Positions 1 through 64,000 of a stretch of 64,000 nucleotides of DNA are shown piece by piece. Under the pieces are notes generated by a model that saw only the letters and a list, made by a program, of their open reading frames with translations, did not search any database and was not told where the DNA came from. Origin of the DNA: Chryseobacterium jejuense (lineage in GTDB: Bacteria > Bacteroidota > Bacteroidia > Flavobacteriales > Weeksellaceae); contig NZ_JAGIPR010000001.1 of the NCBI RefSeq assembly GCF_017877355.1, forward strand, positions 558,001 to 622,000, in the 5' to 3' direction. The first letter of the stretch is position 1. Each line of letters opens with the position of its first letter. Both the position numbers and the translations under genes were made by a program.

Positions 1-747
1 CTTTTCATTAGTTTCCGTGGACTTGAAAGTCTGGTTCGTCAGGAATTTGGGAAAGCCTATGGCATCATCAACGGAATTGATGCCGAAGTCTGGAACCCGG
101 AAACCGATCCGATGCTGGATTTTAACTTTAACAGTAAAAATGCAGTGGCCCAAAAGAAGAAAAATAAAGAAAAATTGTGTAAAGAATACGGCCTGAACCC
201 GAAACTTCCTCTGTTTGCATTCATTGGAAGATTTGCTACGGAAAAAGGAGCAGATCTGTTACCGGATGTAGTATGGAAAAGTATCAAACAAAGCTATGGA
301 GCCTTAAATATCATGATCCTGGGCTCAGGAAATACCTATATTGAGAATAAACTTAAGGAATACGACTATACCTATACCAATTTTGCTTTGGATTTAGGAT
401 ATAAAGAACACCTTTCTCATAAGATCTATGCTTCGGCAGACTTTCTGTTGATGCCGTCAAGAGTAGAGCCATGTGGTTTAAATCAGATGTACTCTATGAG
501 ATATGGAACCGTTCCTGTAGTAAGATATACTGGTGGATTGAAAGATACAGTAGAAGATATTTCAACGGGTGGAGCAGGACTGAACTTTACGTATCCCGGG
601 GTAGATGATATTGTACATGCGATGAACAGAGCGATTGGGATCTATAATCAAAAGGGGATGATGAAAGAACTTATTCATGCCAATATGAATTTTGACTTTG
701 CATGGGAGAAATCTGCAGAAAAATATATAGCTTTATATAATAGCTGA
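1..747 (+). CDS. glgA: Glycogen synthase, C-terminal part (5' end outside window)
   Basis: The frame is open from base 1 and ends at TGA 745-747, giving 248 residues of a GT5 glycogen/starch synthase. This enzyme adds glucose from a nucleotide sugar to the growing alpha-1,4-glucan. Visible signatures are GIINGID followed by VWNPETDP, the start of the C-terminal Rossmann domain at AFIGRFATEKGADLL, and the GT-B E-x7-E region SRVEPCGLNQMYSMRYGTVP followed by TGGLKDTV. The family is normally about 470-500 residues, so roughly half is missing only because the window begins inside the gene. glgC follows two genes later, which fits a glycogen operon. Confidence 0.93.
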   Translation, partial: LFISFRGLESLVRQEFGKAYGIINGIDAEVWNPETDPMLDFNFNSKNAVAQKKKNKEKLCKEYGLNPKLPLFAFIGRFATEKGADLLPDVVWKSIKQSYGALNIMILGSGNTYIENKLKEYDYTYTNFALDLGYKEHLSHKIYASADFLLMPSRVEPCGLNQMYSMRYGTVPVVRYTGGLKDTVEDISTGGAGLNFTYPGVDDIVHAMNRAIGIYNQKGMMKELIHANMNFDFAWEKSAEKYIALYNS

Positions 748-784
748 TATTACACAAGTTTTTTCTTTTTTATCAATCATAATA

Positions 785-1285
785 TTGCTATCTTCCTGTA
801 AAAAAGAAGATGATGGACTTCATAATGGTTATTTTTGGTTATACGGAGCGGGTCTTAAAGATATGTATAGGGAAGAAGCAACCAAGGCCATCTCTGAAAA
901 ATGGAAAATAAAATGGGTAGATGCCGGAGGCTGTGTAATTGATGATGAAACATTAAAAAAGATAACTGACACCAATAAAAAAACTCGGGAAGCCATCGAA
1001 AAGAAGTGTGGTGAAGGCTGGGCTTTGAGATATAACAAGGATATTGAGGATTTTATGATGAAACGGGTAGATGTAATGGATGTACTTATCGTAAACAAAC
1101 TATTCCGAAGCAAGTTGAGAGATCATAATATTCCCATTGATGATGTAGATAAAGAAATAAAAGTACTTAATGATAAGGGGCAGTATGAAGTAGCTGTAAT
1201 TAATCCGAAGCTGAAATATGAAAATAAAATAGGTTTCAGAGTTAATGTAGACACCAATAAAAGAACAGTAAACTTAGTAAAATAA
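785..1285 (+). CDS. Hypothetical lipoprotein with degenerate start
   Basis: The frame begins at a TTG and encodes about 166 residues: a lipobox-like LSSC at the very N-terminus, then a charged soluble region. I do not recognise the family. Read upstream, the frame is open back to 731 and encodes a hydrophobic run (ITQVFSFLSIIILL) that looks like a lipoprotein signal peptide, but it has no ATG, GTG or other TTG and no basic n-region. The true start may be a rare codon such as ATT 749, or the original start may have been lost. The gene lies between glgA (stop at 747) and glgC (start 1302, 17 bp after this stop), so it is probably co-transcribed with them. A lipoprotein has no obvious role in glycogen synthesis. 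Confidence 0.6.
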   Translation: MLSSCKKEDDGLHNGYFWLYGAGLKDMYREEATKAISEKWKIKWVDAGGCVIDDETLKKITDTNKKTREAIEKKCGEGWALRYNKDIEDFMMKRVDVMDVLIVNKLFRSKLRDHNIPIDDVDKEIKVLNDKGQYEVAVINPKLKYENKIGFRVNVDTNKRTVNLVK

Positions 1286-1301
1286 AAAACGCAATGTATT
1301 T

Positions 1302-2570
1302 ATGAACCGAAATGTAATCTCTATTGTACTGGGCGGTGGAAGAGGAACAAGATTATTCCCGTTAACGCATACCAGATCAAAACCGGCAGTTCCTATTGCA
1401 GGAAAATACAGGCTGGTTGATATCCCTATTTCAAACTGTCTGAACTCAGGACTGAATAAAATCCTGGTACTTACACAGTTTAATTCAGCATCTCTGAATT
1501 CACATATTAAGAATTCTTATCACTTTGATATCTTCAGTAAAGGTTTTGTAGATATTCTGGCTGCTGAACAGAATGTTGAAAATGACAGCTGGTATCAAGG
1601 TACAGCAGATGCCGTACGCCAGTCGATGAAGCATCTTGAAAAATATGATTATGACTATATCTTAATTCTTTCAGGAGATCAGCTTTATCAGATGGATTTC
1701 CGAGAAATGCTCGATTTTCACATTGAAAACGGAGGTGATGTTACTATTGCTACAATTCCTGTAAATGCTAAGGATGCCACCGGTTTCGGGATCTTAAAAT
1801 CCGATGATGAGGGAAATATCACGTCTTTCTATGAAAAGCCGAATTATGAGATGTTGGAAGGTTTGCAATCTGAAGTTTCGGAGGAGAATAAACACAGAGG
1901 TAAGGAATACCTGGCTTCCATGGGAATCTATATCTTCACTAAAACTATCCTTAAGAAAATGTTTGATGAAGGAGCAGGTGATGATTTCGGAAAAGATATT
2001 ATTCCAAGCTCTATCGGAAAATATAAAACATTAAGTTATCAATATGAAGGGTATTGGACGGATATTGGAACAATAGAGTCCTTCTACGAAGCTAACTTGG
2101 ACCTTTGTCTGGACCTCCCTCAATTCAACCTGTTTTCCTCTTCACCCATTTATACAAGAGCAAGAATGCTTCCGCCCTCGAAAATCAATGGTTCTTATGT
2201 AAGTAAGGCCGTTTTCGGAGATGGATGCATCATTATGGCAGATAAAATTGAAAACTCCGTAATTGGAAACAGAACCAGAATTGATAAAGGCAGTACCATC
2301 GTCAATTCTTACGTAATGGGAGCAGATTTCTATCAAAATACCACGGAAATCGTATTGAACGACAGAGGTGGCCGCCCGAATATGGGAATCGGGAAATATT
2401 GCTATATTGAAAAAGCAATCCTTGATAAAAACTGCTATATTGGAGATAATGTAAAGATTATCGGTGGAAAACATCTTCCGGATGGTGACTATGGAACCTA
2501 TTCAGTACAGGATGGTATCGTAGTCGTGAAAAAAGGAGCAGTGCTGGCACCGGGAACACATATTGGATAA
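1302..2570 (+). CDS. glgC: Glucose-1-phosphate adenylyltransferase (ADP-glucose pyrophosphorylase)
   Basis: 422 residues, the normal length for GlgC, which makes ADP-glucose from ATP and glucose-1-phosphate as the committed step of glycogen synthesis. The nucleotidyltransferase signature GGGRGTRLFPLT starts near residue 11 and is followed by SKPAVPIAGKYRLVDIPISN. The metal-binding SGDQLYQMD region and the sugar-phosphate loop FYEKP are present. The C-terminal third looks like a left-handed beta-helix (repeats such as ENSVIGNRTRIDKGSTIVNS). The start ATG follows the lipoprotein stop by 16 bases. Co-transcription with glgA is expected. Confidence 0.95.
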   Translation: MNRNVISIVLGGGRGTRLFPLTHTRSKPAVPIAGKYRLVDIPISNCLNSGLNKILVLTQFNSASLNSHIKNSYHFDIFSKGFVDILAAEQNVENDSWYQGTADAVRQSMKHLEKYDYDYILILSGDQLYQMDFREMLDFHIENGGDVTIATIPVNAKDATGFGILKSDDEGNITSFYEKPNYEMLEGLQSEVSEENKHRGKEYLASMGIYIFTKTILKKMFDEGAGDDFGKDIIPSSIGKYKTLSYQYEGYWTDIGTIESFYEANLDLCLDLPQFNLFSSSPIYTRARMLPPSKINGSYVSKAVFGDGCIIMADKIENSVIGNRTRIDKGSTIVNSYVMGADFYQNTTEIVLNDRGGRPNMGIGKYCYIEKAILDKNCYIGDNVKIIGGKHLPDGDYGTYSVQDGIVVVKKGAVLAPGTHIG

Positions 2571-2587
2571 GTAAGTAAGGAAGAGGG

Positions 2588-2733
2588 GAGCTGGAGGCTG
2601 GAAGTTATTAAAGTCGAGTGATGAATATGCTTTTCTTTATTGAATGATTTGTAAATAATAAATTCAATCATAGGACTGTTAGTAATCCTTGGAATAATGG
2701 TAACTTCCAGCTTCCTGCAGCCAATTTCCAGCC
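2588..2733. repeat. Intergenic inverted repeat, GCTGGAAG/CTTCCAGC family, copy 1
   Basis: The left arm at 2588-2607 (GAGCTGGAGGCTGGAAGTTA) is nearly the reverse complement of the right arm beginning at 2701 (TAACTTCCAGCTTCC). About 95 bp of AT-rich sequence separates them. Similar arms occur at 13332-13495 and 33071-33233, always between genes. Part of the right arm repeats itself (TTCCAGC at 2705 and 2727). Confidence 0.75.
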
Positions 2734-2782
2734 TTTAACCAGGTTAATTATTGTTAAACATACAACTAGAGTGATCGGCATA

Positions 2783-2813
2783 TTGGTCACTTTTTTTATT
2801 TGTATTACTTTTG
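2783..2813 (+). promoter_or_regulatory. Bacteroidetes-type promoter for the SRPBCC gene
   Basis: A -33 TTG (2783-2785) is separated by 20 bp from a -7 box TACTTTTG (2806-2813), matching TAnnTTTG. The ATG at 2818 is only 5 bases downstream, so the message would be leaderless or nearly so. Confidence 0.7.
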
Positions 2814-2817
2814 TGCG

Positions 2818-3858
2818 ATGCGTATTTTTAAATATCTTATTGTACTTATTGTTCTTTTGGGAGGAGCTTATGCCGCTTCCATGTATTATTTGGTGGATGA
2901 AAGTAAGAACTTTACCGTTGAAAAAGAGATTGATTATCCGGTAGATAAAGTTTTTGCCCAGTTCAACAATCTCCAGAGTTTTACGAGATGGAACAACTTT
3001 TTTACCAGTTCACAGTCTATGGACATAGATTATTATACGCCTTATGAAGGACAGGGAAGTGCCATAAGCTACGTAGACAAACAAAATGATACCGATGGGG
3101 AAATGTTCATCCGTTATGAGAATCTTAATAAGACTTTAAAATATCAGCTTTTTGAGGATGAAAATGAAAATCCGACATTAGTTGATGTTAAATTTAAGCC
3201 TGTTTCTGCAGAAAAGACCAAAATTACGTGGTATGTACATACTCCGAAACTTTCCGTTTGGAGAAGGGTTGAAAACTTTTGGACAGAAGACCGTTTTGCT
3301 GAAAATATCAACAAAAGTATGGTCAATCTTAAAAATTCGTTAGGAAATAAGGTTGAAAAAGACAATCAGATGGCAGCCATCAAGTATGACAGTCTGATGG
3401 TGGAAAATGAAGAAGATAAACTGCTATTGGGAATCAACGTAAGTACAGCGAATAAAAAAGATGCTCTTTACAAAAATATCGTGATGAATTATAACAAAGT
3501 GTATAATTTCGTATCGATGGATCTTGGTAAAAAAGATGATGAATTTGGCTATCCGGTTCTGATGACCGATGCGGATAACTATAAAGACAAAGAAGTTTCC
3601 TACTTCCTGGGAATTCCCCTTTCCAAGAAAATCGGAGTATCTGACAATAACTTTAATTTTAGGTCGGTAAACCCATCACAAAACTATGTAATGTACTACA
3701 AAGGGAGCTATGAAGGTAGAATTAAGTCAATTCAGCAGCTGATTCTGAAAGCCAAAAAAGACGAGATGCGCTTCGGAGATATCCGTCAGACCTTTATTGA
3801 ACGTCCGATGGAAGGTCAGGACGTGAACATTAAGCTCTCATTATCAGTGTATAAGTAA
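2818..3858 (+). CDS. SRPBCC (START-like) family protein with N-terminal membrane anchor
   Basis: 346 residues from ATG 2818. An upstream in-frame TTG at 2800 is unlikely because the -7 promoter box lies between it and the ATG. Residues about 4-25 (FKYLIVLIVLLGGAYAASMYYL) form a signal anchor. The next ~150 residues have the polyketide-cyclase/SRPBCC pattern: FTVEKEIDYPVDKVFAQFNNLQSF, then a W-N-F motif, then ITWYVHTPKLSVWRRVENFW. The C-terminal ~170 residues resemble a GyrI-like effector-binding fold in layout, but this is weak. The ligand and role are unknown. It appears to be monocistronic. Confidence 0.75.
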   Translation: MRIFKYLIVLIVLLGGAYAASMYYLVDESKNFTVEKEIDYPVDKVFAQFNNLQSFTRWNNFFTSSQSMDIDYYTPYEGQGSAISYVDKQNDTDGEMFIRYENLNKTLKYQLFEDENENPTLVDVKFKPVSAEKTKITWYVHTPKLSVWRRVENFWTEDRFAENINKSMVNLKNSLGNKVEKDNQMAAIKYDSLMVENEEDKLLLGINVSTANKKDALYKNIVMNYNKVYNFVSMDLGKKDDEFGYPVLMTDADNYKDKEVSYFLGIPLSKKIGVSDNNFNFRSVNPSQNYVMYYKGSYEGRIKSIQQLILKAKKDEMRFGDIRQTFIERPMEGQDVNIKLSLSVYK

Positions 3859-3928
3859 TTTTTTCAGAATAATTTTTTTCTTAAGTTTTTTTAACGGTTT
3901 CAGACTGTTCTAACTCGGTTTTTTTTAT

Positions 3929-3936
3929 TAAATTTG
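3929..3936 (+). promoter_or_regulatory. -7 box TAAATTTG upstream of sucA
   Basis: It matches TAnnTTTG and lies 47 bp before the sucA ATG. No clear -33 TTG is seen at the expected distance, so confidence is moderate. Confidence 0.5.
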
Positions 3937-3983
3937 AAGATTAATTCTACAAATAAATTTTAATAAATAGATAAACTGTAATA

Positions 3984-6797
3984 ATGGACAGATTTTCATT
4001 CCTAAACGCAGCTCATTCTCAGTTAATTGAGGATTTATACCAACAATACTTAAAATTCCCGGATTCTTTGGAACCATCATGGAAAGCTTTCTTTCAAGGC
4101 TTCGATTTTGCTTTAGAGAACTACGGAGATGACGATAACATTCAATTTATTCAGGCTTCGGCCAACGCTGCTCCTGCAGTACAACAAATTTCTCAGGCGG
4201 TAACCAACGGAGAAGTTCCTGAACACATCAAGAAAGAATTTAAAGTAGTAAACCTTATCGAGGCTTACAGAACAAGAGGGCACTTGTTTACAAAGACAAA
4301 CCCAGTTAGAGAAAGAAGACACTATACACCTACTTTAGACATTGAGAACTTCGGTCTTTCTAAAGCAGATTTAAATACAAAATTCAACTGTGCAGTTGAA
4401 ACAGGGATGAAAGAGCCTGCTACTTTGGCAGACCTTATCAAGCATCTTGAAAATATCTACTGTGATTCTATTGGGGTAGAATATACGTACATCAACAACG
4501 TTGAAGAAAAAGATTTCATTAAAAAATGGCTTCAGGTAAACGAAAACCACCCAAGCCTTTCTGCGAATGAAAAAACAGAAATTTTATTAAAATTAAATCA
4601 GGCTGTAGCCTTTGAAAATTATCTTCATACAAAATTTGTAGGTCAGAAAAGATTCTCACTGGAAGGTGGAGAAACATTAATCCCGGCTTTAGATCAGTTG
4701 ATCTCAAGATCTTCTCAATTAGGAGTAGATGAAGTTGTTCTAGGGATGGCTCACAGAGGAAGATTAAATGTATTATCAAACATCTTCGGAAAATCTTACA
4801 AGCAGATTTTCTCAGAATTTGAAGGAAAAGAATTCGAAGAAGATGTATTCTCAGGTGATGTTAAATATCACTTAGGATCATCTAAAAAGATCAAAACAGC
4901 TTCAGGAGAAGAAGTTTGCATCAACCTAACGCCAAACCCGTCTCACCTTGAAACCGTAGCAGCTTTAGTAGAAGGAATCTGCCGTGCGAAAGTAGATGAT
5001 AAGTATAAAGATTATTCTAAAGTATTGCCAATCATCATTCACGGTGATGGTGCTATTGCAGGACAAGGTATTGCTTACGAAGTAGCTCAGATGATGACAC
5101 TTGAAGGATACAGAACAGGAGGTACTGTTCACATCGTTGTAAACAACCAGGTATCTTTTACCACAAACTTCCACGATGCAAGATCTTCAACATACTGTAC
5201 AGACATCGCAAAAGTTACAGAATCTCCTGTAATGCACGTAAATGCTGATGATGCTGAAGCAGTAGTTCATGCGATCCATTTTGCTGCTGATTTCAGAGCG
5301 AAATTCGGAAAAGATGTGTATATCGATTTATTAGGCTACAGAAAGTATGGTCACAACGAAGGGGATGAGCCAAGATTTACTCAGCCTAACCTTTATAAGG
5401 CAATTTCTAAACATCCGAACCCAAGAGAAATCTATAAAGATAAATTAATTAACGACAGCGTTATCTCTAATGATATCATCAAAAAGATGGAAGTTGACTT
5501 TAAAGCACTTCTTGATAAAGACTTTGATGCCTCTAAAGAAATTGAGAAAAACGTAATGGACCTGTTCATGGCTGAAGATTGGGTAGACTATCCAATTGGA
5601 AAAAGAGGAGCAGTTCAGTTACCGGTTGATACAAAATACGACTTAGCTAAATTGAAAGAGCTGGCGCTTAAAATGTCAACACTTCCAGCTGATAAAAAAT
5701 TCATCAACAAGATTACAAGACTTTTCGATAACCGTGTTAAAGCTATTGAAGGAAATTCATTAGACTGGGCATTAGGAGAGTTGTTAGCTTATGCTACGCT
5801 ACTTGTAGAAGGGCACAATGTAAGAATCTCTGGGGAAGATGTAGAAAGAGGTACATTCTCTCACAGACATGCTGTGGTAAAGACTGAAGATACAGAAGAA
5901 GAATATATCCCGTTAAGACATGTATCAGAAAGCAGATTTGATGTATTCAACTCTCACCTTTCAGAATATGGTGTTCTAGGTTTCGACTACGGATATGCAA
6001 TGGCTTCTCCAAATACATTAACCATCTGGGAAGCTCAGTTCGGAGATTTTGTGAACGGTGCTCAGATTATTGTTGACCAGTATTTAGCTGCTGCAGAAGA
6101 AAAATGGAAAATTCAGGATGGATTGGTAATGTTATTGCCTCACGGTTCAGAAGGTCAGGGTGCAGAACACTCTTCAGCAAGATTGGAGAGATTCTTAACG
6201 CTTTGTGCTAATGAAAATATGGTAGTAGCCAATATTACTTCACCTGCCAACTACTTCCACTTATTAAGAAGACAGTTGAAGTGGGCATTCAGAAAGCCAT
6301 TGATTGTAATGAGCCCTAAATCTTTATTGAGACACCCTAAAGTAGTTTCTCCACTTGAAGATTTCGCAACAGGTTCATTCCAGCCAATCTTAGACGATCC
6401 AACTGCAGATCCTAAAAAAGTAGAAAAATTAGTTCTTTGTTCAGGTAAACTGTACTTCGAATTATTAGCGAAGAAAGAAGAATTAAACTGTGAAAATATT
6501 GCATTAGTAAGATTCGAACAGTTATATCCACTTCAGGCAGATGCTATTGAAGCAATCTTCAGCAAATACGAAAACAGAAAACAATTAGTGTGGGCTCAGG
6601 AAGAACCTGAAAACATGGGGGCTTGGTCTTATATCCTGAGAAATTTCAGAGATACAGGAATTCAGGTAGTAGCTCCGGTACCAAGTGGTGCTCCAGCTCC
6701 AGGTAGTCACAAAATGTTTGAGAAGAACCAAAATGCAGTGATCAACAGAGTTTTTGATAGAGATGATGCTCCTGCAAAAAGACCCGTTACAGCTTAA
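3984..6797 (+). CDS. sucA: 2-oxoglutarate dehydrogenase E1 component
   Basis: 937 residues, close to the E. coli length. It decarboxylates 2-oxoglutarate with thiamine diphosphate and passes the succinyl group to E2 in the TCA cycle. The N-terminus has the E2-binding pattern MDRFSFLNAAHSQLIEDLYQQY. Other signatures are MAHRGRLNVL, the ThDP/Mg loop starting GDGAIAGQG near residue 353 with its VNNQVSFTT partner, FGDFVNGAQIIVDQY, and GSEGQGAEHSSARLERFL. Promoter box at 3929-3936. sucB follows 38 bp after the stop, so the two form an operon. Codon use is typical of a highly expressed gene. Confidence 0.97.
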   Translation: MDRFSFLNAAHSQLIEDLYQQYLKFPDSLEPSWKAFFQGFDFALENYGDDDNIQFIQASANAAPAVQQISQAVTNGEVPEHIKKEFKVVNLIEAYRTRGHLFTKTNPVRERRHYTPTLDIENFGLSKADLNTKFNCAVETGMKEPATLADLIKHLENIYCDSIGVEYTYINNVEEKDFIKKWLQVNENHPSLSANEKTEILLKLNQAVAFENYLHTKFVGQKRFSLEGGETLIPALDQLISRSSQLGVDEVVLGMAHRGRLNVLSNIFGKSYKQIFSEFEGKEFEEDVFSGDVKYHLGSSKKIKTASGEEVCINLTPNPSHLETVAALVEGICRAKVDDKYKDYSKVLPIIIHGDGAIAGQGIAYEVAQMMTLEGYRTGGTVHIVVNNQVSFTTNFHDARSSTYCTDIAKVTESPVMHVNADDAEAVVHAIHFAADFRAKFGKDVYIDLLGYRKYGHNEGDEPRFTQPNLYKAISKHPNPREIYKDKLINDSVISNDIIKKMEVDFKALLDKDFDASKEIEKNVMDLFMAEDWVDYPIGKRGAVQLPVDTKYDLAKLKELALKMSTLPADKKFINKITRLFDNRVKAIEGNSLDWALGELLAYATLLVEGHNVRISGEDVERGTFSHRHAVVKTEDTEEEYIPLRHVSESRFDVFNSHLSEYGVLGFDYGYAMASPNTLTIWEAQFGDFVNGAQIIVDQYLAAAEEKWKIQDGLVMLLPHGSEGQGAEHSSARLERFLTLCANENMVVANITSPANYFHLLRRQLKWAFRKPLIVMSPKSLLRHPKVVSPLEDFATGSFQPILDDPTADPKKVEKLVLCSGKLYFELLAKKEELNCENIALVRFEQLYPLQADAIEAIFSKYENRKQLVWAQEEPENMGAWSYILRNFRDTGIQVVAPVPSGAPAPGSHKMFEKNQNAVINRVFDRDDAPAKRPVTA

Positions 6798-6835
6798 TTA
6801 AATAATAATCAATTAAAAAATAAAAAATACTCGAT

Positions 6836-8089
6836 ATGTCAGTTTTAGAAATGAAAGTTCCTTCACCGGGCGAATCAATCACAGAAGTTGAAATTGCAAC
6901 TTGGCTTGTAAAAGATGGTGATTACGTAGAAAAAGATCAACCTATCGCTGAAGTAGACTCAGACAAAGCAACTCTTGAATTGCCGGCAGAACAAAGTGGT
7001 ATTATCACTTTAAAAGCAGAAGAAGGTGATGTAGTTCAAGTAGGTCAGGTAGTTTGTTTAATTGATATGGATGCTGCAAGACCAGAAGGTGCTGCACCTG
7101 CTGCTGAGGCTCCAAAACAGGAAGAAGCTCCAAAGGCTGCTGAACCTGCTAAACAAGAAGCTCCGAAACCAGCTGTGCCGGTTGCTGCTCCACAAACTTA
7201 TGCAACAGGAGCTCCATCTCCGGCTGCTAAGAAAATCCTTGACGAAAAAGGAATGGATGCTGCACAGGTTTCTGGTACAGGAAGAGATGGAAGAATCACT
7301 AAGACTGATGCTGAATTAGCTGCAGTTCCTGCATTAGGAGGAAGCCCTCTTACTGCTACAGGTTCTAGATCTACAACTACAACTAAACTTTCAGTTTTAA
7401 GAAGAAAAATCGCTCAGAGATTAGTTTCTGTGAAGAATGAAACAGCTATGTTAACAACTTTCAACGAAGTTGACATGTCTGAAATCTTCAGATTAAGAAA
7501 ATTATATAAAGAAGAATTCGCTCAAAAACACGGAGTTGGACTTGGTTTCATGTCTTTCTTTACAAAAGCAGTTACAAGAGCATTAGAAATGTATCCTGAT
7601 GTAAATGCATCTATTGACGGAGACTTCAAAGTAAACTACGATTTCTGCGATATTTCAATTGCAGTTTCAGGTCCTAAAGGATTAATGGTTCCTGTATTGA
7701 GAAATGCAGAAAACATGTCTTTCAGCGCTGTTGAAGCAAACATCAAAGATCTTGCTACAAAAGTAAGAGACGGTAAAATTACTGTTGATGAAATGACTGG
7801 TGGTACATTCACTATTACAAACGGTGGTACTTTCGGATCTATGTTATCTACACCAATCATCAACCCACCTCAATCTGCAATCTTAGGAATGCACAACATC
7901 ATCCAGAGACCAGTTGCTGTTGATGGACAAGTTGTAATCAGACCAATGATGTATGTAGCGATGTCTTATGACCACAGAATTATCGACGGAAAAGAATCTG
8001 TAGGATTCCTTGTAGCGGTAAAAGAAGGTATTGACAATCCTGTTCAAGTATTAATGGGAGGTGACGAAAGAAAAGGCCTTGGATTATAG
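6836..8089 (+). CDS. sucB: Dihydrolipoyllysine succinyltransferase, E2 of 2-oxoglutarate dehydrogenase
   Basis: 417 residues with the usual three parts: a lipoyl domain with the modified lysine K44 in [10 protein letters not shown], an Ala/Pro-rich linker followed by the peripheral-subunit-binding domain ([12 protein letters not shown] to [10 protein letters not shown], about residues 125-160), and the catalytic acyltransferase domain ending with H380 and D384 in DHRIIDG. It transfers succinyl from E1 to CoA. It is the second gene of the sucAB operon. No lpd (E3) gene follows, and a hairpin terminator lies about 30 bp downstream. Confidence 0.96.
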
Positions 8090-8120
8090 GTTTTAATAAA
8101 ATTATAATGTAAATATATAA

Positions 8121-8148
8121 TCTCGCCTTAAAAAAGGCGAGATTTTTG
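8121..8148 (+). terminator. Rho-independent terminator after sucAB
   Basis: TCTCGCCTT and AAGGCGAGA form a 9-bp stem, followed by a T run. Confidence 0.85.
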
Positions 8149-8170
8149 TATCTATTAAGAAAATACTACA

Positions 8171-8560
8171 ATGATGTTTTCAAAAATGACTTCCAATATC
8201 AAAGTTTCAGTTATACCTGAATATGATAGTAAGAATAGTTATCCATCCGAAAACCGTTATGTTTTCAAGTACAATATCACTATAGAAAATGACGGAAGCT
8301 TTCCTATAAAAGTACTGAAAAGAAAATGGCTCATCTTTGATGTAGGATTTGGATACACAGAAATTATAGGCGATGGAATTATCGGCCTGACTCCAGAGAT
8401 AGAAACTGGCGAAAATTTCGCTTATTTCTCCAATGTAATGCTCCGTTCCGGAGTAGGAAATATGAGTGGAAAATACCTTGTTAAAAACCTGAAGACTCAG
8501 GAGACTTTTGAGATTGATATCCCAAAATTCAACCTGTTATCTGAAGTTTTAAGTAATTAA
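8171..8560 (+). CDS. apaG: ApaG family protein (DUF525)
   Basis: 129 residues (128 from the second ATG at 8174). The sequence follows the ApaG pattern closely: VSVIPEY, YVFKYNITIENDG, VKVLKRKWLIFD-type strand, the G-rich segment GDGIIGLTPEIETGENF, then SGKYLVKN. ApaG proteins are small immunoglobulin-like beta-sandwich proteins linked to Co/Mg resistance and diadenosine tetraphosphate phenotypes; the biochemical role is unclear. The gene is preceded by the sucAB terminator and faces the convergent exonuclease gene, so it seems to be its own unit. Confidence 0.88.
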   Translation: MMFSKMTSNIKVSVIPEYDSKNSYPSENRYVFKYNITIENDGSFPIKVLKRKWLIFDVGFGYTEIIGDGIIGLTPEIETGENFAYFSNVMLRSGVGNMSGKYLVKNLKTQETFEIDIPKFNLLSEVLSN

Positions 8561-8622
8561 ATAGTGTTGTTGTAAAAAATGACTGATGCAGATATCGGAA
8601 CCCGGGTCTGTTAGCTGTATTA

Positions 8623-9177
8623 TTAAAGCTTTTTGATTTTTGCTTTCATATATTCATTCACTTCATCATTGCTGGTGAGGAAGAGTTTCTCAAAAGCCAG
8701 TAAAGAGATCTTTGCACATACTTCGGCATCAGCTCCGGCTCTGTGGTGATTGAATTTAATATCGTGATATTCAGCCAGTGGCTTCAGCCCATACTTTGGA
8801 AGATAATTCCATGATTTTTTAGCAAGCTGTATACTGCACAGGTAGTTTAATTTGGGAGTAAACATTCCGTAATGTTCAAGGCAGCCTCTTAAAACTGAAG
8901 CATCAAAACCTGCATTGTGGGCAATCATTAATGATCCATACATCAATTCTTCTGCTTCATGCCAGACTTCATCAAAAGTAGGAGCATCCTGTACATCCTC
9001 AGGCTGTATTCCATGCACTGCAATATTAAATTGGCTAAAGTAGGGGAAGCTGGGTGGTTTGATGAGCCAGGTCCTGGTTTCTACAATCTTGGAGTCTTGT
9101 ACCACACAGATTCCCATCTCACAAGCAGAGCTTTTTTCATGAGTGGCTGTTTCAAAATCTATTGCGCAGAAATCCAT
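8623..9177 (-). CDS. DEDDh 3'-5' exonuclease (DnaQ/Pol III epsilon-like)
   Basis: 184 residues. All DEDDh motifs are visible: D7 and E9 in CAIDFET, D92 in AHNAGFD, and the HxxAGxD element HHRAGADAE near residues 145-151. HGI at residues 55-57 also fits the family. Such proteins trim 3' ends of DNA or RNA. There is no extra domain, so this could be a stand-alone nuclease rather than the replicative proofreading subunit. It faces apaG convergently with about 60 bp between. The 97-bp gap on the other side holds a repeat-like segment. Confidence 0.88.
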   Translation of the reverse strand: MDFCAIDFETATHEKSSACEMGICVVQDSKIVETRTWLIKPPSFPYFSQFNIAVHGIQPEDVQDAPTFDEVWHEAEELMYGSLMIAHNAGFDASVLRGCLEHYGMFTPKLNYLCSIQLAKKSWNYLPKYGLKPLAEYHDIKFNHHRAGADAEVCAKISLLAFEKLFLTSNDEVNEYMKAKIKKL

Positions 9178-9210
9178 AATTGTATTGTTGGTTAATTGTT
9201 ATTGTATTGC

Positions 9211-9250
9211 CAGTTTGGGTTTAAAGTTTTGAGTTCAAGGTTAAGGTTGT
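9211..9250. repeat. Repeat-like segment with TTTAAAGTTTTGAGTTCAAGG words
   Basis: The short segment is built of words such as GGGTTTAAAGTTTTGAG and TTCAAGGTTAAGG. A similar word set (TTTAAGGTTTAAA, CCTTAAACTTT) occurs between atpA and atpG at 37779-37840, suggesting one dispersed family. Confidence 0.4.
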
Positions 9251-9274
9251 GCATAGTTGAAGACTGTGTATTTT

Positions 9275-10264
9275 TTATTTCTCACTTCCGCCTAAAAAAT
9301 GTGTAAATATTAACCATTTCGACTGATAGAATTGATCTTTCTGGTGTTTCTTGCGAAGTTTCCATGTTCCCGGAAGCTGTCCGTAAAATCCGAAATGTGC
9401 TCTAACAACTGCCCAAAGGTGAGGGAAGCCATGTTTTAACCCAAAATAAATTCCAGCAACACCATCCAGGCAAAGCCTGAAAAAGATCAGCCAGATCAGC
9501 TTAGGAAAGGGAAGGTTTTTAAGCATCATAGACAGGTTATTTCTGATGTTTAAATAGGTCTTTTGAGCGCTTTGCTTATTCAAAGTTCCACCACCTACGT
9601 GATATACTTTGGATTTTCCGGTATAAAATATCTTCTTTCCTGAATTAATAAGTCTCCAGCAGAGATCAATTTCTTCCTGGTGGGCAAAAAATCTTTTATC
9701 AAAACCATTTTGTTCCCAAAAATCTTTGGAACGAATAAAAAAGCTGCATCCCGATGCCCAGAAGATCTCTGTTTCATCATCATATTGTCCTTTATCTTCT
9801 TCGAGATCATCAAAAACTCGTCCTCTGCAGTAAGGATAACCAAGATTATCAATCAGACCGCCTCCAGCTCCTGCAAATTCAAAGAAGTTTTTATTATTAT
9901 AGGATAAAACCTTAGGCTGAATTGCAGAAATTGTAGGATCCTTTTCAAACAGATGTAATATCGGTTCTATCCAGTTTTCAGTAACCTCTACATCAGAATT
10001 AAGAAGACAGTAATATTCATTGTTAATCTTCTTTAATCCTTCATTATAACCACCGGCAAACCCATGGTTTTTATCGTTTTTAATAATTTTTACAGTAGGG
10101 AAATAGGTGTTCAGAAATGCTATGGAATCATCGGTAGAAAGATTATCAATAACATAAATATCTGCATTTTGAGAAAACTGAACAACACTCGGAAGAAATT
10201 TTTCCAGCCAGTTTTTCCCATTCCAGTTTAAGATGGCAACAGCCAGTTTGTTCTGCATGTACAT
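9275..10264 (-). CDS. Family 2 glycosyltransferase
   Basis: 329 residues. The GT-A fold begins immediately (KLAVAILNWNGKNWLEKFLPS) and has the nucleotide-sugar Asp pattern (VIDNLSTDDS), GGYNEGL, the DxD-like LLNSDVEV, and the acceptor-side region QEEIDLCWRL. This matches rhamnosyltransferase-like GT2 enzymes that decorate cell-surface glycans. The C-terminus has a hydrophobic stretch (LIWLIFFRLCLDGVAGIYFG) that may associate with the membrane. The ATG at 10264 directly abuts the stop codon of the upstream acyltransferase gene; a second ATG two codons in is equally possible. Tight coupling suggests a joint role in envelope glycolipid synthesis. Confidence 0.88.
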   Translation of the reverse strand: MYMQNKLAVAILNWNGKNWLEKFLPSVVQFSQNADIYVIDNLSTDDSIAFLNTYFPTVKIIKNDKNHGFAGGYNEGLKKINNEYYCLLNSDVEVTENWIEPILHLFEKDPTISAIQPKVLSYNNKNFFEFAGAGGGLIDNLGYPYCRGRVFDDLEEDKGQYDDETEIFWASGCSFFIRSKDFWEQNGFDKRFFAHQEEIDLCWRLINSGKKIFYTGKSKVYHVGGGTLNKQSAQKTYLNIRNNLSMMLKNLPFPKLIWLIFFRLCLDGVAGIYFGLKHGFPHLWAVVRAHFGFYGQLPGTWKLRKKHQKDQFYQSKWLIFTHFLGGSEK

Positions 10265-11149
10265 CTAATTTTTTTCAGAATCAAAATTTTTGATGGAATC
10301 CTGATACTTCCATTTTCTGTGGGACCAAAGATAATTGTCCGGATGTTTGTGTAAGGTGTTTTCCAACATTTTATGGAACTTCTTTACCACTTCATGTTCT
10401 ACGAATTTTTCATTGTCCGGATATATTCTGTAGTAATTAACTTGGTAATACCCGCGTTTCACTTTTTTCATTTCACAATAAATAAAAGCAAGATCCATTC
10501 GGGTGGCTAGCTTGTCATAGCCTATAAAAACAGGAGTCCTTTGGTTCAAGAATTCCAATCCATAAGTGACATGTGAAAAATGAGGAGTTTGATCTGCCAC
10601 AAACATGTAGATAGATTCTCCGTTATTTTTACCTCGGAAAATATTAAGAATTACTTCATTGGCTTCCAGAGCTTCATTTCCGAATTTATTTCGGACTTTT
10701 TTCATCTGGTTTTCCCAAAAATCACTGTTTACCTTTCTATATACAGGGTGGCAGTGCTTTTGAGGAACAATTCTTGCCAAAGCATTGATCCATTCCCAGT
10801 TAAAAACATGACCGGCAAGAAGAATAATATTTTTACCTTCTTTTTGTACTTCATGAAATACATCCTGATTAATGTGCTGCATTCTTACTCTGGATTCCGT
10901 TTCGGAGATACTGAATGACTTTATAGTTTCTACCAGATAATCGGAGAAATTGCGATAGAATTTTTTCCGGATTTTTTTAATCTCTTCTTCAGATTTCTCA
11001 GGGAAGGAATTTTTAAGATTTTGAGTAATTACCTCTTTTCTATAGCCTACCAGATAATAATTTAGGAAGAACATAACGTCCGAAAAAATATATAATATTC
11101 TAAGCGGAAGTTTTGAGATGAAATATAATATTTTAATTAAGAAGCTCAT
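10265..11149 (-). CDS. Lysophospholipid/lipid A acyltransferase (LpxL/HtrB family)
   Basis: 294 residues. It has an N-terminal membrane segment (ILYFISKLPLRILYIFSDVMFFLNYYL), the helix VITQNLKNSFPEKSEEEIKKI, a motif GHVFNWEW that replaces the HxxxxD acyltransferase motif (H-V-F-N-W-E), and the C-terminal signature DNYLWSHRKWK. These enzymes add secondary acyl chains to lipid A or aminolipids at the inner membrane. The catalytic acidic residue appears as E rather than D, as is usual in LpxL homologues. It is the first gene of a two-gene operon with the glycosyltransferase. Confidence 0.88.
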   Translation of the reverse strand: MSFLIKILYFISKLPLRILYIFSDVMFFLNYYLVGYRKEVITQNLKNSFPEKSEEEIKKIRKKFYRNFSDYLVETIKSFSISETESRVRMQHINQDVFHEVQKEGKNIILLAGHVFNWEWINALARIVPQKHCHPVYRKVNSDFWENQMKKVRNKFGNEALEANEVILNIFRGKNNGESIYMFVADQTPHFSHVTYGLEFLNQRTPVFIGYDKLATRMDLAFIYCEMKKVKRGYYQVNYYRIYPDNEKFVEHEVVKKFHKMLENTLHKHPDNYLWSHRKWKYQDSIKNFDSEKN

Positions 11150-11186
11150 AAAACAGGCAAATTTAGTGATAATAAAATTATGGTTC

Positions 11187-11194
11187 TATTTTTG
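11187..11194 (+). promoter_or_regulatory. -7 box TATTTTTG before the thioredoxin-like gene
   Basis: It matches TAnnTTTG and lies 36 bp before ATG 11230, in the divergent gap with the acyltransferase gene. The -33 element is not clear. Confidence 0.5.
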
Positions 11195-11229
11195 TAGGGA
11201 GATAAGTATTATTTTTTTATTTTTATGTT

Positions 11230-11799
11230 ATGAAAAAATTGACATTGATCGCTGTTCTAGGATTAAGCACATTGGCTTTCTCACAGGAAGTAAAGAACTT
11301 ACCGGATAAAGGAAAGCAAAAAACGGCTCTTATTGTGCCCACTGAACAAAAAGAATTGGATGCAAAGAAGAAGGCTGCTGAAGAAAAAGCAAAACTTCCT
11401 AAGCCTTACAATCCGAAAGCTGATGCTCAGGCTGATATTAATAAATTAGTAGCACAGGCCAAAAAAGAGGGAAAGAATATTATAATTCAGGCTGGTGGAA
11501 ACTGGTGTATCTGGTGTCTTAGATTTAATAATTTCGTACAGGAAACTCCTGAACTTAAAGAATTGGTGGATAAAAACTACTTGTATTATCACCTGAATTA
11601 TTCTCCGGATAACAAAAATGAGAAAGTTTTCGCTCAGTATGATAATCCTGGTGAAAAGTTTGGATATCCTGTGTTTATCGTTTTGGATAAAACCGGTAAA
11701 ATGATTAAAGTTCAGCAGAGTGATGTATTTGAAGAAGGAAAAGGATATAGCAAGGACAAGGTAAAAGAGTTTTTCAATACCTGGAAGCCTAAAGCATAA
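11230..11799 (+). CDS. Secreted thioredoxin-like protein
   Basis: 189 residues. The N-terminal ~18 residues (MKKLTLIAVLGLSTLAFS) form a signal peptide, so the protein acts in the periplasm or at the cell surface. A Lys/Ala-rich linker (residues about 38-60) precedes a thioredoxin fold with the redox motif C93-I-W-C96. The cis-Pro region is visible at FGYPVFIVLDKTGK. The domain resembles the thioredoxin_7/DUF255-like group that reduces disulfides or protects exported proteins. It is a single-gene unit bounded by a promoter box and a hairpin terminator. Confidence 0.88.
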   Translation: MKKLTLIAVLGLSTLAFSQEVKNLPDKGKQKTALIVPTEQKELDAKKKAAEEKAKLPKPYNPKADAQADINKLVAQAKKEGKNIIIQAGGNWCIWCLRFNNFVQETPELKELVDKNYLYYHLNYSPDNKNEKVFAQYDNPGEKFGYPVFIVLDKTGKMIKVQQSDVFEEGKGYSKDKVKEFFNTWKPKA

Positions 11800-11802
11800 A
11801 AA

Positions 11803-11842
11803 ATACAAAAGGTTGTTTCTATTGGAAGCAACCTTTTGTATT
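11803..11842. terminator. Bidirectional terminator between thioredoxin-like gene and aldH
   Basis: A 10-12-bp stem (ACAAAAGGTTG paired with CAACCTTTTGT) is flanked by A and T tracts on the two sides, so it can serve both convergent genes. Confidence 0.8.
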
Positions 11843-11884
11843 TCTGCAAAAAAATCTGCGTATTCTAAGACATATCTGTGGAAA

Positions 11885-13246
11885 TTATAAAAACCTTTTA
11901 ATCCAGCTTAATTTTTTCTCAGAATAAGGCGGATATTTGATATTAGGTTCGCCCCATGTTGATTTTTCAAGAATTGCTTTTTGATGAGAGAAAGCTTCAA
12001 AACCGAATTTTCCATGATAATTCCCTATTCCTGAATTTCCTACACCTCCAAATGGTAGGTTATCATTGCTTAAGTGCATCACAACATCATTGATGCAGCC
12101 TCCTCCAAAAGACAATTTTTGCGTAAAGTTTTCCTTTTCTTCAGCATTATTGGTGAAAAGATAAGCAGCTAAAGGTTTTTCCAATTCCAATACTGCATTC
12201 AGGGCCATATTGTAATTTTTAAAACTGATAACAGGTAAGAGAGGACCAAAGATTTCTTCTTGCATGATCTCATCATTCCAGTCTATAGTATGAAGGATAG
12301 TAGGTTCTATATATCGTTTTTCTTCATCTAAATTTCCGCCAAAATATATTTTTTCTTTATCAATAAGATTGACCAATCGTTGAAAATTTCGTTGATTGAT
12401 AATCTTTGTATACTGTTCCGAATCCGGGCTGTATTGAAATTCTTTAATACATTTTCTCAACATTTCCAGAAACTGTTCCCGTATAGATTCTTCTACCAAT
12501 AAGTAATCCGGAGCAACACAGGTTTGTCCGGCATTCAGGAATTTCCCCCAGACAATTCTTTTGGCAGCAATTTCAAGATTAGCATTTTTAGTAACAATGA
12601 CAGGAGATTTTCCACCCAATTCAAGAACTACAGGTGTTAAATGTTCTGCTGCGGCTTTGTATACAATTTTTCCCACTTTGGTACTTCCTGTAAAGAATAT
12701 TTTATCAAACTTCAACTTCAGAAGCTCCGTAGTTTCTTCAATTCCGCCTTCATATACATACAGATATTCAGGGGGAAAGTTTTTATTGATGATGAAAGAC
12801 ATTGCTTTCATGGTATTTTCAGCAATTTCACTGGGCTTCAGAATACAGCAGTTCCCAGCTGCAATAGCAGCAATAATAGGTGAAAGAGCCAGTTGGTAAG
12901 GATAGTTCCAAGCTCCGATTACCAGGATATTACCTAATGGTTCAGAATGGATTTTACTTTTTCCAAGCTGATTGACCAGATTGGTACCTACTTTTCGTGG
13001 CTTAGAAAGAGACTTTAAATGTTTCAGATAATACTCAATATCATTCAGGATAAAAGAGATCTCTGTGGTGAAGGTATCGAATTTAGATTTTCCAAAATCT
13101 TTATAAATGGCTTCGTAAAGAATGTTTTCATTGGAAATGATAAGACTTCTGAGTTTTTCAAGATACATTTTTCTGAAAGCAAGACTCTTGGTCTGCTGCG
13201 TTTTAAAAAAATCTCTCTGACTCTGTAAAATTTTTTCAATTTCCAT
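11885..13246 (-). CDS. Aldehyde dehydrogenase, NAD(P)+-dependent
   Basis: 453 residues from ATG 13246. A longer frame to 13321 would add an unlikely leucine-rich leader. The catalytic Cys243 lies in NAGQTCVAPDYLL and the general base E209 in VVLELGGKSP. GSTKVGKIV is the coenzyme-binding motif and EEIFGPLLPV is also present. The length and C-terminal aromatic/hydrophobic tail (LSWIKRFL) resemble the fatty/aromatic aldehyde dehydrogenases of the ALDH3 type, which can be membrane associated. It is probably monocistronic; a dispersed repeat separates it from the efflux operon. Confidence 0.92.
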   Translation of the reverse strand: MEIEKILQSQRDFFKTQQTKSLAFRKMYLEKLRSLIISNENILYEAIYKDFGKSKFDTFTTEISFILNDIEYYLKHLKSLSKPRKVGTNLVNQLGKSKIHSEPLGNILVIGAWNYPYQLALSPIIAAIAAGNCCILKPSEIAENTMKAMSFIINKNFPPEYLYVYEGGIEETTELLKLKFDKIFFTGSTKVGKIVYKAAAEHLTPVVLELGGKSPVIVTKNANLEIAAKRIVWGKFLNAGQTCVAPDYLLVEESIREQFLEMLRKCIKEFQYSPDSEQYTKIINQRNFQRLVNLIDKEKIYFGGNLDEEKRYIEPTILHTIDWNDEIMQEEIFGPLLPVISFKNYNMALNAVLELEKPLAAYLFTNNAEEKENFTQKLSFGGGCINDVVMHLSNDNLPFGGVGNSGIGNYHGKFGFEAFSHQKAILEKSTWGEPNIKYPPYSEKKLSWIKRFL

Positions 13247-13331
13247 ACGAATGGTTTTATCCGTTAAACGTAAGTATTGGTGTGATATTGTAATGAAGAG
13301 AAGCAACAATAAGCTGGCCAAAGTTGGTGAG

Positions 13332-13495
13332 GAAGGAAGATGATGCTGGAAGCTGGAGGCTACTTTTGGACGTTTGGGGAATAAACATTATTTTATGAAG
13401 AGCAACTGTAAATTTAAATATTAAATAAAATAAACTTCAGGTATTCTTCAAGGCTTCAATAACTTCCAGCTTCCCACCTCCAGCTTCCCTTCTTC
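13332..13495. repeat. Intergenic inverted repeat, GCTGGAAG/CTTCCAGC family, copy 2
   Basis: The left arm at 13332-13359 contains GATGCTGGAAGCTGGAGG. The right arm at 13461-13495 contains AACTTCCAGCTTCCC and CTCCAGCTTCCCTTCTTC. About 100 bp of AT-rich sequence lies between. It fills the gap between aldH and the MFS gene, and its right end touches the MFS stop codon. Confidence 0.8.
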
Positions 13496-13496
13496 T

Positions 13497-15059
13497 CTAC
13501 ATAATATTCCTCACCGCTATTTTCACCGGATGATAAAGCAGTAAGAGAAGTGCTGTAATAAAAGCCAACCAGAACAAGCCTGTAAATATCTCCATATTGG
13601 AAAGAAGGATAGATTGAGCGGTTATTTTTGCCTTAAAGGTTCCGACGGTTGTAGATAATGATTCATTAACCGGAAGTTTTGAGATATTGACTCCGAAAAC
13701 CTGGTTCCATTGATTGTAGAAAACCGGATTGGTATCTGTAAGGTTGAAACTTAATGTGTCGGCATGTTTTAGGGTTAAAAATAGCATCAGATTCTGCATT
13801 AAAGCATACCCGATAGCTGTTGTCCAAAAGCGGGTGGTTGTCCCAAGTGCTGTGGCATTGGAAACATATTCTTCCGGTGTTGCTGAAATGAGAAAGAAAA
13901 CCAAAGGAGTAAACAGTAATCCTTGTGCTACACCTTGTAAAAACAAGGGTGGACATATCGTGGAAAGAGTAGTATCCGGATAGAAAGTGTAAGTAAACCA
14001 TGCGCAATCTATAGCCAGTAAAAGAAATCCTGTAAAGAAAACTATTCTGGACGAAACACCTTTTACCAAACATATTCCTGATAAAAAGACTCCCAGAAGT
14101 GTTCCGGCAACATTCCAATACTGGATGTTAACAATATAATCCCAAGGCCATTTCCACACGGTTGCCATGATGCTGTACACATTATTCAACCCTGAACGGA
14201 TCAGATAAAAAATGAAAAAGAGAATCATCCCTGCAATGACATTTTTAGAGCTGAAAACTTCAAAATGAAATAATGGTCTTTTGGAATTTCTTTGTTTAAG
14301 CATGAACAAACCTCCGGAAAGCATGAATACAAACAGGCACATAATGATGGTGTCTGATTCAAACCACATCAGTCTTTTTCCATAAATAATGGCGTAGCCT
14401 CCGGCCTGTAAGCATACCCAAAGTAAAAACCAGCTGGCAATATCCAGTTGATATAGCGGTTTTTTGGGGAAAAATCTATTTCTATTGAAAATGGCAATTC
14501 CGATGATGAGAACAAAAACATGAAAATAAACCATCATTAAAACCATGTGCTGAAAATCATAGTCTTCAATACTTGATTTCAACAGGGAAGTGGTTACGGT
14601 TCCGCCAGTGAGCATAATGGTGTACATGAAAAGGTAGGCAAGAACCTTGGCGTGTTTTGTTTTCAGTTCAGCAATAATCAGCGGAAGGAAAATAGCCCCT
14701 TCCAACAACCCAAAAATCCCTTCCAAGAAACGGATCACAAGAATCACATGATAATCATTGGTGACTGATAAAGCGTAGAGAATAATCACTGAAATGGAAG
14801 ACATCAGCAGAATATAATATTTCACACTGAAGTAAGCCATAAAGCGTTGTAAAACTAAAAGGGTAACCACAAATGTCCCATACATCAAAATCATTAGGTA
14901 TTGGATGTCGTCTGAATCTACATCCATAAAAGAAGATGTGAAGGCACTGTTGGAATGTAACAGTGACAACAGCATCAGGTGGGGAAACAATGCCAATATA
15001 AGAAGTGGCAGTTTCAGCCATTGTGGTACCCATTTATGATAAACTGTATTGTGTTGCAT
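13497..15059 (-). CDS. MFS efflux permease, EmrB/DHA2-like
   Basis: 520 residues with about 14 hydrophobic segments, the size and pattern of DHA2 drug:proton antiporters. The motif-A-like loop is RFMAYFSVKYY and the helix-5-type segment is MLTGGTVTTSLL. It lies last in a set with HlyD (15296-16342) and TolC (16348-17682), all on the minus strand and next to an AraC regulator. That set predicts a tripartite pump exporting toxic compounds across both membranes. The 236-bp gap to hlyD holds a repeat, so the MFS gene may have lower or separate expression. The substrate is unknown. Confidence 0.88.
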   Translation of the reverse strand: MQHNTVYHKWVPQWLKLPLLILALFPHLMLLSLLHSNSAFTSSFMDVDSDDIQYLMILMYGTFVVTLLVLQRFMAYFSVKYYILLMSSISVIILYALSVTNDYHVILVIRFLEGIFGLLEGAIFLPLIIAELKTKHAKVLAYLFMYTIMLTGGTVTTSLLKSSIEDYDFQHMVLMMVYFHVFVLIIGIAIFNRNRFFPKKPLYQLDIASWFLLWVCLQAGGYAIIYGKRLMWFESDTIIMCLFVFMLSGGLFMLKQRNSKRPLFHFEVFSSKNVIAGMILFFIFYLIRSGLNNVYSIMATVWKWPWDYIVNIQYWNVAGTLLGVFLSGICLVKGVSSRIVFFTGFLLLAIDCAWFTYTFYPDTTLSTICPPLFLQGVAQGLLFTPLVFFLISATPEEYVSNATALGTTTRFWTTAIGYALMQNLMLFLTLKHADTLSFNLTDTNPVFYNQWNQVFGVNISKLPVNESLSTTVGTFKAKITAQSILLSNMEIFTGLFWLAFITALLLLLYHPVKIAVRNIM

Positions 15060-15118
15060 AGTTGTTTTGAAAGCTAATAAATCAGCGAATCTGCTTTTTA
15101 GCTATTGATTATAATAAA

Positions 15119-15228
15119 AATGCGAAAAGACAAAAGGGCAAAGAGGTAAAAGTAAAAGGTAAAATGACAAGTATGCTTAAAGAAAAAATTATAGCAGATC
15201 TGTATTTTGCGGTTTTGCCTTTTCGCAG
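15119..15228. repeat. Intergenic inverted repeat with TGCGAAAAGACAAAAGGG arms
   Basis: The left arm TGCGAAAAGACAAAAGGG (15120-15137) is matched as reverse complement by GGTTTTGCCTTTTCGCAG ending at 15228, about 15 of 18 positions. An A/G-rich word tract (GGGCAAAGAGGTAAAAGTAA) follows the left arm. It lies inside the efflux operon between hlyD and the MFS gene. Confidence 0.6.
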
Positions 15229-15295
15229 AAAAAAAAATAATTTAATTTGAAAATGATAATCAACCGAATATTTTTGTACTCTAATACTATCAAGC

Positions 15296-16342
15296 CTAAA
15301 TCTTCCTTGCACTCACCAGAACATTCATTCCGGAAAGTAGCTTTTCGTTGTCTTTGTTATTATCAAGAATAATTTTTACGGGAAATCTCTGTTCAATCTT
15401 TACAAAGTTTCCGGTTGCATTATCTGGTTTTACCAATGAAAATTGAGACCCTGATGCAGGAGAAACAGAAAGGATTTTCCCTTTGAATTCAAAATCCGGA
15501 TAAGCATCTGCCGTGACAATCACTTCCTTAGTCTGATCGATCTGGCCAAGCTGTGTTTCTTTGTAATTAGCAATGATCCATTTTTCTTTGCTTACGATTT
15601 GTACCAATGCCTGTCCTTCTTTAATCAGTTGTCCTTCCTGAATTGTTTTTTTTCCTACCCAGCCATCGTAAGGTGCTGTAATTACCGTATAGGAAAGGAA
15701 AAGCTTTGCATTGTTTAAACTGGCTGAACTTTGTTGGATCTGGCTCTTAGCCGGGGCAACTTTAGTTTGTTGTTCGCTGGCCCCTGCTCTTACTGCATTT
15801 TTCTGTTGTTCCAGAGCTAAAAGATTTGCTTTAGACTGTTCATAAGATGCTTTTACATTTTCAAATTCCTGTTCTGTGGCGGCATCTTCAGTCAATAGAT
15901 TTTTATATCTTTTATAGTCCTGTTCCGTTCTCCAGATATCAATTCTTGCAGAAGCCATTTTAGCATCAATAATTTTGGTATCGCTTGCCTTCGTATTAAC
16001 ACTGCTTTGAATGGTGGTAATATTTTCAGTATTGGCATTCAGATTGGCTTCAGCCATATGTACCTGATTAACAAATTCTCTGTTGTCAATAACAATTAAG
16101 GTGTCACCTTTATGCACAAACTGGTTTTCATTAAACTTTATGGTTTTAATAAACCCTGAAACCTTGCTGGATACCGGCGTAATATATTGTTCAATCTGCG
16201 CATCGTTGGTGGTAACATTTTTTCTCGAAAAAAGATAAAAACTTACCATTCCCGTGACTCCGCTGATGATAAGAATCCAGGCCAGTAAAGTAATCGTCTT
16301 GTTGATTCTTTTTTCTTTTTGTGTCAGTTGTTTCTGTGCCAT
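15296..16342 (-). CDS. HlyD/EmrA-type periplasmic adaptor subunit
   Basis: 348 residues. It has one N-terminal transmembrane helix (residues about 17-40, LLAWILIISGVTGMVSFYLF), a biotinyl/lipoyl-like domain (VSSKVSGFIKTIKFNENQFVHKGDTLIVIDN), a long coiled-coil hairpin rich in Q/A/K (about residues 75-200), and a second half-lipoyl plus barrel (ITAPYDGWVGKKTIQEGQLIKEGQALVQIV). This links the inner-membrane permease to TolC. The start is 5 bp after the tolC stop, so the two are translationally close. Confidence 0.93.
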   Translation of the reverse strand: MAQKQLTQKEKRINKTITLLAWILIISGVTGMVSFYLFSRKNVTTNDAQIEQYITPVSSKVSGFIKTIKFNENQFVHKGDTLIVIDNREFVNQVHMAEANLNANTENITTIQSSVNTKASDTKIIDAKMASARIDIWRTEQDYKRYKNLLTEDAATEQEFENVKASYEQSKANLLALEQQKNAVRAGASEQQTKVAPAKSQIQQSSASLNNAKLFLSYTVITAPYDGWVGKKTIQEGQLIKEGQALVQIVSKEKWIIANYKETQLGQIDQTKEVIVTADAYPDFEFKGKILSVSPASGSQFSLVKPDNATGNFVKIEQRFPVKIILDNNKDNEKLLSGMNVLVSARKI

Positions 16343-16347
16343 AGTTT

Positions 16348-17682
16348 TTATAAGTTTCCAATCGTATATTGGAGTTGATAGTATTTGAGTTGTCTGTTAA
16401 TTTTTACGGAAATAAGATTAGATTCTGCTTCCAGATAGGTATTGTCTGCATCAATTAGTTCAGTGATAAGGCTTAATTTATTCGCATATTTTGTTCTTAC
16501 AATGCGATAGTTTTCTTTGGCCTGATTAATGGCTTCTTCTGCGATTTTTACCTTCTGGTCGGTTTCTTCAAACTTTTTGTAAGCCTCATATACATTATGT
16601 CTTACCTTTTCTTCGTTTTCTTCAATCTGAAGTTTGGCCAAATCAATGTTTTCTTTGGCTTCCTGCATTTTATATTTATTTTTATACAGGTTTTCGATAG
16701 GATAGGTAAGGTTTAGCCCGATCATTCCCAAACGATAAGCATAAGGTTCAGGTGGAAAGAACATCATATTCGGATATTTTAAGAAATACTCTCCGCCAGC
16801 AGTTATTTTGGGTAAATAATTAGCCTTAATGAGTTTCTGATCCAATTCTTTTAATGAAAGATTCTTATGGGTAATTTCAACCGATTCATTTTTGTTTAAA
16901 GCAGTTTCCGTTAACTCTTCAATGTAAGGGATTGCTGCTTTATCAGAGATCAGATCTTCTGTATCCACATGCATTTCCTGCTGTTCAGGAAGAGAAAGAA
17001 TAGTTTTAAGCTTATGCTCTGCGATCTGTATGTCGTTATCCAGTTCTGTCCAGCTCATTTTGTGATTGGATAGCTGTAGTGATGTTCTCAGCACTTCATT
17101 CACGGTAACCACACCATTAGCTTTTAAAGCTTTTACCTGTTTGATGTTCACCGAATCCTCTTTCATCTTATCATTAATAAGAGACTGTTGTTCTTTTAAA
17201 TGATGAATCTGAAGGAAAGCGGTAATCACTTCCATTTTAAGCTGTCTTTCATCCAGATGCGTTCTTAAAGCTGAAATATCAGTATCAATAGCTGCTTTTT
17301 TCTCAGTATTTTTTATTTTTCCACCCATATAGACAGGAATGGAAGCTGATAGCGTAAAATCATACATTCCGTTGATAGCATCATATTTTGTAGGCTTATT
17401 AAATACACCATCCTGGTATTGAAAAAGATTGGTAACCTGATTATAGCTGGTATGAAACTCAATATCCGGCAATTTTTCCATTTTCAGGTCTTTTTCCTTT
17501 GTCACGGACATCTCCTGTTTTAAATGGCTGATCTGGATGTTTTTGTTGTTTTTTAAACCAATTTCTATAGCCTGTTGCAGGCCAAGATGCTGGTAATCTA
17601 TCATCTGTGAATGTAAAAGGTTGCTCAATAATAGGCACAACGCTATGCACTGATATCGGCATGCGTTAAATATCATATTCAT
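16348..17682 (-). CDS. TolC family outer-membrane efflux protein
   Basis: 444 residues. A signal peptide (MNMIFNACRYQCIALCLLLSN, cleaved near HSQ) is followed by two repeats of long amphipathic helices alternating with short beta segments, as in TolC/OprM trimers: LGLQQAIEIGLKNNKNIQIS and later KYANKLSLITELIDADNTYLEAESNL. It forms the outer-membrane channel of the pump. It is the first gene of the operon, transcribed from the divergent region shared with araC. A second ATG two codons in is an alternative start. Confidence 0.93.
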   Translation of the reverse strand: MNMIFNACRYQCIALCLLLSNLLHSQMIDYQHLGLQQAIEIGLKNNKNIQISHLKQEMSVTKEKDLKMEKLPDIEFHTSYNQVTNLFQYQDGVFNKPTKYDAINGMYDFTLSASIPVYMGGKIKNTEKKAAIDTDISALRTHLDERQLKMEVITAFLQIHHLKEQQSLINDKMKEDSVNIKQVKALKANGVVTVNEVLRTSLQLSNHKMSWTELDNDIQIAEHKLKTILSLPEQQEMHVDTEDLISDKAAIPYIEELTETALNKNESVEITHKNLSLKELDQKLIKANYLPKITAGGEYFLKYPNMMFFPPEPYAYRLGMIGLNLTYPIENLYKNKYKMQEAKENIDLAKLQIEENEEKVRHNVYEAYKKFEETDQKVKIAEEAINQAKENYRIVRTKYANKLSLITELIDADNTYLEAESNLISVKINRQLKYYQLQYTIGNL

Positions 17683-17723
17683 AAATTAATTAAAGGATTT
17701 TTGCTAAAATGATTTTGATACTG

Positions 17724-17731
17724 CAAATTTA
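17724..17731 (-). promoter_or_regulatory. -7 box TAAATTTG of the efflux operon
   Basis: On the minus strand this reads TAAATTTG, 41 bp before the tolC ATG. The expected -33 region falls on and just beyond the palindrome at 17741-17751. Confidence 0.55.
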
Positions 17732-17740
17732 CGACGTCAG

Positions 17741-17751
17741 GTGTCCGACAC
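17741..17751. promoter_or_regulatory. Candidate operator GTGTCcGACAC between tolC and araC
   Basis: A perfect 5-bp inverted repeat with one central base lies 10 bp upstream of the efflux -7 box, between -7 and -33. A bound regulator there would control the pump. The proposed GTG start of araC lies inside it, so regulator and operator could be coupled. Confidence 0.45.
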
Positions 17752-18622
17752 TATTTGTGAAAACAGAAAAAGATTTGTTGATTTACGCCATTTTGAAAAT
17801 TATGGCTATCTTTATTTAATGAATGACAGTCATTTCAAAGCCGTAGAGGATGAAGATGCCGAATTTTATGTGTATCATGTCCTTACCGGAAATATTACAA
17901 CAGATATCCATTATCACAGTTCTGCTCAGTTGGTTTATGCAGAAGGCGGTATTGTACATGTCTTTACGGATCTGAAACACTGGTATCTTCCGGCAAGATG
18001 CTTTATGTGGATTCCTGCTGGTACGCCGCATTATCTTTTTTCTACCAGCCCCAAAGTAGATTTATATAATTTTTACTTCAAAAAGGAAGTGGACGAAAAT
18101 GGCTTTTTTGATGAAATTAATATTTATTCAGTCAATGAGTTACTCAGAGAGATGATTTTATACACCAAAGATTGGAATGGGAAAATCACAATAAATGATG
18201 GCGCGAAATATTATTTTCTCAAAGCTTTAAAAGGAGTTTTGCCGGAAAAAAGAGATAAAAAGCTGGCTTTTCCAGTTCAGCATCCGTTTCCCAAAGATGA
18301 AACCTTACTGAAGATAGCCAGATATATTCATGCTAACATGGAGAAGCCTTTAACCATTGAATCTACCGCCAAAGAGTTTGGAATGAGCACAAGAACCCTT
18401 TCCAGGAAATTCAAAGAAATTTTGGGCATGAATTACGTCCGTTTTCTGAGAGCATTAAGAATTACCCGTTCTTTGGAGTTGATGCTGGAAGGAAAGTATA
18501 ATATGTATGAGATTGCGATGATGGTAGGATATAATAGTTTGTCTTCTTTCAGCAATATCTTCAAGAAAATAATTGGAGTAGCACCAACGGAATATCAGCA
18601 GAAATTAAGAGGCGACAGGTAG
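17741..18622 (+). CDS. AraC family transcriptional regulator
   Basis: 293 residues from GTG 17741. The N-terminal part has an AraC-type cupin sensor (HYHSSAQLVYAEGGIVHVF, then WIPAGTPHYLF). The C-terminal ~100 residues hold two helix-turn-helix motifs (IESTAKEFGMSTRTLSRKFKEI and YEIAMMVGYNSLSSFSNIFKKIIGVAPTEY), the classic AraC signature. It is divergent from the MFS/HlyD/TolC operon and most likely regulates it. The start is uncertain: ATG 17819 or 17822 are alternatives but would cut residues before the cupin. Confidence 0.88.
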   Translation: MSDTICENRKRFVDLRHFENYGYLYLMNDSHFKAVEDEDAEFYVYHVLTGNITTDIHYHSSAQLVYAEGGIVHVFTDLKHWYLPARCFMWIPAGTPHYLFSTSPKVDLYNFYFKKEVDENGFFDEINIYSVNELLREMILYTKDWNGKITINDGAKYYFLKALKGVLPEKRDKKLAFPVQHPFPKDETLLKIARYIHANMEKPLTIESTAKEFGMSTRTLSRKFKEILGMNYVRFLRALRITRSLELMLEGKYNMYEIAMMVGYNSLSSFSNIFKKIIGVAPTEYQQKLRGDR

Positions 18623-18633
18623 CGAGCTGGAGG

Positions 18634-18690
18634 GTATTAGAGTATTAGAGTATTAGAGTATTAGAGTATTAGAGTATTAGAGTATTAGAG
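18634..18690. repeat. Tandem 8-bp repeat GTATTAGA, seven copies
   Basis: Seven perfect copies of GTATTAGA start 12 bp after the araC stop. They are preceded by AGCGAGCTGGAG, a word of the dispersed repeat family, and followed by GTGGGAGAGTC. Perfect units suggest recent slippage. Confidence 0.95.
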
Positions 18691-18818
18691 TGGGAGAGTC
18701 TAAGGTGTGTTTTGGGTTTGTAATACATGATGGTGAAAAATGCATTTTTCAGTTTATTAAAAACCATTACAGGTAAATGGAAATATTTCAACTAATATAT
18801 CTTAGAATGTCCTATATT

Positions 18819-18869
18819 CCCCTTCTCTGAAGGGGTGGCTTTTTTGCAGAGCAAAAAGATGGGGTAGTT
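18819..18869. repeat. Two-hairpin intergenic repeat (CCCCTTC...GAAGGGG)
   Basis: CCCCTTCTCTGAAGGGG makes a short hairpin, followed by TGGCTTTTTTGCAGAGC and AAAAAGATGGGGTAGTT. Words of this kind are common dispersed repeats in Flavobacteriia (from memory, not searched). It could also act as a terminator for araC. Confidence 0.5.
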
Positions 18870-18966
18870 AAACTGAAACAAATTTCAATCAAAAACAGGA
18901 ACTACAATCTTTCACAAACGCAGCCTGTCTCCAACCTCCAATCTATTAGCCTTCTCATCTCAACAT

Positions 18967-18998
18967 AAAAAAAACCACTTCAAAAATTGAAGTGGTTC
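18967..18998 (-). terminator. Terminator of the rpsF-rpsR-rplI operon
   Basis: On the minus strand AACCACTTCAATTTTTGAAG forms the hairpin with GTGGTT, followed by eight T residues. Confidence 0.88.
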
Positions 18999-19027
18999 TT
19001 ATATTGTGAGAAATTCTCTGTTGCTTA

Positions 19028-19531
19028 TTAAGCTTCTTCAGATTTAGCTTCTTCCTTCTTAGCAGCAGGAGCAGCTACAACTGGAGCGTCAGATACGATA
19101 TCGAATTCGAAATTGTATTCAACGTTTCTGTGTAATCTGATGTTTGCAGTTACTTTACCAGTTCTCTTGATAGTGTTACCTGGGATTTTGATATATTTCT
19201 TCTCTACAGAAACTCCAGCTTTAGCAAGAGCAGCAGAAAGATCTGCATTATTGATAGATCCGAATAATTTATCACCAGAACCTACTTTTGCAGGGATAGT
19301 AACAGAAGTTTTCTTCAATTGCTCAACTACAGCGTTAGCAGCAGCGATTAATTTAGCTTCTTCTTCTTTTCTAGCTTCTAAAGTAGCTTCTAAAGCAGCT
19401 TTGTTTTTAGGTGTAGCTAAAAGTGCAATTCCTTTAGGTAGTAAGAAGTTTCTTGCATAACCTGGCTTTACACTTACTGTATCAAACTCAAGTCCTAAGT
19501 TTTCTACGTCTTGTTTTAGGATGATATCCAT
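19028..19531 (-). CDS. rplI: 50S ribosomal protein L9 (bL9)
   Basis: 167 residues. The N-terminal domain carries the L9 signature (LGLEFDTVSVKPGYARNFLLPKGIALLAT), followed by the long connecting helix (ALEATLEARKEEEAKLIAAANAVVEQLK) and the C-terminal domain (KLFGSINNADLSAAL). An Ala/Glu/Lys-rich tail (about 15 residues) extends beyond the usual 150. It is the third gene of rpsF-rpsR-rplI, separated from rpsR by 110 bp with a hairpin. Confidence 0.97.
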   Translation of the reverse strand: MDIILKQDVENLGLEFDTVSVKPGYARNFLLPKGIALLATPKNKAALEATLEARKEEEAKLIAAANAVVEQLKKTSVTIPAKVGSGDKLFGSINNADLSAALAKAGVSVEKKYIKIPGNTIKRTGKVTANIRLHRNVEYNFEFDIVSDAPVVAAPAAKKEEAKSEEA

Positions 19532-19601
19532 TGTTGTTGTCCTTTTTTTAGATTTTAGAGTGATCCAAAATCAAGTTAGAATTAATTATTTATTCAGCAA
19601 C

Positions 19602-19627
19602 AAAAGAAGAGATTACTCTCTTCTTTT
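19602..19627 (-). terminator. Intercistronic hairpin between rpsR and rplI
   Basis: A perfect 11-bp inverted repeat, AAAAGAAGAGA and TCTCTTCTTTT, with a 4-base loop. There is no clean T run after it on the minus strand, so it may be an attenuator or mRNA-processing/stability site rather than a full terminator. Confidence 0.5.
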
Positions 19628-19641
19628 ATTTATTTTTTGTC

Positions 19642-19944
19642 TTATTTTAATAAGTCAGCTACGTAAGGTAGTAAAGAAAGGTGTCTTGCTCTTTTGATAG
19701 CAGCAGAAACTTTTCTTTGGTATTTTAAAGAAGTTCCAGTGTATCTTCTTGGTAAGATTTTACCTTGCTCGTTTACAAATTGTAATAAGAAATCAGCATC
19801 TTTGTAATCAACGTGCTTAATTCCGTATTTTTTGAATCTACAATATTTCTTTTCAGATTTTGTATTGATATCAAGTGGAGTAAGGAATTTTACTTCTGAT
19901 TCTCCTCCAGCTGAGGCTTGTTTAGCCATTTCATCTATTGCCAT
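19642..19944 (-). CDS. rpsR: 30S ribosomal protein S18 (bS18)
   Basis: 100 residues. The core matches S18: [39 protein letters not shown], then [22 protein letters not shown]. It binds the S6 protein and 16S rRNA in the small-subunit platform. It sits 33 bp after rpsF in the conserved order S6-S18-L9. The first ~20 residues are a low-complexity extension seen in many Bacteroidetes. Confidence 0.97.
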
Positions 19945-19977
19945 GTCTTGTCTTTTTTAAAAAATAGGGTTAATTAA

Positions 19978-20319
19978 TTAAGCTTTAGCTGATTTTACTT
20001 TAGCTCTTCTAGTTACAGCGTACTCAACAGCGTGCTTGTCAAGTTTTGTAGTAAGGTAACGGATTACTCTCTCGTCACGCTTGAATGCTAATTCTAAGTC
20101 AGCTACTACAGAACCTTCTCCTTTAAATTCGATTAAAGTATAGAACCCATTCTTTTTCAATTGGATTGGGTAAGCTAATTTTTTTAATCCCCAGTTTTCT
20201 TTAGCAACGATTTCGCAGTTCTTTTCTTTGATAAGATCTACATACTTGTTCACTGCTTCCTCTACCTGTGACTCAGATAGAACGGGAGTTAAAATGAAAA
20301 CAGTTTCGTAATTGTTCAT
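19978..20319 (-). CDS. rpsF: 30S ribosomal protein S6 (bS6)
   Basis: 113 residues. It starts [21 protein letters not shown] and contains [25 protein letters not shown], both typical of S6. It forms the S6-S18 heterodimer in the 30S platform. First gene of the operon, with a strong promoter at 20354-20385. Confidence 0.97.
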
Positions 20320-20353
20320 AATGTTAAATGAATTTGTTAATTATTTCGAGGTG

Positions 20354-20385
20354 CAAAATTAGAAATTATATTTGTAATATGCAAA
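20354..20385 (-). promoter_or_regulatory. Promoter of rpsF-rpsR-rplI
   Basis: On the minus strand TTTG (20382-20385) is followed after exactly 20 bp by TAATTTTG (20354-20361), a full match to the Bacteroidetes consensus. The 5' leader would be about 30 nt. Confidence 0.8.
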
Positions 20386-20473
20386 CGTATTGATGAAATA
20401 ATGGAGTGTTAATCGTTGAAGTTTGAGTATTGATGGCATTTTTTATACCTTTACTGGAAGAATTTTTTATTTC

Positions 20474-21076
20474 ATGAAAACTAAAATTTATACGCTGCCG
20501 CTGTTGCTGATGGGAATTGTCTGCTATTCACAGGATAAGATTTCCAAGAAAAATGGAACTTCTTTTGATGCTAAAATTATAGAAGTCGGAGCTTCAAATA
20601 TTACTTACAAAGAATTGGATTATCTGGATGGGCCTAGCCACTCATTAAACAAATCAGAAATTTACAAAATCACTTATGCTAACGGAAAGGAAGATCTTCT
20701 GGGAAAATATCATAATGTGGATGAAGTGAAGGCTTTTATTGCTGATAAAATTAAAGTATTTGGAGCAGATAGGGATAATGGAATGCTAAGACTTGCTGCT
20801 GAATTCGAAGGAAATAATATTAGAGTAAATTCGGTAGATAAAAATGGGAAACTCTATTATGAAGGAGATTTGTGGGATTTGAGCAAAGTTGTAGAGTTTC
20901 ATAAAGTATCCAAAAGGAAAAATGGGGATGCATTTTTAAATATAGTAACCTACAAAGTGAAAAGATCAAGTGAAAAACTGGATAAGCTGGTGATTAGAGT
21001 CATAAATTATGAAATAGCTGAAGAACTATCGGAAGCCTTTAAAGACCTAAATATAATGCTAAAAAAAGATCTGTAA
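20474..21076 (+). CDS. Secreted hypothetical protein
   Basis: 200 residues from ATG 20474; a longer frame from 20423 would place the signal peptide internally, so it is rejected. MKTKIYTLPLLLMGIVCYSQ is a signal peptide. The mature part begins DKISKKNGTSFDAKIIEVGASNITYKELDYLDGPSHSLNKSEIYKITYANGKEDLL, a pattern I have seen in small Bacteroidetes exported proteins of unknown function that follow one-strand-per-repeat beta folds. No catalytic motif is seen. It is divergent from rpsF. Confidence 0.7.
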   Translation: MKTKIYTLPLLLMGIVCYSQDKISKKNGTSFDAKIIEVGASNITYKELDYLDGPSHSLNKSEIYKITYANGKEDLLGKYHNVDEVKAFIADKIKVFGADRDNGMLRLAAEFEGNNIRVNSVDKNGKLYYEGDLWDLSKVVEFHKVSKRKNGDAFLNIVTYKVKRSSEKLDKLVIRVINYEIAEELSEAFKDLNIMLKKDL

Positions 21077-21094
21077 ACAACAGGTCTTTTTTAT
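21064..21094 (+). terminator. Terminator overlapping the end of the 20474-21076 gene
   Basis: AAAAGATCTGT pairs with ACAGGTCTTTT (one G-T pair), followed by TTTATT. The stem includes the stop codon. Confidence 0.7.
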
Positions 21095-21104
21095 TATAGG
21101 AAGT

Positions 21105-22454
21105 TTAGTCTTTTCTGAGTTCCGTTAAAAAATTCACTTTCAATACATCGTACAAAGAATGTCTGCTTACTAAGATAGAAGCAATGGAAGAAACCATGCC
21201 GGCAAGCATCAGATGAAAAATCAATGAATGCCTGTCAGTCATTTCCAGTACAATAATGGCTGATGTAAATGGAGCTCTGGTAATTCCGGTAAGAAAAGCA
21301 ACCATTCCCCCTAAAACGACTACGTTGGTTTCATTGGGAGTTAAATGAATCACTCCTGAAATAACAGATCCGATACTTGCTCCTGCGGATAAAGCTGGAG
21401 CGAAAATACCACCGGCACCTCCGGAAGTAAAGGATAGGGCAGGACCAAGCATTCTTAAAATAGGAACATACCAATCTTCATGTTTATCCTTTGTAAAAAG
21501 TACCCGTTCCATGATTTCCTTTCCTGAACCCAAAATTTCACGATTAATGAAATAGGCGATAGAGGCAATAATTAAAGCACATACAACCAGAAATGCAACA
21601 TTAGCTCTATCTGTTTTCAGCGTTTTCCTTTTCCAGCCATTGATTTTAAGCATAATTACGGAAAGCTGACTTGCCATAATTCCGGCAGTAGCTGCTACCA
21701 GTATGATAGGAAACATCACCATGAGAGAAACATCATTGGTTTTTGGATACCCTAAATACAAATAAGATCCGGCTAAAGTTTGGGCTGTAAGACCAGCGAT
21801 AATGACCGCTGTAAATAAAGCTGTTTTAAAGTAATTGATATGTGTTTTTGATAATTCCTCTACGGCAAAAACAATCCCGCCAAGAGGAGTGTTAAAAGCC
21901 GCCGCAAGACCTGCTGCTGCACCTGTCATAATCATATTCTTCTTAGATATTTTCGGCCACCAATCTGGAAGGTATTCATTTACTTTTCTGAAAACAGAGC
22001 CTGCAATCTGGATGGTAGGACCTTCGCGGCCTACGGCACCACCACCAATCACCAAAATTACAGACGAAATAATTTTGAAAATAATGATTTTTAAGCTTAA
22101 AAGGCTTCTGATCTTTTTATGCTCTTTCGGATTAGCGAGTTCTACTGCCGCCATCACTTGGGGAATGCCACTTCCTTTAGCATTGGGTGCAAATTCCTTT
22201 ACCAGCCACCACGAAAGCACAAATCCTATGGGAGCAATAATGAAAATCATCCATGCATGCCACTCAAAAATAAAGTTCATGAGATGTTCACCCCAGGCAA
22301 ATACCTCTGCATACAATACTGCAAAAAAACCGGTAATCACAGATCCAATCCAAAAGGGAATGGCTTGCAAAAGATTGTGCTTCAGCTGTTCATTCCGGAT
22401 GTTGTCAAAGGATTTCTTTATGGATTGGCGAATAAGGATGAGGATTTTCAGCAT
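21105..22454 (-). CDS. ClC family chloride channel/transporter
   Basis: 449 residues with about 10-12 hydrophobic helices. The selectivity motifs are present: GSGIP (in NAKGSGIPQVM), GREGP with the gating glutamate (GGAVGREGPTIQ), and GGxFxP as GGIFAPALS. A glutamate in FAVEEL lies at the region where exchangers carry the proton glutamate, so a Cl-/H+ exchanger is possible. There is no C-terminal CBS domain. Probably monocistronic. Confidence 0.93.
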   Translation of the reverse strand: MLKILILIRQSIKKSFDNIRNEQLKHNLLQAIPFWIGSVITGFFAVLYAEVFAWGEHLMNFIFEWHAWMIFIIAPIGFVLSWWLVKEFAPNAKGSGIPQVMAAVELANPKEHKKIRSLLSLKIIIFKIISSVILVIGGGAVGREGPTIQIAGSVFRKVNEYLPDWWPKISKKNMIMTGAAAGLAAAFNTPLGGIVFAVEELSKTHINYFKTALFTAVIIAGLTAQTLAGSYLYLGYPKTNDVSLMVMFPIILVAATAGIMASQLSVIMLKINGWKRKTLKTDRANVAFLVVCALIIASIAYFINREILGSGKEIMERVLFTKDKHEDWYVPILRMLGPALSFTSGGAGGIFAPALSAGASIGSVISGVIHLTPNETNVVVLGGMVAFLTGITRAPFTSAIIVLEMTDRHSLIFHLMLAGMVSSIASILVSRHSLYDVLKVNFLTELRKD

Positions 22455-22606
22455 TTATTATTTTTGAGAGATGAAATTACAGCAAATTTTTGAGAATTAT
22501 ATTTCTTTTAAAGATTTTTGAAATGATTTAAAATATAATCAGGAATATAAAAATACATGATTTTTTTATAAAGTTTATAATTGTTGAAAAAAGTTTGGGA
22601 AAATAG

Positions 22607-22640
22607 AAGGCCTTGACTTTTAGTCAAGGCCCCCTATTTT
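22607..22640 (-). terminator. Terminator after the serine hydrolase gene
   Basis: GGCCTTGACTTTTAGTCAAG followed by GCC is a 9-bp stem with a short loop. A T-rich tail is present on the minus strand. Confidence 0.65.
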
Positions 22641-22664
22641 TAGACTCAATATTTTAGGACAAAA

Positions 22665-24095
22665 TTATTTCTTTTTCGTCAGATCCTCTATTTTATTAAT
22701 CATTTTTAGAGCATTGGTATTTTCCGGATTTAATGCTAATGATTTTTTATAATTTTCTAATGCTAAAGCATAATTTTTGGCTGAAAAATATCCTTCACCC
22801 AAACTGTCAAAAGAATTTGCTGATTGTGGATTTTCCTTAACGTTGATTGCGAAAACTTTAACTGCTTCATCAGTTCTTGAGTTTCTCAATAAAATATAAC
22901 CTATGTCGTTCAGTGTATTTTCAAAATTCCATTTTGGATTTTTGGCTTTTAGGGAATAATAGATTTTCTCAGCATCAGGATTGTTTTTTTTAGAAAACTC
23001 GGAGATGATGGTTTCTTCTGCTGATGAATAGTCGTCTGTTAAAGTTTTATCAATCATAGCAGCAATGTGATTAATAATGCGGTATTGGATAGGGAATAAG
23101 CTGTACCCATTAGACATCATAACGATTGCCATATTATTTTGTGGATAAATTTTATAAGCACTTACATTTCCACCAGAAAAATTGTATGAGGCTATATTAT
23201 TCACTCTACTGATGTCCCATCCATAGGTGAAAACATCTTTTTTATTACCAAAGTCAAAGGGCTGCCACATCATGTCTTTTGTTTTTTGATGGAGGAAATC
23301 GTTTTTACTAAGGTGGCTGCTCCATTTTAAAAATGCCGGAAGGGTTATGGCTATTCCATTGGCAGAATGTGCTCTTGTTCCACTAATGTCCGTAGATTTT
23401 TCATATTGTTTTCTTTCAGAATTGTAGTTGTATTTTACAACACGGTGAGGAATTTTTTCAAGAGCATTTGAAGAAAAAACAACTTGTTTTTTAGAATCTG
23501 AAAACTGATTGTTCATAATGAAGTTTTCAAAAGACTGTCCCGTTATTTTTTCAATAATCATGGTAAGAAGAAAATAGTTCGTTTGATTATAACTGAATTG
23601 ATTTCCTGTTTTAAATTCCATTTTTTCCTTAGCCAGCCGTTCAATAACCTTGGTATTAGAATCATCTATGGAGATCTCATTAAAGGCGATAAGGTTTGGA
23701 ATTCCGGAAGAATGGGTTAACAGGTTTTTTACTTTAACCTCCTGCCATTCTTTAGGCAGGTTTTCAATATATTTTGAAATATTGTCTTCCAAAGATAATT
23801 GACCTTTTTCAATCAGTTGAAAAGCGCCAACATTTGATATTAACTTAGAGGTTGAATATATCCTGAACATTGAATTGGAATCAACCTTTTTATCATTTTC
23901 CAGAGTTTCCTTACCATAATACTGTTGAAAAACGATCTGGTCATCTTTGATAATTCCAATAGCCAAACCTGGGATCTGATTGATTGTCATCACTTCTTTC
24001 ACGTACCGATCAATTAATGCAGATTGTTCAGTTTTCTGTGTGTAGGCCATTATCGAAGTGCTTAAAGCAAATGTGGTTAAAATGAATTGTTTCAT
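22665..24095 (-). CDS. Serine hydrolase (beta-lactamase-like) with C-terminal TPR repeats
   Basis: 476 residues. A signal peptide (first ~20) is followed by a class C beta-lactamase/D-aminopeptidase-like domain with the S81-x-x-K84 catalytic pair in IYSTSKLISN, a YxN-like element in FSYNQTNYF, and a typical LLTHSSGIPN. Residues about 360-470 contain TPR-like helices (ANSFDSLGEGYFSAKNYALALENYKKSLALNPEN). Family members hydrolyse or transfer D-amino acid peptides or esters in the periplasm. This is not evidence of antibiotic resistance. Single-gene unit with a terminator after it. Confidence 0.87.
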   Translation of the reverse strand: MKQFILTTFALSTSIMAYTQKTEQSALIDRYVKEVMTINQIPGLAIGIIKDDQIVFQQYYGKETLENDKKVDSNSMFRIYSTSKLISNVGAFQLIEKGQLSLEDNISKYIENLPKEWQEVKVKNLLTHSSGIPNLIAFNEISIDDSNTKVIERLAKEKMEFKTGNQFSYNQTNYFLLTMIIEKITGQSFENFIMNNQFSDSKKQVVFSSNALEKIPHRVVKYNYNSERKQYEKSTDISGTRAHSANGIAITLPAFLKWSSHLSKNDFLHQKTKDMMWQPFDFGNKKDVFTYGWDISRVNNIASYNFSGGNVSAYKIYPQNNMAIVMMSNGYSLFPIQYRIINHIAAMIDKTLTDDYSSAEETIISEFSKKNNPDAEKIYYSLKAKNPKWNFENTLNDIGYILLRNSRTDEAVKVFAINVKENPQSANSFDSLGEGYFSAKNYALALENYKKSLALNPENTNALKMINKIEDLTKKK

Positions 24096-24178
24096 ATATA
24101 ATTTGGTTCTGTTTTATAAAAGACAATTTGAACCCAGGTTATATTACCTCGTAATTCAAATACACACAGATTAGTCCA

Positions 24179-24212
24179 CAAAAAAACCTCCGATTAAAAA
24201 TCGAAGGTTTTA
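24179..24212 (-). terminator. Terminator after the E2 gene
   Basis: On the minus strand AAAACCTTCGATTTTTAATC and then GGAGGTTTTTTT form a stem with a long T run. Confidence 0.82.
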
Positions 24213-24265
24213 TATTTGTTATAGAATCAGTGGTAAGAAATTACTTATTGCTGATTACTCATGAC

Positions 24266-25573
24266 TTATATTTCTGTGTTCAGATCCCAGTTTTCTAGGT
24301 AGTCATGAACATGTTTCAGCATCATTCCACCTAGAGAACCGTCTACCACTCTGTGGTCATAAGAGTGAGACATGAACATCAGGTTTCTGATTGCAATTAC
24401 GTCACCATCAGCTGTTTCAAGAACTGCAGGTTTCTTAACGATAGCTCCGATAGCAAGGATTGCAACCTGTGGCTGAGGAATAATTGGTGTTCCCATAAGG
24501 TTTCCAAAGCTTCCAACGTTAGAGATGGTATAAGTAGCTCCCTGAGTATCTTCCGGTCTTAATTTCTTGTTTCTGGCTCTGTAAGCTAAATCATTGATTG
24601 CTTTAGCAAGACCTGAAAGAGATAACTGGTCTGCATTTTTAATTACAGGAACAATAAGGTTTCCGTCTGGTAGAGCAGTTGCCATACCGATGTTGATGTT
24701 TTTCTTTTTAATGATGTTTTCACCACTTATAGAAACATTAATCATTGGGAAATCCTGGATTGCTTTTACTACAGCTTTCACAAAAATAGGCATGAAAGTA
24801 AGCTTTTCTCCTTCACGTTTTTCGAAGACCGCTTTGTTTTTATTTCTCCATTTTACAACGTTGGTAACGTCTGTTTCAATGAAAGAAGTTACGTGTGGAG
24901 CAATTTGTTTTGCTTTCACCATGTTTTCAGCGATGATCTTTCTCATTCTATCCATCGGAATGATTTCGTCACCTGCAGCGGCAGTAATTGTTGCAGCTGG
25001 TGCTGAAACAGGAGCTGGAGCAGAAACTGTTTGCTGAACCGGAGCAGCCTGTTGAGCAGGTTGGCTTCCTCTGTTAGCAACGTAAGCTAAAATATCTTCT
25101 TTAGTAATCCTTCCTTCTAAACCGCTTCCTTTGATAGATTTCAGTTCAGCTTCAGAAATATTTTCCTGTTGTGCAATTGATTTTACAAGTGGAGATAAAT
25201 AAAGGTCTCCTGAGAATTCTACATTGGATGCAGCTACAGTTTGTAAAGGCTGCTCAATAGTTGTTAAAGTTTCAGTATCCGGAGTCGCTGCTGGTGTTTC
25301 AGAGGTTACTTCCTCAGAAGCAGAACCTTCTCCTTCAATTTCTAAAATAGCAATGGCCTCACCTACTTTTGCAACTTCATCTTTTTGCTTTAAAATTTTT
25401 ACGATTTTTCCCGAAACTGGTGTCGGAACGTCTGAATCTACTTTATCTGTTGCAATTTCTACTACAGAGTCATCCTCTTTTACGTTATCACCTTCATTGA
25501 ATAACCAAGTGATAATTGTCGCTTCCATAACCCCTTCTCCCATGGAAGGAAGCAATAATTTGTATTCTGCCAT
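24266..25573 (-). CDS. 2-oxo acid dehydrogenase E2 component, branched-chain type
   Basis: 435 residues. The lipoyl domain carries K44 in EIATDKVDSD, followed by an Ala/Pro/Gln-rich linker, an E3-binding domain (VKSIAQQENISEAELKSIKGSGLEGRITKEDI), and the catalytic domain ending with H407 and D411 in YDHRVVDG. The lipoyl start PSMGEGVMEATI resembles the E2 of branched-chain 2-oxo acid dehydrogenase in Bacteroidetes. No E1 or E3 gene lies next to it, so the complex's other genes are elsewhere. It is 63 bp from the upstream SAM hydrolase gene, possibly in one operon. Confidence 0.9.
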   Translation of the reverse strand: MAEYKLLLPSMGEGVMEATIITWLFNEGDNVKEDDSVVEIATDKVDSDVPTPVSGKIVKILKQKDEVAKVGEAIAILEIEGEGSASEEVTSETPAATPDTETLTTIEQPLQTVAASNVEFSGDLYLSPLVKSIAQQENISEAELKSIKGSGLEGRITKEDILAYVANRGSQPAQQAAPVQQTVSAPAPVSAPAATITAAAGDEIIPMDRMRKIIAENMVKAKQIAPHVTSFIETDVTNVVKWRNKNKAVFEKREGEKLTFMPIFVKAVVKAIQDFPMINVSISGENIIKKKNINIGMATALPDGNLIVPVIKNADQLSLSGLAKAINDLAYRARNKKLRPEDTQGATYTISNVGSFGNLMGTPIIPQPQVAILAIGAIVKKPAVLETADGDVIAIRNLMFMSHSYDHRVVDGSLGGMMLKHVHDYLENWDLNTEI

Positions 25574-25636
25574 TTTTGATTTTTAGATTTTGACAAATAT
25601 ATAAAAAAAATCGGTTTTTTTATGAAATATATAATT

Positions 25637-26464
25637 TTACGTGAATTCAATGTAGATATTTTCTCCTACATTCAGTCCAAACAGGCTTTTAGCTCCGTTT
25701 TTCTTGCTACCTTTATAGATAGTAAGCTCCAATAACTGACTGTCATTGAAGATTGCTGCGGACTGCCCATGGAATTCCGTCTCCCTTTCCCAGTCTGAAA
25801 CTACTTCCGTGTGGCTGGAAAAGATCCTTGAAAGACTCAGGTTTCTGAATTTTATGGTAAATCCATTGTATCCTTTGCTGATATTTTCAAAGAAATCTTG
25901 ATTGATATTTGAGATTATATTTCCGAAATTATCAATATAAGTAACTTCACCAATAATCATTCCTTCAGATTCATTATAAACAGCTCTTGGGAACATGAGT
26001 TGCTTAACAGTATCTATTTTTCTTCCGATTACTTCCGGAAGGCCGCCATTCGCCAGATGTACAGCAGCAGGAACAAAAATGTCTGTAGAAGTGAAATTGA
26101 TGACATCATCAAAACGATTGTTAAGTGTGATCTCATAGATTGCTTCCGGTTTAATATCAAAAAAGATTAGGCTTAAAAGACCGTTGTCTGCTGTCAAAAA
26201 GTAAGAGCCATCAGCTTTATAAAGGATATTTTTTCTCGATTTATGGTAAAAACTGTCCACAGAAATAATATGGATGCTTCCTTTTGGAAAATATTTATAA
26301 GCGTTTCTTACAATATAAGACGTTTGTATAAGATTGAATGCCTGGATGTCGTGGGTTATATCAATAATATTAACCTCAGGATTTAGAGACAGAATTTTGC
26401 CTTTCACAGCGGCAACTCTGTAATCTAAATTTCCGAAATCCGAAGTAAGGGTAATAATTGACAT
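25637..26464 (-). CDS. S-adenosylmethionine hydrolase (DUF62 family)
   Basis: 275 residues from ATG 26464; a TTG two codons earlier is less likely. The DUF62 pattern is clear: TLTSDFGNLDYRVAAVKGKI, VNIIDITHDIQAFNLIQTSYIVRNAYKYFP, HIISVD, and a C-terminal beta-barrel (VTYIDNFGNIISNI). Characterised relatives split SAM to adenosine and methionine using water; the fluorinase/chlorinase branch uses halide. This one most resembles the hydrolases by its aromatic/acidic motifs, but I cannot decide the nucleophile from sequence alone. Divergent from phoH. Confidence 0.88.
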   Translation of the reverse strand: MSIITLTSDFGNLDYRVAAVKGKILSLNPEVNIIDITHDIQAFNLIQTSYIVRNAYKYFPKGSIHIISVDSFYHKSRKNILYKADGSYFLTADNGLLSLIFFDIKPEAIYEITLNNRFDDVINFTSTDIFVPAAVHLANGGLPEVIGRKIDTVKQLMFPRAVYNESEGMIIGEVTYIDNFGNIISNINQDFFENISKGYNGFTIKFRNLSLSRIFSSHTEVVSDWERETEFHGQSAAIFNDSQLLELTIYKGSKKNGAKSLFGLNVGENIYIEFT

Positions 26465-26527
26465 GAGCAATTTATAGAATAGTGTAGTCTTGCAAAGTTA
26501 TTTAAAATAAAAAGAAAGCCCGAAAGA

Positions 26528-26555
26528 TTGTTGAAAAGAATTTGATATAAATTTG
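26528..26555 (+). promoter_or_regulatory. Promoter of phoH
   Basis: TTG (26528-26530) is followed after 17 bp by TAAATTTG (26548-26555). The ATG is 42 bp downstream. Confidence 0.65.
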
Positions 26556-26596
26556 AAAAAAAGCTTTAATTTTAAAATCTAAAATAAAAATACTGC

Positions 26597-27556
26597 ATGT
26601 TTGAATTGACCTATGATCTGGAAGATATCGATGCGAAAATCTTCTATGGAGTTAATAACCAATATTTCAACTTAATAAAATCAAGTTTTCCTACCATTAA
26701 AATTACTGGAAGAGACCATTATATTTTTGCAATGGGAAATCAGGAAGCTTTAGATATACTGAAACAAAAACTGAATGACATTGTAAAATTTATCTCAAAA
26801 AACAATTCGATAGCTCTGAAAGACGTTGAAAATATCCTGAATATTAAAGATGAAAATGAGAAACAACTGATTTTTGATCAGGATATCATCGTAAAAGGAG
26901 TCAATGGAAAAGTTATTAAGGCTAAAACGACCAATCTTAAAAAACTGGTAAAGGAAACCGAGAAAAAAGATATGGTATTTGCCATTGGCCCTGCAGGAAC
27001 CGGAAAAACATATACCAGCGTTGCATTGGCCGCAAGAGCTTTAAGAGATAAGGAGGTGAAAAGGATTGTTCTGACAAGACCGGCGGTAGAAGCAGGGGAG
27101 AGCCTTGGATTCTTACCGGGAGACCTTAAAGAAAAGCTGGATCCGTACTTGCAGCCATTGTATGACGCGCTTCGTGATATGATCCCGCATGAAAAACTGG
27201 AAGGATTTATGGAAAAAAAGGTCATTGAAGTGGCTCCGTTAGCTTTTATGAGAGGGCGTACTCTTGATGATGCCTTTGTAATTCTTGATGAAGCACAGAA
27301 TACAACCCATGCTCAGATGAAAATGTTCCTGACAAGGATGGGAATGAATGCGAAGTTTATTATTACAGGAGATCCAAGTCAGATTGACCTTCCGAAAAAC
27401 CAGCAATCCGGATTGAAAGAAGCTATGAGAATATTGAATGGCGTGAAGGAAATTGGTTTCGTGCATCTTACAGAGGAGGATGTAGTGAGACACCCTGTCG
27501 TAAGAAAAATTATCTTAGCTTATAATGATGAAGAAAAAAGACAGAGAAATGAATAA
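26597..27556 (+). CDS. PhoH-like ATPase
   Basis: 319 residues. The Walker A motif GPAGTGKTYTSVALAA and Walker B VILDEAQNTTHAQMKMFLTRMG are typical of PhoH proteins, as are RPAVEAGESLGFLPGDLKEKLDPY and ITGDPSQIDLP. The N-terminal ~100 residues form a KH-like or other small fold. PhoH proteins are RNA-associated ATPases linked to RNA metabolism and ribosome assembly. Single gene. Confidence 0.94.
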   Translation: MFELTYDLEDIDAKIFYGVNNQYFNLIKSSFPTIKITGRDHYIFAMGNQEALDILKQKLNDIVKFISKNNSIALKDVENILNIKDENEKQLIFDQDIIVKGVNGKVIKAKTTNLKKLVKETEKKDMVFAIGPAGTGKTYTSVALAARALRDKEVKRIVLTRPAVEAGESLGFLPGDLKEKLDPYLQPLYDALRDMIPHEKLEGFMEKKVIEVAPLAFMRGRTLDDAFVILDEAQNTTHAQMKMFLTRMGMNAKFIITGDPSQIDLPKNQQSGLKEAMRILNGVKEIGFVHLTEEDVVRHPVVRKIILAYNDEEKRQRNE

Positions 27557-27613
27557 TCCTGAATGGATAAAAGTTCCGTTAACCTTTTGTTAACCTTAAA
27601 TTTTCTCTTAAAA

Positions 27614-27644
27614 TTTGTTAATTTGAAAAAATTAATTAGTTTTG
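27614..27644 (+). promoter_or_regulatory. Promoter of the first beta-barrel gene
   Basis: TTTG (27614-27617) is followed after 19 bp by TAGTTTTG (27637-27644), giving a leader of about 25 nt. Confidence 0.7.
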
Positions 27645-27672
27645 CAGTCCTTAAATGTATAACTAATTAACA

Positions 27673-28350
27673 ATGAAAAAAACATTACTTATTGCAGCGG
27701 TAGCTGTATTGGGAATCAACGCAAACGCTCAGGAATTTAAATTTGGACCTAAAGCTGGTTACTCTTTATCAATGCTTAAGGCAACTGGTGAAGGAACTAC
27801 TTACAAATTTGATGCAAAATCTACTTTCTATGCTGGTGCAATGGCTGAATATAAGTTCAGTGATAAATTTGCTGTGCAAGGGGAGGTTTTATATTCTCCA
27901 CTTGGAGGTAAGCAAGAAGAAGCTGTTGCTTTTACCGAAGCAGGAGTAAATGTAACAGGTACTGAAAAAACAGACTGGAAACTGGGAACTGTACAAATTC
28001 CTATCAGTGCTAAATATTATGCTACTGAGAATTTAGCTTTCGGAGTAGGTCTTAATGTAGGTGTTATCATTTCTGCAAAAGTGAAATCAACATTAGAATT
28101 ATCGGGATCAGCTCTAGGAGAAGCATTTTCTGAATCGGAAACAACAACTACAGATGTGAAAGATAACATGAATAAGCTAAATTTAGCTCCATTTGTTGGT
28201 GCTGAATATACACTTGAAAACGGATTGTTTTTTGATGCAAGATATAACTTAGGTGTTTCTAACCTTGCTAAAAAAGAAGACGGAGAAAATGGAACATTAA
28301 AAAACAGCTTCATTCAAGTAGGTGTAGGTTTCAAATTTGGAGGGAATTAA
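27673..28350 (+). CDS. Outer-membrane beta-barrel protein, type A
   Basis: 225 residues. A signal peptide (MKKTLLIAAVAVLGINANAQ) is followed by alternating hydrophobic strands: FGPKAGYSLS, FYAGAMAEYKFSDKFAVQGEVLYSPLGG, QIPISAKYYATENLAFGVGLNVG, FDARYNLGVSNL, and a last strand ending FKFGG. This is the PorT/OMP_b-brl_2 pattern of a small outer-membrane barrel. It is closely similar to the gene at 30206. Its role is unknown; no enzyme motif is seen. First gene of a five-gene beta-barrel cluster. Confidence 0.85.
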   Translation: MKKTLLIAAVAVLGINANAQEFKFGPKAGYSLSMLKATGEGTTYKFDAKSTFYAGAMAEYKFSDKFAVQGEVLYSPLGGKQEEAVAFTEAGVNVTGTEKTDWKLGTVQIPISAKYYATENLAFGVGLNVGVIISAKVKSTLELSGSALGEAFSESETTTTDVKDNMNKLNLAPFVGAEYTLENGLFFDARYNLGVSNLAKKEDGENGTLKNSFIQVGVGFKFGGN

Positions 28351-28379
28351 TCCTAAAGATTTAAGAAATAAAAGCATAT

Positions 28380-28413
28380 AAAAAAACAGGACATAATTTG
28401 TTCTGTTTTTTTG
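28380..28413 (+). terminator. Terminator after first beta-barrel gene
   Basis: AAAACAGGACA pairs with TGTTCTGTTTT, followed by a T run. Confidence 0.7.
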
Positions 28414-28465
28414 TTTTTAATGAATGGAATATGTCTGGATATGTTCTTTTGATAAAAATAATTAG

Positions 28466-28473
28466 TACTTTTG
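28466..28473 (+). promoter_or_regulatory. -7 box TACTTTTG before the second beta-barrel gene
   Basis: It matches TAnnTTTG; the gene's ATG is 24 bp downstream. The -33 element is weak. Confidence 0.55.
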
Positions 28474-28497
28474 GACCGTAAAATTTAAACTTAAAAA

Positions 28498-28995
28498 ATG
28501 AAAAAGCTATTATTAGTAGGTGCTTTTGCACTTTTAGGAGGTGCTGCGCAGGCGCAGGAAGGTTTAAAATTAGGAGGACACATTGGTGTTCCTGTATCTG
28601 ATGCAAGCAATGTATCTTCATTTACACTAGGAGTAGATGGAGCTTATATGTGGAATATTGCTAAAGGTTTTGACCTTGGGGTAGCAACAGGATACTCCCA
28701 TTTCTTCGGGAAAGATCACTTTGATGATTTCGGATTTATTCCTGTAGCAGTTTCTGGTAAATATAAATTTAAAGGAGCGCCTATTTTTGTAGGGTTAGAC
28801 TTAGGATATGGAATTTCTACTAAAGACGGTGTAGATGGTGGTTTCTATGCACAACCTAAATTCGGATACCAGATGTCTAAAGGAGAATTGTACATAGGAT
28901 ATCAGTCTATCAGCAACAGACGTGATCACGGTTGGTACAGAGAAGACTGGAATGTAGGTGCTGTTAACTTAGGATACAACTTCTATATTAAATAA
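28498..28995 (+). CDS. Small outer-membrane beta-barrel protein
   Basis: 165 residues. The signal peptide MKKLLLVGAFALLGGAAQAQ is followed by short beta strands (LKLGGHIGVPVSD, FDLGVATGYSHFFG, IPVAVSGKYKF, FVGLDLGYGI, LYIGYQS, VNLGYNFYIK) with a terminal aromatic residue region typical of BAM-assembled barrels. It is shorter than its neighbours and does not align well with either subtype. Function unknown. Confidence 0.82.
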   Translation: MKKLLLVGAFALLGGAAQAQEGLKLGGHIGVPVSDASNVSSFTLGVDGAYMWNIAKGFDLGVATGYSHFFGKDHFDDFGFIPVAVSGKYKFKGAPIFVGLDLGYGISTKDGVDGGFYAQPKFGYQMSKGELYIGYQSISNRRDHGWYREDWNVGAVNLGYNFYIK

Positions 28996-29018
28996 GCACA
29001 TATTGCAATAATATAAGA

Positions 29019-29046
29019 AACTCCGGTCAAAAGCCGGAGTTTTTTT
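29019..29046 (+). terminator. Terminator after second beta-barrel gene
   Basis: AAACTCCGGTCAAAAGCCGG followed by AGTTTTTTT forms an 8-bp stem plus T run. Confidence 0.88.
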
Positions 29047-29411
29047 ATTAGACCATGCTGTATAGGTATTATAGAATTTAGCTATGTGGCTCTGTTGTAC
29101 CACTTTGGGACGGTAATATTAACTATAATTATAAACATTTGTTTGATTTTTTTAAGTTAATTCCTTAAAAATTAACATTTTAGCAAGACTGTTTTTGCTG
29201 TATTTTGCCAATTTAAGCTGATTTCACTAAAGTCTTTATATTTTAAAAATCAAACATATGAGGCTCTGGGTGTCAAATTGAGATTTTTTTATTCATAATA
29301 TTGTGAAAAACTCAAAAGACTCTCCTTGATATGATTTATTATTATAAAACCTTAAATTTTAACAATGATATTAATCACATTAACAAATTTTAATATTAGT
29401 GGATACCACTG
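29047..29411. other. Long AT-rich non-coding gap in the beta-barrel cluster
   Basis: No ORF is supported. It has one inverted repeat (TTTGTTTGATTTTT near 29140 and AAAAATCAAACA near 29246), two related words GTGGCTCTG and GAGGCTCTG (29084 and 29261), and one ACATTTGT core near 29136 like that of the dyad array at 62613-63504. It may hold long-range regulation of the next gene. Confidence 0.5.
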
Positions 29412-29419
29412 TAAATTTG
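29412..29419 (+). promoter_or_regulatory. -7 box TAAATTTG before the third beta-barrel gene
   Basis: It matches TAnnTTTG, 28 bp before ATG 29448. No clear -33 TTG is seen. Confidence 0.55.
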
Positions 29420-29447
29420 CCTCCAGAAAGTATTAAAATTTTTTAAA

Positions 29448-30119
29448 ATGAAAAAAATATTATTAGCGGGTGCTGTTGCACTTTTCGGATTATCAAATGC
29501 TCAGATTGCTAAAGGTACTACATATGTTTCAGGACAATTAGGGTATACTCAAAATGAAAATAACAATACAGATGTTAAAGTTGAGAGCTTCAAAATTCTT
29601 CCAACTGTAGGTTATTTCGTAAACACTAACCTAGCTGTAGGTGTAGGTGTAGGTTATAAAAACGATAACACTAAAAAAACTGAATCTACAGGAACTAATC
29701 CTTTAACTATTACTGAAGGTAAAGTAACTGAGTCTGCAATCGTTGTAGCTCCTTTCGTAAGAAAATACTGGACTATTGGTGAAAAATTATATATCTTCGG
29801 ACAATTAGAAGTTCCAATGGCATTTGGTCAAAATAAAGTTGAAGGTACTTCAACAACTACATTGACTACACCAGCTGGTACAACTACTTCAGTTTCTTCT
29901 GTATCTGATAAATCTAACTTCACTTCAATCGGAGTTAACATTAAGCCAGGTTTAGATTATTTCTTAAACAAAAACTGGACTATCGAAGCTACTATCGGTG
30001 AATTCGGATACAACACTTACAAGCAAAATGTTGACGGAGCTAAGAGAGTTAATGATTATAACTTCGGTTTAAACTTAACTTCTGTAACTTTCGGAGTTAA
30101 ATATGTGTTTTCAAAATAA
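29448..30119 (+). CDS. Outer-membrane beta-barrel protein, type B
   Basis: 223 residues. The signal peptide MKKILLAGAVALFGLSNAQ is almost identical to that of the gene at 30874. Strands such as TYVSGQLGYTQN, FKILPTVGYFVNTNLAVGVGVGYKND, VAPFVRKYWTIGEKLYIFGQLEVPMAFG, IGVNIKPGLDYFLNKNWTIEATIGEFGY and VTFGVKYVFSK make an OmpW/OMP_b-brl type barrel. The central TSTTTLTTPAGTTTSVSS stretch is a Thr/Ser-rich loop. Codon use looks like a well-expressed gene. Confidence 0.85.
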   Translation: MKKILLAGAVALFGLSNAQIAKGTTYVSGQLGYTQNENNNTDVKVESFKILPTVGYFVNTNLAVGVGVGYKNDNTKKTESTGTNPLTITEGKVTESAIVVAPFVRKYWTIGEKLYIFGQLEVPMAFGQNKVEGTSTTTLTTPAGTTTSVSSVSDKSNFTSIGVNIKPGLDYFLNKNWTIEATIGEFGYNTYKQNVDGAKRVNDYNFGLNLTSVTFGVKYVFSK

Positions 30120-30142
30120 TAAACAAAGCATATAGTAATATA

Positions 30143-30178
30143 GAGCCCTAGGATTATTATCTTAGGGCTTTTTTATTT
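30143..30178 (+). terminator. Terminator after third beta-barrel gene
   Basis: AGCCCTAGGATTATTATCTT followed by AGGGCTTTTTTATTTT gives a GC-topped stem with T run. Confidence 0.82.
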
Positions 30179-30205
30179 TACACTATTAAAAATATATAAT
30201 AATCC

Positions 30206-30856
30206 ATGAAAAAGATCTTATTAGCATCTGCAATCGTTCTGTTTGCAGGGCTTAATGCACAAACAAAATTCGGAGTAAAAGCAGGATATGCTTTATCAAC
30301 ATTAAATTCTAACAGTGATAGTTTTGAATTTGAAGGGTTAAAGGCTAATCTAGAATCAAAATCCGGCTTTTATGTTGGAGGGCTGGTTGAGCATAAACTC
30401 AATAATAAGTTTGCATTGCAGGGAGAAATTGAATATGCAAATCTGGGTGGTAAGGCTGTTGTGAGCGCTAATGGTGTTACCGTTACAGAAAAGCTTAACT
30501 TCAACAGAATTGTAATCCCTGTGTCAGCAAGATATTATGCAACACCGGAATTAGGGCTTTATGCAGGTCCATATGTGAGCTTTAGAACCAATACAAAAGT
30601 GAAGATGGAGGTTAGTGGAGCGGTTTCTAATCAGGAAGCTTTACATGAAGGAGAAAAATACCTTGAAAAATACTTTGATGATGGTCTTAAGTCTACAGAG
30701 TTCGGTTTATTCCTTGGAGCGGATTATAACATTTATAAAGGTCTGTTTTTAGATGCTCGTTATAGCTTTGGTCTGACGAATATGATTAAGGATCCTGTAG
30801 ATGGAGAAAAACTAAAAATGAACTTCTTACAACTTGGAGTAGGATATAAATTTTAA
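30206..30856 (+). CDS. Outer-membrane beta-barrel protein, type A paralogue
   Basis: 216 residues. The signal peptide MKKILLASAIVLFAGLNAQ precedes a barrel that parallels the 27673 protein strand by strand: FGVKAGYALSTLN, SGFYVGGLVEHKLNNKFALQGEIEYANLGG, RIVIPVSARYYATPELGLYAGPYV, LFLDARYSFGLTN, and a terminal VGYKF. It ends with an aromatic residue, as expected for BAM-assembled barrels. Gap to the next gene is 17 bp, so the last two barrel genes are an operon. Confidence 0.85.
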   Translation: MKKILLASAIVLFAGLNAQTKFGVKAGYALSTLNSNSDSFEFEGLKANLESKSGFYVGGLVEHKLNNKFALQGEIEYANLGGKAVVSANGVTVTEKLNFNRIVIPVSARYYATPELGLYAGPYVSFRTNTKVKMEVSGAVSNQEALHEGEKYLEKYFDDGLKSTEFGLFLGADYNIYKGLFLDARYSFGLTNMIKDPVDGEKLKMNFLQLGVGYKF

Positions 30857-30873
30857 TCATTCAATTAATAATC

Positions 30874-31533
30874 ATGAAAAAACTATTATTAGCGGGTGCA
30901 GTAGCACTTTTCGGGCTTTCTAATGCCCAAATGACTAAAGGAGACTGGGTAATCAGCGGAAACACAGGAATGGGTTTTAACAACACTACAACGACTGTAA
31001 AAGTAGGAGGTAACTCTACTGATGGCCCAAAAGTAAACACATTTTCAATTACTCCTTCCGTAGGGTACTTTGTCATAGACAAATTAGCGGTTGGTATTGA
31101 TTTAGGATATGTTAACACTACAACTAAATATCAAGGTCTTAAATCTACAAATTCTACTTTTTCTGTAATGCCTACGGCTACTTATTATTTTACTAATTCC
31201 AGTAAGTTTGTACCCTTCTTAGGGGCAGGGATTGGATATGCATCCAATAAGACAAAGTATTCTTTTTATAATGACATCAATAATGAAGGGCTTGATCCTT
31301 TATTAATGAAAGATACAGAGGCTACTACAGATGGTTTAGCGTGGAAAGTAAAAGGAGGGGTAACTTATATGGCTACTTCGTCTTTAGGAATCAATTTAGG
31401 AGTTTCTTATGACCAGTTTTCAAATAAGGAAACTATTATGAATACAGATGTTAAAACGAATATTAAAACTTTCGGGGTTAATGTTGGTTTTTCTTACTTT
31501 ATCAAGGGGAAAGCTCAGAAATCTGATAAATAA
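30874..31533 (+). CDS. Outer-membrane beta-barrel protein, type B paralogue
   Basis: 219 residues with signal peptide MKKLLLAGAVALFGLSNAQ. It aligns with the 29448 protein, sharing FSITPSVGYFVIDKLAVGIDLGY against FKILPTVGYFVNTNLAVGVGVGY. Later strands are FVPFLGAGIGYASN, GGVTYMATSSLGINLGVSYDQFSN and FGVNVGFSYFI, and a short basic tail (KGKAQKSDK) follows the last strand, unlike the family's usual aromatic end. Operon with 30206; a shared terminator with ffh follows. Confidence 0.85.
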   Translation: MKKLLLAGAVALFGLSNAQMTKGDWVISGNTGMGFNNTTTTVKVGGNSTDGPKVNTFSITPSVGYFVIDKLAVGIDLGYVNTTTKYQGLKSTNSTFSVMPTATYYFTNSSKFVPFLGAGIGYASNKTKYSFYNDINNEGLDPLLMKDTEATTDGLAWKVKGGVTYMATSSLGINLGVSYDQFSNKETIMNTDVKTNIKTFGVNVGFSYFIKGKAQKSDK

Positions 31534-31559
31534 TAAGCCTATTTAAAGATAAAAAACAA

Positions 31560-31594
31560 AAAAATCCGACTCAAAACTGAGTCGGATTTTATAT
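31560..31594. terminator. Bidirectional terminator between the barrel cluster and ffh
   Basis: AAAATCCGACTCAAAACTGA and GTCGGATTTT form a strong stem with A and T tracts on both sides; the genes are convergent. Confidence 0.88.
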
Positions 31595-31615
31595 GTAACG
31601 GAATCTGGTTCTGAA

Positions 31616-32977
31616 TTATTTTCCAAACATTCCACCCATTCCGGGCATATTTGGCATTTTGCTCATCATCTGCATCATCTGCTTTCCTTGAGGTCCTTGC
31701 ATCATCTTCATCATTTTACCCATCTGATCGAATTGTTTCATCAATTGGTTCACATCTTCAATCTTTCTTCCTGCGCCTCTTGCAATTCTGTTTTTTCTCT
31801 GAGTATTGATAATAGAAGGTTTTCTTCTTTCTTCCGGTGTCATGGAGTAGATAATTGCTTCAATATGCTTGAATGCATCATCACTGATCTCTACATCTTT
31901 GATGGCTTTTCCAACCCCAGGAATCATTCCCATCAGGTCTTTCATGTTACCCATCTTCTTGATCTGGTTGATCTGCTTTAAGAAATCGTCAAAACCAAAC
32001 TCGTTTTTAGCGATTTTCTTGTGAAGTTTTTTAGCTTCTTCTTCGTCAAACTGCTCCTGAGCTCTTTCTACTAAGGAAACAACGTCTCCCATTCCTAAGA
32101 TTCTGTCGGCCATCCTTTCCGGATAGAAAACATCAAGGGCTTCCATTTTTTCTCCTGTAGAGATAAATTTGATCGGTTTTTCAACTACAGAACGGATCGT
32201 TAAAGCGGCACCCCCTCTTGTATCACCATCTAATTTGGTAAGAACAACCCCGTCAAAATTCAATGCATCGTTGAAGGCTTTAGCAGTATTCACAGCATCC
32301 TGACCAGTCATGGAATCTACTACGAAAAGAGTTTCCTGTGGTTTGATGAAATAATGTACGGATTTGATCTCGTTCATCATCTGCTCATCAATTGCTAAAC
32401 GACCTGCGGTATCCACAATTACTACATCGTGGTTGTTAGCCTTTGCAAAATTGATTGCATTTTCCGCAATAGTAGAAGGGTTTGTAGCTCCTTCTTCAGT
32501 ATAAACAGGAACATTAATTTGCCCTCCTAATACTTTCAGCTGGTCAATCGCAGCAGGACGGTAAACGTCACATGCCACTAATAAAGGCTTTTTATTTCTT
32601 TTTGTTTGTAAATAATTAGCAAGTTTTCCGGAGAAAGTAGTCTTACCAGAACCCTGAAGACCTGCAATAAGGATTACAGATGGTTTTCCTGAAAGATTAA
32701 TCCCTTCCTGAGAACCTCCCATCAAATCCACAAGCTCGTCATGAACAATTTTCGTCATCAGCTGTCCCGGAGTAAGGGAAGTAAGAACGTTTTCTCCTAA
32801 AGCTTTATCCTGAACTCTTTTAGTAAGATCTTTTGCAACTTTATAGTTAACATCGGCATCTACCAATGCTCTACGGATCTCCTTTACGGTTTCCGCTACA
32901 TTGATTTCGGTAATTTTTCCACGTCCGGAAATATTATGTAATGCCTTGTCTAATTTATCCTGTAAACTATTAAACAT
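31616..32977 (-). CDS. ffh: Signal recognition particle protein (SRP54)
   Basis: 453 residues. An N-terminal helical bundle is followed by the GTPase G-domain with GLQGSGKTTFSGKLA, DVYRPAAIDQL, DTAGRL and TKLDGDTRGGAAL, and a Met-rich M domain with the tail MGKMMKMMQGPQGKQMMQMM that binds signal peptides and 4.5S RNA. It targets nascent membrane proteins to SecYEG. Monocistronic, convergent with the barrel cluster. Confidence 0.97.
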   Translation of the reverse strand: MFNSLQDKLDKALHNISGRGKITEINVAETVKEIRRALVDADVNYKVAKDLTKRVQDKALGENVLTSLTPGQLMTKIVHDELVDLMGGSQEGINLSGKPSVILIAGLQGSGKTTFSGKLANYLQTKRNKKPLLVACDVYRPAAIDQLKVLGGQINVPVYTEEGATNPSTIAENAINFAKANNHDVVIVDTAGRLAIDEQMMNEIKSVHYFIKPQETLFVVDSMTGQDAVNTAKAFNDALNFDGVVLTKLDGDTRGGAALTIRSVVEKPIKFISTGEKMEALDVFYPERMADRILGMGDVVSLVERAQEQFDEEEAKKLHKKIAKNEFGFDDFLKQINQIKKMGNMKDLMGMIPGVGKAIKDVEISDDAFKHIEAIIYSMTPEERRKPSIINTQRKNRIARGAGRKIEDVNQLMKQFDQMGKMMKMMQGPQGKQMMQMMSKMPNMPGMGGMFGK

Positions 32978-33070
32978 ATTTATTGTAAATTATAGGTTTG
33001 CAAAAATAAGGAATTTTTAAGAAACCTGAGTATGATAGACTTAATATTATAGGGATTTGATTGAAGTTGT

Positions 33071-33233
33071 GTGCTGGAAGCGGGGATAAATAAGTTTTTT
33101 TGGGTCGATAAAACCCAATGAGATTCTTTAATAAGGTGTTTTTTTAAAATCTAAGAGTTACAAAGTCACTTTTAATAAAATGAATTAAAAGTGTAACTCT
33201 ATGCAATAGTGCTTCCTTCTTCCAGCTCCCTAC
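33071..33233. repeat. Intergenic inverted repeat, GCTGGAAG/CTTCCAGC family, copy 3
   Basis: The left arm GTGCTGGAAGCGGGG (33071-33085) and right arm AGTGCTTCCTTCTTCCAGCT (from 33209) enclose about 120 bp. Inside is a separate hairpin: AGAGTTAC plus ACTTTTAAT near 33154 pairs with ATTAAAAGT and GTAACTCT ending at 33200. It lies between ffh and the ATP synthase region. Confidence 0.7.
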
Positions 33234-33250
33234 CTTATATATAAGAATTC

Positions 33251-33281
33251 TTTTGTTTCAAAAATTATAATCTTATTTTTG
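33251..33281 (+). promoter_or_regulatory. Promoter of the 33286 small membrane protein
   Basis: TTTTG ending at 33255 is followed after 18 bp by TATTTTTG (33274-33281). The ATG is 4 bases later, so the message is nearly leaderless. Confidence 0.7.
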
Positions 33282-33285
33282 CAGC

Positions 33286-33555
33286 ATGAATTTTCTTGAT
33301 AGTTTTATTATTATAGTATTAATAGCATTCCTTAATATAATAGTATATACAATATTTAAAAAATATTTGTACGGTAAACAGGATGCAGGAATGAAATTTC
33401 TGGTCATTAACCTCTCTAAGGATTTAATATGGCTTATTATTTCTTTAATTATAATTGAAAAGACGAAAGCTAATTTTCTCTTTATAGTGATCTGTTTTCT
33501 TATCGCATCTTTCCTTATTTATTTACCCATAATAAAACTCATTAATAAGTCTTGA
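33286..33555 (+). CDS. Small integral membrane protein next to atpB
   Basis: 89 residues and three hydrophobic segments (residues about 5-24, 43-57 and 63-84) with a basic loop (FKKYLYGKQDAGMKF) between the first two. I do not recognise the family. The position just before atpB and a size close to AtpI/AtpZ-type accessory proteins suggest a role in ATP synthase assembly, but this is inference from position only; no AtpI signature is visible. A separate promoter (33251-33281) and a second promoter before atpB mean they are not strictly one unit. Confidence 0.7.
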   Translation: MNFLDSFIIIVLIAFLNIIVYTIFKKYLYGKQDAGMKFLVINLSKDLIWLIISLIIIEKTKANFLFIVICFLIASFLIYLPIIKLINKS

Positions 33556-33586
33556 TTTTTTTGATGATAAAAATCAATTTTTAGTA

Positions 33587-33617
33587 TTGGTAAAGTTTAA
33601 TAAAATCGATATATTTG
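33587..33617 (+). promoter_or_regulatory. Promoter of the ATP synthase operon
   Basis: TTG (33587-33589) is followed after 20 bp by TATATTTG (33610-33617), a full consensus match, 20 bp before the atpB ATG. Confidence 0.78.
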
Positions 33618-33637
33618 CACACGATTAAAAAAGAGAT

Positions 33638-34765
33638 ATGAACAGAAAAATTTCTTCATTATTTTTCACATTTTTATTTGTGTTTATAAGCAGTTTAGCT
33701 TCTGCTCAGCACGAATCTGAAGGAGAGAAATCAGCGGAAAAAGTAGAGAACAAAGAAGTGAAAGACGGCTTCAATGCGACCACGATGATCATGGAACACA
33801 TTGGTGATTCTAATGAATGGCATTTATGGACTACAAAAGATGACAGTGGTGAAGAACATCACGTTTCTATCCCTTTGCCTGTTATCATCAAAGATAATGA
33901 AGGCTGGCATACTTTTCTTTCTAGTAGTATTGCTCACGGACACGAACATGATGGATATACTTTAGAACACGGGCAGGTAGTTTCTACTAAAGGTGTTGAA
34001 AAAGCTACATTATTTTCAATCATCAGTGGGAAGCAAAAATCAAACGAAGTGTTTTTTGATCTTTCAGTAACAAAAAATGCAGCTTCAATGTTCTTGTCAG
34101 TACTTTTTATGGCGGTAGTGTTCATAGGAATGGCAAGAAACTATAAAAAATCACAACTTCCAAAAGGTATTGGGAGATTTATGGAGCCAGTGATTGTGTT
34201 TATCAGAGACGAGGTGGCTATTCCAAATATCGGGTCTGTTAAATATAAAAGATATATGCCTTATTTATTAACTGCATTCTTCTTTATCTGGATTAACAAC
34301 CTTTTTGGATTAATTCCATTCTTCCCTTTCGGAGCAAACCTTACAGGTAACATTGCAATCACAGCAGTATTGGCAATTATTACATTATTAATTACATTAT
34401 TCAGTGCAAATAAAGATTACTGGAAGCACATCTTTATGCCGCCGGTTCCCATCTTATTGTACCCAATTATGGTTCCAATTGAGATTATCGGAATCTTTAC
34501 AAAGCCTTTCGCTTTAATGATGCGACTTTTCGCTAACGTTACAGCGGGACACATTATGATCTTGGCGATCGTTTCATTGATCTTCATTTTCAAAACTCCA
34601 TTATTAGGATTTGCATCTGTACCATTAGCATTATTCGTTTCAGTATTGGAATTATTGGTAGCAGCATTGCAAGCATATATCTTCACTGTATTATCCGCAC
34701 TATTTATCGGAATCGCAGTTGCAGAACACGAACATGAGCACGGTCACGAAGAGCACGCTCACTAA
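33638..34765 (+). CDS. atpB: ATP synthase F0 subunit a
   Basis: 375 residues, about 100 longer than E. coli subunit a. The N-terminal ~22 residues look like a cleavable signal peptide (ending SSLASAQ), followed by ~110 residues of a His/Glu-rich exported segment (HGHEHDGYTLEHGQ), then the usual membrane part from about residue 150. The essential arginine is in KPFALMMRLFANVTAGH and the proton-path segment ALQAYIFTVLSALFIG follows. The tail is again His-rich (EHEHEHGHEEHAH). It translocates protons with the c-ring. Confidence 0.95.
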   Translation: MNRKISSLFFTFLFVFISSLASAQHESEGEKSAEKVENKEVKDGFNATTMIMEHIGDSNEWHLWTTKDDSGEEHHVSIPLPVIIKDNEGWHTFLSSSIAHGHEHDGYTLEHGQVVSTKGVEKATLFSIISGKQKSNEVFFDLSVTKNAASMFLSVLFMAVVFIGMARNYKKSQLPKGIGRFMEPVIVFIRDEVAIPNIGSVKYKRYMPYLLTAFFFIWINNLFGLIPFFPFGANLTGNIAITAVLAIITLLITLFSANKDYWKHIFMPPVPILLYPIMVPIEIIGIFTKPFALMMRLFANVTAGHIMILAIVSLIFIFKTPLLGFASVPLALFVSVLELLVAALQAYIFTVLSALFIGIAVAEHEHEHGHEEHAH

Positions 34766-34816
34766 TTAAAAGAAAGAATTTAAAAATAATTTTTTAACTA
34801 ATATAATTTATTTATT

Positions 34817-35035
34817 ATGGATTTATCAACAGGAGCAGGATTAATTTACGTAGGTATCGGTTTAGCAGTACTAGGTGTAGGTCTAGGTATCGGTAAAATC
34901 GGTGGTCACGCAATGGACGCTATCGCTAGACAACCAGAACAAGCTGGTAAGATTCAAGGAGCAATGCTTATTGCTGCTGGTCTTATTGAAGGTGCTGGTC
35001 TTATCGCGATCATCTTTGGTGCTTTCATCAAGTAA
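34817..35035 (+). CDS. atpE: ATP synthase F0 subunit c
   Basis: 72 residues, two helices joined by the polar loop AIARQPEQ. The ion-binding carboxylate is E58 in LIEGAGLIAII. The residues after it (G59, A60) lack the Ser/Thr of known sodium-binding c subunits, so a proton c-ring is predicted. Spacing of 51 bp from atpB in the operon. Confidence 0.97.
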   Translation: MDLSTGAGLIYVGIGLAVLGVGLGIGKIGGHAMDAIARQPEQAGKIQGAMLIAAGLIEGAGLIAIIFGAFIK

Positions 35036-35138
35036 TCTATCCTCAAAAAACATTCTTAGCAGTAAAGCGGTTGGCTGCTGCTAAGAATTTTTAAAAAAAC
35101 AATCCATAAAATAACATTTAAAAAAAGAATTTACAGAT

Positions 35139-35633
35139 ATGGGAATTATTGAACCTGGAATTGGACTTTTGTTTTGGATGACCCTTACTTTTGTTATCCT
35201 ATTATTTCTTCTAGCTAAATTCGCTTGGAAACCGATTGTAAATGCTGTTAATGAAAGAGAAACTTCTATCGTTGATGCATTGAACCAAGCTAAATTGGCT
35301 AAAAAAGAGATGGAAGATCTTAAAGCTGACAACGAAAGAATCATTCGTGAAGCTAAAATCGAAAGAGACGCTATCCTTAAAGAAGCTAGAGAAATTAAAG
35401 ACAGAATCGTAGGTGAAGCTAAAGATGTTGCTAAAGCTGAAGGAGATAAACTTATTGAAGCTGCTAAGCAAACAATCAACGCTGAGAAAAATGCTGCAAT
35501 GGCAGACATCAAAACTCAGATCGGTGCTTTATCTGTAAACATTGCAGAATCTATCTTGAAACAAAAGCTAGATAACACTGAAGCTCAAAACGAATTAGTT
35601 CAAAATTATATCAACAAATCTAACCTTAACTAA
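35139..35633 (+). CDS. atpF: ATP synthase F0 subunit b
   Basis: 164 residues. One N-terminal membrane helix (LLFWMTLTFVILLFLLAKFAW) is followed by a long charged coiled coil rich in K, E and A that forms the peripheral stalk. Family-typical start MGIIEPGIGLLFWM. 103 bp separate it from atpE, and 2 bp from atpH. Confidence 0.96.
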   Translation: MGIIEPGIGLLFWMTLTFVILLFLLAKFAWKPIVNAVNERETSIVDALNQAKLAKKEMEDLKADNERIIREAKIERDAILKEAREIKDRIVGEAKDVAKAEGDKLIEAAKQTINAEKNAAMADIKTQIGALSVNIAESILKQKLDNTEAQNELVQNYINKSNLN

Positions 35634-35635
35634 GA

Positions 35636-36175
35636 ATGCTTACATCTAAAGTAGCGAAAAGATACGCACAGGGTTTACTTGATTTCACTAATGAATCAGG
35701 TCAGACAGCTGCCGTGTTTTCTGAAATGAAAGATGTAGTGAAGATCATGATTGAATCTAAGGATTTAAACAAATTCTTCCTTACACCTTACATTGATGCA
35801 AAAAAGAAAATAGAGGTAGCAAACGAAATTTTCAAAGGTTTATCAGCATCTTCCCAGAATTTGATCAAATTGGTTATTAAACACGGACGTGAGAACCAAT
35901 TAAAAAATATCGCTCAGGAATTCATCAAGAAAGTTGAAGATATCAACGGAGTACAGAGAGTAACGCTTACCACGGCTACTCAGCTTTCTAAAGAGAATAT
36001 TGATCAGATTCTAAGATCCACCAACTTGGTGAATGCCAATTCAAACTTCGATTTGAAAGTAAACATCAACCAGGATATTTTAGGAGGATACATCCTAAGA
36101 GTAGGAGACCAGCAGGTAGACGCGTCTGTAAAGACCAAATTGAACCAAGTTAAAAAAGATTTCCAATTAAATTAA
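35636..36175 (+). CDS. atpH: ATP synthase F1 subunit delta
   Basis: 179 residues. An N-terminal six-helix domain ([12 protein letters not shown], then [18 protein letters not shown]) and C-terminal segment ([33 protein letters not shown]) match OSCP/delta, which links the b stalk to the alpha3beta3 head. The gene starts 2 bp after the atpF stop. Confidence 0.96.
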
Positions 36176-36191
36176 GAAAAACAACCATACA

Positions 36192-37769
36192 ATGGCAGAA
36201 ATAAATCCGGCAGAAGTATCTGCGATCTTAAAACAGCAATTGGCCAACTTCGATACTCAATCAAATGTTGAGGAAGTAGGTACAGTTTTAACCATCGGTG
36301 ATGGTATTGCTCGTGTATACGGGTTAGAAAACGTACAATACGGAGAGTTGGTGAAATTTTCTAGTGATGTAGAAGGTATTGTACTTAACCTTGAAGAAGA
36401 CAACGTAGGTGTTGCTCTACTTGGTGAAAGTAAATTAGTAAAAGAAGGGGATACAGTAAGAAGAACAAACAGAATCTCTTCTATCAAAGTAGGAGAAGGT
36501 ATGTTAGGAAGAGTAGTTGATACTCTTGGTAACCCTATCGATGGTAAAGGTCCTATCACAGGAGATTTATACGAAATGCCATTAGAAAGAAAAGCTCCTG
36601 GAGTTATCTTCAGACAGCCGGTAACTGAGCCTTTACAGTCAGGTATCGTTGCAATTGATGCGATGATTCCTGTAGGAAGAGGACAAAGAGAGCTTATCAT
36701 TGGTGACAGACAAACAGGTAAAACTACTGTTGCGATTGATACGATCATCAACCAAAAAGAATTCTTTGATGCAGGTAAGCCTGTATATTGTATATATGTT
36801 GCGATCGGTCAGAAAGCTTCTACAGTAGCACAAATCGTTAAAACTCTTTCTGATAAAGGAGCTTTAGCATATACGGTAATCGTTGCAGCTAATGCATCAG
36901 ATCCAGTTCCAATGCAGGTATATTCTGCAATGGCAGGAGCTTCTATCGGTGAGTTCTTCAGAGACACTGGTAGACCAGCATTGATCGTTTATGATGATTT
37001 ATCTAAGCAAGCTGTTGCTTACCGTGAGCTTTCTCTACTATTAAGAAGACCACCGGGCCGTGAAGCTTACCCTGGAGACGTTTTCTATCTTCACTCAAGA
37101 CTATTGGAAAGAGCTGCAAAAGTAATTGCTGATGATAACATCGCTAAGCAAATGAACGACTTGCCAGAATCTCTTAGACCAATCGTGAAAGGTGGAGGTT
37201 CATTAACTGCTCTTCCAATCATTGAAACTCAGGCAGGTGACGTTTCTGCGTATATCCCAACTAACGTAATCTCTATTACTGATGGACAGATCTTCTTGGA
37301 GTCTGATCTATTCAACTCAGGGGTTCGTCCGGCGATCAATGTAGGGATCTCTGTATCAAGGGTAGGAGGTAATGCTCAGATCAAATCAATGAAAAAAGTA
37401 TCTGGTACATTGAAACTTGACCAGGCTCAATATAAAGAACTAGAGGCGTTTGCTAAGTTTGGTTCTGACCTTGATGCTTCTACTTTAGCCGTAATCTCTA
37501 AAGGAGAAAGAAACGTAGAAATCCTTAAGCAGCCGGTAAATGCTCCGCTTCCTGTAGACAGTCAGGTAGCAATCGTATATGCTGGAACAGAAAACTTAAT
37601 GAGAAACGTTCCATTGAACAAGATTAAAGAATTCCAACACGAATATATCGAGTTCCTAAGATCTAAGCACCCTGATACTATGGCGGCTATTAAATCTGGG
37701 AAAATTGATAACGATATTACTAGCGTTCTTAAGCAGGCAGCTAATGATTTAGCTTCTAAATACAACTAA
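36192..37769 (+). CDS. atpA: ATP synthase F1 subunit alpha
   Basis: 525 residues. P-loop GDRQTGKT near residue 171, [42 protein letters not shown], and [10 protein letters not shown]-type segment ([14 protein letters not shown]) are the alpha signatures. It forms the non-catalytic nucleotide sites of F1. It precedes atpG, with a repeat in the 76-bp gap. Confidence 0.98.
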
Positions 37770-37778
37770 AAAAATTCA

Positions 37779-37840
37779 ATGTTTAAGGTTTAAAACATAG
37801 CTTTTAAGCCTTAAACTTTAGACCTTAAACTTTGAACCCA
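37779..37840. repeat. Repeat of TTTAAGG/CCTTAAA words inside the atp operon
   Basis: GTTTAAGGTTTAAA is followed by CTTTTAAGCCTTAAACTTT, then GACCTTAAACTTTGAACCC. Related words appear at 9211-9250. It can form hairpins (TTTAAGG with CCTTAAA) in the atpA-atpG gap, and could affect relative expression of atpG. Confidence 0.6.
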
Positions 37841-37845
37841 AATTA

Positions 37846-38712
37846 ATGGCAAACTTAAAAGAAATACGAGGCAGAATTACGTCAATTTCATCTACGATGC
37901 AGATTACACGTGCTATGAAGATGGTTTCCGCTGCGAAACTTAAAAAAGCACAGGACGCAATCGTAATGTTAAGACCTTATTCTGAAAAATTACAGGAGCT
38001 TATCCAGAATGTAAATTCTAGCTCAGATCCTGATCAGATTTCTGTATATGCTCAGAAAAGAGAGGTTAAAAGAATACTTTTCATCGCTGTTACTTCAAAC
38101 AGAGGTCTTGCGGGGGCTTTTAACTCTTCAATTGTAAAAGAGCTTAACCTTCAGTTTCAGAACAATTCTCAGTACGAGATTGAAGTTCTTCCTGTAGGTA
38201 AAAAAGTATATGATGCTGTAAGAAGAAATCGTTCAGTATATGCTAATGGAAGTTCTGTGTATGATAACTTGAACTTTGATGCTGTTGCTCATATTACAGA
38301 AGGAGTAATGGCTAGCTTCAAAGAAGGTAAATTTGACGAAGTTTACGTTATTTATAACAAATTCGTTAATGCTGCTACTCAGGAAGTGACTACAGAACAG
38401 CTTCTTCCCATCTCAATGCCTGAAGAAACTACAGAGCCACAGGTTGAAACAGATTACATCTTTGAACCTAACAAGACTGAGATCTTAGATAACTTAATTC
38501 CAAAGTCTATCAAAACTCAGGTTTTCAAATCAATCTTAGATTCTGTAGCATCTGAGCACGGAGCTAGAATGACTGCAATGCACAAAGCAACAGATAATGC
38601 AGAAGCTTTGAGAAATGATCTTAAGATCTTCTATAACAAAGCAAGACAGGCTGCAATTACCAACGAAATCTTGGAAATTGTTTCCGGAGCAGAAGCTTTG
38701 AAAAATTCGTAA
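37846..38712 (+). CDS. atpG: ATP synthase F1 subunit gamma
   Basis: 288 residues. N-terminal coiled-coil ANLKEIRGRITSISSTMQITRAMKMVSAAKLKKAQ and C-terminal LRNDLKIFYNKARQAAITNEILEIVSGAEAL are the two long helices of the rotor shaft. It is the last gene of the operon; no atpD or atpC follows. In Bacteroidetes these two are usually encoded in a separate locus. Confidence 0.97.
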   Translation: MANLKEIRGRITSISSTMQITRAMKMVSAAKLKKAQDAIVMLRPYSEKLQELIQNVNSSSDPDQISVYAQKREVKRILFIAVTSNRGLAGAFNSSIVKELNLQFQNNSQYEIEVLPVGKKVYDAVRRNRSVYANGSSVYDNLNFDAVAHITEGVMASFKEGKFDEVYVIYNKFVNAATQEVTTEQLLPISMPEETTEPQVETDYIFEPNKTEILDNLIPKSIKTQVFKSILDSVASEHGARMTAMHKATDNAEALRNDLKIFYNKARQAAITNEILEIVSGAEALKNS

Positions 38713-38733
38713 AGAATTATTTTAACATACAAC

Positions 38734-38770
38734 CAAAAGCATCGATTTTATCGGTGCTTTTTTATTTTTA
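38734..38770 (+). terminator. Terminator of the atp operon
   Basis: AAAAGCATCGA pairs with TCGGTGCTTTT, followed by TTTATTTTT. Confidence 0.8.
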
Positions 38771-38945
38771 AAGGTTAAAAAACACAATTAAGCGCCCAAA
38801 AATCTCCCTTTTCGTATAGAAATGAAAGGTATGTCCAATTATTTTTTTTATTGCAATATAGATGGACTTTAAGAAGTTGTTTTTCTTCTCAAAAATTCCT
38901 TTATTGAAATAATCTATCCCAGATTCAGGTTATTTTTATTTTGCA

Positions 38946-38953
38946 TATCTTTG
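38946..38953 (+). promoter_or_regulatory. -7 box TATCTTTG upstream of the CNNM gene
   Basis: It matches TAnnTTTG, 28 bp before ATG 38982. The -33 element is not clear. Confidence 0.5.
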
Positions 38954-38981
38954 TACCTAATAAAATTTATACAACTTCTAA

Positions 38982-40340
38982 ATGGACTCGGACATAGTCA
39001 GGCTTTTGCTGGCCTTATTTCTTGTATTACTAAATGGCTTCTTCGTAGCCGCAGAATTTTCAATTGTTAAAGTTCGTTACTCTCAAATTCAATTAAAAGC
39101 CGCAGATGGGGATTCTATGGCAAAACAAGCAGAACATATCATCAAGCATTTGGATGAATATCTTTCGGCTACACAATTAGGAATTACATTGGCATCCCTT
39201 GCCCTTGGTTGGGTAGGAGAGAGTGCCCTGCATCATGTTGTTGAAAATATTTTTCACTCTTTAAATGTAGAATTAACCCAAACAACAATTACCACCGTTT
39301 CAGTGGTGACTAGCTTTGTGTTGATTACCATTATGCATATTGTATTTGGTGAACTTATCCCAAAATCAATAGCCATCAGAAAATCAGAAGCTACAACAAT
39401 GGCTACAGCTGTACCATTGAGAGTTTTCTACACAATTTTTAAACCGTTTATCTGGTTGATGAACTCCATGTCTAATGGTTTCTTAAGACTGATAAAAATT
39501 CATCCTGCTTCAGAGCAGGAAATCCACTCTACAGAAGAGCTTCAGCTTTTGGTAAAACAAAGTGCAGACAGTGGTGAAATTGAAGAAGAGAACTACGAAA
39601 TCATTAAAAATGCATTTGATTTTACAGATCACTCTGCAAAACAGATCATGATTCCAAGACAGAATATTACTTCCATCGACTTTGAAGAAGATGTGAACGA
39701 TATTATCAATACAATTATGGATAGCGGTTATTCCCGTATTCCTGTATATCTTGATTCTATTGACAATATAATCGGTATTTTCTATACAAAGGAAATTATA
39801 AGAGAATTTGTTAAAAGAAAAGGAGCTTTAGATCATGAAGATCTTAAAGACCTGATGCGTGATGCCTTTTTCGTAGTGGAAAGCAAGAAAGTTTCAGACT
39901 TATTGAAAATTTTCCAACAAAAAAAACAACACCTTGCCATTGTTATTGACGAATTTGGTGGAACAGAAGGTATTATTACGCTTGAAGATATTCTGGAAGA
40001 ATTGGTAGGAGAAATTCAGGATGAAGAGGATGAAGAAGAGAAAATTGTTGATAAAATTGCTGACAATACCTACTGGGTAAAGGCAACACAGCCTCTGGAT
40101 GAAATCAATGAATTCTTGCCGAAAAGGCTGCCTCTTTCTGAAGAAAGTGAATACAACTCATTAGCAGGATTTATTCTTTATGAATTGGAAGATATTCCCG
40201 AAGAAAACCAGGAATTTGATTTGGATGACTATCATTTTAAAATTCTGAAGATGAACAATAAGAGTGTGGAACTGGTTGAATTGATATATCAGGAACCCAA
40301 TGCTATTGATAGTTTAGCAGAAAAAATTGGTGAAGTTTAA
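38982..40340 (+). CDS. CNNM/CorC-type hemolysin family membrane protein
   Basis: 452 residues in three parts: an N-terminal DUF21/CNNM membrane domain with about four helices (RLLLALFLVLLNGFFVAAEFSIVKVR, then ITLASLALGWVGE), a CBS pair (from about residue 215, IMIPRQNITSIDFEEDVND to IVIDEFGGTEGIITLEDILEELVGEIQDE), and a C-terminal CorC_HlyC transporter-associated domain (ADNTYWVKATQPLDEINEFLP). Related proteins are implicated in Mg/Co homeostasis or efflux. GldE, a gliding motility protein, belongs to the same superfamily but I do not see grounds to call it that. Confidence 0.9.
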   Translation: MDSDIVRLLLALFLVLLNGFFVAAEFSIVKVRYSQIQLKAADGDSMAKQAEHIIKHLDEYLSATQLGITLASLALGWVGESALHHVVENIFHSLNVELTQTTITTVSVVTSFVLITIMHIVFGELIPKSIAIRKSEATTMATAVPLRVFYTIFKPFIWLMNSMSNGFLRLIKIHPASEQEIHSTEELQLLVKQSADSGEIEEENYEIIKNAFDFTDHSAKQIMIPRQNITSIDFEEDVNDIINTIMDSGYSRIPVYLDSIDNIIGIFYTKEIIREFVKRKGALDHEDLKDLMRDAFFVVESKKVSDLLKIFQQKKQHLAIVIDEFGGTEGIITLEDILEELVGEIQDEEDEEEKIVDKIADNTYWVKATQPLDEINEFLPKRLPLSEESEYNSLAGFILYELEDIPEENQEFDLDDYHFKILKMNNKSVELVELIYQEPNAIDSLAEKIGEV

Positions 40341-40351
40341 AACAACTAAGA

Positions 40352-40657
40352 ATGAATTTTTATAATACGATAAAAGACTATGAAGATCCGAAACGTCAGT
40401 ATGAAGAAGACGTTCTGGTACTGGACGATACGGATGATGTCTACAAGTTGGTTTTGCATAATGATGATATTCACACCTTCGATTATGTTATCGATAGCCT
40501 GATTGAAATATGCAAACATACATGGGAACAGGCAGAACAATGTACAATGCTTGTCCATTATAAGGGCAAATGTACCGTAAAAACAGGCTCATTAGATCTT
40601 TTGAAGCCTATGCACGAAAAATTACTTTCACGCGAATTAACAAGTGAAATCCTATAA
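40352..40657 (+). CDS. clpS: ATP-dependent Clp protease adaptor ClpS
   Basis: 101 residues. The ClpS core is clear: KLVLHNDDIHTFDYVIDSL, then CTMLVHYKGKCTVKTGSLDLLKPMHEKLLSRELTSEI. The N-degron-binding pocket residues N, D, D in HNDD and the H in HYKGK are present. It delivers N-degron substrates to ClpAP. The start is 11 bp after the CNNM stop, suggesting co-transcription. clpA is not adjacent. Confidence 0.92.
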   Translation: MNFYNTIKDYEDPKRQYEEDVLVLDDTDDVYKLVLHNDDIHTFDYVIDSLIEICKHTWEQAEQCTMLVHYKGKCTVKTGSLDLLKPMHEKLLSRELTSEIL

Positions 40658-40661
40658 AATA

Positions 40662-40693
40662 AGAACCGGCCAATACATTGGTCGGTTTTTTTG
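40662..40693 (+). terminator. Terminator after clpS
   Basis: AACCGGCCAAT pairs with ATTGGTCGGTT followed by a T run. Confidence 0.82.
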
Positions 40694-40722
40694 TGAAAAT
40701 CTTCAATCAGTATTCAAAGATA

Positions 40723-40890
40723 ATCCACTGTCATTCCGAGGCAGAAGGAATTCAAGAATACAAAGCATGGAGTCAATTTCATTCATTTCTCTGAAGCAAA
40801 AGCATACCCATATCACTTCATCAGCGACAAAGTTGTTGCCTTGGCTCACTAAAGTAAAGCGTCAGATTATTTTTCTTTTGCGTTAAAAAA
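40723..40890. repeat. Decayed dispersed-repeat sequence
   Basis: The words TGTCATTCCGAGGCAGAAGG and CTTTTGCGTTAAAAA resemble common Flavobacteriia intergenic repeats, but there is no full inverted arm. An 80-residue frame overlaps it (40644-40886); it starts inside clpS, has a phase unlike coding DNA and I reject it as a gene. Confidence 0.35.
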
Positions 40891-41034
40891 TAGAATTACT
40901 GTTTTAAAGACGAAAAAAGATTGATTTTTTATCTTCAAATCAATCCAAATTTTGGTATTATCATAATTTTTTAGACTATTTACTTTAACTTCAGGATGTA
41001 CTAATTTCTTAATTGGTCAATTTCTCTCTCCGCA

Positions 41035-41065
41035 TTGCCACATTTTATCTAAAATAGTATATTTG
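41035..41065 (+). promoter_or_regulatory. Promoter of udk
   Basis: TTG (41035-41037) is followed after 20 bp by TATATTTG (41058-41065), 27 bp before the ATG. The rest of 40891-41034 is AT-rich without a feature I can name. Confidence 0.75.
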
Positions 41066-41091
41066 TACCAACTATAAAGAAACAAAAAACA

Positions 41092-41706
41092 ATGCTTGTA
41101 ATAGGAATTGCCGGTGGGACAGGATCCGGCAAAACTACAGTTGTTGATAAGATACTTCAGCAGCTTGATATCGAAGGAATGAATATCCTTTCACAGGATA
41201 ATTATTATCACGACAACCAAGGTCTTACACTGACAGAAAGAGAGGCTTTAAATTATGACCATCCGAAGTCAATAGATTTTGAACTGTTGATAAAACACGT
41301 AAAAGCTTTAAAAAATAATGAGCCGATAGAACAGCCGATTTATAGCTTTGTGACGCATTCCAGAACAGGAGATCACGTAACTGTAGAACCTAAGAATGTA
41401 TTGGTAGTAGAAGGAATTCTGGTTCTTACCAACAAAGAATTACTGAAAGAATTTGATCTGAAAGTATTTGTTCATGCAGATTCTGATGAAAGGCTGATAA
41501 GGAGAATCAGGAGAGATACCCAGGAAAGAGGAAGAGATCTGAGCGAAGTATTACACCGTTATCAGACCACATTAAAACCAATGCACCAGGAATTCATTGA
41601 GCCATCTAAAAATGATGCAGATCTTATTATCCCAAATATGAAACAGAATTCCGTAGCGATTGATTTTTTAACTACTGTTATTAAGAACTCGTTGAAAAAA
41701 CATTAA
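41092..41706 (+). CDS. udk: Uridine kinase
   Basis: 204 residues. Walker A G8-G-T-G-S-G-K-T15, then NYYHDNQGLTLTEREALNYDHPKSIDFELL and SRTGDHVTVEPKNVLVVEGILVL match the uridine/cytidine kinase family, which phosphorylates uridine and cytidine for pyrimidine salvage. Start fixed by the promoter 27 bp upstream. The next gene follows after 4 bp. Confidence 0.95.
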   Translation: MLVIGIAGGTGSGKTTVVDKILQQLDIEGMNILSQDNYYHDNQGLTLTEREALNYDHPKSIDFELLIKHVKALKNNEPIEQPIYSFVTHSRTGDHVTVEPKNVLVVEGILVLTNKELLKEFDLKVFVHADSDERLIRRIRRDTQERGRDLSEVLHRYQTTLKPMHQEFIEPSKNDADLIIPNMKQNSVAIDFLTTVIKNSLKKH

Positions 41707-41710
41707 AAAA

Positions 41711-42067
41711 ATGGAAGAAAATAACCTTATCAAAGACATTCAGCCGAAATCTGAAACATTCAAACTTATCCAAAAATATGTGTTGAATAAGTATACCATT
41801 ACGATCTGTCTGTTTTTGGTATGGATGATTTTCTTCGACAAAACCTCATTTCTTGTAATTAACGAACTGAATGGTGAGATTCATAAATATGAAGATCAAT
41901 TGGAGTATTACAAAAAAGAATACGAAAAGAATGATGCTTTCTATAAAAAATTGATGAACAACAAATCAGAAAAGGAAAAGTACGCAAGAGAAAACTATTT
42001 TATGAAGAAACCGAATGAAGAAATCTTCATTTTGGTGGTCGACAGTACAAAAGTTGATAAGAAATAA
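41711..42067 (+). CDS. FtsB/DivIC-like septum formation protein
   Basis: 118 residues: a short cytoplasmic tail, one membrane helix (TITICLFLVWMIFFDKTSF, about residues 27-46), and a coiled coil (LNGEIHKYEDQLEYYKKEYEKNDAFYKKLMNNK) ending in KYARENYFMKKPNEEIFILV. This is the FtsB/DivIC layout of bitopic division proteins that pair with FtsL and FtsQ. It is 4 bp after udk, in one operon. Confidence 0.88.
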   Translation: MEENNLIKDIQPKSETFKLIQKYVLNKYTITICLFLVWMIFFDKTSFLVINELNGEIHKYEDQLEYYKKEYEKNDAFYKKLMNNKSEKEKYARENYFMKKPNEEIFILVVDSTKVDKK

Positions 42068-42093
42068 TAATAGGATACGTCAATAGGGAGAAG

Positions 42094-42124
42094 TTCATCA
42101 ATTCGCCATTGCCCATTCACAATT
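42094..42124. repeat. Repeat-like segment CAATTCGCCATTGCCCATTC
   Basis: This word cluster (CAATTCGCCATTGCCCATTC then ACAATTT) lies just before mutA. A related word GGTGAATTGTCAAT occurs after etfA (51440). It may be a dispersed family. Confidence 0.4.
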
Positions 42125-42136
42125 TAAATAAAACTA

Positions 42137-43300
42137 ATGTCAAATACAGTTACACTTCCAAATTGGGAAAATCTAGTAAAAAAACAGCTTAAAACAGAGG
42201 ATATTTACTCAATTCTGGAAAAGGAAAACCTGGAAGGAATAGAAGTGAGACCTTTTTATACGGATGTTAAAAAGCCTTTGGTAAATCTGCCAAGAGTTGA
42301 AGAAAGTACTCATTTGGTAGCCCAATATCACGAAAGTCTGGAAGAAGAAGTATTTGCATTTTTACTTGATCAGAATGTAGAAGATCTGAGCGAGAAAACC
42401 CTCTTCATCAACAATAAAGAACTTGCAGGACATATTACACCTCAGGATGAAGACCAATATTTTTCTTTAGTTGACGTCTTCAATGAAAAAGATGCAATGA
42501 TTGACGATCAATTGGCAAAGGAATTATTGGCAAAAGGATTCAAAAGAAGTATTTGTGTAGATATTTCACTGCATCAGAATGCAGGTGCTGCAATTTATCA
42601 GCAACTAGGGATTGCTTTGGCAAAAACAAAAGAGCTGATAGAAGTATATGGAGCTGAAATTCTCAATAAATTAATCTTCAGAATTGCTGTAGGAGGTAAT
42701 TACTTCTTTGAAATGGCGAAGTTAAGAGCCTTTAAAATGGTTTTTAACCAGCTTTCTAAAGAATATGGTATGGACGAAATTCCTTACATCTTTGCAGAGA
42801 CTTCCCTTAGAAATAAAGCGGTTTCTGATAGTGAAAACAACCTGATCCGTTCTACGTTGGAGTTGGCTTCAGCAATGATTGGTGGGGCAGATGCTGTTTT
42901 TACTAACAATTATCTTGTAGCCAGAAGTACTGATAACTCTGAAGAAATTTCTTTCAAACAACAGATTGTATTGGCTTACGAAAGTATTATCAATGTATTT
43001 GAAGATGCTGCTAACGGGAGTTACTATATTGAAGATATCACTCAACAGATTGCAGACAAGTCATGGGCATTATTTGTTGAAATGGAGGAAGCAGGAGGTT
43101 ATCTTGAGCTTTTAAAGCAGGGAGTTGTTCAGAAAAAAATCTACAATCATGCCATTGAAGAGCAGCAATGGATTGAAGAAGGAAAAATAAAACTGATAGG
43201 AGTTAATTTATACCCGAAATTAGACGTTAAAAAGTCCATCAGTGAGCTATACAATGAAAAAGAAATAAAAGCCGTTCGTTGGGCAGAAATGTTCGAATAG
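42137..43300 (+). CDS. mutA: Methylmalonyl-CoA mutase small (beta) subunit
   Basis: 387 residues, the TIM-barrel part only. Signatures are LLAKGFKRSICVDISLHQNAGAAIYQQLG, FRIAVGGNYFFEMAKLRAF, ETSLRNKAVSDSENNLIRSTLELASAMIGGADAVFTNN and an FEDAANGSYYIE region. It lacks the C-terminal B12-binding-like domain of longer beta subunits. The small subunit supports the catalytic large subunit in converting methylmalonyl-CoA and succinyl-CoA. In relatives the large subunit usually follows; here a dispersed inverted repeat and a methyltransferase gene follow instead. Confidence 0.88.
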   Translation: MSNTVTLPNWENLVKKQLKTEDIYSILEKENLEGIEVRPFYTDVKKPLVNLPRVEESTHLVAQYHESLEEEVFAFLLDQNVEDLSEKTLFINNKELAGHITPQDEDQYFSLVDVFNEKDAMIDDQLAKELLAKGFKRSICVDISLHQNAGAAIYQQLGIALAKTKELIEVYGAEILNKLIFRIAVGGNYFFEMAKLRAFKMVFNQLSKEYGMDEIPYIFAETSLRNKAVSDSENNLIRSTLELASAMIGGADAVFTNNYLVARSTDNSEEISFKQQIVLAYESIINVFEDAANGSYYIEDITQQIADKSWALFVEMEEAGGYLELLKQGVVQKKIYNHAIEEQQWIEEGKIKLIGVNLYPKLDVKKSISELYNEKEIKAVRWAEMFE

Positions 43301-43320
43301 AACGCTTTAAAATAACTGAG

Positions 43321-43429
43321 ATCCTTCGGCTCCGCTCAGGATGACACTGTTAAAATATACTGTATTAATTTCCAAAACGGTAATTAAATATCTGGTATTA
43401 GCGCTGTCATGCTGAGCGGAGTCGAAGCA
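43321..43429. repeat. Inverted repeat of the CTTCGGCTCCGCTCAGGATGAC family
   Basis: The left arm starting ATCCTTCGGCTCCGCTCAGG (43321) is the near-perfect reverse complement of the right arm GCTGAGCGGAGTCGAAGCAT region (43405-43429), about 21 of 24 positions. A 58-bp AT-rich stretch separates them. It lies between mutA and the methyltransferase gene. Confidence 0.85.
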
Positions 43430-43464
43430 TTTTAACCAAATGAATGTAAAATCTGAGATAATCA

Positions 43465-44613
43465 GTGGGAAATAAACTACTAAATAAAGAAGTTCAAAAC
43501 TATATTAATGCAAATCTAAAGACAGATTTGCACTCATTACTATTAAAAAAATCCCCATTTCCTGAGGTTTCTATGCAGGAAATTGTGCAGCAGATCAAAG
43601 GAAAACAGGTAGCAGAGAAAAAGTTTCCTTTCTTATTGAAGGATGGAATTATTTTTCCGCCACAGCTCAATATGGAGCAATCATCATCCGAAAAGACTGC
43701 TCTTTATAAATCAGAAATTTTAAAAGGTAAAAAGTTTATTGACCTAACCAGCGGTTTTGGAATTGACGCCTATTATTTATCTCAAAACTTTGAAAATATT
43801 ACTTTAATAGAGCAAAATGCAGAGCTTTTAGAGATTGTTGAACATAATTGGAATACCCTTGGGAAGAAAGCAAGATTGATTAATCAGAAAATGGAGGATT
43901 TTTTGAATGAAAATCAGGAAAACTTTGATACCATTTATCTTGATCCGGCCCGAAGGGATCAGAATAAAAACAAAGTTTTTCTTTTGGAGGATCTTTCCCC
44001 CAATATCCTTGAAATCCAGAAAAAATTGATGTCAATATCAGATCAGGTGATTATTAAACTCTCTCCATTGATTGATCTGAAGTATCTTGTTTCAGTTTTG
44101 CCTCATATTTTCAGACTTGATATTATTGCTCTTAAAAATGATGTAAAAGAGGTGGTAGTCTTTTTATCTGAGGAAAATAATAAAGGGATTATTTGTAATT
44201 GTGTAAACCTGGAAAGTGGAGAATCTGACTTTAGTTTCACATTTGGGGAAGAAGAAAATGCACAATCGGAGTACGCTGAACCCGAAAAATTCATTTACAT
44301 TCCCAATAATTCCATTTTAAAGGCCGGAACTTTTAATTTAATTTCAGAGAAATTCGGGGTCAAAAAATTACATCCCAATACTCATTTATATACTTCTTCT
44401 GAACGGATTACCAACTTCCCGGGAAGAATTTTTGAAATGGAAGTGGTTGATTCTAAAAAGATTAAAAAGAAAGAGCAATACAATATTATTTCAAAAAACT
44501 ATCCCTTAAAACCTGAGGAAATCAAAAAGAAATACGGATTGAAAGATGGTGGAAATGACTACCTTATTTTTACACAGTCCAAAAAAGGGAAAATTATTTT
44601 AAAATCAGTATAA
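43465..44613 (+). CDS. SAM-dependent methyltransferase with THUMP-like C-terminus
   Basis: 382 residues starting at GTG 43465; the ATG at 43444 is followed at once by a stop. The class I fold has FIDLTSGFGIDAYYLS (motif I), the acidic TLIEQNAELLEIV, and the conserved DTIYLDPARRDQN, as in proteins annotated THUMP-like methyltransferases. The C-terminal ~100 residues form a further domain (IITFPGR-like segment ITNFPGRIFEMEVV). Substrate unknown; RNA or protein is plausible. Confidence 0.85.
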   Translation: MGNKLLNKEVQNYINANLKTDLHSLLLKKSPFPEVSMQEIVQQIKGKQVAEKKFPFLLKDGIIFPPQLNMEQSSSEKTALYKSEILKGKKFIDLTSGFGIDAYYLSQNFENITLIEQNAELLEIVEHNWNTLGKKARLINQKMEDFLNENQENFDTIYLDPARRDQNKNKVFLLEDLSPNILEIQKKLMSISDQVIIKLSPLIDLKYLVSVLPHIFRLDIIALKNDVKEVVVFLSEENNKGIICNCVNLESGESDFSFTFGEEENAQSEYAEPEKFIYIPNNSILKAGTFNLISEKFGVKKLHPNTHLYTSSERITNFPGRIFEMEVVDSKKIKKKEQYNIISKNYPLKPEEIKKKYGLKDGGNDYLIFTQSKKGKIILKSV

Positions 44614-44750
44614 AAATGTTGCCAAAAGAAACAGGATTTCTTAATTTTGGGCAATCAAAAATTAGAGCATGAAATCGCTCGCTGTTTAGCTTAATAAAAT
44701 AGACTAAAATAGTGCGGTTCCATATGACATTTAAAAAATAAATTTTACAT

Positions 44751-45020
44751 ATGAAAAAATTAGTTATATGTTTAGCGATTGCGACGGTAGCTGTAAGCTG
44801 TAAAAAAGTACCGCAGGGTGGAAATAAAGGTACTTTGAAACTTGAAGAAGGAGTAGAAAGATATTCTGACGATGCTCAGGGTGGTGAAGCTCATGCTAAA
44901 CATGAGGCTGCTGCTGAACACAAGGAAGAGGCTGCAAAACCTGAAGCTCCTAAAACAGATAGTACTGCTGCTGCAAAGCCTGCTGAAACAAAAGAAGAGG
45001 CTCCAAAAGCTGGACACTAA
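44751..45020 (+). CDS. Small lipoprotein with Ala/Lys/Glu/Pro-rich tail
   Basis: 89 residues. The signal peptide ends in VAVSC17, a lipobox, so the mature protein is a lipid-anchored chain of about 73 residues. The tail (from about residue 45) is low-complexity: AAAEHKEEAAKPEAPKTDST and similar. There is no known domain. It may be a flexible spacer in the periplasm or surface. Terminator 20-55 bp downstream. Confidence 0.8.
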   Translation: MKKLVICLAIATVAVSCKKVPQGGNKGTLKLEEGVERYSDDAQGGEAHAKHEAAAEHKEEAAKPEAPKTDSTAAAKPAETKEEAPKAGH

Positions 45021-45039
45021 TTAATTAGTATACAATATA

Positions 45040-45075
45040 AAAATGCTCTGTTTTGTACAGGGCATTTTTTATTTT
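45040..45075 (+). terminator. Terminator after the small lipoprotein gene
   Basis: AAATGCTCTG pairs with CAGGGCATTT, followed by TTTTATTTTT. Confidence 0.8.
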
Positions 45076-45190
45076 TGAAAATGACTAATGGGGCAATCAT
45101 CAGGAAATAATCTTTTTCTTTAGAAAATCCTGTGTTTTTACTTGGTCCAGCGGTGCATTTTTTTTAATTTTAACAAAATAAAATTTTACA

Positions 45191-46570
45191 ATGCAAGAGA
45201 CATTAAATTACATCAACGAAAACAAGCAGCGTTTCGTGGATGAATTATTTGAGTTATTGAGAATCCCTTCTATTTCTGCAGATCCGGCATATAAAGATGA
45301 TGTATTGAAGTGTGCGGATGTATGTGCAGAATACCTTAAGAATGCAGGAGCTGACAATGTTGAAATATGTGAAACTAAAGGTTACCCTATCGTTTTCGGA
45401 GAAAAAATTATAGATACAAACCTTCCAACGGTATTAGTTTACGGACACTATGACGTGCAACCGGCAGATCCATTGGAGCTATGGAAAAAACCTCCTTTCG
45501 AGCCTTATATCGAGAAAACTGAACTTCACCCAGATGGAGCTATCTTCGCAAGAGGATCAGCAGATGATAAAGGACAGTTCTTTATGCACCTGAAAGCGTT
45601 TGAAGCAATGATGAGAACAAATACGCTTCCTTGCAACGTTAAATTTATTCTGGAAGGAGAAGAAGAAGTAGGATCTGTAAGCTTAGGAGACTTTGTGAAT
45701 GAAAACAAAGAAAAACTATCTTGCGATTGTATTTTGATTTCAGATACACACATTTATAGCAACGAACAACCGACTGTTACAACAGGATTAAGAGGATTAA
45801 GCTATGTAGAAGTAGAAGTGGAAGGACCAAACAGAGACTTGCACTCAGGACTTTATGGTGGCGCAGTTCCAAATCCGATTCACGTATTGTCTAGAATGAT
45901 TGCTAACCTAATTGATGAAAACGGGTATATCACTATTGATGGTTTCTATGATAATGTTGAAATTGTATCTGATGCAGACAGAACAGAAATGAATAAACTG
46001 AAGGATAACCCTGAAGAATTCAAAAAGTCAATCGGATTGAGTAATATTGAAGGAGAAAAAGGATATACAACCTTAGAAAGAGCTTCTATCCGTCCTACTT
46101 TAGATTGTAATGGTATTTGGGGTGGATACACTGGAGAAGGAGCTAAAACAGTAATTCCTTCCAAGGCTTTCGCTAAAATTTCAATGCGTTTGGTTCCTTA
46201 TCAGACTCCTGAAGAAATTACAGAGAAATTCACGAAATATTTCGAAAAAATTGCTCCGGATACCGTAAAAGTAAAAGTAACACCTCACCACGGAGGAATG
46301 CCTTACGTATTACAAAGCGATACCAAAGAATTCTTAGCGGCTAAAAAGGCTATGGAAACAGCATTTGGGAAAGAAGTATTACCTTACAGAAGTGGTGGAA
46401 GTATTCCTATTACATCAATGTTTGAGAAAGTTTTAGGAGCTAAGTCAGTATTGATGGGCTTTGGATTGGATTCTGATGCAATTCACTCTCCAAACGAGCA
46501 CTATGGATTATTTAATTTCTACAAAGGAATTGAAAGTATTCCATTGTTTTTTGAAAATTATTCAAAATAA
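45191..46570 (+). CDS. M20 family dipeptidase
   Basis: 459 residues. Zinc-ligand motifs are visible: VYGHYDVQPADPLELW, ARGSADDKGQF, EGEEEVGS and the late H in SDAIHSPNEHY. The insertion with HSGLYGGAVPNPIHVL is the dimerisation/lid domain seen in carnosinase-like dipeptidases. There is no signal peptide, so it acts in the cytoplasm on short peptides. Single gene bounded by terminators. Confidence 0.93.
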   Translation: MQETLNYINENKQRFVDELFELLRIPSISADPAYKDDVLKCADVCAEYLKNAGADNVEICETKGYPIVFGEKIIDTNLPTVLVYGHYDVQPADPLELWKKPPFEPYIEKTELHPDGAIFARGSADDKGQFFMHLKAFEAMMRTNTLPCNVKFILEGEEEVGSVSLGDFVNENKEKLSCDCILISDTHIYSNEQPTVTTGLRGLSYVEVEVEGPNRDLHSGLYGGAVPNPIHVLSRMIANLIDENGYITIDGFYDNVEIVSDADRTEMNKLKDNPEEFKKSIGLSNIEGEKGYTTLERASIRPTLDCNGIWGGYTGEGAKTVIPSKAFAKISMRLVPYQTPEEITEKFTKYFEKIAPDTVKVKVTPHHGGMPYVLQSDTKEFLAAKKAMETAFGKEVLPYRSGGSIPITSMFEKVLGAKSVLMGFGLDSDAIHSPNEHYGLFNFYKGIESIPLFFENYSK

Positions 46571-46597
46571 ATATTGATTTTATATCATAGAATCTTA

Positions 46598-46638
46598 TAA
46601 ACGATGTGTTTCTTTACAGAAACGCATCGTTTTTTTTG
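46598..46638 (+). terminator. Terminator after the dipeptidase gene
   Basis: AAACGATGTGTTTC pairs with GAAACGCATCGTTT, with a long T run. Confidence 0.88.
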
Positions 46639-46839
46639 GAAATAATGAGAAGTAATGAAAAATAATCTTGATTGAGATTGTATTTTATTGTTTTTAAGGA
46701 TGATTATTATTTTTTATCGCTAAAACTTTGTTTTCTCCATTTAGAGAAATAATTTTGAATGTAAAGTGTAATGATTCAGTGTTTTATTTGAATCATTTTC
46801 CTTTGTTTTATTTTAATAATAATCTTTAATAAACACTCT

Positions 46840-47661
46840 ATGAAAAAATCATTATTTTTTACTGTATTTGTATTAGTGAGTATAGTTTTCAAGTTTAACG
46901 CCCAAACTGTAATTCTGGAAGAAAATTTCGATTCTTCAGTAGTTGGAACACTGCCTGCGGGCTGGGAGACTGTTAATAGAAGTGGAACTTCTATAACTTG
47001 GAGGGTTACGAATGAAGATCCGAATGTAGATGCTATTGGTTTTTTTGGGAAAACAGCTGGAATGTTGGTTTTAGACACATCTTCTGATCAGTTGTTGGTT
47101 TCTTCTGCAGTCAATCTGCCAATTGGAAATTCTTTTTCTTTAACGTTTTTGATAGGAACATATACAGGAGCTGGGATATATCCTTCGCAGCAGCATTATG
47201 CAGTATATGCTTTACCGGAAGGAGAAACATTTACTGGCTCAGAAACACCTATTCTGGAGGAAGATATAACAGTTGAGGATGTTGCACATTCTAAAACTGT
47301 TGATTTATCTGCGTATGCAGGGCAGAATGTTAAGATTTATTTCAGACAATTTAATTCTACAGGAGATATTGGAATACTTCTTTTGGATACCATCCAATTG
47401 ACTCAGCAGCCTCAGCTTGGAACTTTAGAGGTAGAATTAACTCAAGAATTAGAAGTTTATCCTAATCCATCCTATGATTATGTATCTTTAAAATCAAAAT
47501 CCAAAATTGTAAAGGCAGAAGTTTTTGATTTGGCAGGAAGGAAAGTTCAGGAAGAATTAACAGATAATAAAATTAATGTGCAGCAACTGCCCCCAGGAAC
47601 CTATCTGATGAAAATTACTACCGTAAGTAAAACATACTTTCGTAAAATAATTAAAAAATAG
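46840..47661 (+). CDS. T9SS-exported protein with cleaved-adhesin/choice-of-anchor J domain
   Basis: 273 residues. A signal peptide (MKKSLFFTVFVLVSIVFKFNAQ) is followed by a jellyroll with the pattern EENFDSSVVGTLPAGWETVNRSG and a long strand region, then a type A T9SS sorting domain (LEVYPNPSYDYVSLKS, VFDLAGRKV, LPPGTYLMKI, FRKIIKK). The latter directs export through the type IX system and attachment at the surface. Function of the domain is likely adhesion or glycan binding, but this is unproven. Confidence 0.85.
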   Translation: MKKSLFFTVFVLVSIVFKFNAQTVILEENFDSSVVGTLPAGWETVNRSGTSITWRVTNEDPNVDAIGFFGKTAGMLVLDTSSDQLLVSSAVNLPIGNSFSLTFLIGTYTGAGIYPSQQHYAVYALPEGETFTGSETPILEEDITVEDVAHSKTVDLSAYAGQNVKIYFRQFNSTGDIGILLLDTIQLTQQPQLGTLEVELTQELEVYPNPSYDYVSLKSKSKIVKAEVFDLAGRKVQEELTDNKINVQQLPPGTYLMKITTVSKTYFRKIIKK

Positions 47662-47672
47662 AAATTGCCCTC

Positions 47673-47703
47673 CAAAAAGTGCTTCGAACGAAGCACTTTT
47701 TTT
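47673..47703 (+). terminator. Terminator after the first T9SS cargo gene
   Basis: AAAAAGTGCTTCG and CGAAGCACTTTTTTT form a clean hairpin with a 2-base loop or partly unpaired top. Confidence 0.85.
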
Positions 47704-47845
47704 ATGGAATAATAGTGTTAAATAGTACCGTTTTTTAAGCATTTAAAAATAAATTGATTGATAATAAAAGCTTTATTTTTTATTTGTAGATAGTTATTTC
47801 ATCATTCAAGGAAAGTTCATATTTTTATTCCAAACTTGAAATCTA

Positions 47846-48763
47846 ATGAAAAAAATCTACTCAATTGTTTGCTCCTTATTGGCAGTGTTTTCCTTTGCGC
47901 AGCAAGCAATTTCCTTTGAAGATAACGAAGGGTTTATGGCCGGAAATATTCACGGACAAGGAGCGTGGATCAGTACTCCTACAGGAGGAAATCCCGAAAA
48001 TATTACCCATCAGACCATCAGTACAGATGTTGCTACCGATGGAAGTAGTGCTCTGAAAATTGTTAGGGAATCCATGTATGGTGTTCAGTCGGAGCCTATT
48101 ATTGGTGGCTTTTATAATCTGATAACCCCACTTACCAGCACCAATTTTTCCGTTTCATTTGATATTAACATGTCCCAGCTTAACGGATCTGTGTTCGGGT
48201 TTCAGGGAGTAGATAATATTAATGAGAAGACTGTTGTAAGGGTGGACTTTGACAAAACAGGGACAATAAAAGTGTTAAATAAGGATCCAAATGTACAGAA
48301 TATGGTTTCTACACCCGGAGCCTGGTCTCCCAATATATGGTATAGATTTAAAGTAGTAGGCACAGCAATGGAGACCAGATATTATCTTAATGATACTTTA
48401 ATTTATACCGAATCCATTTCAAGCCCTCTTGCTATGGATCAACTTCGGTTTGTTCACAATAATGGGTTAAGTACAGCTTATTTTGATAATATTAAGATTA
48501 ATGATGAACTGATACTGTCTGTAAAAGAAACAAAGTCAAATGATAAAGCATTCATTGTATATCCCAATCCGGCAATTGACGTTCTTCATATTCAATCTAA
48601 AGAAAAAATAAACAAAATTGAAATCTACGATATCAGCGGAAGAAAAATATCTGCTGATTTAGATGGAAACCAAGTTAATATTAAAAACCTCAATCCGGGA
48701 AGTTATATCATCAGTATTGAAACCCGTGAAGGGAAAGCTACCGAAAAATTCATCAAAAAATAA
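47846..48763 (+). CDS. T9SS-exported protein with LamG/concanavalin-like domain
   Basis: 305 residues. The signal peptide MKKIYSIVCSLLAVFSFAQ is followed by a beta-sandwich (FEDNEGFMAGNIHGQGAW, FSVSFDINMSQLNGSVFGFQGVDN, WYRFKVVGTAMETRYYLNDTLIY, AYFDNIKI), similar in pattern to lectin-like domains, then a T9SS sorting domain (FIVYPNPAIDVLHIQS, EIYDISGRKIS, NPGSYIISIE, EKFIKK). It is the second cargo gene in a row; the two are not close paralogues outside the sorting domain. Confidence 0.83.
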   Translation: MKKIYSIVCSLLAVFSFAQQAISFEDNEGFMAGNIHGQGAWISTPTGGNPENITHQTISTDVATDGSSALKIVRESMYGVQSEPIIGGFYNLITPLTSTNFSVSFDINMSQLNGSVFGFQGVDNINEKTVVRVDFDKTGTIKVLNKDPNVQNMVSTPGAWSPNIWYRFKVVGTAMETRYYLNDTLIYTESISSPLAMDQLRFVHNNGLSTAYFDNIKINDELILSVKETKSNDKAFIVYPNPAIDVLHIQSKEKINKIEIYDISGRKISADLDGNQVNIKNLNPGSYIISIETREGKATEKFIKK

Positions 48764-48787
48764 GACCTGATAAATCTTAGTATCAGT

Positions 48788-48816
48788 AAAATGCTCCAAT
48801 TGGAGCGTTTTTGTTA
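48788..48816 (+). terminator. Terminator after the second T9SS cargo gene
   Basis: AATGCTCCAATTGGAGCGTT with a T run after it. CTCCAATTGGAG is perfectly self-complementary. Confidence 0.7.
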
Positions 48817-48842
48817 TTTTAGAGAAATAAATTTTGAAGAGA

Positions 48843-49550
48843 ATGTCAGAAAATAAAACAGCATATATAACAGGAGGAACCAAAGGAATAGGTTTCGGGA
48901 TTGCGAAAATTTTGCTTGAAAATGGAATTTCAGTAGCATTTTCAGGAAGAAAGAAGGAAGATGTCTTGAAATCTGAAGAAGATCTTAAGCAGTATTCTGA
49001 TAACGTTCTGGGAATTGTTTCTGATGTAAGAAGTTTGGAGAGTGAAGCAGAAGCGGTAAAATATATTATTGAAAAATTCGGAAGACTGGATTATGTGATT
49101 GCCAATGCTGGTTTAGGGATATTCAAGCCTGTAGATGAACTCACTGCTGAAGAATGGAATGAAATGATAGAAACCAATCTCACCGGTGTTTTTTACACCT
49201 TAAAAGCTTCCATAGAAGAGCTTAAAAAGACAGAGGGCTATTATATTACCATTTCAAGTCTGGCAGGGGCTAATTTCTTTGAAAACGGGACAGGGTACAA
49301 CGCTTCAAAATTCGGAGTTGTAGGATTTACACAGGCAGCTATGATTGATTTAAGAAAGTACAATATCAAATCTACCGTAATTATGCCGGGATCAGTAGCC
49401 ACTTATTTTAACGGAAATGTACCTTCAGAAAAAGACAGTTGGAAGATCCAGCCTGAAGATATGGGGAATCTGATATTGGATATTGTAAAGATGAATCCGA
49501 GGGTTTTGCCTAGTAAAATAGAGTTTAGAGCAACAAAACCAGCTAAATAA
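48843..49550 (+). CDS. Short-chain dehydrogenase/reductase (SDR)
   Basis: 235 residues from ATG 48843; an upstream TTG at 48834 is less likely. Classical SDR motifs: TGGTKGIGFGIAKIL (cofactor), NAGLGIF, and the catalytic S and YxxxK (ISSLAG, then YNASKFG). The cofactor is NAD(P)H; the substrate is not evident. It lies after the T9SS genes with its own terminator upstream. Confidence 0.88.
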   Translation: MSENKTAYITGGTKGIGFGIAKILLENGISVAFSGRKKEDVLKSEEDLKQYSDNVLGIVSDVRSLESEAEAVKYIIEKFGRLDYVIANAGLGIFKPVDELTAEEWNEMIETNLTGVFYTLKASIEELKKTEGYYITISSLAGANFFENGTGYNASKFGVVGFTQAAMIDLRKYNIKSTVIMPGSVATYFNGNVPSEKDSWKIQPEDMGNLILDIVKMNPRVLPSKIEFRATKPAK

Positions 49551-49584
49551 GTACATTTAATGTATTGAATAATAATTTAATAAG

Positions 49585-49602
49585 TATTATGCATGCATAA
49601 TA
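49585..49602. promoter_or_regulatory. Perfect 18-bp palindrome upstream of etfBA
   Basis: TATTATGCATGCATAATA is perfectly self-complementary and lies 97 bp before the etfB ATG. It is a good operator candidate for a dimeric regulator of beta-oxidation or electron-transfer genes. No regulator gene is adjacent. Confidence 0.5.
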
Positions 49603-49699
49603 TATTTTTTATTTATATTAGCAAAAATTAATTCAAACAAAATCTCTGCATAAAGTGTCATGATTTTATGCCTGAAAGAGAAAAAATAAAATAGTACAC

Positions 49700-50446
49700 A
49701 TGAAAATATTAGTTTGTATTAGTAGTGTTCCGGATACTACTTCCAAAATTAACTTTACAGCAGATAAATCTGCTTTCGACAAAAACGGAATTCAGTGGGT
49801 CATCAATCCGCTAGATGAATTTGCGTTGACAAAAGCGGTTAAACTTCAGGAATCTCAGGGAGCAACTGTAACAGTAATCAACGTAGGAGATGCTGGTACA
49901 GAACCTGTAATCAGAAAAGCGTTGGCAATTGGTGCTAATGATGCAGTAAGAGTAAACCTTGATCCAAAGGATAGTTATTCTACAGCAAAAGAAATTGCTG
50001 CTGTAGCTCAAAACGGAGGATATGATTTGATCCTTTGTGGTAAAGAATCTATCGATTATAACGGTGGTTCTGTACCGGGAATGGTAGCTCAGTTATTGAA
50101 CCAGCCTTTCGTAAACGCATCTGTAGGATTAGATGTAAACGGAAATGAAGCTACTGCAATAAGAGAAATCGAAGGTGGAAAAGAAACTATTTCTGTTAAA
50201 TTGCCAGCAATTATTGCAGGTCAGAAAGGATTAGTAGACGAGAAAGACCTTATCATTCCAAACATGAGAGGAATTATGTCTGCAAGAACAAAACCTTTAC
50301 AGGTAGTAGAGCCTGCTTCTTCAGAAGTTAAAGTTCTGGGAGTATCTTATGACAGTGTTCCTCCAAGAGCAGCTGTGAAAATGGTTTCTCCGGACAATTT
50401 GGATGAATTGGTAAGATTGCTTCACGAAGAAGCTAAAGTGATCTAA
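49700..50446 (+). CDS. etfB: Electron transfer flavoprotein subunit beta
   Basis: 248 residues. The family start MKILVCISSVPDTTSKI and the motifs INPLDEFALTKAVKL, GANDAVRV, DLILCGKESIDYNGGSVPGMVAQLLN are present. It forms ETF with EtfA, taking electrons from acyl-CoA dehydrogenases. Operon with etfA (41 bp apart). Confidence 0.95.
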   Translation: MKILVCISSVPDTTSKINFTADKSAFDKNGIQWVINPLDEFALTKAVKLQESQGATVTVINVGDAGTEPVIRKALAIGANDAVRVNLDPKDSYSTAKEIAAVAQNGGYDLILCGKESIDYNGGSVPGMVAQLLNQPFVNASVGLDVNGNEATAIREIEGGKETISVKLPAIIAGQKGLVDEKDLIIPNMRGIMSARTKPLQVVEPASSEVKVLGVSYDSVPPRAAVKMVSPDNLDELVRLLHEEAKVI

Positions 50447-50487
50447 TTCTTGTAATCCTTTAATTTTTAATCTTTAAATTTAAGAAA

Positions 50488-51435
50488 ATGGCAGTATTCG
50501 TATACGCAGAAAATATAAATGGAGTTTACAAAAAAGCAGCTTTTGAAGCAGTTTCTTACGCTAAAGCTGTTGCAGATAAAGCAGGAGATACTGTTACAGC
50601 GATCTCTGTAAACCCTACTGATTCTTCAGATTTATTATACAAATATGGAGCATCAAATGTTATCAATATCAAAGACGAAGGTCTTAAAAATTTTTCAGCA
50701 AAAGCATTTGCACAAGCTGTAAATGAAGTTGCTAACGGAAATATCATCGTTTTCCCTCACACTACAGATGCTTCTTCGGTAGCTCCTATGTTAGCGATCA
50801 TGAAGAATTATTCTTTAATTACTAATGCATTAGAGGCTCCAGAAAGCCTTTCACCTTTCCAAGTGAAGAGAAGAGCATTCTCAGGAAAAGGATTTATGCA
50901 TGCAAAAGCAGAAGGAAACGGAGTAATCGTTACAGTTTCTCAAAATGCTTTTGGTGTTAAAGAAAACGCTGTATCAGGTTCAGAAGAAGTGAAAAACTTA
51001 TCTGTAGCTAATGATGATACTAAAGTAATTTCTCATGAACAAAGCTCTGGGAAATTAGATCTTAAAGAAGCTGAAGTAGTTGTTTCTGCAGGTAGAGGAA
51101 TGAAAGGTCCTGAAAACTGGGGAATGGTTGAAGAATTAGCTAATGTTTTAGGAGCAGCTACAGCATGTTCTAAGCCTGTTTCTGACATTGGTTGGAGACC
51201 CCACACAGAACACGTAGGACAAACAGGTAAAGCAATTTCACCAAACCTTTATATTGCAATAGGGATTTCAGGAGCTATTCAACATTTAGCTGGGGTGAAC
51301 TCTTCCAAAACTATCGTAGTAATCAATAACGACGCTGAAGCACCTTTCTTCAAGTCTGCTGATTATGGAGTAGTAGGAGATGCTTTCCAGATTATTCCTG
51401 CTTTAACAGAGAAAATTAAAGCAATCAAAGGATAA
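50488..51435 (+). CDS. etfA: Electron transfer flavoprotein subunit alpha
   Basis: 315 residues. The FAD domain is at the C-terminus: SAGRGMKGPENWGMVEELANVLGAATACSKPVSDIGW, then GQTGKAISPNLYIAIGISGAIQHLAG and INNDAEAPFFKSADYGVVGDAFQI. It carries the FAD of ETF. Second gene of etfBA. Confidence 0.95.
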   Translation: MAVFVYAENINGVYKKAAFEAVSYAKAVADKAGDTVTAISVNPTDSSDLLYKYGASNVINIKDEGLKNFSAKAFAQAVNEVANGNIIVFPHTTDASSVAPMLAIMKNYSLITNALEAPESLSPFQVKRRAFSGKGFMHAKAEGNGVIVTVSQNAFGVKENAVSGSEEVKNLSVANDDTKVISHEQSSGKLDLKEAEVVVSAGRGMKGPENWGMVEELANVLGAATACSKPVSDIGWRPHTEHVGQTGKAISPNLYIAIGISGAIQHLAGVNSSKTIVVINNDAEAPFFKSADYGVVGDAFQIIPALTEKIKAIKG

Positions 51436-51439
51436 AATG

Positions 51440-51500
51440 TAATGGTGAATTGTCAATTTACTTTGCTTTTCAATTCTTAATAATTTACTTGCAAAGAAAA
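51440..51500. repeat. Repeat-like tract after etfA (GGTGAATTGTCAATTTAC)
   Basis: The words GGTGAATTGTCAATTTAC and ATTCTTAATAATTTACTTGC lie in the etfA-to-nuclease gap. They are related in word content to 42094-42124. Boundaries are uncertain. Confidence 0.3.
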
Positions 51501-51535
51501 TTCATGATTAGCCATTGATAATCATATACAATACA

Positions 51536-51570
51536 ATAAAAGCTCGGCTTTCCGGGCTTTTATTTTTGTG
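51536..51570 (+). terminator. Terminator after etfBA
   Basis: AAAAGCTCGGCTTTCCGGGC and then TTTTATTTTTG make a GC-rich stem with a T tract. Confidence 0.75.
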
Positions 51571-51602
51571 TAAAAAAGTGAAATCACAATAAAAAATTAA
51601 TC

Positions 51603-51610
51603 TATATTTG
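51603..51610 (+). promoter_or_regulatory. -7 box TATATTTG before the bifunctional nuclease gene
   Basis: It matches TAnnTTTG; the ATG follows 5 bases later, so the message is nearly leaderless. The -33 is not evident. Confidence 0.5.
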
Positions 51611-51615
51611 TAGCT

Positions 51616-52215
51616 ATGGATTATAAGCAGCTAATTATTCGCGGAATATCGTACAGTCAAACCCAATCGGGGGCGTACGCATTGTTACTGGAGCATGAGG
51701 AAACACACATAAAATTACCTGTTGTTATAGGAAATTTCGAAGCTCAATCTATCTCTCTTGGACTGGAAAAAGATATCCATCCACCGCGCCCACTTACCCA
51801 CGACTTATTCTCAAAATTTATTGTTTCGACCAATTATGAGTTGGTTTCTGTAATCATTTATCAGATTGTAGATGGGGTGTTCTTCTCAAATATCAACTTT
51901 AAAAATAAAGTCACTGAAGAAGAACTGATCCTTGATGCAAGAACTTCTGATGCCGTTGCTATGGCTGTAAGATTCGATGCACCTATCTTTACCACACAGC
52001 AGGTTCTGAATGAAGCCGGAATCTTATTGGAACTGGAAGATGTATCAAAAGAAGAGCAGACCTTTTCAGAAACAGTGCAGTCTGAAGACAACTTAAAATC
52101 CCTTTCTATGGAGGAACTTCAGAAATTACTGGATGATGCCGTTAAAGAAGAAGATTATGATACCGCCCTTGAAATTCAGGAAGAAATCAAGAGGAGGAAA
52201 AAGAAAATTGACTAA
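51616..52215 (+). CDS. Bifunctional nuclease family protein (DUF151) with UVR domain
   Basis: 199 residues. The DUF151 pattern is seen in LPVVIGNFEAQSISLGLEK, RPLTHDLFSKF, VFFSNINFKN and LDARTSDAVAMAVRFDAPIF. A C-terminal UVR-like helix pair (MEELQKLLDDAVKEEDYDTALEIQEEIKRRKK, about residues 165-196) follows. The plant and bacterial members have RNase/DNase activity in vitro, but the cellular role is unclear. Confidence 0.87.
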   Translation: MDYKQLIIRGISYSQTQSGAYALLLEHEETHIKLPVVIGNFEAQSISLGLEKDIHPPRPLTHDLFSKFIVSTNYELVSVIIYQIVDGVFFSNINFKNKVTEEELILDARTSDAVAMAVRFDAPIFTTQQVLNEAGILLELEDVSKEEQTFSETVQSEDNLKSLSMEELQKLLDDAVKEEDYDTALEIQEEIKRRKKKID

Positions 52216-52236
52216 AAAGAGATACTTTATATAAAA

Positions 52237-53619
52237 ATGAATTTAAAATTACGACTGACCATCCTCAGTTTTCTCCAGTTTTTTGTGTGGGGAGCATGGC
52301 TGATTACGATGGCAAACTTCTGGTTTGGTACTAAACATTGGGAAGGAACACAGTTTGGTGCTGTTTTCGGAACCATGGGAATTGCTTCTATCTTTATGCC
52401 AACCATTACTGGAATTATTGCTGACCGTTGGGTAAATGCCGAACGTATTTTTTCAGTATTACACATTCTTTACGGGGCTATTCTTTTCGTTTTGCCACAC
52501 TCTGCAGATCCTAATTCTTTCTTTTCGGTGATGCTTGTTGCAATGTGTTTTTATATGCCTACTATTGCTTTAGCCAATTCAATTTCCTACACTATTTTAA
52601 AGAATAACAACATGGATGTGGTGAAAGACTTCCCTCCAATCCGTGTATGGGGTACCATCGGCTTTATTGTAGCCATGTGGATCACTAACCTTAGTGGAAA
52701 TAAAGCAACAGAAGGACAATTTTATATTGGTGGAGCAGTAGCAATATTCTTAGGGATCTATGCTCTTACCTTACCAAAATGTCCACCACAGAAACTAATC
52801 GATAAAAGCTCTCCACTATCCGAGCAATTAGGATTAAATGCATTTAAGCTTTTTGGAAACTATAAAATGGCTTTGTTCTTCTTATTTTCAATGCTTTTGG
52901 GGGCGGCGCTTCAGTTGACAAATGCTTATGGAGATGTATTTTTAAGTGAGTTTGCTCATTTCCCGAAATATGCTGATTCATTTGTAGTACAGAGATCTAC
53001 AATCATCATGTCGATTTCTCAGGTTTCTGAAACCTTATTTATCCTGGCAATTCCTTTCTTCCTGAAGAAATTCGGTATAAAGAAAGTAATGTTAATGTCT
53101 ATGCTGGCATGGGTATTAAGATTTGGTTTCTTCGCTTATGGAGTGCCAGACGGTTTCGGTTTATCATTAATTATCCTTTCGTGTATCGTATACGGAATGG
53201 CCTTCGATTTCTTTAATATTTCAGGTTCCCTTTTCGTAGAAACTACAACAGATAAAAATATCCGTTCTTCTGCTCAGGGATTATTTATGATGATGACCAA
53301 TGGTTTCGGAGCCGTTTTCGGCAGCTATATCGCAGGTTGGGCTATTGATAAATTCTTTACCCATAAATTTACTACCGCTACAGAACTGTCAACATATCTG
53401 GAAACAACATCGGATAACCCTACATTCCTGGGAATTTTAAAGAATAGCTTTAGCGCAGTCGTAAACTCAGACGGGACACTCTCTTCTGTTGTTATGGTAA
53501 AAGACTGGCAGCAAATTTGGCTGTCGTTTGCTATCTATTCATTGGTTTTAGCTATATTTTTTGCTGTTTTGTTTAAACATAAGCATAATCCTGAAGATGT
53601 TTCTTCAGTTAAACATTAA
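52237..53619 (+). CDS. Nucleoside permease (NupG/NHS family MFS)
   Basis: 460 residues with about 12 hydrophobic helices. The NupG-like start (LRLTILSFLQFFVWGAWLITM) and the segments GTMGIASIFMPTITGIIADR, FPPIRVWGTIGFI and GLFMMMTNGFGAVFGSYIAG fit the nucleoside:proton symporter branch. It would import nucleosides for salvage. The nuclease gene just upstream (21 bp gap) suggests a nucleic acid scavenging unit, which is inference. Confidence 0.9.
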   Translation: MNLKLRLTILSFLQFFVWGAWLITMANFWFGTKHWEGTQFGAVFGTMGIASIFMPTITGIIADRWVNAERIFSVLHILYGAILFVLPHSADPNSFFSVMLVAMCFYMPTIALANSISYTILKNNNMDVVKDFPPIRVWGTIGFIVAMWITNLSGNKATEGQFYIGGAVAIFLGIYALTLPKCPPQKLIDKSSPLSEQLGLNAFKLFGNYKMALFFLFSMLLGAALQLTNAYGDVFLSEFAHFPKYADSFVVQRSTIIMSISQVSETLFILAIPFFLKKFGIKKVMLMSMLAWVLRFGFFAYGVPDGFGLSLIILSCIVYGMAFDFFNISGSLFVETTTDKNIRSSAQGLFMMMTNGFGAVFGSYIAGWAIDKFFTHKFTTATELSTYLETTSDNPTFLGILKNSFSAVVNSDGTLSSVVMVKDWQQIWLSFAIYSLVLAIFFAVLFKHKHNPEDVSSVKH

Positions 53620-53642
53620 TTCAATTAATAACAATACAATAT

Positions 53643-53680
53643 AAAATTGCACTTTCGGTAAGGAAGTGCAATTTTTTTTA
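53643..53680 (+). terminator. Terminator after the nucleoside permease gene
   Basis: AAATTGCACTTTCGGTAAGG followed by AAGTGCAATTTTTTTT has a 10-bp stem. Confidence 0.85.
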
Positions 53681-53918
53681 TTTTAAATCATATCATATGT
53701 TAAGTTAAACTGTTGATAAGTATAAAATGTGATTAGAAAATTGTTATTATGATGATATTGAATTTTAAATATATTAATGTAATGGATATATTATTGATAA
53801 ATATTTAAAATTAAAAGCATTTTATTGTGGCTAATGACTGTTAGGGAGTAAAAATATTTGTTTGATAACAGATGATTTGGAACTGTGTTTTTTTTCGTAT
53901 TTTGGCACTTTAGTAAAT
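53681..53918. other. AT-rich gap before the membrane protein gene
   Basis: No ORF or clear repeat. A partial -7 box TATTTTG (53898-53904) lies 15 bases before ATG 53919. Confidence 0.4.
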
Positions 53919-54323
53919 ATGAAAAATATTCAATTATTAGGATTGTTATTAGTGGTTGTAGGGAGTTTTCTGCCTTTGGTACATGTACCTATCATTGGAA
54001 ACTGGAATTATTGGAAACTAGACCATTATTTGGCTATTGCATGCTGGATTCTTGCTGCATGTGCAGTCTTTGGAATTGTCAATAACAGTGCAAAAATCGT
54101 AAGATTTTTTGGCATCCTGCTTATTCTTTTATTTGCATTCACTTTAGTGGCTGTTAAATTACAGTCTTTAGATTACTTCAGTTTTTTGCCTTTTAAAACA
54201 TGGAGAGAAGCTTTTGCAGGAATTGTGAAACTGAAGTGGGGCTGGATAGTAGAATTTTTAGGAGCCTTTCTGATGGTTTTTGCAGGAAATAATAAAAAAG
54301 TAAATCAACGAAATCAAATATAA
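53919..54323 (+). CDS. Small integral membrane protein, function unknown
   Basis: 134 residues from ATG 53919; a longer frame from 53862 is disfavoured because a -7-like box lies between. Four hydrophobic segments (about residues 4-23, 34-53, 60-79 and 105-128) and aromatic loops (NWNYWKLDHY). No recognised family. The next gene starts 2 bp after the stop, so they are co-transcribed. Confidence 0.75.
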   Translation: MKNIQLLGLLLVVVGSFLPLVHVPIIGNWNYWKLDHYLAIACWILAACAVFGIVNNSAKIVRFFGILLILLFAFTLVAVKLQSLDYFSFLPFKTWREAFAGIVKLKWGWIVEFLGAFLMVFAGNNKKVNQRNQI

Positions 54324-54324
54324 T

Positions 54325-54735
54325 ATGAACCTTTTAAAAGTATCTTTAGCTGGGCTATTATTGTTGATGGCCACACAGGCCAAATCTCAGAAAACAGAGC
54401 AGAAAAAACCTGATAATCCGGTAAAATGTGCCAATATAAAAGAAGGGAAATTTCTACGCGCTAATTATCCTGAATCTATCTGGCATATGACCATTAAGGA
54501 TAATGTTCAAACTGAATATTTTAATAATGGGAAAGATTACATAAAATCTACTTTGGTTTTTATTGATGATTGCAATTACAAGTCAATCGTTATGGAGAAG
54601 TCAGATAAGAATGATCCCATAAAGATTGGAGATGTTTTCAATAATAAAGTGATAGCAACCCAGGATAATCTGTTGAAAGTTAATACAAAAGTTGAAGATT
54701 CTCAATTTGATGTTGTATACGTAAAAGTAAAATAA
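54325..54735 (+). CDS. Secreted hypothetical protein
   Basis: 136 residues. A signal peptide (MNLLKVSLAGLLLLMATQAKSQ) is followed by a small soluble domain with two Cys residues (CANIKEG and DDCNYK), probably disulfide-bonded. No known family. The small membrane protein gene 2 bp upstream suggests a joint, unknown role. Confidence 0.72.
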   Translation: MNLLKVSLAGLLLLMATQAKSQKTEQKKPDNPVKCANIKEGKFLRANYPESIWHMTIKDNVQTEYFNNGKDYIKSTLVFIDDCNYKSIVMEKSDKNDPIKIGDVFNNKVIATQDNLLKVNTKVEDSQFDVVYVKVK

Positions 54736-54748
54736 ATTGAATTATAAA

Positions 54749-54773
54749 GATGAAGCTCAGGCTTCGTTTTAGT
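54749..54773 (+). terminator. Weak terminator before the thiolase gene
   Basis: GAAGC and GCTTC form a 5-bp stem around a TCAG loop, followed by GTTTTAG. Confidence 0.45.
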
Positions 54774-54792
54774 TAAAATAAAAATTATATAC

Positions 54793-55971
54793 ATGAAAGA
54801 AGTATTCATTGTTTCCGCAGTAAGAACACCTATGGGGAGTTTTATGGGAAGTTTGTCAACAGTTCCGGCTACTAAATTGGGAGCTACTGCTGTAAAAGGA
54901 GCATTAGATAAAATTGGTTTAGATCCTGCCAATGTACAGGAGATTTATATGGGGAATGTGCTACAGGCAGGAGAAGGTCAGGCGCCGGCTCGTCAGGTAG
55001 CGTTAGGAGCAGGGCTTTCTATCAATACCCCTTCCACTACCGTAAATAAAGTGTGTGCTTCAGGAATGAAGGCTGTAACAATGGCTGCACAGGCAATTAA
55101 AGCTGGTGATGCAGAAGTAATTGTTGCTGGAGGTATGGAAAATATGTCTTTAGTTCCTCACTATTATAATGCAAGAGTAGCTACAAAGCTGGGAGATATC
55201 AAAATGCTTGATGGTATGGTGCTTGACGGTCTTACAGACGTATACAACAAAGTACACATGGGAGTATGTGCAGAGAAATGCGCTGTTGATTATAACATTA
55301 CAAGAGAAGATCAGGATAACTTCGCTGTAGAATCTTATAAAAGATCTGCAAAAGCTTGGAGCGAAGGAAAATTCAACAACGAAATTGTACCGGTTTCTAT
55401 TCCACAGAGAAAAGGAGAGCCTGTAATTTTCGCCGAAGATGAAGAGTACAAAGCAGTAAACTTCGACAGAATTACAACCCTTCCAACGGTTTTTAAAAAA
55501 GAAGATGGCACAGTAACAGCAGCTAACGCATCTACATTAAATGATGGAGCATCTGCATTAATCCTTGTTTCTAAAGAGAAAATGGAAGAACTAGGATTAA
55601 AACCATTAGCAAAGATTGTTTCTTATGCTGATGCAGCACAGGAACCTGAGAACTTTACCACTGCTCCAGCTAAAGCTTTACCTATCGCTCTTAAAAAAGC
55701 AGGATTAGAAGTATCGGATATCGATTTCTTCGAATTTAATGAAGCTTTCTCAGTAGTAGGATTAGCAAACAATAAGATCTTAGGATTAGACGCATCTAAA
55801 GTAAACGTAAACGGTGGAGCGGTAGCATTAGGACACCCACTGGGAAGTTCAGGTTCAAGAATCATCGTTACATTAATCAACGTATTGAAACAAAATAACG
55901 CCAAATACGGTGCTGCAGCTATCTGCAACGGAGGTGGAGGTGCTTCTGCAATCGTTATTGAAAATATATAA
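54793..55971 (+). CDS. Acetyl-CoA C-acetyltransferase / thiolase
   Basis: 392 residues. The nucleophile C88 is in NKVCASGMK. The second half has NEAFSVV with an intact H in GHPLGSSGSR and the final Cys in CNGGGGAS, so all catalytic residues are present. It joins or splits acetyl-CoA units in beta-oxidation, ketone or mevalonate metabolism. It is 2.5 kb from the mevalonate kinase-like gene, so it could supply acetoacetyl-CoA to that pathway. atoB is a reasonable label, but I leave the symbol blank. Confidence 0.92.
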   Translation: MKEVFIVSAVRTPMGSFMGSLSTVPATKLGATAVKGALDKIGLDPANVQEIYMGNVLQAGEGQAPARQVALGAGLSINTPSTTVNKVCASGMKAVTMAAQAIKAGDAEVIVAGGMENMSLVPHYYNARVATKLGDIKMLDGMVLDGLTDVYNKVHMGVCAEKCAVDYNITREDQDNFAVESYKRSAKAWSEGKFNNEIVPVSIPQRKGEPVIFAEDEEYKAVNFDRITTLPTVFKKEDGTVTAANASTLNDGASALILVSKEKMEELGLKPLAKIVSYADAAQEPENFTTAPAKALPIALKKAGLEVSDIDFFEFNEAFSVVGLANNKILGLDASKVNVNGGAVALGHPLGSSGSRIIVTLINVLKQNNAKYGAAAICNGGGGASAIVIENI

Positions 55972-55992
55972 TATTCTGTTTTAGAATACATT

Positions 55993-56043
55993 ACCATTAA
56001 GAAATGGATAATTTTTTTAAAAACTTATCCATTTCTTAATGGT
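55993..56043 (+). terminator. Long hairpin terminator after thiolase
   Basis: A perfect 19-bp stem (55993-56011 with 56025-56043, sequence starting ACCATTAAGAAATGG) around a 13-base loop, followed by TTTTTC. It is unusually long for this window. A -7 box TATTTTTG for the next gene begins at 56049. Confidence 0.88.
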
Positions 56044-56048
56044 TTTTC

Positions 56049-56056
56049 TATTTTTG
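56049..56056 (+). promoter_or_regulatory. -7 box TATTTTTG before the UMF1-type MFS gene
   Basis: It matches TAnnTTTG, 24 bp before ATG 56081, and sits just after the thiolase hairpin. Confidence 0.5.
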
Positions 56057-56080
56057 TGCTACATTTAATATTTATTTGAA

Positions 56081-57571
56081 ATGTCTGAAACTGAGAATCG
56101 ACAACCCAACAACATAAAAAATAATCCGAAGATTATGAAAGCTTGGGCTGTATATGACTGGGCAAACTCTGTGTATTCCCTGGTTATTACTTCCACCATT
56201 TTCCCCATTTATTACTCTATTCTTACTACTGCGTATGAGAAAAAAGAATTTGTGACGGAAACAAAAAAATGGATTGATGTCCCGGTGAGGCATTCGATCA
56301 AAATCTTCGGAAACGAATATCAGCCGGATGCCGTGTATGGATATTCATTAACCATCTCATTCTTTATCGTAGTATTATTGTCTCCGTTTTTATCTTCGTT
56401 GGCAGATACTATCGGAAATAAGAAATCATTTCTGCAGTTTTTCTGTTACCTGGGAGCAACATCCTGTATGGGATTAGCGATGTTCACAGGAATGCATAAT
56501 GTTTTTCTGGGGCTCTTATTTAGTATTACAGCAAGTGTCGGATTCTGGGGAAGTTTGGTGTTTTATAATTCCTTCCTTCCGGATATTGCGACGCCAGACA
56601 GGCAGGATGCACTTTCTGCAAAAGGATATGTCTATGGATATCTTGGCTCTGTGGTATTAGTGGTATTGTGCTTAGTTCTGATTCAGGTTTTTGCCAAAGG
56701 AGCAGCACAGCAGCTTTTATTTACAAGAATCAGCTTCCTGTTGACTGGAGCATGGTGGTTTGGATTTTCTCAATACACTTTTAAACACCTTCCTCAATTT
56801 GGAGATGTAAAAGATAAACTTCCTAAAGATCTTGTATTATTAGGATATAAAAACATCTTCAAAAAACATGAAGAGCAAGGAGGATTCTTCGAGGTGTTAA
56901 AAGATAATATGAGCTTTTACAAGGATATTGCCAAAGAAAGTTTTCATGAACTGTATAAAGTAGGAGGAGAACTTTTCAAGGATAGAAACCTGAAGTTCTT
57001 CTTATCCAGCTTTTTCTTTTACAGTGTAGGGATGCAGACGATTTTCCTTATGGCTACCTTATTTGGAAAAAGTGAGATCAATTTAGCTCAGGATAAACTG
57101 ATTGGAACGCTTTTAGTAATCCAGATTGAAGCTATTATCGGAGCGGTGATTTTCTCAAGGCTATCAAAAAGAATAGGAAACAGAAACGTAATTTCAATCG
57201 CTATTTTCTTATGGATTATTGCTTGTATTTGGGCATATTTCCTGAACAAGGAAAATCCAACAGTAGAATATCAGTTCTATGGAGTGGCAGCAGTAGTAGG
57301 ATTGGTAATGGGAGGTCTTCAGGCGATGTCCAGATCTACTTACTCTAAGTTGCTTCCGGAAAACTCTATGGAAAACACCACTTATTTCAGTTTCTATGAT
57401 GTATTGGAAAAAATCGCGATCATTATTGGTACTTTCATTTTTGCTACATTAATTGAGCATTTTAATAATATGCGAATTGCAGCTTTGTCCATGACATTGT
57501 TCTTCGGCGCAGGATTGATATTAATCCGATTCCTGAAGGTAAAAATGAGACAAGACAGAGAGACATTATAA
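56081..57571 (+). CDS. MFS transporter, UMF1/Atg22-like
   Basis: 496 residues with about 12 membrane helices. The UMF1 pattern is seen: AWAVYDWANSVYSLVITSTIFPIYY, YNSFLPDIATPDRQDALSAKGYVYGYLGS and VMGGLQAMSRSTYSKLLPE. A cytoplasmic insertion (GYKNIFKKHEEQGGFFEVLKDN) separates the two halves. Relatives in fungi export amino acids from vacuoles; bacterial substrates are unknown. Confidence 0.88.
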   Translation: MSETENRQPNNIKNNPKIMKAWAVYDWANSVYSLVITSTIFPIYYSILTTAYEKKEFVTETKKWIDVPVRHSIKIFGNEYQPDAVYGYSLTISFFIVVLLSPFLSSLADTIGNKKSFLQFFCYLGATSCMGLAMFTGMHNVFLGLLFSITASVGFWGSLVFYNSFLPDIATPDRQDALSAKGYVYGYLGSVVLVVLCLVLIQVFAKGAAQQLLFTRISFLLTGAWWFGFSQYTFKHLPQFGDVKDKLPKDLVLLGYKNIFKKHEEQGGFFEVLKDNMSFYKDIAKESFHELYKVGGELFKDRNLKFFLSSFFFYSVGMQTIFLMATLFGKSEINLAQDKLIGTLLVIQIEAIIGAVIFSRLSKRIGNRNVISIAIFLWIIACIWAYFLNKENPTVEYQFYGVAAVVGLVMGGLQAMSRSTYSKLLPENSMENTTYFSFYDVLEKIAIIIGTFIFATLIEHFNNMRIAALSMTLFFGAGLILIRFLKVKMRQDRETL

Positions 57572-57574
57572 AAA

Positions 57575-57607
57575 CAAAAAGGCGTTATTTTTAACGTCTT
57601 TTTTTAT
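57575..57607 (+). terminator. Terminator after the UMF1-type MFS gene
   Basis: AAAGGCGTT pairs with AACGTCTTT followed by a T run. Confidence 0.78.
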
Positions 57608-57776
57608 GGATAAAAAAAGAATAGATTATACACTTAAAAAGAAATTTTGCATTAAAATAACCCCTGGTTGATAAGCAATGGATTTTATCTTTTAAATTAT
57701 GTTTAATTATCATTTTTTTTTCGTAATTTTAATAGAAGAACTGAAGAAAGTAAAATAGAAGACAATTCGGCCTGAG

Positions 57777-57812
57777 TTTTGCTTATATTCATTGGAATAA
57801 TTTTTAACTTTG
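57777..57812 (+). promoter_or_regulatory. Promoter of the GHMP kinase gene
   Basis: TTTTG (57777-57781) is followed after 23 bp by TAACTTTG (57805-57812). The ATG at 57834 lies 21 bp after the box, so the upstream TTG at 57810 is rejected as a start. Confidence 0.6.
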
Positions 57813-57833
57813 CAAAAAAGATTTATTGTCAAT

Positions 57834-58760
57834 ATGACCAACCCTTTATTTTATGCAAAAATAATCCTGTTTGGAGAATATGGAATGATTGAAGATTCCC
57901 AGGGGCTTGTAGTACCTTACAGCTTCTATAAAGGAGCTTTAAAATTTTCAGATCTGGCTTCAGAATTTGAGCTTAATTCTAACAGGCATCTGCAGAAATA
58001 TTCAAAATATCTTACAACGCTTGATCTTTCTGATGATTTTACATTGGATATTGAAAGCTTCAAAAAAGATATTTCAAACGGACTTTTCTTCGATTCCAAT
58101 ATTCCACAGGGATATGGAGTAGGAAGCTCTGGAGCTTTGGTTGCTGCTATTTTTGAAAAATATTCAATCAGTAAACTGAATCCGGAGAATATCTCTAAGG
58201 AAAATCTTAAAAAATTAAAGGCCGTTTTCGGTGAAATGGAAAGCTATTTCCATGGAAAAAGTTCAGGAATGGATCCATTGATCTGCTACATGAACCTGCC
58301 CATACTTATCGAAAATAAAGAAAATTTAGACAGAGTATCTATTCCTGAAGGACAGGAAGGAAAAGGAGCTATTTTCCTTATTGATTCCGGAATTACAGGA
58401 GAAACAGGACCTATGATTCAGATCTTCTTTGAAAAAATGAAGACAGAAGGTTTCCGTAAAACGCTGAAAGAAGAATTTATCCGTTACAATAATGCTTGTA
58501 TAGAAACTTTCCTTAAAAAAGATATGAATCCTTTCTTCAGAAACCTTAAAAAACTTTCTCACTGGGCGTATGAACATTTTCGTCCAATGATCCCTGAAAG
58601 TATTTTTAAGATCTGGAAAAAAGGTCTGGATTCCAACGCTTATTACTTAAAACTCTGCGGAAGCGGTGGTGGAGGCTATATTTTAGGTTTTACCCAAGAC
58701 TACGAAAAAGCAGAAAAAATGCTTGAGGGTTTCCAAAAAGAAGTGATTTATAGATTTTAA
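57834..58760 (+). CDS. GHMP kinase, mevalonate kinase-like
   Basis: 308 residues. The ATP-binding GHMP motif is PQGYGVGSSGALVA (about residues 90-103) and the Gly-rich motif 3 is LCGSGGGGYILGF near the C-terminus. The start YAKIILFGEYGMIE (substrate-side) fits mevalonate kinase, which phosphorylates mevalonate. The middle segment MESYFHGKSSGMDP contains the mevalonate kinase-like active-site D. Flavobacteriia make isoprenoids by the mevalonate route, so the assignment fits. Followed 11 bp later by a UbiA prenyltransferase. Confidence 0.85.
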   Translation: MTNPLFYAKIILFGEYGMIEDSQGLVVPYSFYKGALKFSDLASEFELNSNRHLQKYSKYLTTLDLSDDFTLDIESFKKDISNGLFFDSNIPQGYGVGSSGALVAAIFEKYSISKLNPENISKENLKKLKAVFGEMESYFHGKSSGMDPLICYMNLPILIENKENLDRVSIPEGQEGKGAIFLIDSGITGETGPMIQIFFEKMKTEGFRKTLKEEFIRYNNACIETFLKKDMNPFFRNLKKLSHWAYEHFRPMIPESIFKIWKKGLDSNAYYLKLCGSGGGGYILGFTQDYEKAEKMLEGFQKEVIYRF

Positions 58761-58771
58761 ACAGGTTGGAA

Positions 58772-59701
58772 ATGAATTCTGAAAAAGAAACTTTCCAATC
58801 TGAAAAATATATCTCAAAATCTCTATATTACAGATTTTCACAATTCGTGGGCTTTTTACTCGGAGCGCGTTTTTTTGTGGCTGCTCTCTTGACATTTGCC
58901 CTATATGTATCCACTTTTTTTCTTTTTAATCAGGAAGAATCTTTCAGAAACTTTGTCTTTGATTTTAAAGTACACGGGATTATTTTCTGTACCGTTCTTA
59001 CAATTTTGGCAGGTGGAATTATCAATCAGTTTTATGATCTGGAGAAAGACCATATTGTAAAACCTTTTAGAACCAGGATCCAAAGCTTCATCAAACAGAA
59101 GTATTTTTTATATGCTTATCTGGGATTAACCGCCATTTCATTAGGAGTAGCCTGGATAATTTCCCATAATGTTTTCATCTTTTTTGTGGTGTATCAGTTT
59201 TTTATGTGGCTGTACAGTCATAAATTAAGCAGAATATTAATACTGAATAACCTCACTTTTGTAAGTCTTACTCTGTATCCTTTCTTTGGAATGATGGTGT
59301 ACTACGAAACTTTTTCCAAGAAGGTTTTTCTGATGGCTGTTTTTCTTTTTCTAATCCTTTTATGTATTGATATTGTAAAAGACACCCTTACCAGAAGTGT
59401 AGATAAGGCTTTTGGGTATATCACTATTCCCAATTATTTTAAAAGTAGAAACACAAAGATCATACTTATATCTTTATTCCTGATAACAATGGGTGTTTCT
59501 ATGAAAATTATTACCAAAACCGGAGTCACTGGATTTATGGCTTACTATTTTGCAGGAACTCTATTTGTAATGATTATTTGTATCTATCTCTTTTTAAATT
59601 CCACCAGAAAAAGTAACTTTCTCACCCTTAGTATATTACGGCTGTGGGTTTTTGTAGGAATTATAGCTATGCTTTTAAACGGAATTGAACATAAATTATA
59701 A
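58772..59701 (+). CDS. UbiA family prenyltransferase
   Basis: 309 residues from ATG 58772 (an in-frame TTG at 58766 is disfavoured). It has about eight membrane helices and the two Asp-rich motifs: NQFYDLEKDHIVKPFR (N..D...D) and DIVKDTLTRSVDKAFGYITIP. These bind the prenyl diphosphate via Mg. It resembles geranylgeranylglycerol-phosphate geranylgeranyltransferase-like members, but the acceptor is not proven. Operon with the mevalonate kinase-like gene, which would feed prenyl precursor supply. Confidence 0.86.
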   Translation: MNSEKETFQSEKYISKSLYYRFSQFVGFLLGARFFVAALLTFALYVSTFFLFNQEESFRNFVFDFKVHGIIFCTVLTILAGGIINQFYDLEKDHIVKPFRTRIQSFIKQKYFLYAYLGLTAISLGVAWIISHNVFIFFVVYQFFMWLYSHKLSRILILNNLTFVSLTLYPFFGMMVYYETFSKKVFLMAVFLFLILLCIDIVKDTLTRSVDKAFGYITIPNYFKSRNTKIILISLFLITMGVSMKIITKTGVTGFMAYYFAGTLFVMIICIYLFLNSTRKSNFLTLSILRLWVFVGIIAMLLNGIEHKL

Positions 59702-59733
59702 TAAAAATTCTTTAAATAAACTAAGGTTATTAT

Positions 59734-59741
59734 TACCTTTG
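59734..59741 (+). promoter_or_regulatory. -7 box TACCTTTG before proline dehydrogenase
   Basis: It matches TAnnTTTG, 24 bp before ATG 59766. Confidence 0.5.
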
Positions 59742-59765
59742 CATAACTAAATTTAATAAATAGGA

Positions 59766-60935
59766 ATGCCCATTTTTAATGATACTAAAGTTGCATTTGC
59801 AGATAAGACAGATGCGCAGTTGAGAAAGGCTTACTGGATGTTTAAAATGATTGAACAGCCTGCTCTTACCAGCCTTGGAACATCCGTTCTTAATTTTACA
59901 GTACATAACAACTTTCCATTCGTTACCGGAATTGTAAAAAGCACTTTGTTTGAGCAGTTCTGCGGTGGAGAAACCCGTGAGGAAAGTATGAAGGTTGTAA
60001 AACAGCTTTTCAAAAGAGGAGTTGGAAGTATTTTTGATTATTCCATTGAGGGGAAAGAAGATGAACAAACGTTTGATGCAGTATGTAAAGAGATTAAAGA
60101 TATTGTGAGGTTTTCCGTAGGGAATCCGGCGATTCCTTTTATCGTATTCAAACCTACAGCATTTGGAAGAATAGATTTGTATGAAGCAGTTGGAAAGGGG
60201 GCAGAGCTTACGACCAGCCAGAAGGAAGAATGGGAGAGAGTAGTAAGAAGATTTGATGAAGTATGTGCTCTTTGCTATGAAAATGACAAAAAAGTAATGG
60301 TGGATGCAGAAGAAACCTGGATGCAGGATTCTGCAGACCAGCTTTGTGAAGAAATGATGGAGAAATATAACCAGGAGAAACCTATCGTTTGGAACACCAT
60401 TCAGATGTACAGAACGGGAAGGCTGGAATATATGGAAGCAAATCTTAAGAGAGCAAGAGAAAAGAACTATTTTATCGGTTATAAGATTGTTCGTGGAGCT
60501 TATATGGAGAAGGAAAGAGCAAGAGCAGCTGAAAAAGGATACGCAGATCCAATTCAGCCTACTAAAGAAGCTTCAGATAAGAACTATAATGCCGGAATTG
60601 ACTTTGTGATGAACCATTTGGATAAAGTATCTGCATTCTTTGGAACTCACAACGAAATTTCTTCCGAATTGATTATGGATAAAATGAAAGCCAAATCTTT
60701 GGAAAATGGTAATCCACACGTTTATTTTGGACAGCTTTACGGGATGAGTGATAATATTTCCTTCTATCTGTCTGATAAAGGTTATAATGTGGCCAAATAT
60801 CTTCCGTATGGACCCGTAAAGGATGTTGTGCCATATCTTACAAGAAGAGCCCAGGAAAACACTTCTGTAGCCGGACAGACCGGAAGAGAACTTGGACTTA
60901 TCAAAAAAGAACTGGAAAGAAGAAAAAAACAATAA
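59766..60935 (+). CDS. Proline dehydrogenase
   Basis: 389 residues, stand-alone PRODH rather than a PutA fusion. The FAD/proline barrel shows KPTAFGRIDLYEAVGKG, VMVDAEETWMQDSADQL, WNTIQMYRTGRLEYM, YKIVRGAYMEKERARA, GTHNEISSELI, YGMSDNISFYLSDKGYNVAKYLPYGPVKDVVPYLTRRAQEN. It oxidises proline to pyrroline-5-carboxylate, passing electrons to quinone. No P5C dehydrogenase gene lies nearby. Confidence 0.94.
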   Translation: MPIFNDTKVAFADKTDAQLRKAYWMFKMIEQPALTSLGTSVLNFTVHNNFPFVTGIVKSTLFEQFCGGETREESMKVVKQLFKRGVGSIFDYSIEGKEDEQTFDAVCKEIKDIVRFSVGNPAIPFIVFKPTAFGRIDLYEAVGKGAELTTSQKEEWERVVRRFDEVCALCYENDKKVMVDAEETWMQDSADQLCEEMMEKYNQEKPIVWNTIQMYRTGRLEYMEANLKRAREKNYFIGYKIVRGAYMEKERARAAEKGYADPIQPTKEASDKNYNAGIDFVMNHLDKVSAFFGTHNEISSELIMDKMKAKSLENGNPHVYFGQLYGMSDNISFYLSDKGYNVAKYLPYGPVKDVVPYLTRRAQENTSVAGQTGRELGLIKKELERRKKQ

Positions 60936-60957
60936 TAATTGTTATATAATTAAAGGA

Positions 60958-60987
60958 AAGACCCGCATATTCTGCGGGTCTTTTTAT
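60958..60987 (+). terminator. Terminator after proline dehydrogenase
   Basis: AAAGACCCGCATATTCTGCG followed by GGTCTTTTTATTT is a 9-bp GC-rich stem. Confidence 0.88.
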
Positions 60988-61116
60988 TTGAGTTATTTTA
61001 ATAAAAACATCATATTTATTGTAAATTTTTCAATTTTTAATTTTTTTTTAATCATTAATAATTAAAGATTAATTTTTGTTTAATATTAATTATTTTTTAA
61101 AATAATTTAATTTCCA

Positions 61117-61147
61117 TTGCTGATTTAATTTTTAATTTCTATATTTG
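61117..61147 (+). promoter_or_regulatory. Promoter of a short transcription unit
   Basis: TTG (61117-61119) is followed after 20 bp by TATATTTG (61140-61147), as good as any promoter in the window. Nothing but a 34-codon ORF and a terminator lies downstream on this strand. Confidence 0.65.
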
Positions 61148-61170
61148 ATAAGACTATAAAAAACTAATGC

Positions 61171-61275
61171 ATGAAAAAAAATCATCTGCCACGGTTCTAC
61201 TTTAATGTGACAGAATTCTCTTGCTCTGGAAGAGACTATATCCTCAGAATTCACCTAAATTTTAAAAATAAATAA
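61171..61275 (+). CDS. Possible 34-residue small protein or small-RNA transcript
   Basis: ATG 61171 to TAA 61273-61275 gives 34 residues beginning MKKNHLPRFYF and ending RIHLNFKNK, with a single Cys (FSCSG). It is basic and has no signal peptide or GG leader that I recognise. It sits 23 bp after a consensus promoter and is followed by a terminator at 61312-61344, so the unit would be about 190 nt. The function could be a leader peptide or small secreted peptide, or the RNA itself may matter and the ORF be incidental. No gene follows on this strand, which argues against an attenuator. Confidence 0.4.
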   Translation: MKKNHLPRFYFNVTEFSCSGRDYILRIHLNFKNK

Positions 61276-61311
61276 AGCAAATAGCTTTAGTTTTCTTCTT
61301 CAAATATTTTT

Positions 61312-61344
61312 TAGCCTGGCCACTTTCCTTGGTCAGGTTTTTTA
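61312..61344 (+). terminator. Terminator of the short transcription unit
   Basis: CCTGGCCA pairs with TGGTCAGG (one G-T), followed by TTTTTTATT. Confidence 0.7.
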
Positions 61345-61393
61345 TTGATTATAGATTTCTGCTTAAAGATGAATAATGATTTAATTTTATTTC

Positions 61394-61653
61394 AGCGTCT
61401 TTAAAAATATGTCATTATACTATAAAATTTTTGTTTCAAAAAGATTCTCATTTGCAGTTTCATAGGGCGAATAATTTATTATTCTCTCACAACTCCAGAA
61501 GATTTTCTCAGATTTTGTACCTGCATAATTTGTGAAATCAGCGTGAGAAAATATAAAGAAAATAATTTTAACACTTTATTTCAGTAAGGAAAAGTATAGA
61601 CTTTATGCTTAAATAAGCTGTATGGCTATGCAGCCGCTTAGAAAGAATCAATG
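61394..61653. repeat. Tandem non-coding element, copy A
   Basis: It begins AGCGTCTTTAAAAATATG and ends GAAAGAATCAATGA, and aligns to copy B at a constant offset of 276 bp with essentially no gaps (checked at CTGCATAATTT, 61521 and 61797, and TTTATTTCAG, 61575 and 61851). Over one 80-bp stretch I count about 80 percent identity. No ORF of usable size runs through it. Confidence 0.8.
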
Positions 61654-61669
61654 AAATTGATTCCACCTT

Positions 61670-61929
61670 AGCATCCTTAAAATATGCGTAATTATTTATA
61701 AAATCTTTGCGTTAAAAAAATTCTCAGCTACGATTTTTCATAGAAATTAGGTCAATATTTTCTCAAAAATTCAGGAGATTTACACGGATTTTGGATCTGC
61801 ATAATTTGCGAAATCAGTGTGAGAAGATGTTAAAAAAATAATTCTGATCCTTTATTTCAGCAAGGAAAAGGGGAGACTTTACAGTTGAATAAGCTATTGG
61901 GATATGTGCCCGCTAAGAAAAAATAATGA
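61670..61929. repeat. Tandem non-coding element, copy B
   Basis: The partner of copy A, starting AGCATCCTTAAAATATG and ending AAAAAATAATGA. Words such as CTGCATAATTTGCGAAATCA and ATTTACACGGATTTTGG resemble a dispersed Bacteroidetes repeat family (from memory). The gap 61930-62054 after it has no recognisable feature. Confidence 0.8.
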
Positions 61930-62054
61930 TGTAGTATTCAATTTTACGATCAATAAGTTTTGCGGTAAATTAAAATCACCAATAGAAATTTTGTTTTTTA
62001 CTTTTGAATATATTTTCAGAAGAATTTTTCAGCTATAGATCATGAGTGCTAAAG

Positions 62055-62591
62055 CTAAGGTTCAAAACTTTCGAATTTTCCATTTTCATAGAACAAAACA
62101 ATGCGTTTTATTTTATTAGTCTGATTTCCAGTAACTTGACTTAATATTTCTTCAGGTGAAGTTTCTAATCGCTGAGAATCCGATATTTTTTCTGAGGCTT
62201 TATCCTGGGATGGTATAACCGATTCTCCAGAAGACGCCAGAGGAAGCTCTTTCTCTGTTTCATCCACTCCGAATTCATCATCTTCGTTTATCATGGTAAA
62301 AAGATCGGGTAGAGGTGTCGTTCTTATCTGATCCTCTTCAGGCTGTTCTTCCTGAATTTTTGTTTCCGGTAATTCTGACTTTAGCATTTCACCTTCACCG
62401 GTAACCAGCCAATCCCAAAGAAGTTCGGGGAATCGGGATTTTATTTTTATGATAAACTCCAGTGACGGTTTATTTCTTCCGGATGTAATATGCGAAATGG
62501 AGGAACGCTGTACATCAATCTCATCTGCAAATTCAGATGGGGTAAGTCGGGAGTACTCTATAACTTTTGAAATTCTTTCGTTTAAACTCAT
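62055..62591 (-). CDS. XRE-type helix-turn-helix regulator
   Basis: 178 residues. Residues about 2-60 form an HTH_3-like domain (LNERISKVIEYSRLTPSEFADEI, then VQRSSISHITSGRNKPSLEFIIKI). The middle (about 70-150) is acidic, Pro/Glu/Ser-rich and probably disordered (LPETKIQEEQPEEDQIRTT). The last 20 residues form a conserved-looking block (KIKRIVLFYENGKFESFEP) whose role I do not know. There is no phage-type protease or sensor domain. The promoter -7 box overlaps the dyad at 62613-62624. It is flanked by about 1 kb of non-coding DNA on each side, and likely binds the dyads, by position. Confidence 0.85.
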   Translation of the reverse strand: MSLNERISKVIEYSRLTPSEFADEIDVQRSSISHITSGRNKPSLEFIIKIKSRFPELLWDWLVTGEGEMLKSELPETKIQEEQPEEDQIRTTPLPDLFTMINEDDEFGVDETEKELPLASSGESVIPSQDKASEKISDSQRLETSPEEILSQVTGNQTNKIKRIVLFYENGKFESFEP

Positions 62592-62612
62592 AAAAATAAG
62601 CCTTTAATTATT

Positions 62613-62639
62613 TTACAAATGTAACTCATTAAATTTACA
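62613..62639 (-). promoter_or_regulatory. Promoter of the XRE gene, -7 inside dyad site 1
   Basis: On the minus strand TACATTTG (62616-62623) is the -7 box, about 25 bp before the ATG. A -33 TTTG lies 20 bp further upstream (near 62644-62647). The dyad TTACAAATGTAA (62613-62624) covers the -7 box, so a bound protein would block the promoter. Confidence 0.65.
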
Positions 62640-62745
62640 AAAGCAAAATACAAATGTAAATAATTGAAACTTTTATCAATATACAAATGTAACATGATTA
62701 TAATGTGTTATTATATAAGTATTTATATATAAATTACAAATGTAC
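62613..62745. promoter_or_regulatory. Cluster of four TTACAAATGTAA dyads
   Basis: Sites at 62613-62624 (TTACAAATGTAA, exact), 62648-62659 (ATACAAATGTAA), 62681-62692 (ATACAAATGTAA) and 62734-62745 (TTACAAATGTAC), all in the same orientation, with start-to-start spacings of 35, 33 and 53 bp. The half-sites TACA/TGTA flank a central AA. Confidence 0.75.
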
Positions 62746-62829
62746 TTTATGATTATATATATTAAATTGATTCAATAGTAGAATTCAATAATGGGTTAAT
62801 ATTTATGGTAAATGGCCTTTAAAAATAGA

Positions 62830-62841
62830 TTATAAATGTAA
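62830..62841. promoter_or_regulatory. Dyad variant TTATAAATGTAA
   Basis: One base differs from the exact dyad, same orientation as the four sites to its left. Confidence 0.45.
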
Positions 62842-63153
62842 ATTTTGACTGTTAAAAAACCATTTTAGATGAGTTATTTTTCATCTTTAGTTATTTACAA
62901 TATTAATCTCTAGATATATTTCAAAATAGACCATTAAATCTCTAAAATATAGGATATATCGGCTTATAATGATGATTATAATCAATATACATAAGTAAAT
63001 TACTCTTGTAAATATTCAATTTCCAGTAATTTTTACATTATTTACGACTATATATCTTCTGTTGAATAAGATTAATTTTCAGTTAAGTTTTAAAGCTCTT
63101 TGAAATATCAATTAGAATTCAATATCTGCCATTTCTTGAAGTTTTTCTTTGCT

Positions 63154-63165
63154 TTACATTTGTAT
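63154..63165. promoter_or_regulatory. Dyad TTACATTTGTAT, reverse orientation
   Basis: It contains TACATTTG on the plus strand, with a TTG 16 bp upstream (63136-63138), so it is also a possible plus-strand promoter. Confidence 0.5.
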
Positions 63166-63429
63166 AAGCATATAAACAACCAAGTTTTCCACAATTTATT
63201 TGTTTAAAAAATATATGCTCATTTGGGCTAAAACAGGTATTTATTCACTTCAAGTATTCTTACAAATAGTATTTAAATGAATTTTGTAACTAACTGAATA
63301 GTAATTAATTAAATGTATAGTATTAAATTATTCGCAATCCACAATTTTATCAACAGACATTTTGTCAATAGCAACTGTTTAACAATGTTACTCATGTTAA
63401 TCCATTAACAACGAGTAAAATTCTTATTT

Positions 63430-63441
63430 TAACATTTGTAA
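63430..63441. promoter_or_regulatory. Dyad TAACATTTGTAA
   Basis: The core ACATTTGTAA is exact and one outer base differs. Confidence 0.5.
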
Positions 63442-63492
63442 ATTGCATTTTGTTTACAAAAATTCTGTCAATTTTTTCTTTTTTTCTGCTAT

Positions 63493-63504
63493 TTACAAAT
63501 GTTA
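63493..63504. promoter_or_regulatory. Dyad TTACAAATGTTA upstream of the carboxypeptidase promoter
   Basis: It lies directly upstream of the -33 TTG at 63512-63514. Confidence 0.5.
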
Positions 63505-63511
63505 ATGTTTA

Positions 63512-63538
63512 TTGTCTGCCTTAAAATGGCTAAATTTG
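63512..63538 (+). promoter_or_regulatory. Promoter of the M14 carboxypeptidase gene
   Basis: TTG (63512-63514), 16 bp, then TAAATTTG (63531-63538), 24 bp before ATG 63563. Confidence 0.6.
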
Positions 63539-63562
63539 ATTCCAGTAAATTATTTTCCAGCA

Positions 63563-64000
63563 ATGAACTTTGAACTTATTTATTCTCCGACCCCCGATTT
63601 CTCAAATCGCTATATTTCCCCTGAAAAATTATTTTCTTATCTACAAGCTAATCTCAGCGATTACATTCAGGAGATCGGAACATCCTATTTAGAGAAGCCT
63701 ATTTATCAATTAAGCATCGGAACCGGAAACATTCAGGTATTGGCTTGGTCACAAATGCACGGAAATGAATCCAATGCTACACACGCCATACTTGATCTTT
63801 TGATAAGCCTTGATAAAGCTCCGGAAATGAAAGAAGATTTATTCAGTAAAATCAGACTGGACTTTATCTTTATGCTTAACCCTGACGGATCTGAAAGATG
63901 GACAAGATTAAATGCCGTAGATATTGATCTTAACAGGGATTTCCATAATGAGGCTAGCAAGGAGATTAAGTTTCTTAAAAAGGCAGCCGCTTCAAAGAAA
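63563..64000 (+). CDS. M14 family zinc carboxypeptidase, N-terminal part (3' end outside window)
   Basis: The frame is open from ATG 63563 to the window end, 146 codons, and is not closed here. Zinc ligands H66 and E69 are in WSQMHGNES, and NPDGSERWTRLNAVDIDLNRDF provides the substrate-binding N and R of M14 peptidases. There is no signal peptide, so it may act in the cytoplasm on peptides or murein fragments. Promoter 63512-63538 and an upstream dyad suggest control by the neighbouring regulator. Confidence 0.88.
   Translation, partial: MNFELIYSPTPDFSNRYISPEKLFSYLQANLSDYIQEIGTSYLEKPIYQLSIGTGNIQVLAWSQMHGNESNATHAILDLLISLDKAPEMKEDLFSKIRLDFIFMLNPDGSERWTRLNAVDIDLNRDFHNEASKEIKFLKKAAASKK

Follow-up and report, generated by a model that had tools for sequence, protein, structure and literature searches.

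A candidate small RNA gene in Chryseobacterium that may derive from the 3' UTR of a lost T9SS-cargo gene

Introduction

The question raised by this locus is whether a transcription unit of about 190 nt, standing by itself between two genes of Chryseobacterium jejuense, specifies a small protein, a small RNA or nothing of use to the cell. The window, i.e. the whole stretch of DNA analysed, is 64,000 nt long and covers positions 558,001 to 622,000 of contig NZ_JAGIPR010000001.1. An initial annotation of the unit had described it as an orphan, with a promoter, a 34-codon ORF and a terminator, and had proposed either a small-protein gene or a small RNA. We conclude, with a probability of about 0.70, that it is a small regulatory RNA gene which would have originated in the 3' UTR of a lost protein gene and become stand-alone when the coding sequence disappeared. 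This estimate was lowered from 0.72 because 17 of the genomes without the conserved 3' part of the unit are absent from the tree described below.

Results

Parts of the unit and its neighbours

All parts of the unit are on the plus strand. A TTG at position -33 (61117–61119) is followed, after a spacer of 20 nt, by a -7 box TATATTTG (61140–61147) of the Bacteroidota type TAnnTTTG. The 34-codon ORF (61171–61275), which we judge not to be coding, has its ATG 23 bp past the box. Within it is a hairpin, CTGCCAC...GTGACAG (61186–61213), that is clade-specific and weakly supported; it is retained in most of 12 close relatives, and in their consensus fold only 1 of 36 pairs has changed on both sides. 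A second hairpin, TAAAGC-loop-GCTTTA (61273–61289), leads into a conserved core of 24 nt, AGTTTTCTTCTTCAAATATTTTTT (61289–61312), unpaired except for its first A, and then into an intrinsic terminator (61313–61343) with a stem at 61313–61339 and a T run. The second hairpin, the core and the terminator are referred to here as the module. Transcription would start some 6–7 nt past the -7 box and give an RNA of about 190 nt (61153–61342).

The upstream neighbour is a proline dehydrogenase gene (PF01619; 59766–60935, plus strand), to which a terminator-like site at 60955–60985 belongs. The downstream neighbour is a gene for an HTH_3 protein (62055–62591, minus strand), which is convergent with the unit and 0.7 kb away. 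On the plus strand no sizeable frame follows until a peptidase M14 match about 2.2 kb downstream, and only frames of less than 55 aa are listed in between. The initial annotation was therefore correct about the parts of the unit, all of which are present, and about a plus strand clear for more than 2 kb. It had also argued against an attenuator leader, and this holds, since the next downstream gene is convergent and no co-directional gene lies within about 2.2 kb.

Two direct repeats of 228 nt (61421–61648 and 61697–61924), 74% alike and spaced by 276, account for most of the 0.7 kb that separates the module from the HTH gene; several close relatives also have 0.1–1.0 kb there. On the other side of the HTH gene, upstream of it, is a 0.9-kb intergenic region (62620–63500) that is very AT-rich and in which, by eye, TTACAAATGTAA-like words recur. 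These words are perhaps operator sites for the HTH protein.

From the window sequence alone, the parts of the unit are not beyond chance. Over the 5.5 kb scanned there were 26 sigma70-like sites (26.5 in shuffles) and five terminators (2.6 ± 1.9 in shuffles). Folded as a whole, the 198-nt unit has a z of -1.44, with 17 of 200 shuffles equally stable. The module alone, which folds as a hairpin, 23 unpaired nt and the terminator, has a z of -3.27, with 0 of 200 shuffles equally stable. No Rfam family matched in the window at the gathering score; at a relaxed E-value the best matches overlapping the module were below gathering (CyaR, 20.2 bits against 47; L20_leader, 18 against 58.7). Since the parts are near chance in the window, the case for the unit rests on comparison between species, and it is this comparison of sequences that makes the unit real.

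Distribution of the module

A collection with one genome per species was searched for an exact 22-nt piece of the module. This word was found in 73 stretches, 58 of them in Chryseobacterium or Weeksellaceae records and each of these adjoining a proline dehydrogenase or HTH gene; the other 15, in other records and without these neighbours, were taken as chance. Comparison of 59 genomes by blastn showed two conserved blocks on either side of a hypervariable middle, one made up of the promoter and the initial 30 nt, the other of the final 90 nt. A covariance model of the last block was built from 35 sequences, 34 of which came from the exact-word loci, so that the species supplying rows match by construction. 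Of the 173 Chryseobacterium genomes, 112 contain the module at E<=1e-6, with one such copy in each (114 genomes at E<=0.01), and it was found in only one of the 33 genera of the family (296 family genomes searched). Conservation of the RNA, for which the initial annotation had suggested a covariance search, was thus borne out, with both sequence and fold kept in Chryseobacterium. The terminator stem covaries, with four pairs changed on both sides and 98.5% of helix cells paired; no covariation was found in the stem of the first hairpin in the module alignment.

The HTH gene is beside the module in 111 of the 112 loci and proline dehydrogenase in 109, the missing neighbours being explained by contig ends or lying beyond an insertion (G003). 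Most relatives have 4–12 nt from the end of the HTH gene to the module. In the clade of the window this distance is 0.1–1.0 kb and the module is unchanged. A reading of the module as the 3' UTR of the HTH gene, or as a bidirectional terminator, was considered and is disfavoured by its being unchanged where the HTH gene has moved away.

There are 61 module-less genomes; the loci of 44 of them were inspected, and the remaining 17 are absent from the tree. When the filters of the model were relaxed and 40 of the 61, including these 17, were searched again, nothing came up at E<=1e-3 and five weak matches at 0.001–0.005. Two of the genomes that are off the tree, G139 and G026, encode an EamA protein with 89% identity to that of crown members (the crown clade is defined below). 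They are probably crown members themselves by this protein, in which case module losses in the crown are undercounted.

The promoter and the module flank a T9SS-cargo gene in relatives

In 29 genomes the DNA from promoter to module is a gene for a T9SS-secreted protein of about 339 aa, the stop of which overlaps the module (in one of the 29, G112, the gene appears in two pieces). The stop codon is within the module hairpin, the letters of which read Lys-Gln-stop in 24 of the 28 gene-bearing rows of the tree. The L061 protein starts MKK(T)LL.., judged by eye to be signal-peptide-like, and has a type A T9SS sorting domain at its C-terminus (PF18962, 49.3 bits against a cut-off of 27; TIGR04183, 54.6 against 23). 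The mRNA of this gene would run to the terminator of the module in these genomes.

The coding sequence is gone in 81 of the 112 module genomes, that of the window included, and the promoter and module remain as a unit of roughly 115–340 nt; the -7 box precedes the module by 51–274 nt in 58 crown genomes that lack the gene. The promoter of the window, its 5' UTR and its ATGAAAA resemble those of the T9SS gene in relatives, which suggests that the start codon of the 34-codon ORF is the relic start of that gene. The stretch at 61148–61177 (..ATAAAAAACTAATGCATGAAAA..) would be its relic 5' UTR and start codon, in line with the gene's 5' UTR and ATGAAAAAA start in relatives. The unit is thus stand-alone here, as had been claimed, but it is not simply an orphan, because relatives still have a gene to whose promoter and 3' end it corresponds.

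Other genomes show further states of the locus. Eight have the T9SS gene and no module was found in them; in five of these (G018, G165, G172, G010 and G147) a short 3' UTR leads, by eye, to an ordinary terminator just before the HTH gene. In G003 (L169, G003:C2:610500-624000) the gene is split by an insertion of about 8 kb and its C-terminus is still on the module; the letters adjoining the module there resemble, by eye, a resolvase gene. By eye, G016 has a seemingly decayed remnant of the sorting domain and G004 has the last codons alone, with 51 nt from box to module; tblastn at E<=1e-3 found no T9SS match in the relic middles of these two genomes. In G012 (L174 / L262) the T9SS gene has a terminator of its own, and a separate promoter and module lie about 315 nt downstream. 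Relatives of G012 keep either the gene with its own terminator or the promoter-module unit, as if after a tandem duplication.

Gain and loss on the tree

A tree of 149 genomes was made with FastTree from proline dehydrogenase and the HTH protein, and it rests on these two neighbouring genes. Its rows comprise 81 with the module only, 28 with gene and module, eight with the gene only and 32 with neither. A crown clade of 78 species has 58, 19, none and one, respectively. Outside the crown there are 23 with the module only, nine with gene and module, eight with the gene only and 31 with neither, so that the module is often absent or degraded there (31 of 71 rows with neither; for example G113, G146, G069 and G089). 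Parsimony in the crown requires at least five changes of the gene state (eight losses if the gene was never regained) and a single change of the module state, and does not by itself give the direction of change. We infer that the gene came first because start, stop and promoter are shared and because stages of decay are seen. The order of events would then be an ordinary gene with a short 3' UTR, acquisition of the module, and repeated loss of the coding sequence.

The core and the promoter are conserved

Among the 77 crown species with the module, the core has one change over its 24 sites. The stem of the module hairpin has seven changes over 12 sites, and most sites in the middle of the unit have 10–27 changes each. 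For comparison, the crown mean is 13.8 changes per four-fold site (147 sites) and 1.09 per second codon position (565 sites). Two gene-less clades of 26 and 17 species have no change at all in the core; 24 four-fold sites resampled in the same clades (20,000 draws) gave means of about 80 and 55 and minima of 28 and 21, and the 22 nt directly upstream of the core took 100 and 82 changes. The core is exact in 89 of the 112 module genomes and inexact in 23; exactness is therefore not imposed by the model, which found inexact cores, though it leans towards exact ones. In the crown 72 of 77 cores are exact, and four of the five exceptions are in genomes that still bear the gene.

The putative promoter is also conserved. 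The TTG at -33 is nearly unchanged, with 1–2 changes per site in 77 species against 10–25 at many adjoining sites. The same is true of the -7 box, in which the letters T, A, T, A, T, T, T and G have 0, 0, 6, 1, 0, 0, 0 and 0 changes; a match to TAnnTTTG was present in all 77 crown loci in the stretch searched, and the loci were aligned on it, so that the zeros at the six fixed letters arise by construction. The conserved promoter, terminator and unpaired core are best explained, to judge from the sequences compared, as belonging to a regulatory RNA.

These data bear on the possibility that the module is only the strong intrinsic terminator between the convergent genes, kept to end transcripts of proline dehydrogenase, the T9SS gene or the HTH gene. 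The covarying stem, and an HTH gene ending 4–12 nt away in most relatives, are what such a terminator would lead one to expect. However, termination should have no need of an invariant 24-nt sequence upstream of the stem, proline dehydrogenase has its own terminator-like site, and several module-less genomes have, by eye, ordinary terminators at this place. Additionally, the module stays unchanged in the clade of the window although the HTH gene is 0.1–1.0 kb off, and the promoter is conserved too. We consider this explanation unlikely.

Search for targets of the core

If the unit is a small RNA gene, RNA polymerase would transcribe it from what was the promoter of the old mRNA, and the hairpins would protect the RNA. 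Acting in trans, the unpaired core UUUUCUUCUUCAAAUAUU may pair with mRNAs at A/G-rich sites of the GAAGAAGAAAA type. These sites possibly span start codons, and the pairing could block translation or alter mRNA stability without Hfq. The variable middle would be a relic spacer. A search for Hfq in G000 gave no match, the control having matched in five of 14 known genomes. To our knowledge, Bacteroides also lacks Hfq.

Perfect complements of 14 nt of the core were sought in 10 genomes. Ten were the module itself; of the 18 others, 16 are well inside frames of at least 80 aa, two (L332 and L343) are in none, and none is at a start. A longer complement of 20 nt, AAAAATATTTGAAGAAGAAAA (L332, L350, L351), is present twice in G138 and once in G005. 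Two of the three places, one in each genome, are within a reading frame of 207–208 aa, and the match in this frame is a probable chance event. Two half-core patterns before ATG were counted in eight genomes and gave 148 against 103 and 72 against 32 in a reversed control, with an excess in seven of the eight genomes both times. We put this excess down to Glu/Lys coding bias. Two of the recurrent half-core sites resemble, by eye, the beginnings of the rpsI and rimO coding sequences.

An EamA transporter gene (PF00892) has a start region, AUGAAGAAGAAAAAU, that pairs with the core at about -16 kcal/mol. The site ATGAAGAAG is present in 35 of 37 module-bearing rows against seven of 12 module-less rows (49 of 53 rows scored), a comparison that is confounded by relatedness. 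One module-bearing row, G074, was scored at the wrong start, and of the four unscored rows (G126, G027, G094 and G007) the module-less G027 and G094 and the module-bearing G007 visibly carry the site. The EamA start region AUGAAGAAGAAAAAU (L443-L472, L473-L492) is nearly invariant in the crown, at synonymous sites too, and is common in module-less genomes.

No convincing mRNA target came out of the searches for complements and start sites. This would suit an RNA ligand, the pyrimidine-rich core of which titrates an RNA-binding protein, for example an RRM protein of the RbpB type, in place of regulating by base-pairing. The core is indeed an unpaired pyrimidine-rich tract flanked by two hairpins, and RbpB is described as binding sRNAs in Bacteroides (PMC11697453). 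A protein site should, however, rarely need 24 invariant letters, and we regard such a role as unlikely.

The 34-codon ORF

The other half of the initial proposal was that the ORF, beginning MKKNHLPRFYF, is translated and functional. An ATG-started frame does exist 23 nt past the -7 box, and the 5' UTR is partly conserved, but the frame is not kept. In both sister species, G138 and G005, the MKK frame ends at codon 10, and in other module-only crown species the first ATG frame gives unrelated peptides of 1–57 aa or there is no ATG within 60 nt. The body of the ORF lies in the fast-changing part of the unit. None of the other genomes among the 12 close relatives compared (window included) has the 34-codon peptide, G074 keeping a partly similar frame of 26 aa, and the peptide matched nothing in Pfam or NCBIfam. 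Its start codon is accounted for as the relic start of the lost T9SS gene. The small-protein reading is largely refuted and we give it very little credence; it is the small-RNA half of the proposal that is upheld, by conservation.

The unit does resemble a gene remnant, but the idea that it is a dead relic, consisting of the promoter and 3' UTR of the deleted gene before they have eroded, is hardly tenable, being refuted by the absence of changes in the core of the two gene-less clades, against about 80 and 55 expected from neutral-like sites, unless the mutation rate of this stretch is near zero.

Discussion

We regard the unit as a 3' UTR-derived sRNA by origin because the module forms the 3' end of the T9SS gene in 29 genomes. 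In these genomes the mRNA of the gene would share the terminator of the module, and past the stop codon it is not the terminator alone that is conserved. A review of sRNAs derived from 3' ends describes conserved seeds after the stop codons of parental mRNAs (PMC9438474). The gammaproteobacterial examples CpxQ, SdhX, MicL and DapZ likewise share the terminator of the coding mRNA and are conserved just after the stop, as described there (PMC9438474). In contrast with that type, 81 genomes here have lost the parental coding sequence, the promoter of the old mRNA would drive the unit, and Hfq has no match in G000. The main text of the review contains neither 'pseudogene' nor 'lost' (PMC9438474).

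Within the same phylum, Bacteroidota, GibS and FopS of Bacteroides thetaiotaomicron also have a conserved single-stranded seed and a Rho-independent terminator, and FopS-14 is a 3' UTR-derived member of its family, as we propose here (PMC7366714, PMC11697453). FopS is likened to the present RNA by description only: the FopS family has multiple copies and its seed is at the 5' end, whereas there is one copy per genome here and the proposed seed is between two hairpins. Rfp18 of Flavobacterium psychrophilum, from the same class of bacteria, is a post-transcriptional regulator conserved in its genus (PMC9723704). This likeness too is by description only, since Rfp18 is found in a different genus, pairs through its third stem-loop and targets metalloproteases (PMC9723704).

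Among the matches listed from the open-licence literature there was no sRNA left behind by loss of the parental coding sequence and no paper on the present RNA, which is weak evidence of absence, and none was an sRNA study in Chryseobacterium. What appears to be new is the origin of an sRNA through loss of the coding sequence. Such an origin has a parallel in Xist, where a protein gene became a pseudogene and parts of it were retained as a noncoding RNA gene; Xist is a mammalian long noncoding RNA and there is no likeness beyond such an origin.

A more general proposal can be made only tentatively, and we think it more doubtful than the reading of the unit itself. Bacterial sRNA genes may arise when a coding sequence is deleted. 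In this genus, selection would have retained the promoter and the 3' UTR RNA of a secreted-protein gene whose protein was given up several times independently, the 3' UTR RNA being the more important product of the transcript, and the core may silence mRNAs over MKKK-type start regions (AUGAAGAAGAAA) without Hfq.

At one locus in one genus we find an ordinary gene, a gene with a conserved 3' UTR module, a decaying gene and the module alone. This series shows how a stand-alone sRNA gene could arise, and it suggests that a cell may gain more from the RNA of a 3' UTR than from the protein that accompanies it. An annotation pipeline would probably place nothing at this locus or predict a small ORF that is spurious. 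For Chryseobacterium, the analysis offers a highly conserved sRNA candidate.
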